NCBI GenBank assembly: GCA_014360645.1
Contig: JACIXD010000008.1
Span: 1-64,000 of the forward strand
From: Actinomycetota bacterium
Lineage (GTDB): Bacteria; Actinomycetota; Geothermincolia; Geothermincolales; RBG-13-55-18
Reading direction: 5' to 3'
DNA: 64,000 nt
The position numbers and the translations under genes were made by a program. Each line of letters starts with the position of its first letter. The first letter of the stretch is position 1. Of the stretch, positions 1-64,000 are shown piece by piece. The notes under the pieces are model-generated. The model was not told the origin of the DNA. It did not search any database and saw only the letters and a program-made list of their open reading frames with translations.

Positions 1-64
1 CCATGAGCAGGTGGTAGGTATAGGTCCTGTCTCCCCGGCGGTTGCGGATAGTCTGCACATACAT
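1..64 (-). CDS. N-terminus of a probable IS1634/IS4-type transposase (cut by window edge)
   Basis: Reading leftward from an ATG at 64, 21 codons are open to the window edge and begin M-Y-V-Q-T-I-R-N-R-R-G. A short start of this kind, a hydrophobic 'YV' followed by a basic stretch and 'TYTYHLL', is usual for IS1634-like DDE transposases. Only the first 21 residues are visible, so neither the family nor the intactness of the gene can be established. The AT-rich stretch just upstream (about 65-120) would carry the promoter and terminal repeat of the element. Confidence 0.4.
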   Translation of the reverse strand, partial: MYVQTIRNRRGDRTYTYHLLM

Positions 65-333
65 ATTAGCAACTTTATATCATAATCATACCTTGTTGTA
101 AAGGTACTATATAATCGATGGCGCCTTTGTAATCTTAGCAACATGACCAGGCATGATTCAACCCCATATGGGGATTTACCTGGGCTTCTATGGATTGATT
201 ATATTCATGGCTCGGAAGTTCCGTTGAATCAAAGTTCGAGACTTCGATAACCGGAGGGAGGAGAAACTTCGATCACCGGAGGGAGGAGCCCCGGAGGGAG
301 ACGAGTCAGGACAATGATTAGAACGGTCTAGCG
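65..333. other. Intergenic, AT-rich then purine-rich repeats
   Basis: The left part is AT-rich, unlike the surrounding DNA. At about 243-300 a short motif (cttcgat followed by a-ccggagggagga) occurs twice in direct orientation with a third partial ccggagggag. No gene is apparent. Confidence 0.4.
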
Positions 334-1866
334 TTAGGTTTCTGCTGGAAAATGTCCCATGTCCGGGGCTGACCCCATTGTTGAAGCTCGGAGGGAGCGT
401 ACCAGGCGTCGGTCCTCATGGTCGAAGGTGCGCAGGAGCAGGAGGGCCGCCAGGTATATGAGGAGAAAGGCAACCACCATCTCCACGGGAGGCAGCACGT
501 GGCGCAGGGGCAGCATGGACAGCACGGCGGTGGCGGAAGCGGCCAGCGGTTTCCAGAGGCGGAAGATGCGCGGACTGACTCCCAGGTGTTTCCAGGAGAA
601 GAACGCGCTGCACGCGAACAGGCAGGCCTCGGCTACCAGGGTGCTCACCGCCGCCCCCATCAGTCCAAGCAGGGGCGCGAGGATGAGGCAGAGCCCGGTG
701 TTGACGGCGGCGCAGAGGAGGATGGCGATCACGCTGAGGCGCTGCTTGTACTGCGAGTTGAGCAGGTCGATGAGGGGGATGTAGGCGAAGCTGAAGAGGG
801 GTATGGCCGCCAGCGCCCACAACGCCGGCGCGGCCCCCGCGTATTCCCGGCCGTAAACGGCGGATATCACCTGGGGCGCGTAGATCACCAAGAGGCCCGA
901 AAAAGGCAGGCTCAGGCAGGCGAGGTACTTCACCACCAGGCGGATGGCGGCGTGGTGCCGGCCGCCGGGCGACTTCCCCACCCTGGAGAGGAAGGGGAAC
1001 ACGGCGGTCATGCAGGTGGCGGGGATGATGGCCAGCATCCAGATCACGCGATACGCGGAACTGAAGAGCCCCGCTTCCTCGTTCCCCCTCAAAAGCGAGA
1101 GCAGCACGGTGTTGGAGTACCCGAATAAAAAGGTGAGCACCCCGATGACCCCGAAGGGTATGGCGCCCACTACCATCTTTTTCCAGAATGCCAGATCGAA
1201 GGTGAAGACGGGCTTGCCCAGTTTGCGGGTGAGGATGATGAAGTCCATAGCCATGGATACCGTGGCCCCCACCATCATGGCGAAGGCCACCCCCATGAGC
1301 CCGTAGCCGTTGAAGAGCAGGGCCGTGCCCACGCCGAAGGTGAGGAGGATGTCCACTACGTCCACCAGGGCCTGGTATTTCATGACCTCGAAGGCCTGGA
1401 AGATGGCGTCGAAGAAGCGCCGCATCCCGGTGAAGACCAGCAGGCTCAGCCCGATGAGGAAGAGGGGGAATCGTCCGTCGGGGCTCCTGGGCGCGAAGAG
1501 CAGGATGACTGCGACCAGCCCCGTGCTCGCCAGCCCCGCCAGCAACCTCAGCACCGATAGGTCGCCGATGTAGCGCGCCACGTCCTCGCGGTGGTTGGCG
1601 AGCTCGCGCACCACCATCTTGGGCAGGCCCATCTCGCCCACGATGACCAGGATGGAGGCCAGGGAGAGGGCGAAGGAGAAGGCGCCGAAGCCCTCCGTGC
1701 CCAGATGCCTGGCGATGAGGATGGTGAAAAGAGGCATGAGCACCGCGCGGAAGGTGCCCCCACCCACGATCAAGGCTATGTTCTTCGCTATCCTCTTCGC
1801 GTCGTCCAGAGCCGCCCCCGTACTACAACGTCCTGCCGTTCGCGTATCTCTCTCCGAGACGCGCAC
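334..1866 (-). CDS. Polysaccharide/lipid flippase of the MOP (Wzx/MurJ-like) superfamily
   Basis: A 510-residue polytopic membrane protein with about 12-14 hydrophobic segments spread over its whole length, the layout of the oligosaccharidyl-lipid flippase branch of the MOP exporter superfamily. The segment 'IARHLGTEGFGAFSFALSL' near residue 50 is typical of Wzx-type proteins. It would flip undecaprenyl-linked glycans across the cytoplasmic membrane. No glycosyltransferases or other glycan genes accompany it here. The GTG start at 1866 lacks a clear ribosome-binding site, so the N-terminal 30 residues are uncertain. The last residues (G-S-A-P-D-M-G-H) are encoded by a REP-like palindrome at 354-376, so the natural C-terminus has apparently been replaced or extended. 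Confidence 0.85.
   Translation of the reverse strand: MRVSERDTRTAGRCSTGAALDDAKRIAKNIALIVGGGTFRAVLMPLFTILIARHLGTEGFGAFSFALSLASILVIVGEMGLPKMVVRELANHREDVARYIGDLSVLRLLAGLASTGLVAVILLFAPRSPDGRFPLFLIGLSLLVFTGMRRFFDAIFQAFEVMKYQALVDVVDILLTFGVGTALLFNGYGLMGVAFAMMVGATVSMAMDFIILTRKLGKPVFTFDLAFWKKMVVGAIPFGVIGVLTFLFGYSNTVLLSLLRGNEEAGLFSSAYRVIWMLAIIPATCMTAVFPFLSRVGKSPGGRHHAAIRLVVKYLACLSLPFSGLLVIYAPQVISAVYGREYAGAAPALWALAAIPLFSFAYIPLIDLLNSQYKQRLSVIAILLCAAVNTGLCLILAPLLGLMGAAVSTLVAEACLFACSAFFSWKHLGVSPRIFRLWKPLAASATAVLSMLPLRHVLPPVEMVVAFLLIYLAALLLLRTFDHEDRRLVRSLRASTMGSAPDMGHFPAET
354..376. repeat. REP-like palindrome, GTCCCATGTCCGGGG type
   Basis: A 23-bp sequence identical to 19680-19702, ending in the gctgacccc half that also recurs at 46885. 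It lies inside the 3' end of the flippase gene and encodes its last residues. It belongs to the dispersed family described under findings. Confidence 0.7.
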
Positions 1867-2231
1867 ACCCGGTCAGTATGGGTGCGCCGTCTTATGATGT
1901 CAATCGGATGCATCAGGGCGGTGACTTTAGGTCCTCCCGGGTGCAGGGCGGCTGTCGACGGGCGCGACGGATGACCGCCCTGCCTCCGGGGCACCCTGAA
2001 GAGCTTTTTCAGCAAGATTCGGCACGGCTTGATGGTCAAATCCCCCATTACCCCACGTCTCCTCCACTTCCCTTGAGCAGTCTCGACCATGATAAGAGGT
2101 GAACCGGGCGCTGCTCGATAATCGAGCCCTGCTGGCGAGCAGGACGTTATCTCCGCCGTGGTCAGGCTTAAGTCATATTCGGCCCGGCTCGATACTCCAA
2201 ACAGGGAAGCGTGGCGCGAAAAGGAGTGCGT
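1867..2231. other. Intergenic, divergent promoter region
   Basis: About 365 bp between the leftward flippase and the rightward small membrane protein. Open frames here are short, overlap one another and lack ribosome-binding sites; no credible gene, RNA or terminator is seen. Confidence 0.3.
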
Positions 2232-2732
2232 ATGCTCGCTCTGGTCATCATCCTCGTCGTGGTGGCGAACCTCCTCGTCGACCTCGTGTTTATCGCCTGG
2301 TGGGTCAGGCGCCTGCGGGCGGAGGCCGCGGAACGGTTGCGCGAGATCACCGAGGAGGGGAAGGAAAAGGTCTACAACGTCGAGGATTGCAATTACCTGG
2401 GGCGCCTGTCGAAGGGGTACCGGCAGTGGAGGGGAAACGGCCTCCTGGCCCTTACCGACCGAGGCCTGCGCTTCCGCCAGCTCATCCCCCAGACGGAGAT
2501 CTTCATCCCACCAGACAGCATAACGGCGATCTCCGGGCCGCGCTCCTTCCTGGGAAAGAGCAAGTCCAGAGAGCTGCTGCGCGTGGATTTCACGGATGAG
2601 GCAGGCGCCGAAGACGCCTGCGCCTGGCTTCTTTCCTCCCCGGGGTGGTGGTTCGCCGCCCTGGAGGCGCTGCGCGCCGGAGAGGAACCTCCCGATGCCC
2701 CGTGGGAGGCCGGATCGGGAAGGCCGTCCTGA
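2232..2732 (+). CDS. Membrane-anchored protein of unknown function, possibly PH/GRAM-like
   Basis: 166 residues. An N-terminal transmembrane helix (about residues 2-24, L-A-L-V-I-I-L-V-V-V-A-N) is followed by a basic stop-transfer stretch and a short helical segment. A beta-rich region (about 45-135) with alternating hydrophobic residues reads like a PH/GRAM-type fold, which is a guess from pattern only. The ATG at 2232 is preferred because AAGGAG lies at 2221-2226 with a 5-nt gap; an upstream GTG at 2211 lacks a site. It stands alone and no family is recognised. Confidence 0.6.
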   Translation: MLALVIILVVVANLLVDLVFIAWWVRRLRAEAAERLREITEEGKEKVYNVEDCNYLGRLSKGYRQWRGNGLLALTDRGLRFRQLIPQTEIFIPPDSITAISGPRSFLGKSKSRELLRVDFTDEAGAEDACAWLLSSPGWWFAALEALRAGEEPPDAPWEAGSGRPS

Positions 2733-3124
2733 CCGCTTCCCGACTTCCACCGCCGTTCCCGCCCCGCCGTCGCCGGGAGGACCTTTAGGAGCCCGGGTTT
2801 AAGGCGTTGATACTACCTGCAGTTTCCCGCCCCCTGTCTCATCGCACGAGGGGCAGGCACGGAGAACGATGGACGGATTCCGAAGGGGCATCCCGACGCC
2901 CCTTCGAGGCCCGCTTTTGCCGTGGCCGTCTTTGCGCCGGAGTCCGCGGCGGAATCCGTGCCGGCAGGAGCGGACAGACCGGTAAAGCTTCGTGACAGGG
3001 AGGAGCCTGCCGAGAGCCCCAGGCACCTGCTCCACGGAACTCGCCGGGGCAAGCCTGCAAGACGTCATGACGTGGAGGCTGTCCGCAAGGCTGCGCACCG
3101 CTTGCTTCCTTCGCGCACGCGATG
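2733..3124. other. Intergenic region without recognised gene
   Basis: About 390 bp between convergent genes. Both strands have short open frames of composition-driven type (Arg, Pro and Ser rich). No RNA gene or clear terminator is seen. Confidence 0.3.
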
Positions 3125-3445
3125 CTACACGGCCTCCTTCTCGTAGTCGAAAAGGACGCAGGGAGGCACCGCGCTCCTCTCTCCGTCCTTGCCGTGGATG
3201 AGCTCGTCCTTGAGGGCCGACAGGAGTTGGGCCTGGCGGAAGGATTCCTTCTGCAGCCTCTCGATGGTCCTCCGGGTATGGAAATATAATTCGACGTCCT
3301 CGTCATGGCGCGGTACCGCTTTGGTCATGATGCCCAACGAGATGTTCGCCAGGCGGGCCATCAACAGGAGATCACAGAGGATCTTGCCGTTGGCCTCCTC
3401 CAGTTCCTGCAAAAAATACGAAGTCTTCAGGAATTCCCTGGTCAT
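3125..3445 (-). CDS. Small helical protein of unknown function
   Basis: 106 residues, predicted largely alpha-helical, charged and without signal peptide or membrane segment. The ATG at 3445 follows GGAGG with a 6-nt gap, a good initiation site. It lies 96 bp downstream of the phasin-like gene on the same strand, separated by a strong hairpin at 3469-3492. It may be co-transcribed with that gene and work with it. I do not recognise a family. Confidence 0.6.
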   Translation of the reverse strand: MTREFLKTSYFLQELEEANGKILCDLLLMARLANISLGIMTKAVPRHDEDVELYFHTRRTIERLQKESFRQAQLLSALKDELIHGKDGERSAVPPCVLFDYEKEAV

Positions 3446-3468
3446 CTGCGTCCTCCATTTGAAAGGTG

Positions 3469-3492
3469 GCCGGGACCCCGGAGGGTCCCGGC
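3469..3492 (-). terminator. Strong hairpin between two leftward genes
   Basis: A 10-bp GC-rich inverted repeat (arms built on CCGGGACCC / GGGTCCCGG) with a 4-nt CGGA loop. There is no T-tract, so it could be a processing or mRNA-stabilising hairpin rather than a rho-independent terminator. Confidence 0.45.
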
Positions 3493-3541
3493 TGTTCCGG
3501 TGAACTCGGGCGTGACCGTTGCCCGGGTATATGGGGGCGGC

Positions 3542-3970
3542 TCACTTGCTCTTGGAGACAACCTCTCCCGCCTTTTCCTTCTCCGCCTCCGTGGCAGCCG
3601 TGGCCACCGGGAAACCCCATATGCCCATCCAGTCGGTTCCCATCCAACTGCGCATCATCTCGACCTGCAGCTCCAGCCAGGTCTTGAACAACCTGGTGGG
3701 CGCATAGAGGCCGCCGTCGCCGCTGCTCGCCTGTTCCTCGAAGAGAGCGAGATTCTTATCGAGATACTTCTGCCAGGCCTCGCGGTTCCGCTCCAGGTTG
3801 GACATCCAGGAAGCGGTGATGGATTCCAGCTCGTTGCGCATCTTGCCGTTCTGCTCGAGGAGCATTTTCCAGAGCCTCTGTGCCTGGTCCTGGACCATAT
3901 CGGCGGTCCCGAACGCGGCCTGGTAATACAGCCTCAGCCCGCCGATAACCGATTGCTGCATGATATCCAA
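3542..3970 (-). CDS. Phasin-like helical protein
   Basis: 142 residues, almost entirely amphipathic helix (about 10-115), rich in Gln, Met, Trp and Leu, with a charged Lys/Glu tail ending K-S-K. Length and composition resemble phasins or the helical partner subunits of polyhydroxyalkanoate synthase, small proteins that coat storage granules. No catalytic motif is visible and no phaC is in the window, so this is an analogy. The TTG start at 3970 is chosen because AGGAGG lies 9 nt upstream; an internal ATG at 3961 is 18 nt from that site. Confidence 0.6.
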   Translation of the reverse strand: MDIMQQSVIGGLRLYYQAAFGTADMVQDQAQRLWKMLLEQNGKMRNELESITASWMSNLERNREAWQKYLDKNLALFEEQASSGDGGLYAPTRLFKTWLELQVEMMRSWMGTDWMGIWGFPVATAATEAEKEKAGEVVSKSK

Positions 3971-4119
3971 ATCCTGTCACCTCCTCATCTACCTGCCGGC
4001 CCCGGACACCGTGACGTCCCGCCCACGCGATTAAAGTCGTTTAATGCACCACTGCTTTCCCCTGGAGTGCTCGCACTGCCCCCTTAACCCTCGCCGATGT
4101 AATCGTATTCTTCACTGGA

Positions 4120-4338
4120 TTAATCGTCGAAGTATATGTGGGGGTGTGTCGCATCCATGATGTCGATGACGCGAGCCTCCTCCGTCTCCATGAACTCGGG
4201 TTCGTGGTAACCCGGATGGCTCGAGAAGCTGTGGTTACAGCCTTTGCTTCCGTTGCTGCGTGAGTCTCCGTAAGGCTTCTCGCTCCCGGCGTCATCCATC
4301 CCGCGGTCCTCTAGATACTCCTCGTCCAATGCATTCAC
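4120..4338 (-). CDS. Small acidic hypothetical protein
   Basis: 72 residues, strongly acidic at both ends (D-E-E-Y-L-E-D near the start, D-D at the end) with a Gly/Ser/His-rich middle. The GTG start at 4338 overlaps a GAGGAGG tract, which is closer than ideal. It may be a genuine small cytosolic protein or a spurious frame; composition is less Arg/Pro-rich than the non-coding frames around it, which favours coding. No family is recognised. Confidence 0.35.
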   Translation of the reverse strand: MNALDEEYLEDRGMDDAGSEKPYGDSRSNGSKGCNHSFSSHPGYHEPEFMETEEARVIDIMDATHPHIYFDD

Positions 4339-4453
4339 CTCCTCAATGGTGCCTCGTCGGGAAGCTTCCGATATCTATTGCAAGGGCGCCGAATTAAATG
4401 CGGGTTTATGGCAGGTAACGACTTGTTAACGTTTGCGTGTCATTTTCAACACG

Positions 4454-4544
4454 TTTAGCCACGCCCTTCCTCCTTGTTCGGTTGTTTCCATTACAGGTAG
4501 GAGGTTGTCTGTTGTCCCTCCAGGAGCCCAGACAGAATTCTTTA
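4454..4544 (-). mobile_element. Remnant of an IS256-type element end (no ORF left)
   Basis: About 90 bp matching, with point differences, the leader and outer end of the IS256-like fragment at 9579-9678: both read ccttcctccttgtt-ggttg, then a purine-rich stretch, then gtcccagacaga/gtccagacaca followed by aattctt. The transposase itself is missing and the position of its start codon is mutated (cac for cat on the + strand). Confidence 0.5.
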
Positions 4545-4787
4545 CGCACCGGCGTCCCCCAGGCGCTCGGGGCCGGGTCGCCACCCTGCCAGGGCTCGTG
4601 CCCGCCCCGCCTCCGCCCCCAGGCGCTCGCGGACGACTCATTGAACTTACGTAAGCACAGTATGGCTAGTTCCGGGCCCCAGCCCGTTGAACCGCCGATC
4701 GATCCACCTTTACCGTAAAAGTGCCCTCCATGCCTTCTGCATGACTTGCGTCATGCGCCCGGAGGGTGCTTGGCCGCCGTCTGTTGA

Positions 4788-6013
4788 ACAACCGATTATT
4801 ACGAGGCGGGGCGCAAGAAAGCCCAGGCTTACGAGCACTTTCCCGTGAGGCTGGGTATGAGCACCTACGAGTACGAGCTCGTGAACGGCGTCTACACGCT
4901 GCTCGGCTACGATCCCGTGCGCGCTTGGAGCGATTTCAATTACGTGAAGGCGAACGCCACCGACTCGGCCTCCGCCGCCACCGCCATGTCCACTTCTGTC
5001 GAGACCAGGAAAGGCGCCATCGGGGTGGACATCAACAACAATCCCTTATACCTCGTAGCCCAGCGCGCCGAGGAGCTGGGGATGGCCACCGGGGTCGTCA
5101 TCAGCGTGCAGTGGAGCCATGCCGCCCCGCCGGCTTCGTCGCCCACAACACCTCGCGGAACAACTATGCTCAGATCGCCAGGGAGATGATCGCGGGCAGC
5201 TCTACCGACGTCATCATGGGATGCGGCCATCCCTATTTTGATGATGACGGCAAGCCGGTATCTTCTCCCATCAGCTTCAAATACGTGGGCGAACAGGCGA
5301 CGTGGGATGCGCTGGTCGCCGGCACGGCGGGCAGGGGTGGATGCCGGCCACAACGGGATAATGGATGATGCCTGGAAGTTGTTCCAGAACCGTTCCGAGT
5401 CCCAGGTCCTGGCGTCCGGCGCCACTCCCAAGCGCGTCTGCGGCACCGCCCAGGCACACGCCACGCTCCAGCAGGGCAGGAGCGGCGACAAGAATGCGGA
5501 TCCCTACCGGGTGCCCTTGAACGAGAACGTGCCGACCCTTTCGGAGATGACCAGGGGAGCCCTCAACGTGCTCGACAACGACCGCGACGGGTTCTCCTCA
5601 TGGTCGAGGGAGGCGCGGTCGATTGGGCCAGCCACCACAACCAGAGCGGTCGTATGATCGAGGAAGAGACGGAATTCAACGACGCGGTAGATGCAGTCAT
5701 AGAGTGGGTGCATCGTAACGGCAACTGGGCCGAGACACTGCTGGTGGTGACGGGCGACCACGAGTGCGGCTATCTCTGCGGGCCTGGATCGGCCGCTGCG
5801 GGCAGGATGCAGCCCATCGTGAACAACGGGAGGGGCAACCTTCCGGGCATGGAGTGGTACAGCGACGAACACACCAATGCCCTCATACCTCTCTATGCCA
5901 AGGGCGTTGCCTCTATCCTTTTCTTCCGTTATGCCGACGGGTTCGGCCGCGTGCGCGGGCTTTTCATGGACAACACGGGGCAGGGGAAAGCCATCATGGA
6001 GATATTGCGCTGA
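4788..6013 (+). pseudogene. Alkaline phosphatase (PhoA-type), frameshifted and 5'-truncated
   Basis: Conceptual pieces together match an alkaline phosphatase. Frame 1 (4788-about 5125) contains the nucleophile region A-T-D-S-A-S-A-A-T-A-M. A second frame (about 5125-5335) continues A-G-F-V-A-H-N-T-S-R-N. The first frame resumes (about 5335-5595) with V-D-A-G-H-N-G-I-M-D. A third shift near 5600 brings in M-V-E-G-G-A-V-D-W-A and the metal-binding T-G-D-H-E. An in-frame TGA lies just upstream and the signal peptide and first strand are gone. With at least three frameshifts it cannot make an active enzyme. It sits directly before the PhoP/PhoR-type pair, consistent with a former Pho regulon member. 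Sequencing error is possible, but neighbouring genes are intact. Confidence 0.8.
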
Positions 6014-6092
6014 CTCCGACTGCCTCCCACACGGAGAAGGGGCCCCCTCGGGCTTCTCTGTCACGCGTTTCGCGGTGCAAGGTGCCCGGTGT

Positions 6093-6098
6093 TATATT
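6093..6098 (+). promoter_or_regulatory. Candidate -10 box of the phoP-phoR operon
   Basis: TATATT lies 15 bp before the ATG at 6113, predicting a very short 5' leader. This disfavours the in-frame GTG at 6101 as start. No convincing -35 is visible, which would suit activator-dependent (autoregulated) transcription. Confidence 0.3.
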
Positions 6099-6112
6099 AA
6101 GTGGGTGATGCG

Positions 6113-6853
6113 ATGACGGCGAGCGAGAGATCCGGAAAAGGCCCGGCTTTGAAGAAGATACTCATCATCGAGGACGAGAGGCCCCTGGCGGAGGCGGTCG
6201 AGTTCAGCCTGGAGAAAGAGGGCTACGAGGTGGACATCGCCCTCGACGGCGAGAAGGGCTGGGCGATGTTCTCCGGGAGCGATTACGACCTCATACTCCT
6301 GGACCTCATGCTCCCGGGGCTTGACGGCATGGAGATATGCCGCCGCGTGAGAGGAGCGGGCTCCACGCCCGTGATCATGCTCACCGCCAAGGACGCCGAC
6401 GTGGACAAGATCCTGGGATTGGAGATGGGCGCCGACGACTACATCACCAAGCCCTTCAACATGCGCGAGCTGGTGGCGCGCGTGCGCGCCGTGTTGCGGC
6501 GCGCGGCCGGGGAAGGCGTGGCCTCGACGTCCAGGACAAAACGCCTGGCGGCGGGAGACATCGTCCTGGACGCGGACAGGCACGAGGTCACCGTGGGGGG
6601 AAAGGTGGTGGAGATGCCCCTCATGGAGTACCGCCTGCTCGAGCTGTTCATGCGCAATCCCGGCAAGGCCCTGGGGCGCGAATACCTTCTTAACAAGGCA
6701 TGGGAGGGCGATTTCTACGGTCAGACCAAGACCCTAGACGTGCACATCCGGCGCCTGCGCGAGAAGATCGAGGAGGACCCGGCCAATCCGCGACACATCA
6801 TCACCGTGCGCGGGGTTGGCTACCGCTTCGAGGCGGGCGGAGCCGAGAGATGA
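6113..6853 (+). CDS. phoP: OmpR/PhoB-family response regulator, PhoP-like
   Basis: A DNA-binding response regulator. The receiver domain (about 13-130) has the acidic pocket in I-I-E-D-E, the phosphoacceptor Asp in L-I-L-L-D-L-M-L-P-G (about residue 64) and the K-P-F switch lysine. The C-terminal winged helix (about 145-240) ends T-V-R-G-V-G-Y-R-F as in OmpR/PhoB proteins. Its stop overlaps the kinase start (ATGA), giving a translationally coupled pair. With the alkaline phosphatase remnant upstream and pst-phoU downstream, phosphate-starvation control is the likely role. ATG 6113 is chosen over GTG 6101; neither has a Shine-Dalgarno sequence. Confidence 0.88.
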   Translation: MTASERSGKGPALKKILIIEDERPLAEAVEFSLEKEGYEVDIALDGEKGWAMFSGSDYDLILLDLMLPGLDGMEICRRVRGAGSTPVIMLTAKDADVDKILGLEMGADDYITKPFNMRELVARVRAVLRRAAGEGVASTSRTKRLAAGDIVLDADRHEVTVGGKVVEMPLMEYRLLELFMRNPGKALGREYLLNKAWEGDFYGQTKTLDVHIRRLREKIEEDPANPRHIITVRGVGYRFEAGGAER

Positions 6854-8670
6854 AAAGAAGCCTCCGGCGCGTCCTCATCACCAGATACACCCTGATCACC
6901 GCGTTTCTTCTGGTCGCCGTAGCCCTGCTGGTAGTCATTCCCATCAGGTCCTTCACCCTGTCCCGCGAGGAAGACACCCTGAAGGAACAGGCGGAGCTCT
7001 TCGCGCGCATTTTCCAGCCCTACTTCGACCCGCTGGGCGACCTGGAGATGGAGGAAGAGGACTTCGACGCCTACCTGGAGAGCCTGGCCTCGGACCTGCC
7101 GGCACGGCTCACGGTCATCGACGCGTCGGGCAGAGTGCTTGGGGACTCCGATTTCCCCGCCGAGGAGATGGAGAACCACGCCGGCAGGCCCGAGGTGGCG
7201 TCGGCTCTGCAGGGCCGTACGGCTTCCGCCCGCCGGGAATCTCGGACCCTGAGGAGAGATTTCATATACGCCGCCGCCCCGGTGCGCGTAGAGGGGCGGG
7301 TCGTCGGGGTCACCCGCGTGGCATTGGAGGAGGAGGACGTCTCTCCGGCGGTCTTCGGGGTGTGGTGGATAATCCTGGCAGCTTTCGGAGCCCTCCTCAT
7401 GGTGGTCGTGGCCGCCAGCCTGTGGACGGAGAGGTCACTGACCGGGGAGCTGGCGGCGATGCGGGAAGCCGCGTCGGGGTTGGCCTCCGGGGATTTGAGC
7501 CGCAGGGTAGCGGAACCCGGGATAGAGGAGTTCGATGCTCTGGCGAAGGACTTCAACGCCATGGCTGATCAGGTGCGGCGATGGATCGAGGAAGCGAGGA
7601 GCGAACGTGGCAGGTTGGAGGCGCTGATAGACAACATATCTGCGGGGATCATGGTGACGGACTCGGAGGCTCGCATCGCGATGCTCAACCATGCCGCCGA
7701 GGAGATCATGGGCCTGGGAGGGGTGGAGGTGGAGGGGCGGCGCGTGATCGAGGTCTTCTCCAGCCGCGAGCTCGACATCATCATCTCCAGGGCCGTCGAG
7801 GGAGAGGTCGTGGACGAGGAGATCGAGCTGCTCTACCCCCGGTGGGTGAATCTCCGCGTCAAGGCCAACCCCGTGAAGGGCTCGGATGAGAAGGTCGTCT
7901 CCACCGTGAGCGTCATCGAGGACGTCACCGAGCTCTCACGCTTGAACCGCATGCGCCAGGATTTCGTGGCCAACGTCTCCCATGAGCTGCGCACTCCGGT
8001 AGCCACCATAAGGGCCCTCGCCGATTCCCTGCAGGGGGGAGCGCTGGATGATCGGGAGAGGGCGGAGCGTTTCCTGCGCGACCTCGGGCACGAAGCGGCG
8101 AGGCTCTCACAACTCGTCGAGGACCTATTGACCCTGAGCAGGCTGGAGGCCAGGGAGACCTCGCTTCAGCTCGAGGAGTTCGAGCCGGTGGGGCTGGTGA
8201 GGGACTGCCTGGAGGACAAGGGCAAGATGGCCGAGAGGTTCGGGGTGAAGCTGGAGCTGGGGGAGGCGGGCGAGGAACTGGCGTTGGTGGCGGACCGCGG
8301 CCTTTTGAGGACCGCCATCAACAACCTCCTGGACAACGCCATAAAGTACAACCGGCCGGGGGGAAGGGTGAGGGTGGCCGTACGGGAAGGGGACGGCGCA
8401 TCCGCCTTGATCGAGGTGGAGGACACGGGCATCGGCATCAAGAGGGAGGAGCTCCCGCGCGTTTTCGAGCGCTTTTACCGCGTGGACCGGGCGCGCTCGC
8501 GCGAGACGGGCGGCACGGGCTTGGGACTGTCCATCGTCAGGCACATCGTGGACCTGCACGGCGGCACGGTGGAGGTGAGGAGCGCGGAGGGCGAGGGCTC
8601 CACCTTCACCATCCGGCTTCCAAAATGGGGCCAGACCTTCGATGTTATTGCTCCAGGGCTTGAACATTAA
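6850..8670 (+). CDS. phoR: PhoR-like membrane sensor histidine kinase
   Basis: 606 residues. TM1 (about 9-30), an extracytoplasmic domain (about 35-165), TM2 (about 170-195), HAMP (about 195-250), PAS (about 258-365), then a HisKA domain with the phospho-His in [12 protein letters not shown] (His378) and a HATPase with N-box [16 protein letters not shown] and G-T-G-L-G-L-S. This is the full layout of PhoR/PnpS kinases. It senses phosphate status, probably through PhoU and Pst, and phosphorylates the upstream regulator. The conserved domain ends at F-T-I-R-L-P-K; the remaining residues (W-G-Q-T-F-D-V-I...) are encoded by a REP-like repeat, so the C-terminus is a repeat-derived extension. Confidence 0.9.
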
Positions 8671-8768
8671 GCCCGTGCATTCGAGGTCCGGTCTTGCGGC
8701 CGGAGCTGCTTGTGAGCAGAGAAAGACGGCGTAAGTCGCCGCCATCGAAGATCGAAGATGTGACCCCA
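8626..8768. repeat. REPIN-like pair of inverted REP sequences
   Basis: A forward copy (tggggccagaccttcgatg, 8626-8644) and an inverted copy at 8743-8768 (catcgaag-atcgaagatg-tgacccca) face each other across about 100 bp. The pair can fold into one long hairpin. The left copy lies inside the 3' end of the kinase gene. Confidence 0.6.
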
Positions 8769-8898
8769 AATATTTATCTTCCGTTAACCCACTTTTAATC
8801 GCGGTGGTTTTCAATGACATCGGTGCCGGGGACATTGGTTACCGGCACAGGACGGATAAGCAAGGAAAAGAACGGAAGGTAGAAAGGAGGTGAGAGAA

Positions 8899-9387
8899 AT
8901 GATCCAGGAGGAGATCTTGCTGACCGATCTGGTCTCGGAATGCCTGGAGAGCAAACGTGACAGAGCCCACGCAAAGGGAGTGACGCTGGTCGCGGAAAAT
9001 GGAGAAGATGACTTCGCCTGCCGTGCCGACCGAGGACTCTTGAGGTCCGCGTTGAACAACATGATCGAGGCAGCCATGTTCTACAGCCACGCGGGGAGCG
9101 CCGTGAAGGTCTCCTGGGGCCGCGATGACACGCGCGAGCACATCCGCGTGAGCTGCGAAAGGGGAACGATACCCTTCGAGGAACTGCGCACCACACGCGA
9201 CCTCTTCTGCCGCCCGATATCGCTGGACATGGCGGAGATAGAGGGACTCCGGGAGCCGCTGGGGTATTTCTCGGTGATAAAAGACCTTGCCGACCTCCAC
9301 GGAGGCGCGGTAGGAGTCCGTAATGCCGACGAAGACGGTGTGGTCATCACTCTTTACCTGCCCCGGCGGGAGCGCGGAGCAGCCTGA
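8899..9387 (+). CDS. Stand-alone degenerate histidine-kinase ATPase domain
   Basis: 162 residues corresponding to only the HATPase part of a sensor kinase. The stretch A-D-R-G-L-L-R-S-A-L-N-N aligns with [12 protein letters not shown] of the upstream kinase, and D-L-H-G-G-A-V with D-L-H-G-G-T-V. The ATP-binding motifs are damaged: N-M-I-E-A-A replaces the N-box L-L-D-N-A, the D-x-G-x-G box is absent (C-E-R-G-T-I-P) and E-P-L-G-Y-F replaces G-T-G-L-G-L. There is no HisKA, sensor or membrane part. It looks like a decayed paralog of the kinase retained as an independent gene. AGGAGG at 8885-8890 sits 8 nt before ATG 8899, so it appears translated. A regulatory or decoy role is conceivable. Confidence 0.65.
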   Translation: MIQEEILLTDLVSECLESKRDRAHAKGVTLVAENGEDDFACRADRGLLRSALNNMIEAAMFYSHAGSAVKVSWGRDDTREHIRVSCERGTIPFEELRTTRDLFCRPISLDMAEIEGLREPLGYFSVIKDLADLHGGAVGVRNADEDGVVITLYLPRRERGAA

Positions 9388-9439
9388 TGAGGCAGTGACG
9401 GATGAAGGCGCGGTTTAAGGGCTCGGCCAGGGATCGCTC

Positions 9440-9595
9440 TTAAAACCCGTTGCCCCTGTCCTCGGGGTTTTCCTCCAGATAGAGCTCTCTTTCCTCGGCC
9501 ATGAGTCTCTGCATGATGGCCTTCTCTCTCCGCTTGACCTCTTCCCTTACCTGTGCGGCCGTTTCTCTCGTGGCATTCCCATCACCTTTAGCCAT
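9440..9595 (-). pseudogene. IS256-family transposase, N-terminal fragment
   Basis: 51 codons from ATG 9595 to TAA 9440. The last part, E-R-E-L-Y-L-E-E-N-P-E-D-R-G-N-G-F, is the conserved start of mutator-type (IS256) transposases, where it continues with Y-x-R-D-L. Here it ends abruptly in a stop, so all DDE catalytic residues are lost. GGAGG lies about 6 nt before the start, so a short peptide could still be made. Confidence 0.65.
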
Positions 9596-9678
9596 AGCCT
9601 TCCTCCTTGTTTGGTTGCTTTCCTTACAAGAGGAAGGCTACCTATTGTTCCTCTAGCGGTCCAGACACAAATTCTTAT
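9440..9678 (-). mobile_element. Truncated IS256 (mutator)-family insertion sequence
   Basis: Contains the first 51 codons of a transposase (9440-9595) plus its leader and presumed outer end (to 9678). The rest of the element is missing. A second, ORF-less copy of the same end is at 4454-4544. Confidence 0.6.
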
Positions 9679-9800
9679 AAGCTACCAGGCTTATTAATTG
9701 CTCTGCTTCTTGTCCAGAGCGCATGAACTTTTCCAGAGAGACAATCGTTTATGCGCTGCCAACCCCCGACCCCTATTCGCAATCCACGTGAGCACGTCCC

Positions 9801-9825
9801 CATCGAAGATCGTAGATCAGATCCC
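9801..9825 (-). repeat. Single REP-like sequence
   Basis: catcgaagatcgtagatc followed by agatccc is the inverted orientation of the family consensus (ggggtcagatcttc-atcttcgat). No partner is visible within 200 bp. Confidence 0.5.
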
Positions 9826-9826
9826 G

Positions 9827-9856
9827 ATTAACCCATTGTTAACCGTTTCGTTCACT
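9827..9856 (+). promoter_or_regulatory. Candidate PHO box upstream of pstSCAB-phoU
   Basis: Three 7-bp direct repeats, ATTAACC (9827), GTTAACC (9838) and GTTCACT (9850), spaced 11 and 12 bp, match the pattern of actinobacterial PhoP sites (GTTCACC repeats at 11-bp spacing). The site is about 335 bp upstream of pstS, somewhat distant, so a promoter in between is required. It is inferred to be the target of the regulator at 6113. Confidence 0.4.
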
Positions 9857-10189
9857 AGATTTAAACCGCGAGATACCCGCTTTTAATCCCCAATGCATGG
9901 AATCGACGTTGTGAGAATGCAACATGCCCAGATGTTAAGGTGCCGGGCTGGCGGGTCTCGGAACGCGAGGCGTTCCCATGCGCGCTCGAGATCGGGGCGC
10001 TCCACCCCGGAGGCGCATGGGGGCTTGGGGACGGTGAGATTTATGTTCCCCGCCGATGTCCGCCACGCCATAGGCGCCTGGGGGCTTGGCATAAAGAGGG
10101 CGGCCTTCCGTTGAGCGGCGAGAGCCGTCTGGGAAGAAAGCCGGTTGGTCGGGTGAATGAGGGAGAGTGAAAGGAAAAGGAGGAAAGGA

Positions 10190-11053
10190 ATGATGAGGAA
10201 GAAAACGGGCGCGATGCTGGTATTCTTGCCTGTTCTCGCGCTGGTCCTGGCCCTCGCCGCGGCTGGCTGTGGCAACAAGGGCGAGGAGAAACCCGCGGAG
10301 CCGGAGAAGCCGAAGCTATCGGGCAGCCTGAAGCTCTCGGGCTCCACCACCGTGCTCCCGCTGGCCCAGGAGGCGGCGGAGATGTTCATGGACGAGAACC
10401 CGGAGGTGAACGTCAACGTGCAGGGCGGAGGCTCCAGCGTGGGCATCTCCAACGTGGCCGAGGGCGTGATGGACATCGGTAACGCCTCGCGCGGCCTCAA
10501 GGACGAGGAGAAGAGCCTGGGGCTGGTGGATCACGAGATAGCGCTGGACGTGATCGTGGTCATCGCGCACAAGGACGTCCCGGTGGACGACCTTTCCGCC
10601 GACCAGGTGTTCGACATCTTCACCGGCAAGATCACTAACTGGAAAGAGGTGGGAGGACCGGACGCCGCCATAACCGTGGTGGTGCGCGACGAGGCCTCGG
10701 GGACCAGGGAGATGTTCGACGAGAAGGCCCTCAAGAAGGAGAAGCCCATGGCCGGCGCCATCGAGTGCAACAGCAACGGCATCGTGCGCCAGACCGTGGC
10801 CTCCACGCCGCATTCCATCGGATACGTGTCCCTGGGCTACCTCGACAGCTCCGTCAAGGCCCTCAAGTACGGGGGCGTGACGGGCAACAAGGAGACCGCG
10901 GTCAACAAGACCTATCCCCTCTCCCGCTACCTGCACATGTTCACCAAGGGAGAGGCCACGGGGCTGGCCAAGGCCTTCATAGACTTCGTGCTCTCGGACG
11001 AGTTCCAGAACGAGGTGGTGGCAAAGGAATACATCCCCATGACCCAGATCTAG
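10190..11053 (+). CDS. pstS: Phosphate ABC transporter substrate-binding lipoprotein PstS
   Basis: 287 residues. A lipoprotein signal peptide ends L-A-A-A-G-C with the lipidated Cys27. The mature part is a periplasmic-binding-protein fold with the phosphate-site motifs L-S-G-S-T-T-V, N-A-S-R-G-L and R-D-E-A-S-G-T-R typical of PstS. It captures inorganic phosphate outside the membrane and delivers it to PstC/PstA. The start is the first ATG of an ATGATG pair, 6 nt after AAAAGGAGG; upstream in-frame codons lack a site. It is first in a five-gene operon, 67 bp before pstC. Confidence 0.95.
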   Translation: MMRKKTGAMLVFLPVLALVLALAAAGCGNKGEEKPAEPEKPKLSGSLKLSGSTTVLPLAQEAAEMFMDENPEVNVNVQGGGSSVGISNVAEGVMDIGNASRGLKDEEKSLGLVDHEIALDVIVVIAHKDVPVDDLSADQVFDIFTGKITNWKEVGGPDAAITVVVRDEASGTREMFDEKALKKEKPMAGAIECNSNGIVRQTVASTPHSIGYVSLGYLDSSVKALKYGGVTGNKETAVNKTYPLSRYLHMFTKGEATGLAKAFIDFVLSDEFQNEVVAKEYIPMTQI

Positions 11054-11120
11054 GTACTGGGTTCCTGCCTGCGTTCCATACCGGGTCCAGTGGCTGGAGA
11101 AGAGGCAAGGGGGGTCGGAC

Positions 11121-11978
11121 TTGCGAGGCATCGACAGGGAATGGGTGGTCAGGAAGACGCTCTTCGTGCTGTCCATGATGACGGTCCTGGGAGTGCTGCT
11201 GATCGTCTTCTTCGTGGCCAAAGAATCGATGCCCGCCTTCACCAAGGCCGGCCCCGCGAACCTCTTCTCCTCCACCTGGGATCCCGGGAGCGGCCATTAC
11301 GGCATGCTCATCTTCATCACCGGCACGCTTACGACCACCGTCGGGGGGCTTCTCCTGGGCACCCCCCTTGCCATCGGCTCGGCACTGTTCCTGTCCCAGA
11401 TGGCCCCCCGGCGGGTTCGGTCGTTCTTCACCCGCGGCGTGGAGCTGCTGGCGGGTGTCCCCTCCATAGTACTGGGGTGGCTGGGCTTCACGGTCATGGT
11501 CCCCTGGCTCAGGACGGCCACCAGGAGCCCCGGCACGGGTATACTGGCGGCCTCCATCATCCTCGCCATCATGGTGCTGCCCACCATCACCGCCATCACC
11601 CGGGATGCCCTGGAAGCGGTTCCCAGGTCCTACCTGGACGCCTCCATGGCCATGGGGGCCACCCGCTGGCAGACCGTCCGCAGGGTGCTCCTTCCGGCCG
11701 CGAAGCCGGGGATCCTGGTGGCGGTGATCCTGGGCATGGGAAGGGCAGTCGGCGAGACCATGGCCGTGGCCCTGGTCATCGGCCCGGCGACCGCCTACCC
11801 CACCTCCTTGACCTCCCCCACCCACACCCTGACCACCAAGATCCTCATGGAGATGGGTGAATCAACGGGGGTGCAGCGCTCGGCGCTCTTCGCCATGGGG
11901 CTGGTGCTGCTGCTGCTATCCATGGCCCTCATCGCCCTGGTAAGGGTGGTCTCGCGCGGCGAGAAGGGGGCGGCATGA
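11121..11978 (+). CDS. pstC: Phosphate ABC transporter permease PstC
   Basis: 285 residues with six hydrophobic segments. The binding-protein-dependent permease signature is at about 170-190 (D-A-S-M-A-M-G-A-T-R-W-Q-T-V), which docks on PstB. The TTG start at 11121 follows AAGGGGGG. Its last codons ([11 protein letters not shown]) lie in the 173-bp duplicated block, and its TGA overlaps an ATG (ATGA) that now begins a short extra frame instead of full-length pstA. Confidence 0.94.
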   Translation: MRGIDREWVVRKTLFVLSMMTVLGVLLIVFFVAKESMPAFTKAGPANLFSSTWDPGSGHYGMLIFITGTLTTTVGGLLLGTPLAIGSALFLSQMAPRRVRSFFTRGVELLAGVPSIVLGWLGFTVMVPWLRTATRSPGTGILAASIILAIMVLPTITAITRDALEAVPRSYLDASMAMGATRWQTVRRVLLPAAKPGILVAVILGMGRAVGETMAVALVIGPATAYPTSLTSPTHTLTTKILMEMGESTGVQRSALFAMGLVLLLLSMALIALVRVVSRGEKGAA

Positions 11979-12282
11979 ACGGCACGGAGGTCGGCACGGT
12001 GAAGGACGGCGGCCCGCGCGTGGAGGTCGCGGGCGGCTTGTGCGAGCTCAAAAACGAGCGACTCGAAAGGATCCTCAGGGAGAGCATCGCAAGGCAAAGG
12101 CGCCGCGCCCTGGCAAGGGTGGTCTCGCGCGGTGAGAAGGGGGCGGCATGAACGGCACGGAGGTCGGCACGGTGAAGGACGGCGGCCCGCGCGTGGAGGT
12201 CGCGGGCGGCTTGTGCGAGCTCAAAAACGAGCGACTCGAAAGGATCCTCAGGGAGAGCATCGCAAGGCAAAGGCGCCGCGCC
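11933..12282 (+). repeat. 173-bp tandem duplication across the pstC/pstA junction
   Basis: 11933-12109 is repeated at 12106-12282 with a 173-bp offset and only about two base differences (t/c at 11941/12114; c/t in cgg-c/t-gag). It contains the end of pstC, the ATGA junction and the first 46 or so codons of pstA. Near-identity suggests a recent event. Confidence 0.95.
11975..12151 (+). CDS. Short chimeric frame made by the duplication (pstA N-terminus joined to pstC C-terminus)
   Basis: 58 codons: the first 46 residues match the start of PstA ([10 protein letters not shown]...), then because 173 is not a multiple of three the frame enters the copied pstC end ([11 protein letters not shown]) and stops with TGA overlapping the real pstA ATG at 12148. 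It starts by ATGA overlap with pstC. It probably has no independent function but would preserve translational coupling from pstC into pstA. Confidence 0.5.
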   Translation: MNGTEVGTVKDGGPRVEVAGGLCELKNERLERILRESIARQRRRALARVVSRGEKGAA

Positions 12283-13140
12283 GCCCTCGCCGACCGCGCT
12301 TTCACCACCGTGACCTGGGCGGTGGCCGCGGTTGGCCTGGGCATCCTGGCCTTAATCCTCGTGACCATCTTCGCGCGCGGACTGGGCATAGCCCTGGATC
12401 CCAAGTTCCTGTTCGGGAAGCCCCAGGCCTTGAGGGAAGGGGGAGGGATATGGCCCATGGTGGTATCGACCTTCTACCTGGCCGTGCTCACGGCGGTCCT
12501 GGTGGTGCCGGTAGGCGTGGGAGCCGCCATCTACATGTCCGAGTTCGCGCGTGAGGGCCGGGCGACCAGGCTGGTGCGCTTCGGCGCGGATTCCCTTTCC
12601 GCGGTGCCCTCGGTGGTCTTCGGCATCTTCGGCATGGTGCTCTTCGTCATCTATTTCGGGCTGGGATATTCGCTCCTGGCGGGAGCCCTCACCCTCACCC
12701 TGCTCAACCTGCCCACGGTGATGCGCACCTCCGAAGAGGCTCTGAAGGCCGTGCCGGCCTCCTACCGCGAGGCCTCCCTGGCGCTGGGCGCCACGCGCTG
12801 GGAGACGGTGAAGCGGGTGGTTATGCCCAGCGCCGCGCCGGGAATCACCACCGGCGCCGTGCTCGCCATGGGGAGGATCGTGGGGGAGAGCGCCGCGGTC
12901 ATCTACACCGTGGGTATCTTCGTACGCAAGGTCCCGGTCTCTCCCCTGCAGCCGGCGGCCCCCATGGCGGCGCACATCTGGCATACCTACACCGAGGGGG
13001 CGCTGGTGTCGGACTGGATGAGGATAGCCAACGGCGAGGCGGCGTTCTTGCTGCTGCTGGTCCTGGCGCTCAACCTGGGCGCCCGTCTGCTGGCGCGCCT
13101 GCTGGCGAAGAAGACGGGGACGGTGAGCGGACATGAATGA
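12148..13140 (+). CDS. pstA: Phosphate ABC transporter permease PstA
   Basis: 330 residues. An N-terminal cytoplasmic extension of about 45 residues, then six membrane segments; the permease loop [14 protein letters not shown] is at about 210-225. It pairs with PstC. The start ATG overlaps the stop of the chimeric frame (ATGA), and the gene overlaps pstB by 8 nt. The extension lies in the duplicated block, so its first 46 codons exist twice in the operon. Confidence 0.94.
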
Positions 13141-13915
13141 GGCGGACGGCAAGTTCGAGTTCCAGGGGGTCAACCTTTTTTACCACGGCTTCAAGGCCCT
13201 GGAGGACATCGACCTGAGGATAGAGAGATGCAGCATCACCGCCTTCATCGGGCCCTCGGGGTGCGGCAAGTCCTCCGCGCTGCGCTGCCTCAACCGTATG
13301 AACGACCTCATCCCGGGAGCGCGGGTGGAGGGGCAGGTCACCCTGGACGGCGATGACATCTACCGCCGCGACTGCGACGTGGTGGAGCTGCGCAAGCGCG
13401 TGGGCATGGTCTTCCAGAAGCCCAACCCCTTCCCCAAGTCCATATACGACAACGTAGCCTACGGGCCTCGCCTCTTCGGGATAAAGGACCGGGAGATACT
13501 GGACGACATCGTGGAGAGCAGCCTGACCGCCGCGGCCCTCTGGGACGAGGTGAAGGGAAAGCTCAAGAGCTCCGCCCTATCCCTCTCGGGGGGCCAGCAG
13601 CAGCGCCTGTGCATCGCGCGCGTGCTGGCGGTGCAGCCGGAGGTCATCCTGCTGGACGAGCCCTGCTCCGCACTGGACCCCATCGCCACCCAGCGCATCG
13701 AGGACCTGCTGGTGGAGCTGAAATCCAGGTACACCATCGTCATCGTGACCCACAACATGCAGCAGGCGGCGCGGGTGAGCGACTACACCGCCTTCTTCAT
13801 GATCGAGGAGCAGGGTGATCCGGGGAGGATAGTGGAGTACGATACCACCAACGTCATCTTCACCAAGCCCCGGGATGAGCGCACGGAGCGTTACATCACC
13901 GGGAGGTTCGGCTAA
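13133..13915 (+). CDS. pstB: Phosphate ABC transporter ATP-binding protein PstB
   Basis: 260 residues, normal PstB length. Walker A G-P-S-G-C-G-K-S (40-47), Q-loop in [10 protein letters not shown], signature L-S-G-G-Q-Q-Q-R, Walker B V-I-L-L-D-E-P and the H-loop T-H-N-M are all intact. It hydrolyses ATP to drive phosphate uptake through PstC/PstA on the cytoplasmic side. It begins within pstA and is followed 20 bp later by phoU. Confidence 0.96.
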
Positions 13916-13935
13916 GGCGCCCGAGGAGGAATAAC

Positions 13936-14580
13936 ATGGAACCAAGGAAAGATTTTCATCAGCGGCTCGACGAGCTGTACGCGGAGACGCTGCGCATGGG
14001 TGCCGACCTCCTGGAAGCCATCGAGAAGACGCGCATCTGCTTCGCCACCCTGGACCGCGGACTGGCTGACGAGATCATCGCCGGCGACGACCTCTTCGAC
14101 GCCTACATCGACCGTATCGAGGAAGGCGGGCTGGAGCTCATCGCCCTGCAGGCTCCGGTGGCAGTGGATCTGCGCATGATCGTGGTCATCATGCGCATGG
14201 CTCAGCACTTCGAGCGCATGGCCGACCTCTGCGAGGACATCGCCCAGGCGGTGAAGCATATCCCCTCCGATCACGTCAGCTCGTGGATGCGGGAGGCCAT
14301 CGACGAGATGGCGCGCCGCGCCCTGCGTCTGGTAGAGCGTTCCATTGAGTGTTTCAAGGAACGCAGCGTGGAGATGGCCGGGGAGCTGGACGCCATGGAC
14401 GACGCCGTGGACAGGCTGCACCGCAAGTTCTTCAAGGAGTTCGACCGCGGGCGCGAGGAGGACCTGGAGGTGGCGGTACGCGTGGTCATGGTGGCCAGGT
14501 TCTTCGAGCGCATAGCTGACCACGCCGTGGACATCGGCGAGCACGTGCGTTTTATGGTCGAGGGCACCATCAGCGCCTAG
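13936..14580 (+). CDS. phoU: Phosphate-signalling regulator PhoU
   Basis: 214 residues forming two tandem three-helix repeats, as expected for PhoU; the E/D-x-x-x-D metal motifs recur as D-D-L-F-D-A-Y-I-D and E-L-D-A-M-D-D-A-V-D. PhoU couples the Pst transporter to the PhoR kinase and keeps it in phosphatase mode when phosphate is plentiful. AGGAGG precedes the ATG by about 7 nt. It is last in the pst operon. Confidence 0.93.
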   Translation: MEPRKDFHQRLDELYAETLRMGADLLEAIEKTRICFATLDRGLADEIIAGDDLFDAYIDRIEEGGLELIALQAPVAVDLRMIVVIMRMAQHFERMADLCEDIAQAVKHIPSDHVSSWMREAIDEMARRALRLVERSIECFKERSVEMAGELDAMDDAVDRLHRKFFKEFDRGREEDLEVAVRVVMVARFFERIADHAVDIGEHVRFMVEGTISA

Positions 14581-14626
14581 CCTTATGGACTTGCCCTGGA
14601 CTTGCCTCGGTCCTGTCGCCTCTTAC

Positions 14627-14890
14627 TGAGCCGCACCCCTTCTCCCGCCCGCTTTTCCTAAAGCTCCGCCTTTGCCCCGCCTGGAGTTGACCAGCTTTAC
14701 CTCATATTCCTCCACCGCCCCACCTATCTGCTCGAACGTATTGGGACGCACCTCTTCTTCCGCCCGCTTTTCCTCAAGCTCCGCCTTTGCCCCGCCTGGA
14801 GTTGACCGGCTTTACCTCACATTCCTCCACCGCCCCACCTATCTGCTCGAACGTATTGAGCCGCGCCTCTTCTTCCGCCCGCTTTTCCGG
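14627..14890. repeat. 115-bp tandem repeat (two full copies and a partial third)
   Basis: Copies at 14627-14741, 14742-14856 and a partial at 14857-14890 share gc-rich text such as cttctt/tcccgcccgcttttcct and ctgctcgaacgtattg. They follow phoU directly. On the - strand one copy reads K-R-A-E-E-E-A-R-L-N-T-F-E-Q but the 115-bp period breaks any frame, so it is not a present-day gene. Confidence 0.85.
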
Positions 14891-14926
14891 TTCAACCTCA
14901 AGCCGTACACCCGGCGATGTAACCTC

Positions 14927-14954
14927 TTGTTAAGTTACCGACAGGTATTATAAT
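14927..14954 (+). promoter_or_regulatory. Sigma-70-type promoter for the zinc-ribbon gene
   Basis: TTGTTA (14927-14932), 16-bp spacer, TATAAT (14949-14954). Transcription would start near 14961 and give a leader of about 310 nt before the ATG at 15271. The leader opens with GTCCTG (14961-14966), complementary to CAGGAC at 15019-15024, enclosing a 64-nt element. Confidence 0.5.
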
Positions 14955-15270
14955 ATGCACGTCCTGCGATATAGGGTGGGTCTGTCTCCTGATCATGCCG
15001 GCAAAAGCCTCTCAATGACAGGACCTGCACTTCGCTGACCGACGAACGGAGGCACGCGTAAATGTCCGTGACGCGAATACTGCGGTGGCAGGCGAACGCC
15101 GGATGCCATGCGATCATGCCGCGTGAGAGCAAGACATCCCCCTTTCGAGTGAGGCGGCGGGGGCAGAATGCCTGTAATATATTTGCCGCCGGTGAACGGT
15201 ACCAGGGCGTTTCAAGCCCGACGTTCCCGGGGACGAATCTACTTAATGGTAGGTAAAGGAGGAAAGGTAT

Positions 15271-16353
15271 ATGGCGAACGTCAACGTGTGTCCCCATTGT
15301 GGCGTGCCGCTTTATATCAGCAGCCAGCACAGGTGGCTTGACAACGGGGTCATCCAGCCCGCGCGGGAGGAGAGCCAGCGGCTGGTGTTCTTCGAGTGCG
15401 GCAACCTGGACCCTCTCTTCAAGGGTATAGGGGAGCTCATCGGCATGCCGGTGGAGCGGATGGTCATCGACGCTTCGCGGAGGTCCACGAAACATTACAT
15501 GGACAGGGTGATCCCCGACGACGTGAAGGAGATGATCCGCGCTGGAGATATGGACCTCGACCTGGTCTTCGACTCCACCTTCATCATCTGGCGCGTCATG
15601 GGGTACGGCAGGCTCGCCCTGGACGAGGTACGCTACCGCCGCGAGAAGGACGATTACATTCGCGTGCTGGCGGAAAGGCCCTATTCCGTTCCCCTGGCGG
15701 TGGGGAATTTCGCCGGTTCCATAGAGGCGATAATAGGCAAGGAGCCCGGTATCGAGTTCGAGGAGACCACCCCGGGAGTCTTCGGCATCAAGATATTCGA
15801 GGCCGAGAACCCTCCGGAGCTCAGGCAGAGGCTGCGCTGGAGGGACTACGAGAAGCCCCTGAAGCCCGGGGATATCGATTTCGAGCGATGCCCGGGCTGC
15901 GGCGTGCCCGCCGCTCTCTCCTCCTATAAATGGGACCAGGCCAACGGCTCCATAAGGAGCACGATGACCGGCCGCAGGATGGTCATGACCGGCCCCTCCA
16001 TGATCGACCCCATCTTCGACGAGCTGGAGGGAGAGCTGGGAGACACCATCCCCCGCGTGGTGGTGGAGGCCCAGAAGCGTTTCGTGGAGTCCGGTTTCTT
16101 CGCCGTGGAAGAGGTCGCCAGCGAGGAGAACATGCGCCTGCAGCTCGCCCTTCGCGGGCTGGGCAACCTGAGGGAGCTGAAGATGGGGCGGAGCGGGGTG
16201 AGCCTGCGCCTTGAGAACAGCACCCTGCACCTGTTGGGCGTGGGCCTCGCCCAGGGCTTGTTCGAGAAGGCCTTCGGGGTGGAGAGCGAAGTGGAGTGGG
16301 AGCTCCACGACGATGGCGACCTTGAGGTCCAGGTATCTCCGGGGAAAGGTTGA
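15271..16353 (+). CDS. Internally duplicated zinc-ribbon protein of unknown function (paralog A)
   Basis: 360 residues without signal peptide. Two similar halves each begin with a C-x-x-C-G-V-P ribbon (Cys7/Cys10 and Cys207/Cys210) followed by a region shared between halves (D-P-L/I-F-...-G-E-L, then V-...-A-...-R). Each half appears to bind zinc through only two cysteines, so metal sharing between halves or a dimer is likely. The middle (about 130-175, P-Y-S-V-P-L-A-V-G-N-F-A-G-S-I-E-A-I) faintly recalls V4R small-molecule-binding domains. AAAGGAGG sits 9-10 nt upstream of the ATG. A paralog follows at 16817. I know no function for this family. Confidence 0.75.
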   Translation: MANVNVCPHCGVPLYISSQHRWLDNGVIQPAREESQRLVFFECGNLDPLFKGIGELIGMPVERMVIDASRRSTKHYMDRVIPDDVKEMIRAGDMDLDLVFDSTFIIWRVMGYGRLALDEVRYRREKDDYIRVLAERPYSVPLAVGNFAGSIEAIIGKEPGIEFEETTPGVFGIKIFEAENPPELRQRLRWRDYEKPLKPGDIDFERCPGCGVPAALSSYKWDQANGSIRSTMTGRRMVMTGPSMIDPIFDELEGELGDTIPRVVVEAQKRFVESGFFAVEEVASEENMRLQLALRGLGNLRELKMGRSGVSLRLENSTLHLLGVGLAQGLFEKAFGVESEVEWELHDDGDLEVQVSPGKG

Positions 16354-16430
16354 GTGGAGGCGGAGCCGTGGGATCAGCGGAAGCTCTTCCGGCCGCGTCG
16401 CGATGTTCTGGGTCGCAAGTTCCTGGTATT

Positions 16431-16594
16431 GTCTGGAAGCGCGGCAGCGGCAACCCCTTCCTCCAGCCTGGGCTGGCAGCCTGATGCCTGGACTACTCGT
16501 TCCTACCTCCGGGCCCTGAGCCGATGACCGGTCCGTTCCTTCCCCTCCCGAGCTGGGTCTGGAAGCGCGGCAGCGGCAACCCCTTCCTCCAGCC
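16431..16594. repeat. 38-bp direct repeat between the zinc-ribbon paralogs
   Basis: gtctggaagcgcggcagcgg and the following 18 bp at 16431-16468 recur exactly at 16557-16594 (126-bp offset). The rest of the 460-bp gap (16354-16816) holds no gene. Confidence 0.85.
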
Positions 16595-16816
16595 GAGGTC
16601 TGGAACTCACGGACAGCCCCCGTTTCTTCCTCTTTATGCCTTAGGCCGGTCTTGCCCCTGTGACTCCTCCTGCCGGGAGATCATATCCCGGGCTATTTTC
16701 TGGCCTTCCTCCCCGACGCCGTGAAAACGGGAACCCGCCCCCGTTCTATTTCTGTTAAAATCATGGCGTCAGGAAGCGATTTCGTGGATGGCGAATCACG
16801 GGGGGCGTTTGGATCG

Positions 16817-17884
16817 ATGAACGGCGAGCTGTGCTCGAGATGCGGCGTCCCCTCTTTCGTGGTCAACGAGATCCTGTGGCTGGACAGCGGGGCCATCGTC
16901 CAGCGTAAGGATCAGGGACATCGCTTGTTGCTCCTGGAATGCGAGAACCTGGACCCCCTCTTCGCCATGGTGGGCGAGGCGGTGGGCATTTCTCTCGAGC
17001 CGCTGGTCATCGAGAGCAGGCGCCAGAGCGCCAGGGATTTCGTGTTGAAATATCTCCCCGACGGCTTTCGGCAGATGCTGCGCGGCAACCCCTCGTTGCT
17101 CGACGCCGCCGTCGCCGCCCAGTTCGAGTCCACGCGCATGATGGGCATGGGGCTCGGGCGGCTGCTGGAGCTGCGCTACCAGGACGACGAGGAGGACTAC
17201 GCCCTGGTCGAGGTCCGGGATCCCTTCTCCATCCCCCTGTGGGTCGGGAACCTCCTGGGAGGCATCGAGGCCATGGTGGGAGGGGACTGGTGGTTCGAGT
17301 ATCTGGAGGCCTCTCGGGACTACTGCAAGGTGCGTTTCATGCGTTCCCGGCATGAGGTCGAATGGGGACGGGTCTTCAGGCGCAGGGAATACGAGTACCG
17401 TCCGGGAGAAGCGGACATCGAGCGCTGCGCCTCCTGCGGCGCCCCCTCCGTTCTCGCCCGCTTCTTGTGGATGCTCGACCGCGGTTTCGTGCAGAGCCTG
17501 TACACGGACCGCAGAATGGCCCTCAACGGCGAGGCAGGCCTGCGCGAGGTGTTCTCAGCCCTGGAGGATGAGCTGGGGGAGGGCATAGCCCGCGAAGTGG
17601 TGGATGCCCAGAGGCGGTTCATCAAGGGAGGGTTTTATTCCATCGAAGGCCTCTTGAGCGAGGCGGATTTCCGTACCCAGTTCGCCTTCCGCGGACTGGG
17701 CGACCTGCGCAGGTTCGCCATGGCCTCCTCAGGCCTGTACATGGAGCTGGAGAACGCCACCCTGCACCTCATGGTGGTCGGTTTCGCGCAGGCCCTATAC
17801 GAGCTGGCCTTCGGAAAGGAGAGCCACGTGGAGTGGGAGCTGGATGAAGATGACAGGCTTACCGTCAGGGCCACTCCCGTGTGA
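16817..17884 (+). CDS. Internally duplicated zinc-ribbon protein of unknown function (paralog B)
   Basis: 355 residues from ATG 16817, similar along its full length to the preceding protein, with ribbons at Cys6/Cys9 and Cys204/Cys207 and the shared C-terminal block L-E-N-A-T-L-H-L-...-G-F-A-Q-A-L-Y-E-x-A-F-G. The ATG at 16817 puts the first ribbon at the same place as in paralog A. Longer in-frame starts exist at ATG 16763, 9 bp after a TTAAAAT -10-like box and thus possibly leaderless, and at GTG 16721. The two genes arose by duplication and may form a heteromer. Confidence 0.72.
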   Translation: MNGELCSRCGVPSFVVNEILWLDSGAIVQRKDQGHRLLLLECENLDPLFAMVGEAVGISLEPLVIESRRQSARDFVLKYLPDGFRQMLRGNPSLLDAAVAAQFESTRMMGMGLGRLLELRYQDDEEDYALVEVRDPFSIPLWVGNLLGGIEAMVGGDWWFEYLEASRDYCKVRFMRSRHEVEWGRVFRRREYEYRPGEADIERCASCGAPSVLARFLWMLDRGFVQSLYTDRRMALNGEAGLREVFSALEDELGEGIAREVVDAQRRFIKGGFYSIEGLLSEADFRTQFAFRGLGDLRRFAMASSGLYMELENATLHLMVVGFAQALYELAFGKESHVEWELDEDDRLTVRATPV

Positions 17885-17950
17885 GAGAGCCGCGCCATCC
17901 TAAATCCCACATGAGGCGGTCCCTTCCGTTTTTCTGCCTGACAGGCGGGT

Positions 17951-17956
17951 TATAAT
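17951..17956 (+). promoter_or_regulatory. -10 box upstream of gltX
   Basis: A perfect TATAAT about 77 bp before the gltX ATG, in an otherwise GC-rich gap. The -35 region (around 17928) is T-rich and weak. Confidence 0.4.
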
Positions 17957-18032
17957 AGGTCGGGACGGCCCGCTCCGGCGGGCTTCCAGCCAATGTTTCC
18001 CTGAAGGACGGACGACAGGGGGTGATGAGCGG

Positions 18033-19448
18033 ATGATAAAGGTGAGGTTCGCGCCTTCCCCTACCGGAGGCCTCCACCTCGGCTCCGCCCGCACCGCCCT
18101 GTTCAACTGGCTTTTCGCGCGAGGCCAGGACGGAAAGGTAGTCCTGCGCATAGAGGACACCGACCCCACGCGCTCCAGCCGCGAGCACGAGGAGTCCATA
18201 TGCGAGGACCTGCGCTGGCTGGGGCTGGACTGGGACGAGGGTCCGGACGTGGGAGGGCCATGCGGCCCGTACCGCCAGAGTGAACGCGGCGAGATATACC
18301 GCGAACACGCTTCAAGACTAGTGGAGTCCGGCCGGGCGTACCTCTGCTACTGCACCCCGCAGGAGCTGGAGGCGGAGAAACGGCGTGCGCTGGCGGAGGG
18401 CAGGACGCCCCTGTATAGCGGTACCTGCCGGGACCTCTCACGGCGGGAAAGGGAGGAGAAGGAGGCGGCGGGCCGAAAGCCCGCCCTGCGCTTCCGTGTC
18501 CTGGAGGGTGAGGTGGCCTTCCAGGATCTGCTGCACGGCTACGTGCGCTTTCCCCCGGGGTCGGTGGGCGACTTCATCATCCTGCGCTCTGACGGCAGCG
18601 CCGGCTTCAATTTCTCCGTGGTGGTGGACGATGCCGCCATGGGCATCACCCACGTCATCCGCGGCGAAGACCATCTCACCAACACCGCCAGGCACGTGCT
18701 CCTCTTCGACGCCCTGGGGTACGAGCCCCCCATGTACCTCCACCACTCGCTGCTGCTGGGTCCCGACGGGGCAAAGATGAGCAAGCGCCACGGCGCCACT
18801 ACGGTGCGTGAATACCGCGAGGCCGGCTATCTTCCCGCGGCGCTGACCAACTATCTCGCCATGCTCTCCTGGTCACCGCCTGAGGGAAGGGAGGTCCTCT
18901 CCCTCCAGGAACTGGTGAGGCTCTTCGACGTGGGAGACCTCTCGGCCTCCCCGGCGGTCTTCGACCGCGCCCGCCTGGACTGGCTCAACGGCAAGCACCT
19001 GCGCCGCCTGAGCCCGGAAGAGCTCATCTCCCTGGCGGAGGATTTCGCGCCCGCGTGGTCGCGCCACCCCCGCTTTTCCGCGATGGTCGAATCCATATTG
19101 GATAATCTTACCACCCTGGGAGACCTGCCGCGCTACCTCGAGCCCTACGGCGAAGCGGTGTCTCCCTCCGAGACCGCGGCGGAATGGCTGCACGGGGATA
19201 CGGCGCGGAGGGTACTGGAGAGAGCGCTGGAGCTCATGGAGGCGTCATCCCTGGAGAGTCTGGAGGACTGCCGCGAGTACGTGGGCTCTCTCAAGCGGTC
19301 CTTCATGGACAGGGACCTCAAGGCCAGGGAGATACTAATGCCCCTGCGGGTGGCCCTTACCGGCAGGGACCACGGCCCGGCGCTGCCCTACCTCCTTTTC
19401 GTCCTTGGGCCTGAGGAATGCGCGGCAAGGATACGCAAATGGAATTGA
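18033..19448 (+). CDS. gltX: Glutamyl-tRNA synthetase
   Basis: 471 residues, class I synthetase charging tRNA-Glu (and possibly tRNA-Gln in organisms using the transamidation route). The HIGH motif appears as P-S-P-T-G-G-L-H-L-G-S (about 8-18) and KMSKS as K-M-S-K-R (248-252). The anticodon-binding helical domain follows from about 300. It heads the gltX-cysE-cysS-rlmB-yacP arrangement known from Gram-positive bacteria, although here a 310-bp repeat-filled gap separates it from cysE. Confidence 0.95.
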   Translation: MIKVRFAPSPTGGLHLGSARTALFNWLFARGQDGKVVLRIEDTDPTRSSREHEESICEDLRWLGLDWDEGPDVGGPCGPYRQSERGEIYREHASRLVESGRAYLCYCTPQELEAEKRRALAEGRTPLYSGTCRDLSRREREEKEAAGRKPALRFRVLEGEVAFQDLLHGYVRFPPGSVGDFIILRSDGSAGFNFSVVVDDAAMGITHVIRGEDHLTNTARHVLLFDALGYEPPMYLHHSLLLGPDGAKMSKRHGATTVREYREAGYLPAALTNYLAMLSWSPPEGREVLSLQELVRLFDVGDLSASPAVFDRARLDWLNGKHLRRLSPEELISLAEDFAPAWSRHPRFSAMVESILDNLTTLGDLPRYLEPYGEAVSPSETAAEWLHGDTARRVLERALELMEASSLESLEDCREYVGSLKRSFMDRDLKAREILMPLRVALTGRDHGPALPYLLFVLGPEECAARIRKWN

Positions 19449-19456
19449 ATCCAAAC

Positions 19457-19702
19457 GGGGTCAGATCTTCAATCTTCGATGGGTGGGGCGTGGGGTCACT
19501 GGGGCGTGGGGTCATATCTTCGATCGAGTTTGAAAAAACCACGCTGAGAATGCCCTGAGTCATGACAACTGAAGACGAAGATCGTGTCATAAGGCTTTTC
19601 ACTTAAAGGTTATCAGGTATAGATGACCGCTTTTGCGCTGTTGCGATCGAAGACTGAAGATCTGGCCCCACGTCTAGGTGTCCCATGTCCGGGGCTGACC
19701 CC
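19457..19702. repeat. Cluster of four REP-like sequences between gltX and cysE
   Basis: Forward copies at 19457-19481 and 19507-19526, an inverted copy at 19644-19670 (forming a REPIN-like pair with 19507) and the second subtype at 19680-19702, identical over 23 bp to 354-376. A degenerate inverted half may lie at 19571-19588. No gene is present in 19449-19760. Confidence 0.7.
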
Positions 19703-19731
19703 TTAAAACTTGTACCTGCGGCATTTATAAT
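19703..19731 (+). promoter_or_regulatory. Promoter of the cysE-cysS operon
   Basis: TATAAT at 19726-19731 with a weak TTAAAA at 19703-19708 (17-bp spacer). The start would be about 25-30 bp before the cysE ATG, a short leader without room for a T-box. Confidence 0.4.
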
Positions 19732-19760
19732 GGGCTTTGTGTGACCCGGAAGGAGGACGG

Positions 19761-20522
19761 ATGTTCGAGACGTTGAGGGAGGACATAGAGGCGGTGCGCG
19801 ACCGCGACCCCGCGGCACGCAGCACCCTGGAGATCATCCTGGCCTACCCCGGCCTCCACGCCCTTTGGATGCACCGCGTGGCTCACTGGCTTTGGGAGAG
19901 GAAGGTGCCGGTGCTGCCGCGGCTCATCTCCCACCTCAACCGCTTCCTCACCGGCATCGAGATCCACCCCGGGGCGAGATTCGGCAAGGGGGTATTCATC
20001 GACCACGGCATGGGGGTGGTCATCGGGGAGACCTCGGAGATCGGCGACTACGTCACTCTCTATCAGGGAGTTACCCTGGGGGGGACGGGCAAGGAAAAGG
20101 GGAAGCGCCACCCCACCGTGGGCAACAACGTGGTCATAGCCGCGGGCGCCAAGGTGCTCGGCCCCATCACCATCGGGGACCATTCCAAGGTGGGGGCGGG
20201 TGCGGTGGTGATCCGCGACGTGCCCCCGCGCTGCACGGTGGTGGGGGTGCCGGGCAAGGTGGTGGTACAGGAAGGCGAGCCGGTGGTGGACCTCCATCAC
20301 GAGGCCATCCCCGACCCGGTCATGGACCGCATAGAAGCCCTGGACGGGATGATCCGCAAGCTGGAGGACCGCCTGGTGCGCACCCAGTTGGAGCTGGAGA
20401 TCACCGAGGAGAAGCTGCGCCGCGCCGAGGAGGAGCTTTACCGGGTCGAGGAGAGCCTGGATAGGAACACGGGCATGGACGCGCGGCAGGCGCCCGGAGA
20501 GGGTGGGGAGGTGGCGGGTTGA
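19761..20522 (+). CDS. cysE: Serine O-acetyltransferase
   Basis: 253 residues. It makes O-acetylserine from serine and acetyl-CoA, the committed step of cysteine synthesis. The helical N-terminal domain is followed by a left-handed beta-helix of hexapeptide repeats (about 65-170) with the catalytic [11 protein letters not shown] region. A charged coiled-coil tail (about 185-240, rich in Glu, Arg and Leu) extends beyond the usual end. ATG 19761 is chosen for the AAGGAGG 4 nt upstream. Its stop overlaps the cysS start by 4 nt (TTGA), tying cysteine synthesis to Cys-tRNA formation. Confidence 0.92.
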
Positions 20523-22027
20523 CCCTGGTCATCCACAACACCATGACCCGGCGCAAGGAGGAGTTCCGCCCCCGTGAGGAGGACAGGGTGCTCATGTATG
20601 TCTGCGGCCCCACCGTCTATAACTATATCCACGTGGGCAATGGCCGCGCTTACCTGGTCTTCGACGTCATCCGCCGTTACCTGCTCTACAAGGGTTACGA
20701 GGTCTTCTACGTCCAGAACTTCACCGACGTGGACGACAAGATAATCAACCGCGCCCGCGAGGAAGGAAAGACCCCACAGGAGATAGCGCGCTTCTACGAG
20801 GCGGCCTTCCACGAGGATATGCACGCCCTCAACGTGCTGCCGCCGGACGTCACCCCCCGCGCCACGGAGACCATCCCCCAGATGTTGGAAATGATCCGTA
20901 CCCTGGTGGAGAAAGGCCATGCCTACGTGGTGGACGGGGACGTGTACTTCAGCGTTGAGAGCTTCGAGGGTTACGGAAAGCTCTCCGGGCGCAGCCTGGA
21001 GGAGATGCGGGCGGGCGAGAGGGTGGAGGTGGACGAGCGCAAGCGCCACCCCATGGATTTCGCCCTCTGGAAGGCCTCCAAGCCCGGCGAGCCTGCCTGG
21101 GAATCTCCCTGGGGCATGGGGCGGCCGGGATGGCACATAGAATGTTCGGCCATGTCCCTGCAGCACCTGGGGATGGGGTTCGACATCCACGGCGGCGGCC
21201 AGGACCTCATCTTCCCCCATCACGAGAACGAGATCGCGCAGTCGGAGGCCTACAGCGGGGAAGGCCCCTTCGTGCGCTACTGGGTGCACAACGGCTTCGT
21301 GAACATCCGCGAGGAGAAGATGTCCAAGTCCCTGGGGAACATCATCCTTGTGCGCGATATCCTCAAGCAGTACCCGGCGGACGCGGTGCGCCTCCTCGCC
21401 CTCCAGACCCACTACCGCAGCCCCATCGATTTCGGGCCCGAGGCATTGGAGGAGGCGAAACGCGCCCTTGAGCGCCTGGAGAACTGCCTTTTCGCCCTGG
21501 ACTCCTTCATCGCCAGGCCGCCTGCGCGCGTGGCCCCGGCGCGCACCCAGCGCGAGGTGGAGCTCTCCGACTCCTTCTTCGACTTCGAGCGCCGCTTCGA
21601 GGAGGCCATGGACGACGATTTCAACACCGCCCGCGCCATGGGCGTTATCTTCGAGCTGGTGAAGGAGCTCAACACCTACCTGGACGAGCAGCAGCAGTTC
21701 CAGACCCCCGCCTCGCCCATGGTGGCGAGCCACGGCCGCGACGTCCTGCTCAAGCTGTGCCGGGTGTTGGGGCTGTTCGCTCCCCATCCGGAGGACGAGG
21801 AGGAGGCGGCGTGCGCGGTAGGGGAGGTCTCCCCTCACGAGGAAGTGGGCGCCTTTCCCACGGCGGAGAGCCTGGTGGAGCTGCTCCTGGAGGTGAGGGC
21901 CATGGCACGGGAGAGGAAGCAGTTCGAGACCGCCGACTTCATCCGCTCGCGCCTGCGCGAGATGGGCATACGCGTGGACGACCTGCGCGAGGGGCAGCGC
22001 TGGAAATTCATGGGAAAAGAGGCGTGA
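20519..22027 (+). CDS. cysS: Cysteinyl-tRNA synthetase
   Basis: 502 residues, class I. The zinc-binding Cys opens C-G-P-T-V-Y-N, with the HIGH-like motif H-V-G-N-G-R just after; further zinc ligands lie in W-H-I-E-C-S and H-H-E-N-E. K-M-S-K-S is at 267-271. The TTG start overlaps the cysE stop, so translation is coupled. The helical anticodon domain includes an acidic insert near 425 (P-E-D-E-E-E-A-A). Confidence 0.95.
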
Positions 22028-22260
22028 GCCCGCCGAGTGGACGTCCCCGCCCTGACGCTTGACGCCGGAGATGCACACGCCGTCGTGGCGTGCTCGGAGG
22101 CGGTACGCGGGGGAGACGGGAACCCGGAGGGGAATGCGCAAGAAATCGTGGAAGGTCCCGCGCCGGCGCACGGATGCCTTACCCGGCGCGATGATGTCGC
22201 GGGTGCGCAATCGATCCGGCGGCTGGGGCTGACAAACACGCGGAGAGGAAAGGTGGAGGA

Positions 22261-23001
22261 TTGAGGTACGAACAGGTAGAGGGAAGGCGCGCGGTTCTGG
22301 AGGCCTTGCGGGGCAGGCGAGCCGCCTACGAGCTGCTCATGGCCGAGGGCATGCAGCCTGCCAGGATCCTGGACGAGATCCTGGCGGCGGCGCGGGCGCG
22401 GCGCCTGGATGTGACCACGCTGCCGCGCCGCGAGATCGACCGCCTGGCGGCGAGCGACAACCATCAAGGGGTGATCCTCCGGGTGGAGCCGTATCGCTAT
22501 TCCACCTTCAAGAAGATATACCAGGAACTGGAAAAGAAGAGGGATGCCTTCGTGGTGCTGCTGGACGGGGTGACCGACCCGCGCAACCTCGGGAACGTGG
22601 CCCGGACGTGCGAGGCGGCGGGGATAGACGCCCTCATCCTGCCGCGCAGCCGCGCCGCCCCCGTCACCCCGGCGGTCTTCCATTCCTCCTCGGGGGCTGT
22701 GGAAAACCTTATCATAGCCACCGTGCCCAACCTGGTAAGCGTGATGCGGGAGCTGAAAAAGCTAGGCCTGTGGGTGGTGGGCGCGGACGCGCGGGCGGAG
22801 CAGACATGTTATGAATCCGATCTCACGGGGCCGCTGGCCCTGGTGATGGGGTCGGAGGGCGAGGGGCTGCACCGCCTGGTGCGGGAGAACTGCGACGCTC
22901 TGGTGTGCGTGCCCATGTTCGGGAAGGTGGGCTCCCTGAACGTATCCGCCGCCGCCGCCATCGTCATCTACGAAGCCCTGCGGCAGCGAAAGGGCCTGTG
23001 A
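22261..23001 (+). CDS. rlmB: 23S rRNA 2'-O-ribose methyltransferase, TrmH/SpoU family (RlmB-like)
   Basis: 246 residues. A small substrate-binding N-terminal domain is followed by a SPOUT knot with motif 1 (D-P-R-N-L-G-N-V-A-R-T), motif 2 (G-S-E-G-E-G-L) and motif 3 (V-P-M-F-G-K-V-G-S-L-N-V-S-A-A). RlmB methylates G2251 of 23S rRNA in E. coli; the position here is inferred. The TTG start at 22261 follows a purine-rich GGTGGAGGA. It is 233 bp after cysS and overlaps yacP. Confidence 0.9.
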   Translation: MRYEQVEGRRAVLEALRGRRAAYELLMAEGMQPARILDEILAAARARRLDVTTLPRREIDRLAASDNHQGVILRVEPYRYSTFKKIYQELEKKRDAFVVLLDGVTDPRNLGNVARTCEAAGIDALILPRSRAAPVTPAVFHSSSGAVENLIIATVPNLVSVMRELKKLGLWVVGADARAEQTCYESDLTGPLALVMGSEGEGLHRLVRENCDALVCVPMFGKVGSLNVSAAAAIVIYEALRQRKGL

Positions 23002-23534
23002 AGGCAGGTGGCGAACCCTTGAAAGCGCTGCTGGTGGACGGTTACAACCTCATCTATGCGCACGAGGAGCTGTCGCGGCTCGTGGAGTCGGACATGGACG
23101 CCGCCAGGGAGGGTCTGGTGAGGGAGCTGCAGCCCCTGGCTGCGCCGGGACGCTACGGGGTGCTGATGGTGGTATTCGACGCCGCGGGTTCCCCCAACCC
23201 CGAGCCGGTCTTCGAGGAGCGCGGCGGAATAACGGTGGTGTTCACGCGCAGGACGCAGTCGGCCGATTCCTTCATCGAGAGGGCGGCCCGCAGTATGACC
23301 TCGCGGGCGGAGGTGAGCGAGGTTGCGGTGGCGACCTCCGACCGCGTGCTCTCCTCCCTGGCCGCGGGCTTCGGGGCTCGCGCCATCGACGGGAGGTCGC
23401 TGCTGGAGAGAGCGCGCGAGGCGGCGGAGGAGACGCGGGAGGAGATGAGGAGTTCCGCAGCCCGGCGCGTCCCTCTTGAGGAAAGGGTCGGCGAGAGGAT
23501 ACGCCGCCTCCTTGACGAGATGCGCTACGGTTGA
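22998..23534 (+). CDS. yacP: NYN/PIN-domain RNase, YacP (Rae1) family
   Basis: 178 residues. The core L-L-V-D-G-Y-N-L-I-Y (about 11-20) and later acidic residues mark the YacP/NYN nuclease fold; the Bacillus member Rae1 cleaves mRNA in the ribosomal A site. Its GTG start overlaps the rlmB stop (GTGA); an alternative TTG at 23019 gives a shorter, family-like N-terminus. The last 18 codons are the first unit of the 92-bp tandem array at 23481-23899. Confidence 0.88.
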   Translation: MKAGGEPLKALLVDGYNLIYAHEELSRLVESDMDAAREGLVRELQPLAAPGRYGVLMVVFDAAGSPNPEPVFEERGGITVVFTRRTQSADSFIERAARSMTSRAEVSEVAVATSDRVLSSLAAGFGARAIDGRSLLERAREAAEETREEMRSSAARRVPLEERVGERIRRLLDEMRYG

Positions 23535-23899
23535 TCCTGTTCCGCTCTGGGTCTCGACGCCCTGCCTGTGCGGAAAGGGTCGGCGAGAGGATACGCCGCC
23601 TCCTTGACGAGATGCGCTACGGTTGATCCTGTTCCGCTCTGGGTCTCGACGCCCTGCCTGTGCGGAAAGGGTCGGCGAGAGGATACGCCGCCTCCTTGAC
23701 GAGATGCGCTACGGTTGATCCTGTTCCGCTCTGGGTCTCGACGCCCTGCCTGTGCGGAAAGGGTCGGCGAGAGGATACGCCGCCTCCTTGACGAGATGCG
23801 CTACGGTTGATCCTGTTCCGCTCTGGGTCTCGACGCCCTGCCTGTGCGGAAAGGGTCGGCGAGAGGGTACGCCGCCTCCTTGATGAGATGCGCTACGGT
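23481..23899 (+). repeat. 92-bp tandem array, 4.5 copies, seeded from the yacP 3' end
   Basis: Units start at 23481, 23573, 23665, 23757 and 23849, each opening gaaagggtcggcgagagg. The unit comprises the last 18 codons and stop of yacP plus 38 bp of 3' flank. The first four are essentially identical; the fifth is truncated at about 50 bp and carries substitutions (gagaggGtac, gaTgag). Only the first copy is joined to the gene. Confidence 0.95.
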
Positions 23900-24080
23900 C
23901 GGTTTAGGGGAGGCTCGAATCCGCTCCCCTTTTTCGCTTAACAAGAGGGACGCACTGAGGCCGAACGGCGAGATGCCGATGCGGAGCTTCATTTCCGGGA
24001 GCGGATCCCCCTTGTGCATGGACGCGCGGAGCGCCTGATGCGTGTCACCGCGGAATTGTGTCCCCGCGGAATTGATGTCA

Positions 24081-24086
24081 TATAAT
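24081..24086 (+). promoter_or_regulatory. -10 box of tRNA-Thr
   Basis: TATAAT 11 bp before the mature tRNA 5' end. A short direct repeat (ccgcggaattg at about 24047 and 24064) lies just upstream. Confidence 0.5.
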
Positions 24087-24097
24087 CTTTCCTGTGG

Positions 24098-24172
24098 GCC
24101 GGTGTAGCTCAATGGTAGAGCGTCCGCCTTGTAAGCGGTTGGTTGGAGGTTCGATTCCTCTCACCGGCTCCA
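24098..24172 (+). tRNA. tRNA-Thr (anticodon TGT), CCA encoded
   Basis: A full cloverleaf can be drawn: acceptor gccggtg/caccggc (7 bp), D arm gctc/gagc, anticodon loop CTTGTAA giving TGT (reads ACA), a T arm with ggagg-ttcgatt-cctct, discriminator T and a genomically encoded CCA. The outermost pair of the anticodon stem is a T-T mismatch. Confidence 0.95.
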
Positions 24173-24404
24173 TCGCGCTTTTATCCTCCCCTTCCCGAAC
24201 GGAGGGACTGGACCGCCGGCTGATCGGCGGTTGGCGGAATTCCCGCCCGACGAAGATCGGGATCCCGTTCGCGGGACGGCAAGACCATCCGAGACCCTCA
24301 CGTAGGAAGCCCGGGCGGTCACCGGTCAACGGTAAAGAAGGCCTTGCCGTTGATGCTGAAGAGGACTCTGGCAAGGGCGCGCTGCCGGGCGTCGGCGGGT
24401 CATC

Positions 24405-25466
24405 CTAACCGGGGTCCCCTCGCCTTCTCCCGGTTGCCGAGCCCTCTCCGTTGGCCGTTTCCCCTCCCGCCTGTTCCCCGGCGGCAAGGCGCCTCCTCCT
24501 TGTGACCGGGCTTCCCCCGGCGGCCGGGGACGGGCCAGGGGTCCTTCTCCTCGCGGATGCCACGGTCCCCTCCGCCGTGCCGCCCTTTTCCTTTTCGTTC
24601 TCCTCATCCTTGCGCAGGGAGAGGATGACCGACCCTCCGATGATGAACACGAAGGAGGCCAGGCGCAGGAGGAACATGCCCGCGCTTTTGGGCATGGGTT
24701 CATGCATGGCCACGATGCCGATGATGATGGGGATGAGATTGGACATCCCGGTGGTGATGGGCACCACCACGATGGCCTTGCCGCGCTGCATGGCGGTCTG
24801 GTCCAGGATCAGGGTGACGAAGGGAAGGAGGACTATCAGGTATAGATAAGGGGAGAGGAGGGCGTTGCGGAAGCCGTGTTCCCAGAAACGGCTGCCGAAG
24901 TCGTTCCACCCCAGCTTTATGATCACCGCCGTCAGCCCGATGAGCACCCCCGAGGCCATGGCGATGAGGTTGGGCGCCTGGGCGCCCTTCCTGGTAAATC
25001 CACGATGTAGGGAGATGCCGGCGATGATGAAGAAGAAGACCACGAAGAACCAGAGCACGAAGGGGTTGTAGGAGAATGCCTTGGCGGGCACCCCGATGAG
25101 GCTGCGCCCCAGCATTATCAAGCCCACCACGATGGCTCCTATGCCCAGCCAGTCGGAAAGGGTGGGCCGCTCTCCCAGCTTGGTGATGGCCAGCACCGCC
25201 AGCACCGCTATGCCCGCGGTGTTTATGGGCTGCACCACGGAAAGGGGAGCCAGACCCACGGCGATGGCCTTTACGAAGGTGCCCGCGAACTGCAGTCCCT
25301 GGGCCTCCAGCCAGGGGCGGCAGGAGATGAAGGCCTTCACCGTCTGCAGCGGCTTCTGAGAGCCTATGAGCGGGAGCTTGTCCAGCTCGCGCTTTTGCAT
25401 GTAGCCGCTGTAGTTGATCATGGTGGTGGCGATCATGGCCAGAACCACCGCCAGAGCAAGGACCAT
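24405..25466 (-). CDS. DMT-superfamily permease (EamA/NIPA-like)
   Basis: 353 residues with about nine or ten hydrophobic helices to residue 285, in the internally repeated pattern of drug/metabolite transporters; the motif V-V-Q-P-I-N-T-A-G-I near residue 80 resembles the NIPA-like magnesium transporter branch. The substrate is unknown. After about 288 comes an unusual hydrophilic tail of some 65 residues rich in Arg, Gly, Pro and Glu, probably disordered and cytoplasmic. No partner gene is adjacent. Confidence 0.75.
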   Translation of the reverse strand: MVLALAVVLAMIATTMINYSGYMQKRELDKLPLIGSQKPLQTVKAFISCRPWLEAQGLQFAGTFVKAIAVGLAPLSVVQPINTAGIAVLAVLAITKLGERPTLSDWLGIGAIVVGLIMLGRSLIGVPAKAFSYNPFVLWFFVVFFFIIAGISLHRGFTRKGAQAPNLIAMASGVLIGLTAVIIKLGWNDFGSRFWEHGFRNALLSPYLYLIVLLPFVTLILDQTAMQRGKAIVVVPITTGMSNLIPIIIGIVAMHEPMPKSAGMFLLRLASFVFIIGGSVILSLRKDEENEKEKGGTAEGTVASARRRTPGPSPAAGGSPVTRRRRLAAGEQAGGETANGEGSATGRRRGDPG

Positions 25467-25806
25467 CCGGACACCTCCCTTTTCTACTGCCGCTATTCTA
25501 AGGGTTGGGGAGGACGGGGAGAAAGGCTTCTTGCGAGGATATCCGCCTCCGAACCAGGTTTTCCCGTCAACCGGGGTCGGGAATGCCAGGGTTGGAGCCC
25601 TCTCGCGCTCTTCGGACGGTCAACGGCTGCGGTCTTCCGTCTCCGGCAGGACGGGGAAGGGAGTGAAAAAGCTTCTGCCTTCCGGCACGCTCTTCGGTCA
25701 CCGTCCGCATGTACCTGTCCCCCGGGGAGAAAGGTGGTGCGGGAACCCACGCCTGCCGCGTGCGCCTTCCCGCCTCCCGCTGGCCTGGCCGAGCGGGACG
25801 TCGGCG
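25467..25806. other. Intergenic region without recognised feature
   Basis: 340 bp between two leftward membrane-protein genes; no gene or repeat identified. Confidence 0.3.
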
Positions 25807-28299
25807 TTACCTCTCGCCGTCAGCCGCCATCTCCTCCCCGTCGACGATACCGCCGTTGTGCCTCGACGAGACGATGGCGAGCACGCTCGGCAGCACCAGG
25901 ACCGCGCCGAGGAGGGCGCCCAGCAGGCCTACGGCGGTGGTGAAGCCGAAGCGCTGCATTATGGCCATGCCGGAGAGGCCGAGGATGAAGAACACCCCCA
26001 TGGTGGTGAGAGCCGCCGCCACCAGCGCACGGCCCACGTGTTTCACGGTGTTGCGGATGGCCTCCTCGACCCCCGTGCCGTTGACGTGCCATTCCTCACG
26101 GAAGCGGTGAGTGATGTGGATACCGAAGTCGATGCCCACTCCGATGACCAGGGAGGCCACCATCACTGTCATGAGGTCCAGCGGCCACCCCAGGGCGAAG
26201 AGGAAGACCAGCTCCGCCGCCATCCCGCACACCACCACCACCAGGGTGCAGATCCCGTAGACCAACGACTTGAAGACCACCACCAGCACCAGGGCGCAGA
26301 GGAGCAAGGCCAGCCCCGAGGTCTTGAGCTGGGTGGGGAGGATGTTGCCCAGCAGGTCCGCCACCAGCACCGTGAATCCCGTGGTAGAATATCCCAGGCC
26401 GGAGCTCTCCGCGGCTGCCGTCGAGGCGTCGCGCATGATCTCCGCCTTCGTCCGCATCTCGTCCTCGGTCTCCGGGAAGCCGGAGTTGAGCATGATCATG
26501 GCTATCAGGTCGCCGTCCTTTTCCCCGACGAAGGCCTCCACGGGCATGCGCAGGGAGAGTTGCTCCACCACGGCCACCACCCCTTCCCTGGTGCCCGGGA
26601 GCTTCCCGTCGGGCGAGAACATGAGGATATAATCGGCGATGGAGCTGATCCTCTCCCGCGCGAAATAATCTTCCCGCTCGGGTTTGTTGCGGGGATCCAG
26701 GGGGATGGCGTTCTCGAGTTCCAGGATGGCGGCGAGGTTGGAGGGGTCGTAAACGTCTCCCCTGGCCAGGATGATATCCGCGTTCTGAGGCCCGAAGATA
26801 TCGCTGATCATCCGTCCTGCCTTCATGCTGGGCATCTCCTCGGGCATCATCTTGCGCACGTCCGCTCCCGTCCTCACGTTGAACACCGCGAAGGCGGCGA
26901 AGGCAAAGATCGCCAGGGCGATGATGGCCACCGCCCAGTGGTTGCGCTCCGAGAGCACGGCCATCCTCACCAGCACATTGTCGATGGCCGAGCCGTAGCG
27001 GGAATCACGCCGTCGGCGCCGCATCTTCTCCAGGTGAACCTGCTGCTTTTCCTCGTGTTTGCGGCGGTCACGGATGACGAGGATGGCGGGAAGGAGGGTG
27101 AGGGAGAGCAGGAAACTGAAGGCGATGCCCATCATGCAGAGGAGGCCGAAGTCGCGCATGGGGGGCATGTCGGTGATCATGAAGGACGAGAACCCGATGA
27201 GAGTGGTGATGGCGGTGAGGAAGACGGCCACTCCCACCGTCTTTACCGCGGTGGTAGCCGAGAGATTCACGCTGGCACCCCCCTCGCGCTCCTCGTAGTA
27301 GCGACTGAGGATGTGGATGACATAGGCGATGTTGATGCCCAGCATGAGGGGCATCACCGCCACGCTCATGGTGGTGTAGGTGATGCCCGCCCACCCCATG
27401 ACCCCCACGATCCAGATGATGGCCACCACGATGATGAGCAACAGCAGCCCGATGTCCGAGAAGCGCCGGAAGGTGAGGTAGAGGATGAGCATGACGAAGA
27501 GGAGGGCTATGAGCATGAGTCGGCTGGTCTCCTTCTGCATGAACTCCTGGGAATCCTTCTGTATGGAGGCATCGCCGGAGAAATAAACGCTGATGCCCTC
27601 GATCCCCGCGAGTTTCCCGGACACATAGGCCTCGAGGTCCTTCACCAGCGCCGTCAGGGCGTTCTCGCTCAGGTCGGGGTCGAGCTGGAACTTGACCAGG
27701 GTGGCGGTGGCGTCGCCGGATATCATCCCCGCTATCTGTTCTCGGTTCTCCTGGAAGATGGCCAGCAATCCCGCGCGCGCCTCCTCGTCGAGGCCTCCTC
27801 TGGCGAGGGCGGCCATCAGGGCTAGGAAGGGCGAATCGGGACGCGGGTCGAGGTAGAAGTCGAGGAACTGCTCCAGGGCGGCGTCGTCCACGGAGCCCGG
27901 GTTGAGGGGTGCCTCTATCCCCGCCGCCTGGAGCATCTCCGGCAGGCGGTACTTGACGAAGTCGAGGTAGGTCTCCACCTTCAGCACCGAGCCCTCGGGC
28001 ACGCCGTTTTCCGTCGCGTCCCCGGGGTCCATGGACAGCAGGGCACGGGCCGTCTCAGGGGCGGCGACGTCGTCCGCGGTGAGCAGGACGATCTCGCTGG
28101 AGACGCCCCCGAAGACGTCCTTGACCTCGTCCCAGGCCTTGATGGAGTCGTAGTGCTTGGGCATCATGGCTTCCTGGCTGAGCTCGGTGCTCACGTGCGG
28201 GAAACCGGCCACGAGAAAGGCGGTGATCAGGGCGACCACGGCGATCACCAACCACGGTCGCCGTTCCGATTGTGTGGCCAGGAACTCGAATAACTTCAT
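25807..28299 (-). CDS. RND-superfamily exporter, HAE3/MMPL-like
   Basis: 830 residues built of two similar halves, each with one TM helix, a large external domain and a five- to six-helix membrane bundle (about 230-420 and 640-820). Sterol-sensing-like helices such as L-M-L-G-I-N-I-A-Y-V-I-H and V-I-G-V-G-I-D-F-G-I-H carry the conserved Gly/Asp of proton-driven RND pumps. This branch in actinobacteria usually moves lipids or hydrophobic compounds, often as a dimer or trimer without a fusion protein. GGAGGAAAGG precedes the ATG. No regulator is next to it. Confidence 0.88.
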   Translation of the reverse strand: MKLFEFLATQSERRPWLVIAVVALITAFLVAGFPHVSTELSQEAMMPKHYDSIKAWDEVKDVFGGVSSEIVLLTADDVAAPETARALLSMDPGDATENGVPEGSVLKVETYLDFVKYRLPEMLQAAGIEAPLNPGSVDDAALEQFLDFYLDPRPDSPFLALMAALARGGLDEEARAGLLAIFQENREQIAGMISGDATATLVKFQLDPDLSENALTALVKDLEAYVSGKLAGIEGISVYFSGDASIQKDSQEFMQKETSRLMLIALLFVMLILYLTFRRFSDIGLLLLIIVVAIIWIVGVMGWAGITYTTMSVAVMPLMLGINIAYVIHILSRYYEEREGGASVNLSATTAVKTVGVAVFLTAITTLIGFSSFMITDMPPMRDFGLLCMMGIAFSFLLSLTLLPAILVIRDRRKHEEKQQVHLEKMRRRRRDSRYGSAIDNVLVRMAVLSERNHWAVAIIALAIFAFAAFAVFNVRTGADVRKMMPEEMPSMKAGRMISDIFGPQNADIILARGDVYDPSNLAAILELENAIPLDPRNKPEREDYFARERISSIADYILMFSPDGKLPGTREGVVAVVEQLSLRMPVEAFVGEKDGDLIAMIMLNSGFPETEDEMRTKAEIMRDASTAAAESSGLGYSTTGFTVLVADLLGNILPTQLKTSGLALLLCALVLVVVFKSLVYGICTLVVVVCGMAAELVFLFALGWPLDLMTVMVASLVIGVGIDFGIHITHRFREEWHVNGTGVEEAIRNTVKHVGRALVAAALTTMGVFFILGLSGMAIMQRFGFTTAVGLLGALLGAVLVLPSVLAIVSSRHNGGIVDGEEMAADGER

Positions 28300-29410
28300 G
28301 GACCTTTCCTCCCCGCTCTAACGACAAGTCCGTAGTTCCCGCGACGCGTGTGCCCAGACGAGGCAGCTTGCACGGACGGCGTGTGAGATCGTGCTGCATT
28401 GAGTTCAGCTTCCCCGTCGTACGGCCTTAAATCGATCCCGGAAACCACCGTCAAACCCATTTTCTCCCGCAATAACCGCGGCGTCGTTTCCTGCAGGACC
28501 TCGACACGTCCTTACCTCATGCCTCGAGCGCCCATCCTCAGCCGGGAGACGACATGCCGCCCGAAGGCTCACATCAAGCCCATCCCCGCGCGGGGACCGG
28601 AAGAGAAGTGTCCTTTCCGCACGCAGGCCGTGGGCTCACAGCGGCAGGCTTCATCCCGGCGTCGCGCACCACCACAAAGCAGACCGCCCTTTATCATTCG
28701 AACCTGCCCGGGACTTTCTTTAACGGTCCAGGTGAGGCAGGCCGGTCAGGGCACTCCGGCGGCGGGGTTCTTCCGCGGCGCTTCGTCGCCCCCTCCTCCG
28801 CCCCGGCATCTCGCCGCCTCGCTTGCTCTCGAGACGCCCTCAAAACAGACACTCATATAAGATATTGTCTCGGGACACGCAAGTCAACTGCGGGAAAGCG
28901 GAGGCATCCGACGCTGTCTTCGCGGCTTAACCGCCGTCGGACAGCCACGCGGGCTCTATGTGGTTAGGCGTGGCTTTCTGGAGCCGCCCCCGTGGAGGAT
29001 GCGCCTTCGGCCTTCAATATTGCCGGTGCGCCGGGGATAGAAGGGCTTTTATCGCCCACTGCATCGACAAGGCGACATCTCTTTTTGACGATGGTGTTTA
29101 TAATGCAACATGTCTTGAACGATTATCCTGGACGGAGCAGCGTTTTCCTGGTCCTGGCCGCGGCATTCTTTACGCAGCAATATATCCCCCGGACTCGGAT
29201 GCATTTTCCCGGTCCTGACCGCCGCATTTTTATGCATCTGTAAACAATCGAGGCGGATTCGGGAGGGCCCCGTGCCCCGACGAGACGGCGCCGCCCTTTT
29301 CCGGCCGAGTTCCCGCCGCCGTCACGCTTAGTGCGCGGTTCCGCAGGAGCGTATGATAAGAGCGTGAGCACGGTCGGAAGACGGGCGGTGGCGCGGAGGT
29401 GAACGGGAAC
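28300..29410. other. 1.1-kb intergenic region
   Basis: Lies between divergent genes. Open frames on both strands are short and lack ribosome-binding sites. At 29142-29176 and 29203-29237 an imperfect direct repeat (ttttcct/cggtcctgg/accgc-gcat) occurs twice with a 61-bp offset in the promoter-side half. Otherwise I see nothing; a decayed gene is possible. Confidence 0.35.
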
Positions 29411-30484
29411 ATGGCGAGGAGCGTGGTGGTGGCCATGAGCGGGGGCGTGGACTCCGCCGCCGCGGTCGCCGTCCTTCATGAAGAGGGGTACCGCGTCATC
29501 GGGGTTACCTTCCGGCTGTGGGAGGATGTGTCCGGGAAGAGGAGCGGCCCGCGACCTTGTTCGCTCGCGGGGGCGGAAAGGGCGGCCGCGGTGGCGCGGC
29601 GTCTGGGATGCGAGCACCAGGTGATAGACCTCCGGGAGCACTTTTTCTCCCGGGTGGTGGAGCCCTTCGCGCGGGAATACCTGCGGGGGCGCACCCCCAA
29701 CCCCTGCGTGGAATGCAACCGTTGGGTGAAATTCCCGGCCCTCATCGGGGTGGCGGACGGCCTGGGCGCCGACCTCGTGGCCACCGGTCATTACGCGCGC
29801 GCCTGCACCGGAGATGACGGCAGGATATCCCTCCTGCGCGCCTCGTACCGTCCCAAGGACCAGTCCTACGTGCTGTACCGCCTGGGACAGGAGGTCATCT
29901 CCCGCTGCCTCTTCCCCAACCAGGACATGGACAAGGAGGAGGCGCGTCGCCGGGCTAGAGCGGTCGGGTTGGCCGTCGACCGGAGCGAGGAGAGCCAGAA
30001 GATATGCTTCCTGTGCGGGGAGGACTACCGGGCTTTCCTGGCGCGCCGTTATCCGGAAGCCCTGGCGCCCGGCCCCCTTCTGGACACTTCCGGCAACAGA
30101 CTGGGGGAGCACAAGGGGATCGCCTTTTACACCGTCGGGCAGAGGCGCGGCCTGGGGGTATCGGCTCCCCATCCCCTCTACGTGGTGGAGCTGGATCCGG
30201 CGAGTAGGGCGGTAGTCCTGGGCACCAGGGAAGAGGTTCCGGGGAGCCGGCTGCGCGCGGAGGAGGCGCACTGGGTCAGTGGCTTCCCGCCGGGCGAGGA
30301 ATATGCCCTGGAGGCCATGGCGCGCTACAACACCGAACCCGTGCCCGGCCGGTTGCGCGCGGAAGGGGATTCCTTCGAGCTCTCATTCTCATCGAGGGTC
30401 TGGGCCCTCACCCCCGGCCAGCACGCCGTGATCTACCGCGGCGACGAGGTGCTGGGAGGCGGCGTGATCGCAAAAGCGCACTGA
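29411..30484 (+). CDS. mnmA: tRNA-specific 2-thiouridylase
   Basis: 357 residues. It thiolates U34 in tRNA-Lys, -Glu and -Gln. The PP-loop S-G-G-V-D-S is near residue 10; the two catalytic cysteines are in T-P-N-P-C-V-E-C-N and K-I-C-F-L-C-G, and the beta-barrel C-terminal domain is present. ATG 29411 is preferred; the in-frame GTG at 29399 overlaps the GGAGG itself. It stands alone: no cysteine desulfurase is adjacent. Confidence 0.93.
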   Translation: MARSVVVAMSGGVDSAAAVAVLHEEGYRVIGVTFRLWEDVSGKRSGPRPCSLAGAERAAAVARRLGCEHQVIDLREHFFSRVVEPFAREYLRGRTPNPCVECNRWVKFPALIGVADGLGADLVATGHYARACTGDDGRISLLRASYRPKDQSYVLYRLGQEVISRCLFPNQDMDKEEARRRARAVGLAVDRSEESQKICFLCGEDYRAFLARRYPEALAPGPLLDTSGNRLGEHKGIAFYTVGQRRGLGVSAPHPLYVVELDPASRAVVLGTREEVPGSRLRAEEAHWVSGFPPGEEYALEAMARYNTEPVPGRLRAEGDSFELSFSSRVWALTPGQHAVIYRGDEVLGGGVIAKAH

Positions 30485-30585
30485 TCCCGACGGCGGCCTT
30501 GTTTCCCGGCCGTCTCACTCGCTGGAACAGAAGTGTTCCACGGGGCATCGGGGCTCCGTCCATGCAAAAGATGCATGCTCCCACC

Positions 30586-31839
30586 CTACGCGTAGCTCCC
30601 GTATTCCATGGTAAACTCCACCCACACCTTAACGAGCTCCGGGTCCGCCTCGTCCAGCACCGTGTTGCTGGACATGATGAACCCGCCATCTCTGCCGACC
30701 ACGTCGATGAGCTTGCGGGCATATTCCTTCACCAGCTCGGCGTTCCCGGCCTGCAGGAGCGAAAGGGGCATATCCCCGGCGATACACATCACCTCTCCGA
30801 TCACCTCCTTGGCCTTGAAGAGATCGGAGCGGTCAAACATGCCCATTATCTTTCCGGGAGGGAGTTTTGCCAGGTAATGCATGCGTTGGTCGTAGGTCCC
30901 CTCGAAGAACGGACAGGGCACCAGCCCCTCGGCGATAAGGCTTTCAACCAGGTCTTTGAAGCACGGCCAGTAGAAGCGGTCGAACTGTTCCAGGGACATG
31001 AAGCCGTCGGCGCCGCGGTGCATAGGGATGAAGACTCGTGGATTGCCGCTCATCCTGGCCTGGGTGACTGCCGTCTCCACGAGCAGGGGCAGGAGCTTTT
31101 CCTGTGCTGCCACCAGCTTATCGGGACACCTGTACATGTCCAGCATGGCGCCTCGCATGCCGCGCAGCATATCGGAGATGACGTCGAAGGGAGCCAGGGT
31201 TATGGCGGTGCTGAAGGCTGGAAACTCACGTTCGTTCATGCGCGCCTCGAACTCCATGTATCCTGACGTCCAGCGCATGGATTCGGCAGCGGCTTCCGTT
31301 ACCGCGCGCAGGGCTTCCGCCAGGGGAGGGAGGGCGAACATTCCCACCATAGTAGCCCCGACATAGCCCATGACCATGCTCTTGAGCGGAGGGAGCAAGG
31401 CAAGTCCCTCGAGAGCGCCGAAGATGCGAGGCGTGTATATCCTGAGGGCGAAATCGGACGGGTCATCGAGGAAAGCGTCATATTCATCAGCGGACATGTA
31501 TTCACCTTCCACGAACTGGAAGGGAACGTCCGGCCCGAGGTCTCGGCCGGGCAATTTGAGCAGCCGGGTCTGGAGCCGGTCGTGCACCGCTCCCCCGGTT
31601 ATCACGGCCGCACCCGGCTGGAAATAGAGGTCAGGCTGGAAGTCCTCGATGGTTTTCTCGTTGGCGGCAAGCCAGTTGTCCAGGTCGTAAAAAGCCTGCT
31701 GGTATGTTATTCCCGCGTAACGCGCCGGAAAAAGCCCCAGCATGAGGAATATCGGTACGCGGTCGGGCTTCTCCAGGGCTATCGCCGCGCTTATGCGCGC
31801 CAGCCTCTGGTCGTAGGCGTCTGCATGAGATATGGCCAT
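30586..31839 (-). CDS. Uroporphyrinogen decarboxylase-fold methyltransferase (MtaA/MtbA-like)
   Basis: 417 residues with the URO-D TIM-barrel pattern. Members next to corrinoid proteins act as methylcobamide methyltransferases rather than decarboxylases. The zinc-binding H-x-C pattern of classical MtaA is not obvious; candidate residues are in M-H-R-G-A-D-G and V-P-C-P-F-F-E. It begins 5 bp after the corrinoid-protein stop; ATG 31839 is chosen because GGGGAGGTGA lies 5-8 nt upstream. The pair suggests one-carbon or demethylation chemistry; the methyl donor is unknown. Confidence 0.8.
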   Translation of the reverse strand: MAISHADAYDQRLARISAAIALEKPDRVPIFLMLGLFPARYAGITYQQAFYDLDNWLAANEKTIEDFQPDLYFQPGAAVITGGAVHDRLQTRLLKLPGRDLGPDVPFQFVEGEYMSADEYDAFLDDPSDFALRIYTPRIFGALEGLALLPPLKSMVMGYVGATMVGMFALPPLAEALRAVTEAAAESMRWTSGYMEFEARMNEREFPAFSTAITLAPFDVISDMLRGMRGAMLDMYRCPDKLVAAQEKLLPLLVETAVTQARMSGNPRVFIPMHRGADGFMSLEQFDRFYWPCFKDLVESLIAEGLVPCPFFEGTYDQRMHYLAKLPPGKIMGMFDRSDLFKAKEVIGEVMCIAGDMPLSLLQAGNAELVKEYARKLIDVVGRDGGFIMSSNTVLDEADPELVKVWVEFTMEYGSYA

Positions 31840-31844
31840 CGCCG

Positions 31845-32546
31845 TCACCTCCCCGTCCATCCCTTGGCAAGGGATACCGCCGCCACCGCGTCCGCGCCGT
31901 ATGCGTCGGCCCCGACGTACTCGCGCACCTGATCGTCGACTGTCCCGCCGCCCACCATGATCTTGACGTCGGACCTGAGGCCTGCCTCCTCCACCGCTGC
32001 TACCGTACGTTTCATGGCCTCATAGGCGAGCGTCAAAAGGCAACTCAGGCCCACTACATCCGGCTTGAGCTCCGCGATCTTCTCCACGAACATGCTCGGC
32101 GGGACGTCCACCCCGAGGTCTATGACCTCGAACCCGTTCACGTCGAGCATGAACACCACGATGTTCTTACCTATGTCGTGGATGTCGCCCTCGACCGTGC
32201 CCATCAGCACCTTTCCGAGCCTCTCGGGTCCCCTGTCGTCTTTTATCCTGGGCTTGATAAGATCCGAAATCCCGGAGAGGATCTCTCCCGACATGATGAG
32301 GTCCGGCAGGAACAACTCGCCTTTCTCGAAGCCCTCACCGACCTTCTCCATGGCCTTCCGGCATAAGGCCAGGATCTCCATGGGATCTGCGCCCCCCTCG
32401 AGCATCTCCGCGACCAGGGCGAGCGACCTCTCTTCCTCCATCTCCAGGATTGACCTTACGAGCTCTTCTTGAGCTTCTCCGGTGGGGAAACCGCCGGCGC
32501 CTTCCCCTTTGCCCCCGCTGTCCTTGTCGCGTATGTCGTCCACCAT
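31845..32546 (-). CDS. Corrinoid (B12-binding) protein, MtaC/MtbC/MtmC-like
   Basis: 233 residues. A B12-binding cap helical domain (about 25-105, M-E-E-E-R-S-L-A-L-V-A-E-M-L) precedes a Rossmann cobalamin domain with the lower-ligand motif G-D-I-H-D-I-G-K-N (His123) and G-x-x-x-x-L and G-G-G downstream motifs. It carries the methyl-cobamide between two methyltransferases. ATG 32546 follows AAGGGGG/GGGAG; a longer upstream frame is low-complexity and rejected. A 20-residue Gly-rich leader precedes the cap domain. Confidence 0.87.
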   Translation of the reverse strand: MVDDIRDKDSGGKGEGAGGFPTGEAQEELVRSILEMEEERSLALVAEMLEGGADPMEILALCRKAMEKVGEGFEKGELFLPDLIMSGEILSGISDLIKPRIKDDRGPERLGKVLMGTVEGDIHDIGKNIVVFMLDVNGFEVIDLGVDVPPSMFVEKIAELKPDVVGLSCLLTLAYEAMKRTVAAVEEAGLRSDVKIMVGGGTVDDQVREYVGADAYGADAVAAVSLAKGWTGR

Positions 32547-33183
32547 GACTCCCTGCCCCCTTTCCGAAACGTCCCGCATACATTCTTGCTGCCCGTTGCC
32601 GTCGGGCCGCGCAAGGCGGCGAGGCTTTCCCTCCCTCATCTCGCGGCTCTCGAAGGGTACTGCTGCCAAGAAGTCCGGCCAGGCCGCGTATAACGCAATC
32701 ATATGTTTCCCTCCAATCCCCCTTTTTACACGTAATAGGTGGGATCCGGCGTGCTCCGCAGGCACCTCAACCTCCCGTCCGCTGCCCGGCGCTCCCCGTA
32801 AACCCGGAGGCAAGGACTTGAGCGAGGTAAGGGAGTGAGGAAAAAGCGCAAACCCTTGCGCTGACTTTACGGTGGAGTCCGCATGGAAGGATAAAGTGAT
32901 GTCAAAGCCGCTCTCCGTACACCAGAGCGAGGTGTCGAGGGTCAGGGCCTTTGCGAGACACCCTCGGGGAGCAGGGGTTTACCGCCCTCGTTGACGTGGT
33001 TCGGAACCCTGAAGTCCGACTACATAAACCGCTTTTCGCTGACCGGGAGATCTCGCCGGGTCGATTCTTGAACATGGCAGTCGAGGTCCTGGACAGCCCA
33101 CGGGACGCGTTTGCCGGGGGGTCCCGCCGGGTTGGGGGCGAACCGCGGCACTGAGGTCTCCGACACGCCCAGGCCGTATCCGC
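32547..33183. other. Intergenic region
   Basis: 637 bp between two leftward genes (thiM and the corrinoid gene). An open frame at about 32951-33154 (+) lacks a ribosome-binding site and similarity. No terminator or riboswitch is recognised. Confidence 0.3.
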
Positions 33184-34014
33184 TCATCCGACGCTTTCCA
33201 GCGTCACCCGGAGGTCCTCGAGGGGCGCGCGCCCCGAGGAGAGCCTGTAGACCTGGTCGTACAGGGCCGCGTGGAAGGAGCCGGGTAGCCCGCCCGAGGC
33301 AGCGGCGGCAAGCTCGCCCGCCAGACCGAAGAGGGCAAGGGCGGAGGCGGCGGCCTCGAGGTGGGGCTCGCCCCCCGCCAGCAGCACGGCGATGGCGGTG
33401 GTGGCCATGCAGCCCGTTCCCGTGACCATCCCCAGGAGCTCGTGTCCGTTGCTCACCCTCGCCAGCCGGGAGCCGTCGCTCACCGCGTCCACCGCACCCG
33501 TGACCGCCACCACGCATCCCAGGGAGGAGGCCAGCGCGGAGGCCACGGCGGTGGCGTCGCCCGTGAAGGACAGTGAATCGACCCCGCGTATCTCCGCCGC
33601 CTCCCCCGCCAGGCGGGCGATCTCGGCCGCGTTGCCGCGCACCGCCGCGAAACGCACCTCCTCCAGTAGCCGGTGTGCCAGGCGGGTGCGGTAGGCGGTG
33701 GCGCCGGCCCCCACGGGGTCGAGGATCACCGGCACGCCCGCGCGGTTGGCCGCCCTGCCGGCGGCGCACATGGCCTCCTCGAGCTCGGGGTAGGGGGTCC
33801 CCATGTTGATCACCAGCGCGCCCGCCTGGGCGGCCATCTCCTCCACCTCCGCGGCGGCATGGGCCATCACCGGAGAAGCTCCCAGGCAGAGGGTGAGGTT
33901 GGCGGTCTCGTTCATGACCACGAAGTTGGTGATGTGGTGGATGAGCGGCCTTTCGGCGGCGATCCGCTCCAGCCTCTCGGCCAGAAAGCCCGCGGCATCG
34001 AAGTCATCGCTCAC
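33184..34014 (-). CDS. thiM: Hydroxyethylthiazole kinase
   Basis: 276 residues of the ribokinase-like ThiM family. It phosphorylates 4-methyl-5-hydroxyethylthiazole in thiamine salvage. Diagnostic pieces: I-H-H-I-T-N-F-V-V-M-N near the start, D-P-V-G-A-G-A-T, and the catalytic anion-hole G-T-G-C-M-A-T-T, which keeps the catalytic Cys. The GTG start follows GGAGG by 6 nt. No thiE or thiD lies beside it and I could not identify a TPP riboswitch upstream. Confidence 0.92.
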   Translation of the reverse strand: MSDDFDAAGFLAERLERIAAERPLIHHITNFVVMNETANLTLCLGASPVMAHAAAEVEEMAAQAGALVINMGTPYPELEEAMCAAGRAANRAGVPVILDPVGAGATAYRTRLAHRLLEEVRFAAVRGNAAEIARLAGEAAEIRGVDSLSFTGDATAVASALASSLGCVVAVTGAVDAVSDGSRLARVSNGHELLGMVTGTGCMATTAIAVLLAGGEPHLEAAASALALFGLAGELAAAASGGLPGSFHAALYDQVYRLSSGRAPLEDLRVTLESVG

Positions 34015-34300
34015 GGTTTACCTCCTCACGCGTTTGGGCCGGCAGGGGCGGCCAGGACGTCTGCCAGGAGATTAGCATATCCTGGTCTTTTCATGCCCGC
34101 CCGTTGGCATGCTATGCCCGCTCATTGATATGTCCACTCGTCGGAAGGTCGAGGCAACCTATGATGCTCGACCTGAAAAGACGTGGGGCTTCGCGGACAG
34201 GGGAGCGGCGGCAAAAGAGAATCATAACGCGGACCCCCGCGTTACCAGCTGATTCAGGACAACATCCTCATATAGAGCATGAGTCCGGCGCCCTCCTGCT

Positions 34301-34389
34301 CTGACCGCTCCACGGCCGGAGAGGGCAAGGCGACGTCCTTTCCCTGATGATCGGCATCCCGCTGACCGCTCCACGGCCGAGGAGGGCAA
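34301..34389. repeat. 28-bp imperfect direct repeat, 61-bp offset
   Basis: ctgaccgctccacggccg followed by g/a-gagagggcaa occurs at 34301-34328 and 34362-34389. Each copy can form a small hairpin (ctcc...gga/cgg). It lies in the 416-bp gap between thiM and the response regulator, which holds no gene. Confidence 0.7.
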
Positions 34390-34430
34390 AAACTCCCTCT
34401 CAGCCGTGACCGGATACCGGCCTGTCTTCG

Positions 34431-34832
34431 CTACCCTGTTTCCCCGCCCGCGAGCAGGGTTGACACCGTTTCCAGGAGCTGGTCGGGGTCGGCCGGCTTG
34501 TCCAGGTAGGCGGCATACTCCATGGAACGCCCAGTCTCCAGCTCGTAACGGCGCCTGCTCACCTCCTCCCGCACCGAGGTCAGGATGACCACGGGGATCT
34601 TCGACCAGCGCTCGTAGCGCGGGTCCCGCAGCATGTCCATGACCGCGAAACCGTCCACGTGGGGCATGAGGAGGTCGAGGATGATGAGGTCCGGGTTCTC
34701 CAGCTTCACCTTCTCCAAGGCCTCGGAGCCGTCCCTGGCGGTGACGATCTCGTATCCCTCCTCCTCGAGGATCATGGAGACCACGTCGATGACGTCGGGG
34801 TCGTCGTCCGCCAGCAGTATCTTCTTGGCCAT
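34431..34832 (-). CDS. Single-domain (CheY-like) response regulator
   Basis: 133 residues consisting only of a receiver domain: acidic pair D-D-D-P near residue 10, phosphoacceptor in L-I-I-L-D-L-L-M-P-H (about 53), conserved T-S and K-P-A near 110. With no output domain it probably acts by protein contact. It lies 215 bp downstream of the GAF kinase in the same direction, so the two are a likely pair. AAGGCGG precedes the ATG. Confidence 0.88.
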   Translation of the reverse strand: MAKKILLADDDPDVIDVVSMILEEEGYEIVTARDGSEALEKVKLENPDLIILDLLMPHVDGFAVMDMLRDPRYERWSKIPVVILTSVREEVSRRRYELETGRSMEYAAYLDKPADPDQLLETVSTLLAGGETG

Positions 34833-35047
34833 GGCAACTAACCGCCTTTCTCTCGCTCCACGCCGTTCCCGCCCGGCCCGGTGGGCTACCGGTCCGTCTT
34901 GCCTTCTACATGATTATATCCCCGGCGCAGGGCGAAAAGGTCTTTTCTTTGGCCGGCGGCGCGGACGGGCGGCGGGATGCGGACAGGCCGACGTGGCCTC
35001 GCTCGAAGCCTCCGCGAGAAAGGGGCGTATGCCGCGGAGTGGCGTCG

Positions 35048-36328
35048 CTAACGGGAACGTGGGGGTGGCGTGGCGGCCAGCCACCTCTCCTCCAGAGAAC
35101 AGGTAACGCCGACCGGTATGGTGAAGCTCACGCGCGTGCCTCTGCCGGTCTCCGGCACCGGGCTCTCGGCGCGGATCTCGCCGCGGTGCATGTCCACGAT
35201 GCGCTTGCAGATGGAGAGCCCCAGGCCGGTACCCTCGGGAGCCTCCGGGTCTCCCTTGTAGAACTCCTCGAACACGTGGGGGAGCTTGTCCGGCTCGATC
35301 CCCGTGCCCTCGTCCTCCACGCTCACCCTGACGGCGTCGTCCTCACGCCCCGCGCGGATGGTTATCCTGCCCCCGCGCGGTGTGTAGCGCACGGAGTTCG
35401 ACACCAGGTTAAGGATCAACTGCTGCAGGCGGATGTCGGAGGCGAAGACCTCGGGCAAGGGTCGCCTGATCTCGGTCACCACCACGATGCCCTTGGGCTC
35501 GGCCAGCTCGTGGGCCATCTCCACCGCCGCCGACAGCACCTCCTCCCAGGAGACGGTCTTGAACTCCGCCACCACCTGCCCGCTCTCGATGCGCGAGAGC
35601 TCCAGGAGGTCGCTGATGAGCTCCATCATGCCGTCGATGCGCTGGATGCTGCGGCGCACCCCGTTCAGTAGCCTCTCGTCCAGGGCATCGGAGCCCTTGC
35701 GCAGCAGCATCTTGAGATACCCCTGCACCGCCACCAGCGGGGACTTCAGGTCATGGGTGACCATGGAGAGGAAGCTGAGGAAGTGGCGGCGCTCGTCCAT
35801 GGCGCGGGCGAGGTCGCGGCGCGCCTCCTCGGCATCCCGGGCCAGGATGTCCCTGGCCTCCGCCATCTCCAGCACCATCCCGCCCAGCTCCGCCAGGGAA
35901 TCCAGGAAGTCGAGCTCCTCGCGGTCGAACTTCCTCTTGCGGGAGAAGAAGAGGCACATCACGCCTCGGACCTGTTCCCGGTCGCGGAAAGGAAGGTAGA
36001 TTATGGAAGTGATTCCCGTGCGTTCCAGGTCCTCGCGCGCCGCCACCCGGGGGTCGCTGCGCGCATCCCATGAGAAGAGGGAGCTTCCCTTGAGCACCTG
36101 CCGCATGGCCTGCGGCGACAGCAGGCGGTCCGCGGAGACACAGCCTTCGTCAAGGCCGCAGCTGATACGGTGCTCCAGCTCCTCGCTGCCCGGGCGTACG
36201 GTGAAGAGGGAGCAGCCCTCGGCTTCGGTGCCGCGGGCGATGGACTCCACCAGCGCCCGGAGGACGTTCTCCACCCCTCCCGCCGCCACCACCGAACGCG
36301 CTATCTCCTGGATGATCTGCCGACGCAA
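35048..36328 (-). CDS. Soluble GAF-domain sensor histidine kinase
   Basis: 426 residues, no membrane segment. A GAF domain (about 15-165) is joined by a coiled coil to HisKA with the phospho-His in F-L-S-M-V-T-H-D-L-K-S-P and a HATPase with N-L-V-S-N-S-V-R-Y, D-E-G-T-G-I and G-T-G-L-G-L-S. It senses a cytoplasmic signal or small molecule through GAF; no heme or Fe-S cysteine cluster stands out. The start is a TTG at 36328 with a weak GGGACGGTGA upstream. Its probable partner is the regulator downstream. Confidence 0.85.
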   Translation of the reverse strand: MRRQIIQEIARSVVAAGGVENVLRALVESIARGTEAEGCSLFTVRPGSEELEHRISCGLDEGCVSADRLLSPQAMRQVLKGSSLFSWDARSDPRVAAREDLERTGITSIIYLPFRDREQVRGVMCLFFSRKRKFDREELDFLDSLAELGGMVLEMAEARDILARDAEEARRDLARAMDERRHFLSFLSMVTHDLKSPLVAVQGYLKMLLRKGSDALDERLLNGVRRSIQRIDGMMELISDLLELSRIESGQVVAEFKTVSWEEVLSAAVEMAHELAEPKGIVVVTEIRRPLPEVFASDIRLQQLILNLVSNSVRYTPRGGRITIRAGREDDAVRVSVEDEGTGIEPDKLPHVFEEFYKGDPEAPEGTGLGLSICKRIVDMHRGEIRAESPVPETGRGTRVSFTIPVGVTCSLEERWLAATPPPRSR

Positions 36329-36488
36329 GAGATCACCGTCCCCACTCGGGCCGCCTGCCCGCCGGCGGCCTCGCTTTCCCCGGCCGCGTCTCCCGGCGCC
36401 GCCGCGCCGTCTTCCTGCTCCCGGCTTGGTGCGGTCGTGATGCGATGGATGGTGCTGTGGCTGTGTTGATGGTGCGAGATCGAGGTCT

Positions 36489-36494
36489 ATTATA
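36489..36494 (-). promoter_or_regulatory. -10 box for the GAF kinase gene
   Basis: TATAAT on the - strand, about 160 bp upstream of the kinase start; no good -35. Confidence 0.3.
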
Positions 36495-36713
36495 CCGCAG
36501 CGCCGGAGACGCCGTTATCCATGTACGTGGCGGGTTGTTCATCCGCGGGTGGGGCGTGTCCGGCGCCCTCCTCCGGGAGGCGTCGACCGGAAAGCCGGAG
36601 CTGTCCGCCCGCGCACGGGGCGGCGCTGCCCGGAATACCCGACGGGCGCGCGGACCGGCGGTCCTTTTCCCGTGCGGGCGGCTGGCCGCCGACGGGCCGC
36701 GGCGGTATCCCCC

Positions 36714-36722
36714 TGCTATACT
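36714..36722 (+). promoter_or_regulatory. Extended -10 promoter for glpD
   Basis: TGCTATACT (TGn plus TATACT) predicts a start near 36729, about 96 bp before the glpD ATG. A TTGACA at 36728-36733 lies too near the start to be its -35. Confidence 0.35.
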
Positions 36723-36824
36723 TGTAGTTGACACGCGCGAGCCGCCGCTGGGTACCGGGATGCGGCCGGATGCCTGGAGCGCATGGAATAAATATCCAGG
36801 CGAGAGCGGAAGGAGCCGAGGAAG

Positions 36825-38474
36825 ATGTTCTCGTCACTGCAGCGAAAACAGCTCATCGAGGATGCCCGGTCCAGGGTCTTCGACGTGCTGGTCATCGGCG
36901 GAGGGATAACCGGCGCCTGCGCGGCACGCGACGCGGCGAGGCGGGGCCTGTCCACCGCCCTGGTGGAGAAGAACGACTGGGCCTTCGGCACCTCCTCCCG
37001 CTCCTCCAAGCTGGTGCACGGCGGCCTTCGCTACCTGGAGCTCTTCGACTTCAAGCTGGTCTTCGAGGCCTGCCGCGAGCGGCGGAGGCTGCTCCTCAAC
37101 GCCCCCCACGTGGTCTGGCCGCAGCCCTTCGTCTTTCCCGTGTACAAAGGGGACAAGAACCCCCTCTTCGTCATCGCCATGGGGTTGTGGCTGTACGACA
37201 TCCTGGCCCTCTTCCGCAACGTGCAGAACCACCAGCTGCACGGCAAGAGGCGCATCCTGGAGGTGGAGCCGGAGCTGGACGCCTCGCGCCTCAAGGGCGG
37301 CGGGCAGTTCTACGACTGCTCCACCGACGACGCACGTCTCACCCTCTCCCACGTCCAGTCCGCGCACCTGGAGGGGGCGCTGTGCCTCAGTTACGCCCGA
37401 GTGGTGGAGCTCCTGCGCGAGAGGGGCGCCGTGCGCGGAGCCCGGGTACGCGACGAGGTGGGAGGGGGCGAGTTCGACATCGAGGCCAGAGTGGTGCTCA
37501 ACTGCACCGGCCCCTGGACGGATGCCGTCTGCCGGCTCGACGAGCCCGACGCCGCCCCCAAGCTGCGTCCCACCAAGGGCTCTCACGTCATCGTGCCCTG
37601 GGAGAGGGTGAGGGCGCACAACGCCCTACCCATCATCTCCCCCCGCGACCAGCGCCTGCTCTTCCTCGTGCCCTGGGGGGACTACGCCCTCATCGGCACC
37701 ACGGACACCGATTACGAGGGCGATTACGACCACGTCAGGGCCTCGGGAGAGGACGTGGACTACATCCTCGAGGCCGCCAACCACGCCCTGCCGAGGGCGA
37801 ACCTCGACCGCGGCGACGTCATCAGCACCTATGCCGGCCTGCGCCCCCTGGTGGTGGAGGGAGGCGGCAGGGACGTCAAGGAGAGCCAGGTGTCGCGGGA
37901 ACATTCCATCTACGAGGGACACTCCGGGCTCATCACCATAGCCGGGGGGAAGCTCACCACCGCGCGTTCCATGGCTGAGGAGCTGGTGGACTTGGCGGCG
38001 AGGCGCCTGGAGGAACGCCACGGCGTGAAGGCGGACGGGTGCACCACCAGAAGGGCGCCGGTGTTCGGAAAGGACGGGAGGGACTTCGCCCGGCGCCTGG
38101 AGAGGCTGGCACGGGAGGTACGCCTGGACGGGGATGTCATCGCCAAGCTGCAACTCCTGGGCACAGGGGCGGTGCGGGTCCTGGGCATGCTCTCGGAGGA
38201 CGCGGCGCTTTCCCGCAGGCTGGGGGAGGACATCCCCTACATCGAGGCGGAGGTGGTCTATTCCGCGCGCGAGGAGATGGTGGTCTCCCTCACCGATTTC
38301 ATGGTGCGGCGAAGCTTCATCTTCTACGAGGACCGCGAACAGGGCTTGGGATGCGCGGACCGGGTGGCGGAGCTGCTGGGGCGCGAGCTGAGCTGGGACG
38401 AGGGAGAGAGAGCGCGCCAGGTCGAGGAATACCGCCGCGTGGTGGAGCTCTCGCGCGCCTACCGGGACGAATAG
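36825..38474 (+). CDS. glpD: Glycerol-3-phosphate dehydrogenase (FAD, respiratory)
   Basis: 549 residues. The N-terminal FAD fold has V-L-V-I-G-G-G-I-T-G-A-C (about 21-32) and the substrate region S-S-R-S-S-K-L-V-H-G-G-L-R-Y-L-E; the C-terminal accessory domain is complete. It oxidises glycerol-3-phosphate to DHAP on the inner membrane face and reduces the quinone pool. GGAGCCGAGGAAG precedes the ATG. glpK and glpF are not nearby. Confidence 0.93.
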   Translation: MFSSLQRKQLIEDARSRVFDVLVIGGGITGACAARDAARRGLSTALVEKNDWAFGTSSRSSKLVHGGLRYLELFDFKLVFEACRERRRLLLNAPHVVWPQPFVFPVYKGDKNPLFVIAMGLWLYDILALFRNVQNHQLHGKRRILEVEPELDASRLKGGGQFYDCSTDDARLTLSHVQSAHLEGALCLSYARVVELLRERGAVRGARVRDEVGGGEFDIEARVVLNCTGPWTDAVCRLDEPDAAPKLRPTKGSHVIVPWERVRAHNALPIISPRDQRLLFLVPWGDYALIGTTDTDYEGDYDHVRASGEDVDYILEAANHALPRANLDRGDVISTYAGLRPLVVEGGGRDVKESQVSREHSIYEGHSGLITIAGGKLTTARSMAEELVDLAARRLEERHGVKADGCTTRRAPVFGKDGRDFARRLERLAREVRLDGDVIAKLQLLGTGAVRVLGMLSEDAALSRRLGEDIPYIEAEVVYSAREEMVVSLTDFMVRRSFIFYEDREQGLGCADRVAELLGRELSWDEGERARQVEEYRRVVELSRAYRDE

Positions 38475-38589
38475 GCCCGCGAGGCGGAAACTAGCCCGCG
38501 CGGGCTTTGAGGCTCTGCGTCCCCGCCACGAGGCGGCCGGGGTACCGGAGGCATCAGGCAACGAGAGGGCTTACGGGCGGGAGGCAGGA

Positions 38590-39297
38590 ATGGGATACTG
38601 GGACGATTTCACGGGCGAATACGAGAGCCTTTTCGACCGCGACCCCATGTACGCAGACGCCCTGCGGATCATGGTGGAGCTGGTGGGCGACGCCGCCCGC
38701 AAGCGCGTGCTCGATCTGGGCTGCGGCTCCGGCACCCTGATCTCCCTTCTTGCCGAGGAGAGCCCCGACGCCGAGATCTACGGCGTGGACCCCTCGGAGC
38801 GCATGGTGCAGAACTGCGTCAACCGCTTCCGAGACCTGCCCAACGTCCACATCTCCATCGGCTCCGCGCTCAGGGTCCCCCTGCCGCCGGAGTACGTGCA
38901 CTGCGCGGTCTCCAACCTAGCCCTACACCACGTGCCCCCCGACGACAGGGCGGCCTGCGCCATGGAGCTGGCGCGGGTGCTGAAGCCGGGAGGCAAGCTC
39001 GTCTACGCGGACATGTTCTGCGACGTGGATGCCCCCGCCGACGATCCCGCACGCGCCAGGGACATCATCTGCAAGATGGTGGGCAAGAGCCTCTACGACC
39101 TCGAGCACGGCGCCTTCGAGACCATGCTCCTGCACATCGGGGACATCCCCGCCGTGATCAGGGAGGAGGGCGAGTATTTCACCACCCACGAGGTCTGGAG
39201 GGAGCGCCTGGCCGCGGCGGGGTTCCACCGCTTCGAGGTCATACCCGTAGAGCCCGCCGAGTTCGGCTACCGCATCCTCACCGCCTTCAGGAGATGA
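38590..39297 (+). CDS. SAM-dependent class I methyltransferase
   Basis: 235 residues with the Rossmann motif V-L-D-L-G-C-G-S-G-T near 40, an acidic ribose ligand at G-V-D-P-S, and S-N-L-A-L-H-H-V-P typical of small-molecule (UbiE/methyltransf-11/25) methyltransferases. The substrate is unknown. It follows glpD by 115 bp in the same direction. Confidence 0.8.
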   Translation: MGYWDDFTGEYESLFDRDPMYADALRIMVELVGDAARKRVLDLGCGSGTLISLLAEESPDAEIYGVDPSERMVQNCVNRFRDLPNVHISIGSALRVPLPPEYVHCAVSNLALHHVPPDDRAACAMELARVLKPGGKLVYADMFCDVDAPADDPARARDIICKMVGKSLYDLEHGAFETMLLHIGDIPAVIREEGEYFTTHEVWRERLAAAGFHRFEVIPVEPAEFGYRILTAFRR

Positions 39298-39664
39298 GCT
39301 CTCGGCTTGGCATGTGCGCTTCCGGGGTGGCGCATGCAGAGGGAGGCTTGGACTCGTCCGTTCATGAAGCGGCGGGAAACGGCAGGGCGGCGGTGCCGGG
39401 CTTTTACCATCCATAAGTTACCATATATTGAAATACCATATTATGGCTGGAGGAGCGACGGTATATCCGCGGACCTTCGTCGAAGAAGAATCGCACCATA
39501 TCGCCGGAGCTCCCGCCCTCGGGGTATGGCAAACGACCCCGGATCTGCGGCCTCCATCTCTCATGGTCATGGCGCCTGTCGGCCCCCGATGCTTCCGCCC
39601 CTGTAAGGTCTATCCATGATGGTGAACGGGCTGGCTCAAGACCTTGCTCCCGGTCAGGGCATCC
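39298..39664. other. Intergenic region between convergent genes
   Basis: 367 bp with an AT-rich patch at 39410-39450; no gene or terminator identified. Confidence 0.3.
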
Positions 39665-41068
39665 TCATTCCAAGCCCTCCAGGTCGCAGGTGCATTCCCT
39701 GCCCAGCACCCTGGCCTCCGCCAGGTTCCCGGCCACGATGGGGATGTCCAGGGGGTGGCTGTAGGGAGGGGCATAGGCCAGGTCCAGGGAGGAGAGGTCG
39801 CCCGCGGTAAGGCCCGCCGAGACGCATACCGCGAAGACGTCCAGGCGCTTCTCTACCACGGCGGGCAGGTCTCCCACCACCTGGGCGCCCAGGATGCGCC
39901 CCGTCTTCTCCTCCACCGTCACCCTGGCGGTCATGCGGCCGCCGCCGCGGTAATACCCCGGCAGCACCGCGTCCTCGAGGGTGACGGAACGCGCCTCCAT
40001 GCCCGCCTCCCGCGCCTCCGCCTCGCTCAAGCCCGTCTTGCCCGCCGTCATCTCGAAGGCCTTGAGGACGAAGGTGCCCAGCACGCCCGGAAACCTCCCC
40101 TCACCCCCGGAGGCGGTCTCCGCCGCGGCGCGCCCCTGCTTGCGGGCGGTGGAGCCCAGCGGTATCCAGGTCTCCGCGCCGGAGACGAGGTGGCGCGCGG
40201 TGGCGCAGTCCCCGCAGGCCAGGATATCGGGGACGCTGGTGCGCATGGCTTCGTCCACCCTGATGGCGTCGCGGGCGCCCAGCTCTATGCCCGCCCTGCG
40301 CGCCAGGTCGCTCAGGGGCCGTATGCCTATGGCGAGAAGCACCATGTCCGCCTCGAGTTCCCCCCGGGTGGTGGCGACTCCCGCCACGGCGTTATTGCTG
40401 CCCAGGATGCCCTCGACCCCGGCGCCCAGGTGCATCGCCACCCCGTTGGCCTCCAGGTGAGCGCCCAGCTTCCCCGCCAGGTCGGCGTCCAGGGGAGGGA
40501 GCACGTGGTCGGCCAGCTCCACCAGGTGTACCTCCATGCCCAGGCGGCGCAGGGCCTCGCACATCTCCAGCCCGATGGCGCCTCCTCCCACGATGACCGC
40601 GCGGTGGGGAGCCTGCAGGTCGATGAAGGATTTCATCTCCAGGGCGTGGGTCAGGGAGCGCAGCACGAAGACCCCTTCCAGATCCCGCCCGGGGAGGAGC
40701 GGCACGAAGGGCGCCGCGCCGGTGGCGATGATCAGGCGGTCGTAGGGGATGGAGAGCTCGCTCACCCCCTCCAGGTCGGCCACGCGCACCCGCTTGTTCT
40801 CGGGATCGATCTCATTGACGCGGTGGCGCAGGAAGACGCGGATGTCCTGCCTGCTCTCGAACTCCTCGGGCAGGCGCGCCAGCAGTCGGCGCCAGTTGGG
40901 GCTGTAGCCGCCGATGAAATAGGGGAGTCCGCAGCCGGCGTAGGAGATGAACTCATCCTGGTCGTAGATCTCGATCTCGGCTTCGGGGCAGCAGCGCCGG
41001 GCCTTGGAGGCCGCGGTTGCCCCTCCCGCCACTCCTCCGATCACCACGATCCTGCGCGGCTGTTCCAT
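39665..41068 (-). CDS. CoA-disulfide reductase / NAD(P)H oxidase-like flavoprotein
   Basis: 467 residues. FAD motif I-V-V-I-G-G-V-A-G-G (about 7-16), NAD(P)H motif A-V-I-V-G-G-G-A-I-G-L-E near 155, and the single redox Cys46 in S-Y-A-G-C-G-L-P-Y, the signature of the CoA-disulfide reductase, NADH oxidase and Npsr group. Reduction of CoA disulfide, polysulfide or oxygen is possible. No rhodanese domain is fused. ATG 41068 directly follows GAGGAGG, unusually close; an in-frame GTG at 41077 is an alternative. It is divergent from the thiolase-like gene. Confidence 0.87.
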   Translation of the reverse strand: MEQPRRIVVIGGVAGGATAASKARRCCPEAEIEIYDQDEFISYAGCGLPYFIGGYSPNWRRLLARLPEEFESRQDIRVFLRHRVNEIDPENKRVRVADLEGVSELSIPYDRLIIATGAAPFVPLLPGRDLEGVFVLRSLTHALEMKSFIDLQAPHRAVIVGGGAIGLEMCEALRRLGMEVHLVELADHVLPPLDADLAGKLGAHLEANGVAMHLGAGVEGILGSNNAVAGVATTRGELEADMVLLAIGIRPLSDLARRAGIELGARDAIRVDEAMRTSVPDILACGDCATARHLVSGAETWIPLGSTARKQGRAAAETASGGEGRFPGVLGTFVLKAFEMTAGKTGLSEAEAREAGMEARSVTLEDAVLPGYYRGGGRMTARVTVEEKTGRILGAQVVGDLPAVVEKRLDVFAVCVSAGLTAGDLSSLDLAYAPPYSHPLDIPIVAGNLAEARVLGRECTCDLEGLE

Positions 41069-41225
41069 CCTCCTCACTCCTCCCTCTCGCTTACGCCGGG
41101 CTTCCCTCGCCGCTCGGCCTGCGGACCCTGCCGGAGCCCGAGACGCGCGCCGGCGCCGGTTACCCGGTGGTATAATGCTCTCGGTCCCGTGTTCTATCAT
41201 TCCCCTGGAGGGAGGCTGGGAAACG

Positions 41226-42410
41226 GTGCGCGAGGCGTACATCGCCGGGGTGGCCATGACCGACATCGGCTGGCACGAACGCGACCCTCACGAGCTGGGG
41301 GCGGAGGTGTGCGCCGGGGCGCTGCGGGACGCCGGCCTGCTGCCCGCGCAGGTGAAGGGCCTGATCTCGACCCCCCACGGATACATGGCCCCCGCGCGCA
41401 AGATGATCACCCAGCGCATGGCGGATTACCTGGGGATGCGATGCGGCCTTATGCTGGAGATAGACAGCGGCGGGAACTCCAGCTCCGTGGCCGTGCATAT
41501 CGCCAGGGACCGCATCAGGCAGGGAAGCATAGACTCTTGCCTGGTCTTCGCCTCCCAGAGGGAGACGCCGCCGGGCAGGATAAAAGAGGACATCCTGGGG
41601 CACTTCCACCTCATCAAAGCCGCCAATTCCCTTTACGATTCATACCAGGCCGCTTTCGGGGTCATCAGCCCCCTGCCCTTCTATGCCATGGCCGTGCAGC
41701 GTTACATGCACCTGCACTCCGTGTCTCCCGAGGACATCGCGCGCGTGGCGGTGCTCCTGCGAGAGCACGCCCTGAAGCACCCCCAGGCCGCCTACAAAGA
41801 GCCCCTCACCCTGGATGAGGTCATGGAGAGCAGCTTCGTGTCGCCCCCCATCCGCCGTCTGGAGTGCTCGGAGATGCACGACGGCGCGGCGGCGGTGCTC
41901 CTGGTGAGCGAGGAGCTGGCGCGGGGGAACCCCAGGGCGGTGCGCATAGCGGGCATGCGCGAGGCGCACGACCCCACCAGCTTCGTGCCCTACCGGGGCG
42001 AGATATCCAGGTTCCCCTGCGTAGGGAGGGCGGCGCGCGGCGCCCTGGAGGAGAGCGGATACGGCATAGCGGATATCGACGTGGCCGAGGTCTACGGCGC
42101 CTTCGCGGGCATGGAGCCAATGATGTACGAGGAGCTGGGGTTCTTCTCCCCCGGCGAGGCGCCGGCGGCGGTGAAGGAGGGGCGCACCACCCACGGGGGC
42201 GAGGTGCTCATCAACCCCAGCGGGGGCAGGCTCTCCCTCGGCCACCCCGCCTATGTCACCCCCCTGCTGGAGTTCATCGAGGTGACGCGCCAGCTGCGGG
42301 GGGAGGCGGGAGAGCGCCAGAGGCCGGGTGCTGAGGTAGGGCTGGTCCACACCGAGCAGGGATTCATCAACGGCTCCATCGTGGCCGTCCTCGACCGGAA
42401 AGGCGCGTGA
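41226..42410 (+). CDS. Thiolase-superfamily protein lacking both active-site cysteines
   Basis: 394 residues with thiolase fold landmarks: E-I-D-S-G-G-N-S-S-S where thiolases carry the nucleophilic Cys, the G-H-P motif (S-L-G-H-P-A) near residue 337, and H-T-E-Q-G-F-I-N-G-S where the second Cys (C-x-G) should be. Proteins of this type pair with DUF35 zinc/OB proteins and handle acyl-CoA, sometimes as non-catalytic scaffolds. The next gene is such a partner, 1 bp downstream. GTG 41226 follows GGAGGGAGG by about 11 nt. Confidence 0.8.
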   Translation: MREAYIAGVAMTDIGWHERDPHELGAEVCAGALRDAGLLPAQVKGLISTPHGYMAPARKMITQRMADYLGMRCGLMLEIDSGGNSSSVAVHIARDRIRQGSIDSCLVFASQRETPPGRIKEDILGHFHLIKAANSLYDSYQAAFGVISPLPFYAMAVQRYMHLHSVSPEDIARVAVLLREHALKHPQAAYKEPLTLDEVMESSFVSPPIRRLECSEMHDGAAAVLLVSEELARGNPRAVRIAGMREAHDPTSFVPYRGEISRFPCVGRAARGALEESGYGIADIDVAEVYGAFAGMEPMMYEELGFFSPGEAPAAVKEGRTTHGGEVLINPSGGRLSLGHPAYVTPLLEFIEVTRQLRGEAGERQRPGAEVGLVHTEQGFINGSIVAVLDRKGA

Positions 42411-42411
42411 T

Positions 42412-42795
42412 ATGGACACCAGGCCGTACATGCAGGACAGGGCGGCAGAGGAGTTCTTCTCCCGCCTGGAGAAGGGCGAGTTCAAGACCACCCGCTGCCG
42501 CGCCTGCGGAGTGACCCACTATCCCCCGCGCGTGGTATGCTCAACCTGCCTGGGGGAGGAGATGGAATGGGTGGACCTGCCGCGCGAGGGCACGCTCGTC
42601 GCCTTCACCCAGCAGAGGGACGCCATACGCTGCCGCCGGCCGGACGTGCTGGGCATCGTTGAGTTGGAAGATATAGGAAACGTTTTCACCCGTATCGACG
42701 CCGCCCTGGAGGAACTCCGCATCGGCATGAGGGTCGCCTTCGATACCTGGACCTCCCCCGACGGCGTGCCCCTGCACCAGTTCCGTCCCCTCTAG
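42412..42795 (+). CDS. DUF35 zinc-ribbon/OB-fold acyl-CoA-associated protein
   Basis: 127 residues. A rubredoxin-like ribbon with Cys29, Cys32, Cys43 and Cys46 (C-R-A-C, C-S-T-C) precedes an OB fold (about 58-125). In archaea and bacteria such proteins bridge thiolase and HMG-CoA synthase or support acyl-CoA enzymes. It immediately follows the thiolase-like gene, so the two products probably form one complex. Confidence 0.88.
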   Translation: MDTRPYMQDRAAEEFFSRLEKGEFKTTRCRACGVTHYPPRVVCSTCLGEEMEWVDLPREGTLVAFTQQRDAIRCRRPDVLGIVELEDIGNVFTRIDAALEELRIGMRVAFDTWTSPDGVPLHQFRPL

Positions 42796-42864
42796 GACGG
42801 CTCCTGGCTACAGGCGCGCTTCGGCCGCCTCCAGGTCAGCCGGAAAGCCTCGGCGCCCGGCCCC

Positions 42865-43074
42865 TCACTCCACCCCGATCATCACGTTGGTCGCCTTGAT
42901 GATCACATAGACCTGCTCGCCCTCGGCCAGGCCCAGGCTCTCGGCGGAGGTCTTGGTGATGACGGAGAAGATCTCGTCCCCTCCGGCGAGCTCCACCCGC
43001 ACCTCCGTGTTCACCGTGCCCGGCGTGACCGCCTTCACCGTTCCCTTGAGGACGTTCCTCGCGCTGATCTTCAT
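42865..43074 (-). CDS. Mop/TOBE-domain molybdate or tungstate-binding protein
   Basis: 69 residues, a single Mop domain: S-A-R-N-V-L-K-G-T-V near the start, T-E-V-R-V-E-L and V-I-K-A-T-N-V-M at the end. Such proteins bind oxyanions at subunit interfaces as a cytosolic store or sensor. It is 193 bp downstream of a TupA-like binding protein on the same strand, supporting a Mo/W role. GGAGG lies about 6 nt before the ATG. Confidence 0.9.
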   Translation of the reverse strand: MKISARNVLKGTVKAVTPGTVNTEVRVELAGGDEIFSVITKTSAESLGLAEGEQVYVIIKATNVMIGVE

Positions 43075-43267
43075 GGTTACACCTCCTGGACGGAAAAACA
43101 GGTTACCCCATTCATTATTCTTGTCTCGGCAGGATCAAAAACATGCGGTTGGAGCCGGAGGCCGCCGTATGAGGCGCGCGAAAGTGGATGCGGTGGAAAG
43201 CGGGCGTTTCAAGGCGTGGCGCGAAGGGAAGGGCTTCGCTCCTCCCCGGGAGTAGCCCGCGCCGACC

Positions 43268-44107
43268 TCACTCGAAAAGGTAGAAGAGATGGCGACCGTA
43301 GCGGTCGAGGCCGAAACCCCGGATCAGCTTCCGGGTCTCTTCCTGGAAGAGGAAGGCGGCGAGATCGCGCGCTCCCTCCACGTTGGTATCCGGGAAGACG
43401 GCCGGGTTGGTGACGATCACCGAGTACACGTTCTTCAGCCCCGCATCCCCCTCGACCATGACCTCGAGGTCGAGAGCCTGGTCGAGGACGATGAAGGTCG
43501 CCCGGTCGGCGAGGGTGTAGGCGCCCTCCTGGTCGGCCAGCCTCAGGGTGTACCCCATCCCCTGGCCGCTCTCGCGGTACCAGTCCCCGGAGGGCTGGAT
43601 GCCCGCCCTCTCCAATACGCTCAGCTCCATGGCGTGGGTCCCCGAGGCGTCGCCGCGTGACAGGAAAGTGGCGCCGGAGACGCTGATGCGGGCGAAGGCC
43701 TCCGCCGCGTCCGACATCCCCCTGACGCCCGCGGGGTCGTCCGCGGGCCCCGCGATGATGAAGTCGTTGTACATCACCTCGCGGCGGCTCTCCCCCAAAC
43801 CTGCCTGCATGAACTCGGCCTCCGCCCTCGGCTCGTGGGTGATGGTGACGTCGGCCTCTCCCTGCCGCGCCATGAGCAGCGCGGCGCCGCTTCCCACGGC
43901 CACCGCCTTCACCCGGTAGGGGTATTCCTCCTCGAAGCTCTCGATCAGCGCGTCGAGCAGCCCCGAATCGAGGACGCTGGTGGTGGTGGCGAGGATGAGT
44001 TCGCTTCTCTCCTCATCGGGGATGGAGGGGGGCGCGCAGCCGCCGGCCCACGGCGAGATCGCCGCCGCCAGCAGGGCGGCCACCAGGATCCAGGCTACCT
44101 TCTTCAT
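43268..44107 (-). CDS. tupA: Tungstate/molybdate-binding lipoprotein, TupA-like
   Basis: 279 residues. A lipoprotein signal with Cys24 (W-A-G-G-C). The mature protein opens with I-L-A-T-T-T-S-V-L-D-S-G-L-L, the TupA oxyanion-site signature, and keeps S-R-G-D-A-S-G-T-H. It captures tungstate for an ABC transporter, but tupB and tupC are not adjacent, unlike typical clusters; the permease must be elsewhere. It sits between a Mop protein and two sulfite-oxidase-fold envelope proteins. Confidence 0.85.
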   Translation of the reverse strand: MKKVAWILVAALLAAAISPWAGGCAPPSIPDEERSELILATTTSVLDSGLLDALIESFEEEYPYRVKAVAVGSGAALLMARQGEADVTITHEPRAEAEFMQAGLGESRREVMYNDFIIAGPADDPAGVRGMSDAAEAFARISVSGATFLSRGDASGTHAMELSVLERAGIQPSGDWYRESGQGMGYTLRLADQEGAYTLADRATFIVLDQALDLEVMVEGDAGLKNVYSVIVTNPAVFPDTNVEGARDLAAFLFQEETRKLIRGFGLDRYGRHLFYLFE

Positions 44108-44244
44108 CCACCCGCGGCCTCCATGACCGTCGCGGCCCGCCGCGTGGCGGCGAGGACGCCTCTCGGCCGGCCTCCTGGCCTCGCGGGCGGCGGGCTCGCT
44201 CCATGGCCCGCGGCGCGGCCGCGCGCATGTTCGTGGCGGGTTCG

Positions 44245-44784
44245 TCACCTCACGATCTCCATGCTCACGATGCGGTGGATCCAGTAGAATCCGTCCTCGC
44301 TCCCGACCACCAGGCGCACCGGCCCCTGTTCCCTGGGGATGGGCGCGCCGTTCTCCGCCCAGGCCAGGATGGTGTCCGGACGCATGGCCATCTCATAGCT
44401 AACCCTGGCCACGTAGCCGTCCCAGGCCTCCATCCTCACCTCGACGAACGGTTCCTCCACGCCCTGGCCCCGGAGGACGTCCCCGAGGCGGGCCCCCGTC
44501 CACACCCCCGGCTTCTCCATGCCGTTGGAGCGCACGAGCACCGTCTCCACGTCGACGTTCTTGTATCCCCTGATCTCATCGGTGTCGATATCCGGCCTTT
44601 CCCCCAGGGGGTCGTGTATCTCGATGGTCCTGCATTCCTCGTACATGCCCTCCAGGCGTCTCTCGCTCTCCAGGAGCATGGGGGAGTCGTTCCGGCTTCC
44701 GCCGCATCCATAGAGAAAGGCGAGGGTAAACGCCGTGATCAGCAATGCCGCCGGGATGCAGGGATGCCTGCGCATGCGGCTCAT
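44245..44784 (-). CDS. Lipoprotein with a molybdopterin-oxidoreductase (sulfite-oxidase)-fold domain
   Basis: 179 residues. A lipoprotein signal ends F-L-Y-G-C (Cys27). The rest (about 45-179) has the short SUOX-like pattern: G-A-R-L-G-D-V-L-R, E-A-W-D-G-Y, I-L-A-W-x-E-N-G-x-P-I-P and the terminal P-V-R-L-V-V ... W-I-H-R-I. No Mo-ligating Cys is evident, so it may use the fold without the cofactor. Its ATG overlaps the upstream stop (ATGA). Confidence 0.75.
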   Translation of the reverse strand: MSRMRRHPCIPAALLITAFTLAFLYGCGGSRNDSPMLLESERRLEGMYEECRTIEIHDPLGERPDIDTDEIRGYKNVDVETVLVRSNGMEKPGVWTGARLGDVLRGQGVEEPFVEVRMEAWDGYVARVSYEMAMRPDTILAWAENGAPIPREQGPVRLVVGSEDGFYWIHRIVSMEIVR

Positions 44785-46346
44785 TCCTCCACGCCGAGGT
44801 GTCGGATCAGGGGGATGATCATCACCCCTAGCGGCCAGGAGGACATGGGCGCCCACGCCAACCATAGCACCAGCGAGGTCATGCCCCCTTCGGCGATGAA
44901 GGCGAGGGCCGTGGCCGGCGGAGAGATATGCTCGCCGGGCGCCGCATCTCCCGATTGCGGGCCGCCGCCGGGGACCGGCTGCGGGGACGTTTCCAGGGCC
45001 GGCTGCGGGGGCGTTTCCGGAGCCGGTTGCGGGGACGGCGCCGGCTGCGGCGCGGGAGCCGGCGGAGGCGCTGGCGCGCTCACCGCGCCGTAGACCGCGA
45101 GGGAGCCCTCGGGGACCGCGCTCGCGGCCGGGGGCTGCTCTCCGGCCGGCAGGGGCAACACCCCCACCGCGTAGACCATCCTGGCGCAGAGCGGGGTGTT
45201 GGCGTCTCCTCCCTGCTCCCTGTTCCCGGGGGAGGCTTGGGGGACGATCAGCCGCAGGCTGCCTTCCTCTCCCTGCAGGGTTTTCCCGTTCTTCTCGTAG
45301 GCGATGATCGTACGCAGGCCTCCGGGATAGCAGCTTCTTGCCTGGGAGAGGCTGAGCGAGACGGTGTATCCGTCACGGGCCATGACCTCCACGCCCGTGG
45401 CCCCGGCGGCGACGCGCAGCTTTTCGTCCAGGAGGTAGGTGAGGGGCACGCCGCGGTAATCCGCCTCGTAGTAGGTGAACGGCTCCTGCGACTTGAGGAA
45501 GGTGTAATGGCCGGAGAAGGAGGGCATGGAAGCGATTTCGGACATGGTGAAGACGAAACCGCCGCCCGTGGCCGCGTGACAATCATTCCAGGCCTGCACG
45601 CCGGCGGCAAGGGAGGAAGCCAGCATGACCGCGAGCGCGACCGCGGCGGCCCGCGGCATGCCCTTTCCTCTCTCCTTCCTACCCGCGTAGGAGGCGGTCG
45701 AGGCGCCCAGCAGCAGCAATGCGGGGATGAGGAAAGACAGGGGCAGGATGGGCGAAAACGGGCGGGTGGACGGGACATCGCCGTAGACCCACAGCTCGTC
45801 CAGGGGCACCTGCTTTGGGTCGGGACGTTCGCTCCCCTCGTCCACGGGACCGATCTCTATCAGCCTGAGGTTGGAGACCCACGACGGCTTGTTTATCTCC
45901 CCATCTTCGTATTGCGGCATCACCAGCCGCAGGGGCCCGTTGCCGTCGGGCTCCGGCTGCAGCCTCTCGCCGTTCATCTCCCAGGCCAGCAGGGGAAGGA
46001 GGCCCTGCGCGTTGCGGCGCTTGAGGTCGGCCAGGGTCAGCACCGAACCCACCGCCGGCCAGAAGTAGCCATCCGGGGCGATCAGCCTGACCTCCGCTCC
46101 TTCCGCCGTTATCCCGCACCGCTCGAGAAAGAGGTGGAGAGCGACGCCTTCGAACTCGGTGTCTTCGACCGTCTGCCAGTTGTTGATGCTGTGATAGGTA
46201 GCCCGCGTGGAGGGCATGGAGAGGACCTCGTCGTAGCCGACCACGAGGTACTCCTTTCCCCCGAAGCCGTAAACGAGGAAGAGCGTCAGGGATATCGCCA
46301 TGAGCAGGGACGCGAAGATGAACGGCCACCACCGTTTCCGGCCCAT
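44781..46346 (-). CDS. Membrane protein with two sulfite-oxidase-fold domains and a Pro-rich linker
   Basis: 521 residues. TM1 (about 8-27), SUOX-like domain 1 (about 35-170: A-P-D-G-Y-F-W, L-A-W-E-M-N-G, P-L-R-L-V-M-P), two TMs (about 203-225 and 234-252), domain 2 (about 265-400: M-A-R-D-G-Y-T-V, I-A-Y-E-K-N-G, S-L-R-L-I-V-P), a Pro/Gln/Ala repeat linker (about 418-465) and a C-terminal hydrophobic region. Domain arrangement suggests an envelope scaffold facing outside. It is first in a leftward operon with the lipoprotein, TupA-like and Mop genes. I know no characterised homolog. Confidence 0.72.
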   Translation of the reverse strand: MGRKRWWPFIFASLLMAISLTLFLVYGFGGKEYLVVGYDEVLSMPSTRATYHSINNWQTVEDTEFEGVALHLFLERCGITAEGAEVRLIAPDGYFWPAVGSVLTLADLKRRNAQGLLPLLAWEMNGERLQPEPDGNGPLRLVMPQYEDGEINKPSWVSNLRLIEIGPVDEGSERPDPKQVPLDELWVYGDVPSTRPFSPILPLSFLIPALLLLGASTASYAGRKERGKGMPRAAAVALAVMLASSLAAGVQAWNDCHAATGGGFVFTMSEIASMPSFSGHYTFLKSQEPFTYYEADYRGVPLTYLLDEKLRVAAGATGVEVMARDGYTVSLSLSQARSCYPGGLRTIIAYEKNGKTLQGEEGSLRLIVPQASPGNREQGGDANTPLCARMVYAVGVLPLPAGEQPPAASAVPEGSLAVYGAVSAPAPPPAPAPQPAPSPQPAPETPPQPALETSPQPVPGGGPQSGDAAPGEHISPPATALAFIAEGGMTSLVLWLAWAPMSSWPLGVMIIPLIRHLGVEE

Positions 46347-46920
46347 GCACCCTCCTTTCCAAGCACGGGAGGCCCGCCGGTTTCCCGGCGAACCCTATCG
46401 GCCTCCGGCCATGGCTTGCGCTTTAGGCCGGCAGGCTCGGAGAGCGATACCGCTTCAAGATAGCATGAGCCTCGCTTCGCGTGTCAAGTTCGCGGCATCC
46501 CGACGGCCTTAACGGATAACCCGCGCGCCGGCGGAGATGATGCGGGCGGCCTCGTGCGGACGCACGGGACGAACGCATGCTCCGCGCGGCGGGGAAAATG
46601 CCCGGCCCGCCCTGTCGCCCCATCGGCCTTGCCGGGCCGGCCTGCTCCCCTGCGCGGCTTTTCGCGCGGGAGGAGAACGCTCGCAAGGCGGCCTTGAGGA
46701 CGACGCGGGCGGCATACTCGGCCCGGGACGCGGCGGGCGGCGGACGGTGCGCGAAGGGTGGTGCTTTCACGTCTCCGTAGGCGTCTTGCCCTGGCGGCGA
46801 CATGTTGGTGATCGGGGGAAAACCGGGAAGATGAGAGGGGGTCGCGGGAAACGGCCGGCCATCTCGTCTATCTCGTTGATCGTTGGGGGCTGACCCCCAA
46901 GGATTGGCGGATGTTGCCGG
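46347..46920. other. Intergenic region between divergent Mo/W-associated genes
   Basis: Very GC-rich, no credible gene. A GGGGGCTGACCCCC palindrome (46885-46898) of the REP-like family lies near the right end. Confidence 0.35.
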
Positions 46921-46949
46921 TTGACAGCGGAGGTAGCCCATAGTACAAA
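46921..46949 (+). promoter_or_regulatory. Sigma-70-type promoter of the large surface-protein gene
   Basis: Consensus TTGACA (46921-46926), 17-bp spacer, TACAAA (46944-46949). The start is expected near 46957, leaving a 5' leader of about 250 nt. Confidence 0.55.
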
Positions 46950-46956
46950 TTGATTG

Positions 46957-47205
46957 GTTTTCCGAGCAGCCTGCTCCTAAGGCGCGAGCTATGGAGGGCT
47001 GCCGATAGGGTGGGATTGGAAACGGTCCCGCCTCCCGTGTTTGGAAAGGAAAACCGGCTATGCGATGCGAGCGTGGCGTCCTTTCCGCATGGGGGACGCC
47101 CCCCTTTTTTTCGCGAGCCGTCCTTTCCTGCGCGGAAAGGGCGGCTTCTTATTGCATGGAGCAAAAGGCAGTCGCGAAAGTTGATTCGCGAAGGGAGGAG
47201 GAGAC
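46957..47205 (+). ncRNA. Structured 5' leader with attenuator-like hairpins (candidate riboswitch)
   Basis: The leader can form several stems: CAGCC...GGCTG in its first 50 nt, GGTGGGA/TCCCGCC around 47010-47035, GGCGTCC (47075-47081)/GGACGCC (47094-47100), GGGGG/CCCCC followed by T8 (47091-47112), and a perfect 12-bp stem (47118-47129/47135-47146). GGAAAGG at 47043-47049 can instead pair with CCTTTCC at 47080-47086, disrupting the terminator stem base. No known riboswitch class was matched by eye. The Mo/W context of both flanking operons makes a cofactor or oxyanion signal a reasonable guess. Confidence 0.45.
47091..47112 (+). terminator. Rho-independent terminator inside the leader
   Basis: GGGGG-acg-CCCCCC followed by eight T residues, located 94 nt before the ATG of the downstream gene. 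In this position it can only make sense as a premature, regulated terminator or as a terminator of a short leader RNA. Confidence 0.6.
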
Positions 47206-49719
47206 ATGCGAAAACACCTTATCGTCATGCTTGGAGCCCTTCTGTGCCTGGCCTTGGCCGCGCCCGTGGTCGCGGCTTCTTCGCCGGCGCGGGAAGACGT
47301 GGGCTTTCAGGCCGACGCGGTATCCGGTGCATCGCCAAATTACCGCGTCTTCACCGAAGCGGAACTGAAAGCGATGAAGAAGCATGTCCAGACCCTTGAC
47401 GGCGGGGGCGACATCGTCTCCATCAGCGAGGGGCTGGCGGGCGGCCATTACACCTGCCAGAAAAACTCCGATCCCTATACTTATTTCGAGCAGGATTGGA
47501 AGGGCGTGAGCCTCTCCTACCTGCTGGAGCAGGAGGTGGGCCTCAAGCCGGACACCACCGGCATCAAGGTCATCGCCGACGACGGCTACGCCGTCACCCT
47601 GACCCTGGACCAGATGAGGCAGAACGGCAACCCCAGGGGGTTGGACACCATCCTGGCATGGCAGAAGGGAAAGCCGAGCGCGGACAACCCCCACGCCCCC
47701 GATGCCACCGGGGCACCCTGGGTGGCGCCGCTCCCCACCGACCAGGTCCTGGATGAATCCGAGGGGCCTTTCCGGCTGGTCATGCCCCAGAAGGTGGAAG
47801 GGCCGGACCCGCGCAACGTCGCTTATTCGCCCGCCGGCACGGGAGATGCCAACTGGAACAAGGCGGTGCAGCGCGTGCGGGCCATCGAGGTGCAGCCGGT
47901 GCCTCCGGGAATACCGTCCATCGACCCCGCCGCCATACCTCCGAGCGAGATCGTGGTCTACGGCAACATCCTCAACCGCAAGACCCTCACCGTGGACCAG
48001 CTTAAGTCAATCGCCCCCGTCACCGCGGATTACCCCTGGAAGAACAAGGCCGCCGAGACCGGCGTGGACGCTTGCGCCGGCATCCACATGGACTGCCTCC
48101 TCGACCAGGTCGTCGGGCTGGGGGATGTCGCCACCCAGGTGGAGCTGCTCGCCGCCGACGGCTGGGGGTTCAAGGACCGGTGGACCCTGGACCAGATTCG
48201 GGACACCTACGGACCCGACGGCGACCTCAAGTTCATGCTGGCCTGGAACAGGAACGGGGAGGACCTGGGACCCGAGCCCGATGGCGACGGGCCCATCCAG
48301 ATGATCAAGCCGCAGTTCGATCCCGACGACACCAACACCAGCAAATGGCTGAAGTGGGTGCGTACGGTGCAGGTCGACGACGGCGACGAGGCAAACGACG
48401 ACCCGGCTCCCGATCCCACGCAGATCCCCACCGACCGCGCCATCTTCTGGGGGGATATCGACGCCGGCAACGTGCCCAGCGAGTGGTTTTTCGCCGAGGG
48501 ATGCACCGGTTTCGGCTTCGAGGCCTGGCTGTCCATCGCCAACCCCAACTCCTGGGAGAGTAAGGTCATCGTGGATTACCATATCGAGGGCGAAGCCCCG
48601 CAGCAGCAGACCCTTACGGTCCCGGCGCGTACCCGGCACACCATCAACGTGGCCGCGGTGATCGGCGAGGGCAAGAACTTCTCCGCCCGCGTCGAGGGCT
48701 ATCACGGCGACTCCATCGTGGCCGAGCGCGCAATGTATTGGAGCGGTAAAACGGGCGGGCACTGCGCCTCCGGCGTGAATGCGCCGGAGGAGCGCTGGTA
48801 CCTGGCCGAGGGATGCACCGCTGGCGGCTTCGAGACCTGGGTGCTGTTGCAGAACCCGGGAAGCGAAGACGCCACCGTGAACCTCACCTACCTGACGGAT
48901 ACGGGAGAGGTGAAGGGCAGCCCCGTGCTCGTGCCGGCCATGTCGCGCCGCACCGTCAACATAGCCACCGACGGGGTGGCGGACAGGTGGGACGTCTCCA
49001 CCATGGTGAAATCGGATCATCCCATCGTGGCCGAGCGGGCCGTGTACTGGAACAATAGGAGGGGCGGCCACTGCGAAATGGGAGTGACCTCGCCCGCCAG
49101 CCGGTGGTACCTGGCCGAGGGCGCCACCGCGGGCGGTTTCGAGACCTGGGTGCTGGTGCAGAACCCCAACGACAACGAGGTCAGGGTGGACCTGGCCTTC
49201 ATGACCGGCTCCGGCCCCGTGGCCCCACCCGAGCTACAGGACTATGTCATAGCGGCGAGGTCGCGCCACTCCTTCAACATCAACGCTTTCGTCACCGACT
49301 ACGATGTCTCCACCATGGTGACGTCCGAGGGAGGCGGCGTCATCGCCGAGCGCGCCCTGTACTGGAACGACAAGAGCGGCGGTCACGACGCCCACGGCGT
49401 GGAACGCGCGAGGTTCAAGGCCTTCCTGGCCGAGGGCGCCACCGCGGGCGGTTTCGAGACCTGGGTGCTGCTGCAGAACCCCGGCCCCTCCGATGCCACC
49501 ATCCATATCACCTACCAGACCCTGGAAGGGGCCATAGAGGAGGAACCCATGACGCTGGAGGCGGGCAAGAGGGCCTCCGTCAATGTGGGCGCGGAGATCG
49601 GCGAGACCTACGACGCCTCCATCCTCATCCGTTCCTCCGCCCCCGTGGTGGCGGAACGGGCCGTGTACTGGGATTCCAAGATCGAGGGAACCTGCTCGAC
49701 GGGCTACGCGAGCTGGTGA
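47206..49719 (+). CDS. Large secreted protein: two sulfite-oxidase-fold domains plus four surface repeats
   Basis: 837 residues. A signal peptide (1-24, ending A-P-V-V-A-A) is followed by SUOX-like domain 1 (about 45-235: A-D-D-G-Y-A-V, I-L-A-W-Q-K-G, P-F-R-L-V-M-P) and domain 2 (about 245-395: A-A-D-G-W-G-F, M-L-A-W-N-R-N-G, K-W-L-K-W-V). Four repeats of about 103 residues start near 426, 528, 631 and 736, each with W-Y-L-A-E-G-x-T-A-G-G-F-E-T-W-V, then V-S-T-M-V and V-A-E-R-A-V-Y-W-N. The protein ends right after the fourth repeat with no anchor. Repeats of this type are common in uncultured actinobacterial surface proteins (from memory). GGGAGGAGGAG precedes the ATG. Confidence 0.8.
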   Translation: MRKHLIVMLGALLCLALAAPVVAASSPAREDVGFQADAVSGASPNYRVFTEAELKAMKKHVQTLDGGGDIVSISEGLAGGHYTCQKNSDPYTYFEQDWKGVSLSYLLEQEVGLKPDTTGIKVIADDGYAVTLTLDQMRQNGNPRGLDTILAWQKGKPSADNPHAPDATGAPWVAPLPTDQVLDESEGPFRLVMPQKVEGPDPRNVAYSPAGTGDANWNKAVQRVRAIEVQPVPPGIPSIDPAAIPPSEIVVYGNILNRKTLTVDQLKSIAPVTADYPWKNKAAETGVDACAGIHMDCLLDQVVGLGDVATQVELLAADGWGFKDRWTLDQIRDTYGPDGDLKFMLAWNRNGEDLGPEPDGDGPIQMIKPQFDPDDTNTSKWLKWVRTVQVDDGDEANDDPAPDPTQIPTDRAIFWGDIDAGNVPSEWFFAEGCTGFGFEAWLSIANPNSWESKVIVDYHIEGEAPQQQTLTVPARTRHTINVAAVIGEGKNFSARVEGYHGDSIVAERAMYWSGKTGGHCASGVNAPEERWYLAEGCTAGGFETWVLLQNPGSEDATVNLTYLTDTGEVKGSPVLVPAMSRRTVNIATDGVADRWDVSTMVKSDHPIVAERAVYWNNRRGGHCEMGVTSPASRWYLAEGATAGGFETWVLVQNPNDNEVRVDLAFMTGSGPVAPPELQDYVIAARSRHSFNINAFVTDYDVSTMVTSEGGGVIAERALYWNDKSGGHDAHGVERARFKAFLAEGATAGGFETWVLLQNPGPSDATIHITYQTLEGAIEEEPMTLEAGKRASVNVGAEIGETYDASILIRSSAPVVAERAVYWDSKIEGTCSTGYASW

Positions 49720-49852
49720 GAGGAGCGCGGGTCAGCGACGAGCGTGGCGCGGGCGGTAAGGAGTGGGGGCGAGGCCGCGGGCTGATGGCACCGCCCCCCG
49801 CTAGGGCCGTAAAGCCGGATCGCGGGACGAGATCCGGGCGCGGCGCGGCTCC

Positions 49853-49880
49853 TTGACAAACAAAGAGGGCATAATATAAG
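49853..49880 (+). promoter_or_regulatory. Promoter without an assigned gene
   Basis: TTGACA (49853-49858), 16-bp spacer, TATAAG (49875-49880), 134 bp after the surface-protein stop. The next gene starts about 675 bp downstream. A GAGGGTT/AACCCTC hairpin lies at about 49957-49974. It could make a small RNA or a long hydrogenase leader. Confidence 0.4.
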
Positions 49881-50279
49881 TATTTTTAAACCGGGAAAGC
49901 GTATAGAGCGCGCGGGATCGAGACCAAGGCCAGCCTCCATGCGGTCTGCGCTCCCCGAGGGTTTTTGAACCCTCCGCTCGATGCGCCCCGTTAAGAGCGA
50001 GAGCGCACAGATCAGCGGGAAACACACAATAAGAAGCTCTTAAATACTAATACTTGTACATAGATAAAGGCGAGCGATTGGATTCGGTTGCGGGAAGTGG
50101 ATGGTGAATCGCCCGCTCGCGGGATCGAGGCGGCTCCTCCGGGCAACGTGATGGGGATGGGAAAACGGAGAGAGGGAGAGAAAAGGTGTAGGGGAATGGG
50201 TGAACGCGGCCGAAGCGGCATGCGGATCGGCAGGTACGCTCGGGAACGATAAGTGGCTTGTATATAAAATATTTTATCA

Positions 50280-50308
50280 TTATCATTAATACATTTATAT
50301 CATATAAT
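50280..50308 (+). promoter_or_regulatory. Candidate promoter of the hydrogenase-Rnf operon
   Basis: TTATCA (50280-50285), 17-bp spacer, TATAAT (50303-50308) inside the AT-rich island. It would start near 50315, about 240 bp before the first gene. Other TATAAT-like words in the island are possible. Confidence 0.4.
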
Positions 50309-50556
50309 TATATTCGATGTAAGGAAGTAAACGTTGCGCACGAAGCGTAATATGAGGCGGCGTGAGCCCCTGGCGAAAGCAGGCGAGAGCGGGAAACCAG
50401 CGCTCGGAACGAGGTGGGCGGCGGTCCGTACACCGCGCGATCTAATCAACCCCACTTTCCTAGGTCGGCCCATCTCTTCCGGGCGCTTCTTCCATATATC
50501 CCGATCGCAATCCCTCTTACCATGAAGGTACCGGTCTGACAGGAGGTGAAAGATTC

Positions 50557-51669
50557 GTGGAAGGAAAGGGAGTGACACGGCGACAGTTCATCAAGTACGC
50601 GGGCGCCACCGCGGCCTTGCTGGGCTTGAGCCAATCCCTGGTCCCGGAGATCGCCCGAGCCCTCGAGGAGCTCACCTCGGGCAAGCCGCCGGTGCTCTGG
50701 ATCCAGGGGCAGAACTGCACGGGCTGCTCGGTATCTTTCCTCAACACCAACTTCCCCAATGCTGCGGAGCTGGTGCTGGACAAGCTGTCCGTGCGCTATC
50801 ATCCCACGGTCATGGCCGCCGCCGGTGACCTCGCCTTCGGGGTGCTGGAGGAGACCGCAAAGGAGCTGGCCGGCAAGTACGTGCTGGTGGTCGAAGGGCC
50901 CGTCCCCACCGCCGAGGGCGGCGAGTTCTGCACCTTCGGCCTGGAGAAGGAGACGGCTTCATTCAACGGTTATCAGCGCCGCAAGGACAAGCCCATGACC
51001 GTGTGGATGGAGGAGCTGGTCCCCGGCGCGGCGGCGATCATCGCGCTGGGCAACTGCGCCTCCTTCGGCGGCATACCCGCCGCCAACGCCTCGGTCACGG
51101 GGACCAAGGCGGTGCAGGACATCGTCAAGGAGATCAGCAAGGACAAGCCGGTTATTAACATCGGCGGCTGCCCGTCCCATCCGGACTGGTTCGTCGGCAC
51201 GGTCCTCGATTACCTCATCAACAAGAGGGTGCCGGAGCTGGACAAGCATAACCGGCCCAAGGCTTTCTTCGGAAAGCTCATCCACGAGAACTGCGAGCGG
51301 AGGGCATCCTTCGACGCCGGCCTCTTCCTGGAGGACTGGAACGACAACAACCCCGACATGAAGCTCTGCCTCTTCAAGATGGGGTGCAAGGGCCCGGTGA
51401 CCTACGCGGACTGTCCCACCCGCCGCTGGAACTCGGGGGTGAACTGGTGCGTGGGGGCCAACGCGCCCTGCCACGGCTGCGCCGAGCCTACCTTCTACAA
51501 GGACCTCTCGCCGCTGTACGAGCCCCTGCCCAACGTGAACTTCCTGGGCATCAACACCACCGCCGAGACCCTGGGCTGGGTGGCCGCCGGCGCCACCGCG
51601 GCGGGAATCGGCGCGCATTACCTGTACAAGCAGTTGGGCAAGAAGGCACCCGAGGGAGGTGAGCAGTAA
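50557..51669 (+). CDS. [NiFe] hydrogenase small subunit (Tat-exported, membrane-anchored)
   Basis: 370 residues. The N-terminus has a twin-arginine signal T-R-R-Q-F-I-K. Fe-S ligands of the proximal cluster are visible at Cys54 and Cys57 (N-C-T-G-C), in A-L-G-N-C-A-S and in G-G-C-P-S-H; the medial and distal clusters use H-E-N-C-E-R-R, G-C-K-G and C-V-G-A-N-A-P-C-H-G-C. A C-terminal hydrophobic helix (about 338-358) anchors it. Placement is outside the cytoplasmic membrane, as in group 1 uptake hydrogenases. GTG 50557 lies 7 nt after AGGAGGTGA. It is first in an operon with the large subunit, a four-helix protein, rnfC and rnfD. Confidence 0.93.
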   Translation: MEGKGVTRRQFIKYAGATAALLGLSQSLVPEIARALEELTSGKPPVLWIQGQNCTGCSVSFLNTNFPNAAELVLDKLSVRYHPTVMAAAGDLAFGVLEETAKELAGKYVLVVEGPVPTAEGGEFCTFGLEKETASFNGYQRRKDKPMTVWMEELVPGAAAIIALGNCASFGGIPAANASVTGTKAVQDIVKEISKDKPVINIGGCPSHPDWFVGTVLDYLINKRVPELDKHNRPKAFFGKLIHENCERRASFDAGLFLEDWNDNNPDMKLCLFKMGCKGPVTYADCPTRRWNSGVNWCVGANAPCHGCAEPTFYKDLSPLYEPLPNVNFLGINTTAETLGWVAAGATAAGIGAHYLYKQLGKKAPEGGEQ

Positions 51670-53271
51670 ATGGCGCAGCTCATCAGCATCGACCCAGTGA
51701 CGCGCATCGAAGGCCACCTCCGCATCGACGTGGAGGTAGAGGACGGCAAGGTAAAGGACGCCTGGTCCTCGGGCACCATGTTCAGGGGCATCGAGATGCT
51801 CCTCAAGGGCAAGCACCCCTTCGACGCCCAGCAGGTCACGGAGCGCATCTGCGGCGTCTGTCCCCTGGTGCACGGCACCGCGGCCTCCTACAATCTCGAC
51901 GACGCGCTGGGAGTGGAGCTGCCCGACAACGCCCGGCTCATCCGCAACCTCTGCCTGGGCGCCAACTTCATCCAGTCCCACATCCTGCATTTCTACCACC
52001 TGGCTGCCCTGGACTACGTGGACGTGGCGGCGGTGGTCAACTATTCCGGGAGCAACGCGGCGCTGAAGGCCATCAAGGGCAAGGTGGCGGGCCTGGTGAA
52101 GGCGAACGACGTCTATCCCTTCCTGCCGCGTTACGAGTCGGACGATTACGTGAGCGACCCCGAGCTGGCCACGGTTCTCGTCGGCCACTACGTGGAAGCG
52201 CTGGAGATGCGCAAGAAGGCGCAGGAGATGCTCTCCATATTCTACGGCCGCATGCCCAGCTTCGTGGGCACGGTGCCCGGCGGGGTGACGGTGCAGCCCA
52301 CGGTATCCAACATCGCCGCCTTCCGCGCCCGCCTGGCGGAGCTGCGCTTCTGGATCGACAACGTCTACGTGCAGGACATCCTCACCGTGGCCGGCGTGCC
52401 CGCCTACCAGATCTTCTTCACCGCGGGGGACTCGGGCGGGAATTACCTGGCCTACGGCGGCTTCGACGAGGACTCCAATGGCACGGTGAAGTTCCTGCCG
52501 CGCGGATACATCACCGGCAATGACGTGGCGGCGGTGAAGGAGTTCGACGAGAACAAGATCACCGAGTCGGTGAAGCACTCCTGGTACAGGGACGAGTGCG
52601 AGGGCCTGCACCCCAAGGAGGGCAAGACCGAGCCCGAGGTGGGCAAGGAGGGAGCCTACTCCTTCCTCAAGGCGCCGCGCTACGACGGCAAGGCCATGGA
52701 AGTGGGCCCCATGGCGCGCATGCTGGTGCTGGCCGGCCTCGAGCTCTCCGGGAAGATATCTCCCGACAAGCAGAAGCTCATGCCGCTCGTCAAGTCACTC
52801 GGCCTGGACGCCAAGGTCATGGAGCTGGCCACGGAAGGGAAGTTCGGCATCCTGCCACGCCACGCCATGCGCGCCTTGGAGTGCAAGCTCATCGCCGACC
52901 AGATGGACGTATGGCTGGACGAGCTCAAGCCGGGCGAACCGATCTACGACAAAAAGGACATCCCGGGCGAGTCGTACGGACGCGGCCTGGTGGAAGGCCC
53001 GCGCGGCGCCCTGGGCCACTGGATCCACATCAAGGGCAAGAAGATCGACAACTACCAGGCCATCGTGCCCACCACCTGGAACGCTGCCCCGCGCGACAAA
53101 GAGGGCAACCGCGGGCCCATCGAGACTGCCCTGCTGGGACTGCCGGTGCCCGACGCGGAGAACCCCATCAACGTGGTGCGCTGCGTGAGGTCCTTCGATC
53201 CCTGCCTGGCCTGCGCCATTCATGTGATCCACCCCGAGCACAACGGCGTCAAGAGCTTCCGCGTGGTTTAG
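51670..53271 (+). CDS. [NiFe] hydrogenase large (catalytic) subunit
   Basis: 533 residues. The L1 motif R-I-C-G-V-C (Cys61, Cys64) and L2 motif D-P-C-L-A-C-A-I-H (Cys512, Cys515, His518) supply the four Ni-Fe ligands. After His518 is a 15-residue peptide (V-I-H-P-E-H-N...) that a maturation protease would remove; such a protease is fused to HypF downstream. It has no export signal and would be co-exported with the small subunit. It starts immediately at the small-subunit stop, after GGAGGTGAGCA. Confidence 0.95.
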   Translation: MAQLISIDPVTRIEGHLRIDVEVEDGKVKDAWSSGTMFRGIEMLLKGKHPFDAQQVTERICGVCPLVHGTAASYNLDDALGVELPDNARLIRNLCLGANFIQSHILHFYHLAALDYVDVAAVVNYSGSNAALKAIKGKVAGLVKANDVYPFLPRYESDDYVSDPELATVLVGHYVEALEMRKKAQEMLSIFYGRMPSFVGTVPGGVTVQPTVSNIAAFRARLAELRFWIDNVYVQDILTVAGVPAYQIFFTAGDSGGNYLAYGGFDEDSNGTVKFLPRGYITGNDVAAVKEFDENKITESVKHSWYRDECEGLHPKEGKTEPEVGKEGAYSFLKAPRYDGKAMEVGPMARMLVLAGLELSGKISPDKQKLMPLVKSLGLDAKVMELATEGKFGILPRHAMRALECKLIADQMDVWLDELKPGEPIYDKKDIPGESYGRGLVEGPRGALGHWIHIKGKKIDNYQAIVPTTWNAAPRDKEGNRGPIETALLGLPVPDAENPINVVRCVRSFDPCLACAIHVIHPEHNGVKSFRVV

Positions 53272-53280
53272 GAAAGGGGG

Positions 53281-53784
53281 ATGCGGATGAAAGAGAGGAT
53301 ACGCATCCCGGGCCCGGCGAAGGTGATGTATGCCACATACCTCAGCGCGCTGGCGATCTCCATCTACGTGGGTTTCAACAACCTGCACCCCTTCCTGGAG
53401 GGTTGGAGGTACCCCTGGCAGATGAGCATCGCCCAGTTCGTCAACCTGGTCACCATCTGGATCGTGGCCTTGACCGCGGGCGTGTATATCTATTACGCCA
53501 CCCTGGGCAGGCCCAAAGGGTGGAACGAGCCCATGGGGTGGTACCGGATGGTGATCGCGCTCCTGGCCATCTGGTACTTCCTGCTCACCTACGCGGTTCT
53601 GCTGCCCAACAGCTGGATGAGGTGGCTGAACGACGCCTTCGGCGGGATCGCCAACACCTGGAAGGTCTATGACGTGTTCCTGTGGATCGTGCTGCTGGCG
53701 AACATCATCTATCTCTATGCCCGCTGGACCAAGTCCGAGAGGTTCCCGCGCTTGAGGGCGGCGGCCAGGAGAGAGGGGGTGTGA
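53281..53784 (+). CDS. Four-helix membrane protein of the hydrogenase operon
   Basis: 167 residues with four predicted TM helices (about 15-35, 50-74, 89-108, 129-149) and a basic C-terminus. It occupies the place where a cytochrome b or Hyb/Isp-type anchor is usually encoded, but the paired heme-ligating histidines of such cytochromes are absent (one His, in N-N-L-H-P-F). It is likely a structural link between the hydrogenase and RnfD. No family is recognised. Confidence 0.75.
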   Translation: MRMKERIRIPGPAKVMYATYLSALAISIYVGFNNLHPFLEGWRYPWQMSIAQFVNLVTIWIVALTAGVYIYYATLGRPKGWNEPMGWYRMVIALLAIWYFLLTYAVLLPNSWMRWLNDAFGGIANTWKVYDVFLWIVLLANIIYLYARWTKSERFPRLRAAARREGV

Positions 53785-53786
53785 GG

Positions 53787-55115
53787 ATGTCGGGTAAGAC
53801 CGGATTCAAGACCTTCGCCGGCGGCATCCACCCGCCCTACAACAAGGAGCTGGCCAAGGACGAGGCCACCAAGCCCTGCCCGGTGCCGGCGGAGGTGTAC
53901 ATCCCCCTCTCGCAGCACATAGGCGCGCCCAACGTGCCCCTGGTGTCGGCGGGAGACCGCGTCGAACTGGGGCAGAGGATCGGCGCCACCGACGCCTTCG
54001 TTTCCGCCCCCGTCCATTCCTCGGTGGCGGGGACGGTGAAGGAGATCGCGGAGGTGGCCGGTTTCACGGGCGCCAGGGTGAAGTGCGTGGTCATCACCCC
54101 CGATGCGGAGCAGCCGGAGTTCTCCCGGCAGCCGGGCAAGGACCTCGACGCCTATTCCGACGAGGAGATCAGGGCCATAGCCCGCGAGGCGGGTCTGGTG
54201 GGCATGGGAGGGGCCGCTTTCCCCACCCATGTCAAACTGACGCCCCCCAAGGACAAGCCGGTGGACACGGTGATCATCAACGCCTGCGAGTGCGAGCCCT
54301 TCCTCACCTGCGACCACCGCCTGATGCTGGAGCGCCCCTCCGACCTCGTGGCGGGGCTCAAGCTGCTCATGAAGGCCGTGGGAGCGAAGGACGGCGTCAT
54401 CGGCATCGAGGCCAACAAGATGGACGCGGTGGAGGAGATGCGCAAGGCCGCGGCGGGCGTGGACGGCGTCAAGGTGGATATCCTGGACGTCAAGTACCCC
54501 GAGGGAGCGGAGAAGATGCTCATCTTCGCCCTCACCGGGCGCAAGGTCCCGCCGGGCAAGCTGCCGTCCGAGGTGGGATGCCTGGTACAGAACGTGGGCA
54601 CCGCCATCGCCCTCTACGAGGCCGCGGCCTGGGGCAAACCGCTCTACGAGAGGGTGGTCACGGTGAGCGGTGACGGGATAACGAAGCCGGGGAACCTCCT
54701 GGTGAGGATCGGCACCCCCATCCAGTCCCTCATCGACGCCTGCGGCGGGGTGAAGGGCGATACGGCGAAGATCATCATGGGCGGCCCCATGACGGGCTGG
54801 GCACAGCCCGGCGCCGGGGCTCCCGTGGTGAAGGGCACCTCGGGGGTGCTGCTCTTCACCGCGGACATGGTGGACGTGGGCGAGGAACACGAGTGCGTGC
54901 GCTGCGGCAAGTGCGTGGACGTCTGCCCCATGTTCCTGCAGCCGAACTTCATCGTGCAGGCGGTGAAAAGGGAGGAGTGGGACAGGGCCGAGATGTGGGG
55001 CGCCCTGGACTGCTTCGAGTGCGGGTGCTGCTCCTTCACCTGTCCCGCCTACATCCCCCACGTGTCCTACGTGCGCAAGGCCAAAGCCGATATCGCGGCC
55101 CTGAAGAAGAGATAG
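53787..55115 (+). CDS. rnfC: RnfC-like NADH/ferredoxin-type Fe-S flavoprotein subunit
   Basis: 442 residues. The N-terminal barrel-sandwich domain contains G-G-I-H-P-P-Y-N-K-E-L, followed by the Rossmann NADH/FMN region G-L-V-G-M-G-G-A-A-F-P-T, an SLBB domain and two [4Fe-4S] motifs C-V-R-C-G-K-C-V-D-V-C-P and C-F-E-C-G-C-C-S-F-T-C-P. This is full RnfC architecture without the long C-terminal repeats of some members. It is cytoplasmic and membrane-associated. ATG 53787 starts 2 bp after the preceding gene, following GTGAGG. It is encoded within the hydrogenase operon, not with other rnf genes. Confidence 0.93.
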   Translation: MSGKTGFKTFAGGIHPPYNKELAKDEATKPCPVPAEVYIPLSQHIGAPNVPLVSAGDRVELGQRIGATDAFVSAPVHSSVAGTVKEIAEVAGFTGARVKCVVITPDAEQPEFSRQPGKDLDAYSDEEIRAIAREAGLVGMGGAAFPTHVKLTPPKDKPVDTVIINACECEPFLTCDHRLMLERPSDLVAGLKLLMKAVGAKDGVIGIEANKMDAVEEMRKAAAGVDGVKVDILDVKYPEGAEKMLIFALTGRKVPPGKLPSEVGCLVQNVGTAIALYEAAAWGKPLYERVVTVSGDGITKPGNLLVRIGTPIQSLIDACGGVKGDTAKIIMGGPMTGWAQPGAGAPVVKGTSGVLLFTADMVDVGEEHECVRCGKCVDVCPMFLQPNFIVQAVKREEWDRAEMWGALDCFECGCCSFTCPAYIPHVSYVRKAKADIAALKKR

Positions 55116-55130
55116 GAGGAGGTGATGTAA

Positions 55131-56264
55131 GTGGCTGAACTGCTGACCAACGTCTCTCCTCACCTGCACAAGAAGGACGAGACCATCTCGCGGGCGATGA
55201 AGGACGTGCTCATCGCCCTCGCGCCCGCGGCGGTGTGGGCCCTGGTGGTCTTCGGGTTCAACGTGGTGCTCATCCTCGCCGTGAGCTGCATCGCGGCCGC
55301 TGTCGCCGAGGTGGTCATGCGCAAGATCATGGGTCGCAAGATCACCCTCAAGGATTACAGCGCCATGGTGACGGCGGTGCTCTTCGTCTTCCTGCTGCCG
55401 CCCACCACGCCCCTGTGGGTGGTGGCCATCGGCTCCTTCATCGCCATCGCGGTGTTCAAGGAACTCATGGGCGGCCTGGGCAAGAACGTGGTCAACCCGG
55501 CCATCGCCGCCAGGCTGCTGTTGTGGATCACCCCCCTGAGCATTTATACCACCAAGTTCGTGCGCCCCTTCTACTGGAAGGACAGCGGATTCTTCACCCC
55601 CATCGCCACCAGCTTCAGCAAGGGGGTGACCACCTTCCAGACCCTGGCGGGCAACACCGTGGACGTGGTCGCCGCGGCCACTCCCTTGTCGCTGCTGAAA
55701 TCGGGGCGCTGGGGGGTCGAGGTGATCACCGGGCCCACTCCCATCGGCGCCACCTGGACCAACAGCGCGGGAAGGCCCACCCTGGGCTCCATGTTCCTGG
55801 GGCTGAAGAGCGGGTGTATCGGCGAGGTGTCGGTGCTGCTCCTCCTGCTGGGAGGCCTGTACCTGATATGGCGGGGCACCATCGACTGGCGCATCCCCAC
55901 GGGGATCATCGGCAGCTTCCTCCTGCTCAACCTGGTCTTCTGGAAACAGCCCTTCTACCAACTCTTCGCGGGTGGGCTGTTCCTGGGAGCCTTCTTCATG
56001 GCCACGGACTGGGTGACCAGCCCGGTGACCAGGAGAGGAAAGTGGATATATGCCGTGGGAATAGGGTTGACGGTGTTCCTCATCCGACTGTTGCATTACC
56101 GGCCCGAGGGGGTGGCCATCGCCATCCTCATGTGGAACATCGGGACCCTGGTGATCGACCGCTACATCGCGCAGCCCAAGTTCGGCGAGGTGGGAGTGGG
56201 GCTGTTCAACAAGCTCCCGGTCCTGCCGGAGCCGGCGCCGGCGCCCGCGAAAAAGGAGGCCTGA
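55131..56264 (+). CDS. rnfD: RnfD-like membrane flavoprotein subunit
   Basis: 377 residues with about nine or ten TM helices. V-V-A-A-A-T-P-L-S near residue 185 corresponds to the S-G-A-T-P-L region in which RnfD/NqrB bind FMN covalently through Thr; the Thr is retained, although the two preceding residues differ. The tail is Pro/Ala-rich. AGGAGG lies 10 nt before the GTG start. RnfA, RnfB, RnfE and RnfG do not follow; the next gene is a maturation factor. Confidence 0.92.
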   Translation: MAELLTNVSPHLHKKDETISRAMKDVLIALAPAAVWALVVFGFNVVLILAVSCIAAAVAEVVMRKIMGRKITLKDYSAMVTAVLFVFLLPPTTPLWVVAIGSFIAIAVFKELMGGLGKNVVNPAIAARLLLWITPLSIYTTKFVRPFYWKDSGFFTPIATSFSKGVTTFQTLAGNTVDVVAAATPLSLLKSGRWGVEVITGPTPIGATWTNSAGRPTLGSMFLGLKSGCIGEVSVLLLLLGGLYLIWRGTIDWRIPTGIIGSFLLLNLVFWKQPFYQLFAGGLFLGAFFMATDWVTSPVTRRGKWIYAVGIGLTVFLIRLLHYRPEGVAIAILMWNIGTLVIDRYIAQPKFGEVGVGLFNKLPVLPEPAPAPAKKEA

Positions 56265-56302
56265 ACCGGGTCAGCGGTCGAGTACGGAAATCCGATATGC
56301 GA

Positions 56303-56327
56303 GGAGCGGTCCCGCGGGGGCCGCTCC
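56303..56327 (+). terminator. Hairpin between rnfD and the maturation genes
   Basis: An 11-bp stem GGAGCGGTCCC/GGGGCCGCTCC with a GCG loop and no T-tract. It may attenuate transcription or protect the structural-gene mRNA rather than terminate fully. Confidence 0.4.
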
Positions 56328-56342
56328 ATCATCTATGATGGG

Positions 56343-59111
56343 ATGGAGATGGAGAACGAGGAGAGCAAGGACGCGGCCGGCTGCGTGGTGGTCGGGATCG
56401 GCAATCCCCTGCACGGCGACGACGGCGTGGGGGTGCGCGCCCTGGAGTACCTGCGCGGCTCCTTGCCCGACGGCGTGGAGCTGGTGGAGGGGATGATCTA
56501 CGGGCCGGACCTGCTGCCTTTCCTGGAGGGGCGCGGAAAGGCCATCTTCATCGACGCCATCGACGCCGGCGAGGAGCCGGGGGCGGTGTTCCGCTTCTCG
56601 CCGCGGGAGGTGAGGCAAGAGCACGGGGCGCCGTCGCTCTCCCTGCACGATTTCGGGCTCTACGAGCTCATCGCGGCCGCCGAGCTGCTGGGGCAATGCC
56701 CGGAGGAGGTGACCGTCATCGCCGTGCAGGTGAAGAGCCTGGAGGTGGGGACGGAGCTTTCCCCGGAGGTGGAGGCCGCCCTTCCCCACGTGCGCCGCCT
56801 GGTCCTTGAGGAGCTGGGGAAGGCGAACGGGGCGAGCAGGGCTTTCGTGGAGATCGAGGTCACGGGCATCGTGCAGGGGGTGGGTTTCCGCCCCTTCGTC
56901 TACCGCATCGCGCGCGAGCGCGGGCTCGAGGGGTGGGTGATCAACACCCCGGAGGGGGCGCGCATCAGGGCCGCGGGCGGGAGGGAGGCCCTGGCGTCGT
57001 TCATGCGTGCCCTGAAGGAAGAGGCGCCGCCGGCGGCGGTCATCGAGGAGATCGAGGCCGAGGAGGTCTCCCCCTTCGAGGCGGAGGACTTCCGCATTGA
57101 GGAGAGCTGCGTCGAGGGGGACAGGGTCACCCTGGTATCGCCCGACCTGGCCACCTGCGGGGACTGCCTGCGCGAGCTCTTCGACCCCGCCGATCGCCGC
57201 TACCGCTACCCCTTCATCAACTGCACCAACTGTGGGCCGCGTTTCACCATCATCGCCGACACCCCCTACGACCGGCCGCTCACCACCATGGCCTCCTTCC
57301 GCATGTGCGAGGAATGCGAGCGGGAGTACCACGACCCCTCCGACCGGCGCTTCCACGCCCAGCCCAACGCCTGCCCCGCCTGCGGGCCGCGGCTCTGGCT
57401 GGAGGACGGCTCGGGCGAGGCGGTGGAAGGCGATGCGGTGAGGGAGGCGGCGAGGCTGCTGCACGAGGGGAAGATCGTGGCGGTGAAGGGGCTGGGCGGA
57501 TTCCAGCTCGCCTGCGACGCCACCTCCGACGCGGCGGTCTCCAGGCTGCGGGAGCGCAAACGCCGCTACGCCAAGCCCCTGGCGGTGATGGTGCGTGACC
57601 TGGAGGAGGCCAGGCGTTACTGCCGGGTGAGCCCGGAGGAAGCGGAGATGCTCTCCTCGCCCCGGAGCCCCATCGTGCTCCTCGAGGAGAGGGAGGATTC
57701 CCCCCTCTCCCGCGAGTTGGCCGCGGGCCTGCGGCGCCAGGGGGTCTTCCTTCCCTACACGCCCCTGCACCACCTGCTGCTGCGCGAGGCGGGGATACCG
57801 CTGGTGATGACCAGCGGCAACATGAGCGAGGAGCCCATAGCCAGGGAAAACGAGGAAGCCAGGGATAGGCTTTGCGGCGTCGCCGACGGCTTCCTCCTCC
57901 ACGACCGCGATATCCTGGTGAGGTACGACGACTCGGTGTGCATGGCCCTACGAGGGCGGGAGTACCCCATCCGGAGGGCGCGCGGCTACGCCCCCTACCC
58001 GGTGATCCTGGCGCGGGAGTGGGGGACGCAGGTGCTGGCGCTGGGAGCGGAGCTCAAGAACACCTTCTGTTTCCTGCGCGGCAGGCACGCCTTCGTGGGC
58101 CAGCACGTGGGCGATCTGGACGACCGCGAGACGCTGCGCCACTACGAGGAGGCCATGGAGGCCGTGCGCCGCCTCTTTTCGCTCCGTCCTGAGGTGGTGG
58201 CGCATGACCTCCATCCCGACTACCTCACCACCCACCTGGCGGGGGAGTTCGGCCTGCCCGCGGAGGGGGTACAGCACCACCACGCTCACGTGGCGAGCTG
58301 CATGGCCGACAACGACCTGGAGGGCAGGGTCCTCGGCGTCTCCTGGGACGGCACCGGCTACGGTCCCGACGGCACGGTGTGGGGCGGCGAGTTCCTCCTC
58401 TGCGAGGGCGCGGAATACGAGCGCGTGGCGCACCTCCGGACCTATCCCATGCCGGGGGGAGACGCCTGCATGAAGGACATCTTCCGCATGGCCTTCGGGG
58501 TGCTGTGGGAGGTATGCGGGGACGGGGAGGAGGCCGTGGATATATTTTCCAGGCTTTTCCCGGACCTGGCGGAGGCGGCGCCGGCGCTGGCGGCGCAGGT
58601 GAAAAGCGGCCTCAACACCCCGCTCACCTCCAGCGCGGGGAGGATGTTCGACGCCGCGGCCGCCCTGGCGGGGCTGAGGGAGCGGGCCTTTTACGAGGGC
58701 CAGGCCGCCTGCGAGCTGGAGGCCGCGGCCGCGGGGGGCATGGACCCCTATCCTTGGGAACTCGACACCTCCTCCTTTCCCTGGAAGCTGGATACGCGAC
58801 CTGTCTTCCGCGCCCTCCTCGATGATCTCAGCAGGGGGGTCGGGACCGGCGAGATCGCGGGGCGTTTCCACGCCTCCCTCGCGGAGGCGGCGGCAGCGGT
58901 ATGCGCGGGGCTGGCGCGCGAGACGGGGGCTGAACGCGTGGTCCTCAGCGGGGGGGTCTTCCAGAACGCCCTCCTCGCGGGAGCGGTGGTCGCAGGCCTG
59001 GAGGCAATGGGCATGGCGTGTTACCTCCACCGTCGGGTACCATGTAACGACGGTGGGATCTCCCTCGGACAGGCGGTGGTGGCGGCTCGCCGCCGGGAGG
59101 CGAAGACGTAA
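56343..59111 (+). CDS. hypF: Fusion of a hydrogenase maturation protease (HybD-like) with HypF carbamoyltransferase
   Basis: 922 residues. Part 1 (about 12-155) is a HybD/HycI endopeptidase: G-I-G-N-P-L-H-G-D-D-G-V-G, I-D-A-I-D-A-G and S-L-H-D-F-G-L supply the Ni-probing acidic and His residues. Part 2 (about 165-922) is complete HypF: acylphosphatase (G-I-V-Q-G-V-G-F-R-P-F-V-Y), C-x-x-C zinc motifs (C-G-D-C, C-T-N-C, C-E-E-C, C-P-A-C), a YrdC domain and a Kae1-like domain (H-H-H-A-H-V-A-S-C). HypF makes the cyanide ligand precursor from carbamoyl phosphate; the protease trims the large subunit after nickel insertion. Joining the first and last maturation steps in one chain is unusual. The ATG at 56343 lacks a clear Shine-Dalgarno sequence. 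Confidence 0.92.
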   Translation: MEMENEESKDAAGCVVVGIGNPLHGDDGVGVRALEYLRGSLPDGVELVEGMIYGPDLLPFLEGRGKAIFIDAIDAGEEPGAVFRFSPREVRQEHGAPSLSLHDFGLYELIAAAELLGQCPEEVTVIAVQVKSLEVGTELSPEVEAALPHVRRLVLEELGKANGASRAFVEIEVTGIVQGVGFRPFVYRIARERGLEGWVINTPEGARIRAAGGREALASFMRALKEEAPPAAVIEEIEAEEVSPFEAEDFRIEESCVEGDRVTLVSPDLATCGDCLRELFDPADRRYRYPFINCTNCGPRFTIIADTPYDRPLTTMASFRMCEECEREYHDPSDRRFHAQPNACPACGPRLWLEDGSGEAVEGDAVREAARLLHEGKIVAVKGLGGFQLACDATSDAAVSRLRERKRRYAKPLAVMVRDLEEARRYCRVSPEEAEMLSSPRSPIVLLEEREDSPLSRELAAGLRRQGVFLPYTPLHHLLLREAGIPLVMTSGNMSEEPIARENEEARDRLCGVADGFLLHDRDILVRYDDSVCMALRGREYPIRRARGYAPYPVILAREWGTQVLALGAELKNTFCFLRGRHAFVGQHVGDLDDRETLRHYEEAMEAVRRLFSLRPEVVAHDLHPDYLTTHLAGEFGLPAEGVQHHHAHVASCMADNDLEGRVLGVSWDGTGYGPDGTVWGGEFLLCEGAEYERVAHLRTYPMPGGDACMKDIFRMAFGVLWEVCGDGEEAVDIFSRLFPDLAEAAPALAAQVKSGLNTPLTSSAGRMFDAAAALAGLRERAFYEGQAACELEAAAAGGMDPYPWELDTSSFPWKLDTRPVFRALLDDLSRGVGTGEIAGRFHASLAEAAAAVCAGLARETGAERVVLSGGVFQNALLAGAVVAGLEAMGMACYLHRRVPCNDGGISLGQAVVAARRREAKT

Positions 59112-59137
59112 GGATAGACGAGGCCACGGAGGAAGAG

Positions 59138-59383
59138 ATGTGTCTGGCCGTTCCCGCTGAGGTCGTCGAGCTCATGGAGGACGGACTCGCCCTGGTGGAG
59201 ATCGGCGGGGTGCGCAAGCAGATCAGCCTTATGCTGGTGGACGACGCGGAGATCGGGGACTTCGTCCTCGTGCATGCCGGTTTCGCCATCGAGAAGGTGG
59301 ATGCGGAGGAGGCGCGCAGGACCCTGGAGATACTGGAGGAGTACGCGCACCTCGACGAGACGGGGCCGGGTCTTTACGCTTGA
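59138..59383 (+). CDS. hypC: Hydrogenase maturation chaperone HypC
   Basis: 81 residues starting M-C-L-A-V-P, with the essential Cys2 exposed after Met removal, and V-L-V-H-A-G-F-A-I near 45. HypC holds the Fe(CN)2CO unit with HypD and delivers it to the large subunit. GGAGGAAGAG precedes the ATG. Confidence 0.95.
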   Translation: MCLAVPAEVVELMEDGLALVEIGGVRKQISLMLVDDAEIGDFVLVHAGFAIEKVDAEEARRTLEILEEYAHLDETGPGLYA

Positions 59384-59474
59384 ATATGTCGCCGGGATAT
59401 CCCCTCCGTGCCGATAGGTGCACGGTATTCCGAGGTGTGAGACCCGACTCCGGGGGGCAGATGAGGTCACGAGC

Positions 59475-60575
59475 ATGAGATTCGTCGACGAGTTCCGCGA
59501 GCCGGAGCTGCTCAGGGGGCAGCTCGAGGAGATAAGGAGAATCGGCTTCCGCGCCTCCTTCATGGAGGTGTGCGGCACCCACACCATGGCCATCTCCCGC
59601 GCCGGCCTGCGCCCCCTGCTGGCGGGGCGCGTGGAGCTGGTCTCGGGGCCCGGCTGCCCGGTGTGCGTCACCTCGGAGGCGGACATCGGCAGGGCCATCG
59701 CCCTGGCGGGCCTGGAGGGCGTGACCCTGGCCACCTTCGGAGACATGATGCGCGTGCCGGGACCCCAGGGGACGCTCTCCGAGGCGGCCTCGCGGGGAGC
59801 GGCGGTGAAAGTGGTCTATTCGCCCCTGGAGGCGCTGCGCCTGGCGAGGGAGGACCCCGGACGCAGGGTGGTCTTCCTAGGGGTGGGTTTCGAGACCACC
59901 GCCCCGGCGGTGGCCGCTTCCCTCCTCACCGCCAGGCGGGACGGGGTGGGGAACTTCTTCGTCCTCAGCCTGCACAAGCTGGTGCCGCCCGCCCTGCGCG
60001 CCCTGCTTGAAATGGAAGACTTTGCCATAGACGGCTTTCTCCTCCCGGGACACGTGAGCGCGGTGCTCGGCGCGCGGGCCTACTCCTTCCTGGCCGACGA
60101 GTACGGCGTGCCCGGCGTGGTGGCGGGATTCGAGGCCGCGGACATCCTCCGAGCCCTGTGCATGCTCATGGAGATGAAGCGGGGGGGAAAGGCATCGGTG
60201 GCCGTCGAATACACCCGTGCCGTGAGGGAGGAAGGAAACCCCCGGGCGCGGGCGGTCATGGAGGAGGTCTTCGAGCCCGCGGACGCGGAGTGGAGGGGGC
60301 TGGGGATCATCCCCGCGAGCGGCCTTCAACTGCGGGAGGAATTCCGCCCCCACGACGCCGGCGCCTGGGAGGTGGAGTCGCCGGCGCCCGCGGGCGACAG
60401 GGGATGCCGCTGCGGCGACGTCCTCTGCGGGAGGATCAGGCCCCCGGACTGCCCCCTCTTCGCGCGCGCCTGCACCCCGGAGAGCCCGGTGGGCCCCTGC
60501 ATGGTCTCCACCGAGGGGACCTGCGCCTCCTACTATCTCTACGACTTCCGGGAGGGAGAGGGGCATGTCGGGTGA
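59475..60575 (+). CDS. hypD: Hydrogenase maturation Fe-S protein HypD
   Basis: 366 residues. Conserved HypD blocks: F-M-E-V-C-G-T-H-T-M, S-G-P-G-C-P-V-C-V-T, G-F-E-T-T-A-P and the C-terminal [4Fe-4S] ligands in C-R-C-G-D-V-L-C-G, C-P-L-F, C-T-P and G-P-C-M-V-S-x-E-G-x-C-A. It scaffolds assembly of Fe(CN)2CO. ATG 59475 starts the family-typical R-F-V-D-E-F. Confidence 0.95.
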   Translation: MRFVDEFREPELLRGQLEEIRRIGFRASFMEVCGTHTMAISRAGLRPLLAGRVELVSGPGCPVCVTSEADIGRAIALAGLEGVTLATFGDMMRVPGPQGTLSEAASRGAAVKVVYSPLEALRLAREDPGRRVVFLGVGFETTAPAVAASLLTARRDGVGNFFVLSLHKLVPPALRALLEMEDFAIDGFLLPGHVSAVLGARAYSFLADEYGVPGVVAGFEAADILRALCMLMEMKRGGKASVAVEYTRAVREEGNPRARAVMEEVFEPADAEWRGLGIIPASGLQLREEFRPHDAGAWEVESPAPAGDRGCRCGDVLCGRIRPPDCPLFARACTPESPVGPCMVSTEGTCASYYLYDFREGEGHVG

Positions 60576-60753
60576 GGCTCTCGCCGTGGCCCACGCGGGG
60601 GAACCCCCGCGTGGAGTGGAACCCCGCTCTCGAAAACAACCTCGCGTTGTGAGCGAGTTGGGTTCTGTTAAAAAACCACCGACCCTTTCGCCTTAAGATG
60701 ATGTATGGCAATAGATTCGGGCAGGCGACGAGGAGGATGAACGGGAGGAGATC

Positions 60754-61773
60754 TTGTCCGATAAAGTCATAACCCTGGCCCACGGCGGGGGCGGTTCCCG
60801 CATGCAGGAACTGCTGGAGAGAGTCGTATTCCCCCTCCTGGGCCAGGGGTCGCTGGCGGAGGCCGAGGACGCCGCCGCCCTCGTCCTGCCCGGGAAGGCG
60901 GACGGAGGGCGCCTCGCCTGCACCACCGACTCCTTCGTGGTCAAGCCCATCTTCTTCCCCGGAGGGGACATCGGCAAGCTGGCGGTGTGCGGAACCGTCA
61001 ACGACCTCGCCATGCGGGGCGCCAGGCCCCTCTACCTGACCATGGGCCTCATCCTGGAGGAAGGCCTGCCCTTCGAGACGCTCGAGCGGGTGCTTTCCTC
61101 CGCCGCGCGCTGGGCGCGGGAGGCAGGGGTGGCGGTGGTGGCCGGCGACACCAAGGTGGTGGAGAAGGGCGCCGCCGACCTCATCTACGTGAACACTTCC
61201 GGCATCGGGGTCATCCCCGCGGGGCGCGAGGTCTCCATCCGCGGGGCGCGTCCGGGTGACGTCCTGCTGGTCAACGGCTTCCTGGGCGACCACGAGGCCG
61301 CGGTGCTCAGCCGCCGTGAGGGTTTCGGCTTCGAGGTAGAGGTGGAGTCGGACTGCGCGCCCCTCAACGGGTTGGTGGAGGCCATGCAGGAGGCGGGCGA
61401 GATCCACGCCATGCGGGATGCCACGCGCGGGGGCCTGGCGGCGGTGCTCAAGGAGATGGCGGCCTCCTCGGGGGTGTCCGTGGAGCTTGTGGAGGAGAGC
61501 ATCCCGCTGCGCGAAGGGGTGCGAGCCTTCTGCGAGATGCTGGGTCTGGACCCCCTGCTCCTGGCCAACGAGGGCAAACTGGTGGCGGCGGTCCCGGAGG
61601 GCGATGCGGAGGCCGTCCTGGAGGCCATGCGCTCCCATCCTCTGGGGGCGGACGCGGCGGCCATCGGCAGGGTGGTGGAGGGGAGGGCCGGCGAGGTCGC
61701 CATGTTCACCCCCCTGGGGTCTCACCGCCTGCTGCGCATGCCCTCGGGCGAGCACTTCCCCCGCATCTGCTGA
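60754..61773 (+). CDS. hypE: Hydrogenase maturation protein HypE
   Basis: 339 residues, AIR-synthase-like. A-H-G-G-G-G near the start, D-S-F-V-V and G-D-T-K-V-V in the ATP site, and the invariant C-terminal P-R-I-C whose Cys accepts the carbamoyl group from HypF and is dehydrated to thiocyanate. TTG 60754 follows GGGAGGAGATC. A 178-bp gap from hypD holds no gene. hypA and hypB are not in the window. Confidence 0.95.
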   Translation: MSDKVITLAHGGGGSRMQELLERVVFPLLGQGSLAEAEDAAALVLPGKADGGRLACTTDSFVVKPIFFPGGDIGKLAVCGTVNDLAMRGARPLYLTMGLILEEGLPFETLERVLSSAARWAREAGVAVVAGDTKVVEKGAADLIYVNTSGIGVIPAGREVSIRGARPGDVLLVNGFLGDHEAAVLSRREGFGFEVEVESDCAPLNGLVEAMQEAGEIHAMRDATRGGLAAVLKEMAASSGVSVELVEESIPLREGVRAFCEMLGLDPLLLANEGKLVAAVPEGDAEAVLEAMRSHPLGADAAAIGRVVEGRAGEVAMFTPLGSHRLLRMPSGEHFPRIC

Positions 61774-61926
61774 TAAACCCATCGGGGTCATATGTCTCCC
61801 GCAAGATACGGTATTTATCCCGCACACAAGGAACCGGAAGCGGAACGGCTAAGTAATATATGAACATAAGTTCCCGTCAGAGGGTGAAGATGAAGAATTA
61901 CATAAAAGGAGCTGAACGAGGAGGAA

Positions 61927-62514
61927 ATGGCAGTAGAATCGCTCCCGAAGTTCATACGCTCACATTACGAGATACATGAATGGAAGCACGCATGTGCTAT
62001 CCTGAGCCAGGACTTCCCCAATGAGTGGCAAGACATCGTGGACGTGCTCACCAGCTTCCGACTCCTGCGCAGCGACATCTTGAGGCCGGGAGGCCGCCTC
62101 TCCCCCATATCGGAGAAATTCAACGACATGTTCGAGGATAGAGGTTGGGTGGAGAGGGGTTTTGATACCAAGATGGTTGTAGATGAGAACGAGCTGGAAT
62201 CGCCGACCCACAAGGTCGATTGTTATAAGAACAGGATAGCTATTGAGATCGAGTGGAATAACAAAGATCCCTTTTACGACCGGGACTTGAACAACTTCCG
62301 GCTCCTCTTCGAGCTACGTGTCATCAGCGTCGGTATAATTATTACTAGATGCGACGAACTGCAAGAGGTTTTCGACGAACTGGGAAAAGGGTCTTCGTAC
62401 GGAGCATCGACGACGCACATGAGCAAATTGCTGCCACGCATTGAGGGTGGCGGGGGAGGCGGATGCCCCGTGCTTGTATTCGGGATCTCCAGGAGGTTGT
62501 ACGTTGAGGATTGA
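61927..62514 (+). CDS. Type II restriction endonuclease, BglII/BstYI family
   Basis: 195 residues. The central block S-P-T-H-K-V-D-C-Y-K-N-R-I-A-I-E-I-E-W-N-N has the Asp98, Glu107, Glu109 arrangement, equal in spacing to the catalytic D/E/E of BstYI (BglII has Q at the third). Flanking motifs R-P-G-G-R-L-S-P-I, G-A-S-T-T-H-M and G-G-G-C-P-V-L-V-F-G are also family-like. The predicted site is GATC-centred (RGATCY or AGATCT), by analogy. GAGGAGGAA precedes the ATG. Base composition is clearly lower in GC than the neighbours, suggesting recent acquisition. It overlaps its methyltransferase by 11 nt. Confidence 0.85.
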   Translation: MAVESLPKFIRSHYEIHEWKHACAILSQDFPNEWQDIVDVLTSFRLLRSDILRPGGRLSPISEKFNDMFEDRGWVERGFDTKMVVDENELESPTHKVDCYKNRIAIEIEWNNKDPFYDRDLNNFRLLFELRVISVGIIITRCDELQEVFDELGKGSSYGASTTHMSKLLPRIEGGGGGGCPVLVFGISRRLYVED

Positions 62515-63169
62515 GGAACGGGAAAGCGGCAAAAGAGCCGGTGGTCCTTCTAGTGACCTGCTTGACCTGGGAGAGCGCAGATTCGGTACCATCCTGGCCG
62601 ATCCACCATGGCAGTTTATGAACAGGACTGGAAAGATGGCGCCAGAGCATAAGAGATTGAAGAGATATGCAACCATGTCTTTGCAGGAAATCATCGAACT
62701 TCCGGTAGCGCGTATAGCCGCGCCCCAAAGCCATCTCTATCTCTGGGTCCCGAACGCGTTGATACTTGAAGGCCTCGAGGTCATGAAGAGATGGGGCTTC
62801 ACCTATAAAACCAACCTGGTATGGTACAAGATCCGTAAGGATGGGGGTCCAGACGGACGAGGAGTAGGGTTCTATTTCCGTAACGTTACGGAACTCGTGC
62901 TTTTCGGCGTCCGCGGCAACCTTAGAACGGCGAAACCCGGAAGAACGCAGGTAAACATAATACGCAGCAGAAAGCGTGAGCACTCCAGAAAGCCGGACGA
63001 GCTTTACGACATCATCGAGCGATGCAGCCCCGGACCCTACCTGGAATTATTTGCGAGGCACAGTCGCCCTGGATGGTTTCAATGGGGGGACGAAGCCCCT
63101 GACCAGCAAGGATGCGAGGTCATCTGCCTGGGGAAAGAACCCATGGCTCTTTTTGAAACTGTAAACTAG
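62504..63169 (+). CDS. MT-A70-family adenine-N6 DNA methyltransferase
   Basis: 221 residues. The catalytic D-P-P-W motif (I-L-A-D-P-P-W-Q-F) is near residue 32; the SAM-binding and MT-A70 blocks L-Y-L-W-V-P-N, W-Y-K-I-R-K, H-S-R-K-P-D-E-L-Y and Y-L-E-L-F-A-R follow. It is the probable modification partner of the endonuclease. TTG 62504 is chosen because AGGAGG at 62491-62496 is 7 nt upstream, inside the endonuclease gene, so the two are translationally coupled. Lower GC as in its partner. Confidence 0.88.
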   Translation: MRIEERESGKRAGGPSSDLLDLGERRFGTILADPPWQFMNRTGKMAPEHKRLKRYATMSLQEIIELPVARIAAPQSHLYLWVPNALILEGLEVMKRWGFTYKTNLVWYKIRKDGGPDGRGVGFYFRNVTELVLFGVRGNLRTAKPGRTQVNIIRSRKREHSRKPDELYDIIERCSPGPYLELFARHSRPGWFQWGDEAPDQQGCEVICLGKEPMALFETVN

Positions 63170-63186
63170 CACACCCCGGATTGTAG

Positions 63187-63624
63187 TTATTTTCTGGACT
63201 GTTCCCAGATCTTTACCCATTCCTCCTCGGGGAACTCCGCGAACTGGATGAGGGTCCCCAGGCCCTCGCGGGGGTGGAGGAAACACTCCTTCCACAGCTC
63301 GTTGGAGGTGTTGATGTCGAAGGGATTGAGGCCGCGGCAGCGCAGGTGCTCCACCATCTCCTCGATGTCGCGCACCTTGAAGGTGAGGTGGTGGATCCCC
63401 TCTCCGCGCTTCTCTATGAAGCGGTTGACGAAGTTGCCGGGATCGTCGGAATACACCAGCTCCAGCATGCTGCCCGAGCCCATGAGGAAGGTGGTGAAAC
63501 GGAACCCGCCCCACTCCATGTCGAAGACCTCCCTTGCCCCCAGCACGTTGGTGAGGTAGTTCGCCGCCCGGTGCTTGTCCCTCACCGCGAAGGCCACATG
63601 ATCGAGCTTCTCCACCAAGTCCAT
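63187..63624 (-). CDS. VOC-family protein, methylmalonyl-CoA epimerase-like
   Basis: 145 residues with two beta-alpha-beta-beta-beta modules. Metal ligands fit His9 (L-D-H-V-A-F), a mid Glu (L-E-L-V), His in G-I-H-H-L-T-F and Glu in F-A-E-F. The G-I-H-H-L pattern is typical of methylmalonyl-CoA epimerase; other VOC enzymes are not excluded. It is next to an enoyl-CoA hydratase gene, which fits acyl-CoA metabolism. Confidence 0.72.
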   Translation of the reverse strand: MDLVEKLDHVAFAVRDKHRAANYLTNVLGAREVFDMEWGGFRFTTFLMGSGSMLELVYSDDPGNFVNRFIEKRGEGIHHLTFKVRDIEEMVEHLRCRGLNPFDINTSNELWKECFLHPREGLGTLIQFAEFPEEEWVKIWEQSRK

Positions 63625-63773
63625 GGCATCGGCCTCCTTTTCTGGAAGGCGCTTCCGCTGCGCCCCTTGCCGGTCTCCTTACATGATATCCCCGGGGCGG
63701 CGAGGAGAACAGGCGCACGGCGTTTTCGCCCGTCGGGACGCCTTTACGGAAGAGGGAAGTCTTGCGCTCCCGC

Positions 63774-64000
63774 TCAGGCGTCCTCGGAGCCCTGCTGTTC
63801 CAGGTATTTCATGAGCTGCATGGTGAGCATGTAGGACTGGTTGCGGTTCTCCATCATCAGGGCCTCGTCCATGCAGGATGCGTTGAGGCCCGCGTTCAGC
63901 GCCTCCTTGGTGAGGTGCAGCGCGAAGGGGCTCTTGTAGGCCAGGTTCTGGGCCACCGCCCTGGCCCTCTCCATGAGCTCCTCCCGCTCGCAGAGGTGGT
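63774..64000 (-). CDS. Enoyl-CoA hydratase/isomerase (crotonase) C-terminus, cut by window edge
   Basis: 75 codons are visible, open to the right edge. The segment E-E-L-M-E-R-A-R-A-V-A-Q-N-L-A followed by P-F-A-L-H-L-T-K-E-A-L-N is the conserved C-terminal helical part of crotonases (P-x-A-x-x-x-x-K). The oxyanion hole and catalytic Glu lie outside the window. It is upstream of and co-oriented with the epimerase-like gene. Confidence 0.8.
   Translation of the reverse strand, partial: HLCEREELMERARAVAQNLAYKSPFALHLTKEALNAGLNASCMDEALMMENRNQSYMLTMQLMKYLEQQGSEDA

Follow-up and report, generated by a model that had tools for sequence, protein, structure and literature searches.

Two adjacent genes in the window analyzed here, a stretch of 64,000 nucleotides from an actinomycetotal genome (class Ca. 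Geothermincolia) related to Candidatus Solincola, belong to a protein family that is best read as a lineage-specific expansion of stand-alone double-V4R proteins that are clamped by zinc, bind hydrophobic ligands and act in trans. Each member resembles two paired small-molecule sensor domains that one zinc ion probably holds together. With a probability of roughly 0.55, the proteins are zinc-clamped ligand receptors whose ligands differ from paralog to paralog and whose targets are partners or enzymes encoded either elsewhere or next to them. The family is more extensive than the original prediction saw. With ~26 double-domain proteins, the host genome holds ~52 V4R-like domains that the Pfam V4R model misses, and seven V4R proteins in Ignicoccus have been called unusually many for an archaeon (PMC2253512). 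Since the V4R domain has been put forward as the ancestor of Bet3, a vesicle-tethering subunit of eukaryotes, fused domain pairs also bear on how V4R domains pair and which ligands they bind. Moreover, the family offers a handle on the biology of Geothermincolia, a class known mostly from metagenomes.

Two internally duplicated proteins

The first gene, P1 (positions 15271-16353, forward strand), encodes a 360-residue protein with tandem zinc-knuckle and V4R-like parts, and the second, P2 (16817-17884, forward strand), encodes a paralog of 355 residues. The open reading frame of P2 spans 16721-17884; its likely start is the ATG at 16817, preferred over the GTG at 16721 because the resulting N-terminus matches those of the paralogs. 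The two proteins are 40% identical end to end, and both are real genes under purifying selection, with dN/dS values against two congeners of ~0.10-0.12 for P1 and ~0.18-0.19 for P2.

Comparison of a half-1 profile with a half-2 profile yields a probability of 99.7% and an E-value of 5.7e-27, which places the internal duplication far beyond chance and bears out what had been predicted for both proteins. Each half opens with a CxxC(G)xP motif. In P1, these knuckles lie at 15289-15300 (C7-x-x-C10) and 15889-15900 (C207-x-x-C210), with both cysteines of each present in 77/77 members, and in P2 at 16832-16843 and 17426-17437, as indicated by Cys conservation across the family; all four are on the forward strand. 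The two genes in which four related units were first recognized do not form an isolated pair, being two of ~26 paralogs in this genome.

Searches of Pfam and NCBIfam found no family covering P1 or P2 and matched only the CxxC knuckle. The family is undescribed in the libraries searched, in line with its initial description as one of unknown function; at the family level no confident match to a characterized family was obtained, and the fold superfamily is now clear. The full-length members examined consist of the two halves only, with no fused output or extra domain, and a scan of the family proteins for transmembrane-like stretches found none. A rubrerythrin match in a PDB sequence search (E = 0.003) was attributed to a chance match of helices plus a CxxC and finds no support in the fold; a zf-Mss51 match (28 bits) is limited to 15 residues at the Cys knuckle; and intein or LAGLIDADG matches in a viral fold library have a very high rmsd and were dismissed as meaningless.

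The V4R fold and its relatives

AlphaFold2 produced confident models both for the whole protein (pLDDT 90.4, pTM 0.88, from a 35-sequence alignment) and for half 2 alone (pLDDT 93.4, pTM 0.86, from 146 pooled halves). The V4R-like domain of P1 half 1 covers residues ~38-177 (15382-15801, forward strand), as judged from the model, Foldseek and hhalign, and that of half 2 covers residues ~236-357 (15976-16341, same strand). In Foldseek searches, the whole model matched H-NOX, PoxR, MopR, DmpR, Bet3/TPC6 and YslB. The top matches of half 2 were the V4R domains with which MopR, PoxR and DmpR sense phenol, with E-values from 9e-6 and query-normalized TM scores mostly of 0.60-0.68, followed by H-NOX, Bet3/Trs33, the V4R protein MJ1460, BcsD and YslB. 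The predicted models display the five-helix, four-stranded alpha/beta fold of the V4R superfamily, also known as the NO-signaling/Golgi-transport fold, with a Foldseek probability of 1.00 to PoxR, MopR, H-NOX, Bet3 and MJ1460.

Sequence profiles point the same way. A profile of the pooled halves aligned by hhalign with a reference profile of 20 true V4R proteins from Geothermincolia, gathered with PF02830, reached a probability of 90%, an E-value of 1.6e-6 and a score of 45.6, against 13.4 +/- 2.5 (maximum 20.4) for shuffled columns. Single-half profiles gave a weak match to V4R (8-12%), which fits the merely faint V4R resemblance noted at the outset. Small residues three apart in helix alpha-5 are common to V4R and Bet3 (PMC2253512), and this small-xxx-small pair (GxxxG) is found in half 1 of 74/77 members and in half 2 of 76/77. 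For the small-residue pair of helix alpha-2 the picture is mixed, with small residues at positions 68 and 72 of half 1 in 90% and 64% of members and at position 267 of half 2 in 70%. Structure, profile and the alpha-5 pair together strengthen the V4R-like reading and, with it, the sensor-like reading; that the family has the V4R fold and is homologous to V4R is close to certain. The fold is that of V4R, but the proteins fall outside the Pfam V4R, MopR-type and heme families. The PF02830 model scores above its cut-off for two other proteins of the host genome and for 0/26 family members. The genes of those two genuine V4R proteins were located at G000:C8:67099-67272, ~3 kb past the end of the window, and at G000:C7:9544-9717.

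Comparison with these relatives outlines what is distinctive about the family. Canonical V4R proteins (PF02830), such as MJ1460 and the two in the host genome, have the same fold, a collinear profile alignment and the alpha-5 GxxxG, whereas the family escapes the Pfam V4R model, is duplicated, carries additional zinc knuckles, and lacks the conserved C-terminal Cys of V4R. The TRAPP subunits Bet3, Trs33 and TPC6 share the fold, the GxxxG pair and the pairing of two domains, whereas the family is bacterial, has added knuckles and conserves no Cys elsewhere. H-NOX heme domains match in Foldseek with E ~1e-4; unlike them, the family has no heme ligand, because no His is conserved. Bacillus YslB and the cellulose-synthesis protein BcsD belong to the same fold superfamily, but no sequence relation to them was detected and they are devoid of the zinc knuckles.

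Invariant cysteines and a candidate zinc site

In an alignment of 77 full-length members spanning Geothermincolia, C7, C10, C207 and C210 are invariant (77/77), with CxC spacing in the second knuckle of one member. No other Cys or His is conserved in this alignment, and His reaches at most 26/77 members at any position (<=26/77). The two knuckles are ~200 residues apart, and Pfam matches cover the knuckle alone. The predicted two-Cys ribbon in each half holds insofar as a Cys motif does open each half, but each half has only one knuckle, which amounts to half a zinc site. Because a single knuckle cannot complete a zinc site, a shared Zn(Cys)4 site is proposed as the simplest solution, in which one zinc ion likely bridges both halves through the four cysteines.

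A close parallel is provided by MopR, PoxR and DmpR, the XylR/DmpR-type sigma-54 activators whose aromatic-sensing V4R domains are the best fold match of a single half. These proteins contain zinc, as the family probably does, and work as dimers. The family differs in being stand-alone, with both domains in one chain and no AAA+ or DNA-binding domain. The V4R part of MopR-type proteins binds zinc through three Cys and one Glu and anchors phenol through a His and a Trp (PMC10715001), whereas the family has an N-terminal Cys knuckle in place of the 3 Cys + 1 Glu site and does not conserve the phenol-anchoring His.

The remaining conserved residues are mainly Gly, Trp and Pro, which are typical of structural roles. 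Conserved polar residues do occur (R37, E152, R236, E255 and N316), and they would suit an enzyme with a V4R fold or a factor that helps enzymes mature; such a role is nevertheless improbable, given that a catalytic signature, for instance a conserved set of the Ser/His/Asp type, is absent and that the conserved positions, chiefly Gly, Trp, Pro and Cys, are structural in type.

Proposed mode of action and gene neighborhoods

Hydrophobic compounds are the presumed ligands of V4R domains, which are presumed to signal in cis or in trans (PMC2253512). In the receptor reading, each polypeptide would be a fused pseudo-dimer of two V4R-superfamily domains, whose two knuckles most likely hold one structural zinc ion jointly and so clamp the halves together. 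The alpha/beta cores probably bind small hydrophobic ligands, acyl or aromatic, with different paralogs presumably taking up different ligands. On binding, the halves would shift relative to each other, and the ligand-bound protein would go on to affect partner proteins or neighboring enzymes in trans; since no output domain is fused, signaling would have to occur in trans. Conservation among ligand-contacting residues does not point to any particular ligand.

Family genes have varied neighbors, including phosphate transport, acyl-CoA dehydrogenase, acyl ligase, response regulator, histidine kinase and cell-wall genes as well as an MCP. Enrichment is weak both for acyl-CoA dehydrogenases (p ~0.1) and for response regulators (p 0.01-0.07, uncorrected), and both signals were set aside. 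The clearest linkage is the operon of orthogroup C, in which two successive alpha/beta hydrolase genes, the family gene and a GAF-GGDEF cyclase gene follow one another in this order in five genomes; at the loci inspected most closely (L075, L081 and L096), the family gene directly adjoins the second hydrolase, and the cyclase begins 15 to 52 nt downstream. This cyclase linkage was found in only one orthogroup among those examined. A broader proposal, put forward only tentatively, is that the class maintains a private sensory repertoire, in which every cell has dozens of zinc-clamped, stand-alone receptors of the double-V4R type that recognize different hydrophobic compounds and feed partners in trans, for example c-di-GMP signaling via the operon-linked GAF-GGDEF cyclase.

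The same neighborhoods could be read in terms of transport. Bet3 in TRAPP carries an acylated Cys in a hydrophobic channel, and the family might comprise Bet3-like carriers of lipids or acyl chains, or trafficking proteins, which would supply enzymes with acyl groups or buffer such groups for them and would not be sensors. The fold matches to Bet3/Trs33/TPC6 would suit this idea, as would neighbors such as acyl-CoA dehydrogenases, an AMP-binding acyl ligase, a PlsC-type acyltransferase, alpha/beta hydrolases and short-chain dehydrogenases. It appears rather unlikely, however, as the absence of conserved Cys beyond the knuckles leaves no conserved Bet3-like acylation site, the acyl-CoA dehydrogenase linkage is not significant, and P1 itself is flanked by phosphate transport genes and gltX.

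Distribution and evolution

A genome search identified ~26 paralogs in the host genome, with identities down to roughly 22%, and other Geothermincolia genomes have 2 to 35 family matches each. In a profile survey across the phylum, all 20 Geothermincolia genomes were positive (20/20), compared with 0/226 of the other Actinomycetota, so that the family is restricted to Geothermincolia as far as tested, that is, within Actinomycetota. Carriage by phages, plasmids or viral contigs was rejected, as searches of all three found no member. Most paralogs in the host genome are scattered single genes; one cluster of five tandem family genes lies on contig C9 (L013:6737-13209; G000 contig C9, ~54.5-61.3 kb). 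The cluster derives partly from recent duplication (period ~2.8 kb, 91% over 3.7 kb), and two of its gene copies encode identical proteins; the tandem duplication could be real or an effect of assembly.

A contig scan with close orthologs gave a synteny set of 8 named relatives; P1 is flanked by phoU and gltX in every one of them, and P2 is present in four of the eight (L036, L038, L042 and L043). The family tree separates P1 and P2 into distinct orthogroups. These data bear on the suggestion that the four units form a heteromeric assembly. The genes are adjacent paralogs and the pair is maintained in two genera, as an obligate P1-P2 heteromer with four units per assembly would lead one to expect, yet L037, L039, L040 and L041 keep P1 without P2, and 463 nt separate the two genes. 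The gap contains two terminator-like sites, a number not above chance expectation. With half of the relatives lacking P2, an obligate heteromer is not supported and seems very improbable; each polypeptide already contains a pair of units of its own.

Two further genomes of the family carry different paralogs at other places within blocks that are otherwise syntenic, so members appear to come and go singly. Within the window, several family members show weak matches in the same register to positions ~1926-2050 (best E-value 1.9e-4 when 600 bases were searched). At this place genome G005 carries a family gene that is intact (L108:8905-9966); the segment in the window is possibly the remnant of a lost copy.

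Upstream regions and local repeats

The promoter that had been predicted before P1 was found at 14927-14954 (forward strand) as TTGTTA-16-TATAAT, with 10/12 hexamer matches where 0.5 such sites are expected by chance; judged by eye, the hexamers are conserved in two congeners, L036 and L042. The untranslated leader of ~310 nt (14955-15270, forward strand) is likewise present at P1, but it is not a feature of the family: alignment with relatives shows no conservation past the genus level, and comparison of the upstream regions of the paralogs found no common motif. A riboswitch in the leader was rejected on the grounds that no Rfam family matches it and conservation stops at the genus, and a common regulator of the paralogs was rejected for want of a shared upstream motif.

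The upstream regions also bear on the idea that the proteins are transcription regulators that contact DNA through the zinc knuckles and detect a ligand with the V4R halves, by analogy with MsvR and DmpR, which have other DNA-binding domains. Coupling to transcription or signaling is usual for V4R domains (PMC2253512), the family has a likely zinc site, and its members mostly occur as single genes with an intergenic setting. We nevertheless consider this unlikely, because domain searches show no helix-turn-helix or other DNA-binding domain, the paralogs share no operator-like upstream motif, and the proteins are mostly acidic (pI ~4.9 for P1 and P2; family median 5.6).

Several repeats were recorded in the window. 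A 115-bp unit is repeated 2.3 times between phoU and P1 (14627-14888), and an exact 38-bp direct repeat lies between P1 and P2 (16431-16468 and 16557-16594). A 92-bp unit with several repeats of about 95-99% identity occupies 23477-23899, downstream of or overlapping the end of the open reading frame 23019-23534. In addition, a 173-bp tandem duplication (11933-12282, 98% matches) covers intergenic DNA and the start of a pstA-like gene (open reading frame 12148-13140), and because the duplication spans this start, where the gene begins may be ambiguous.
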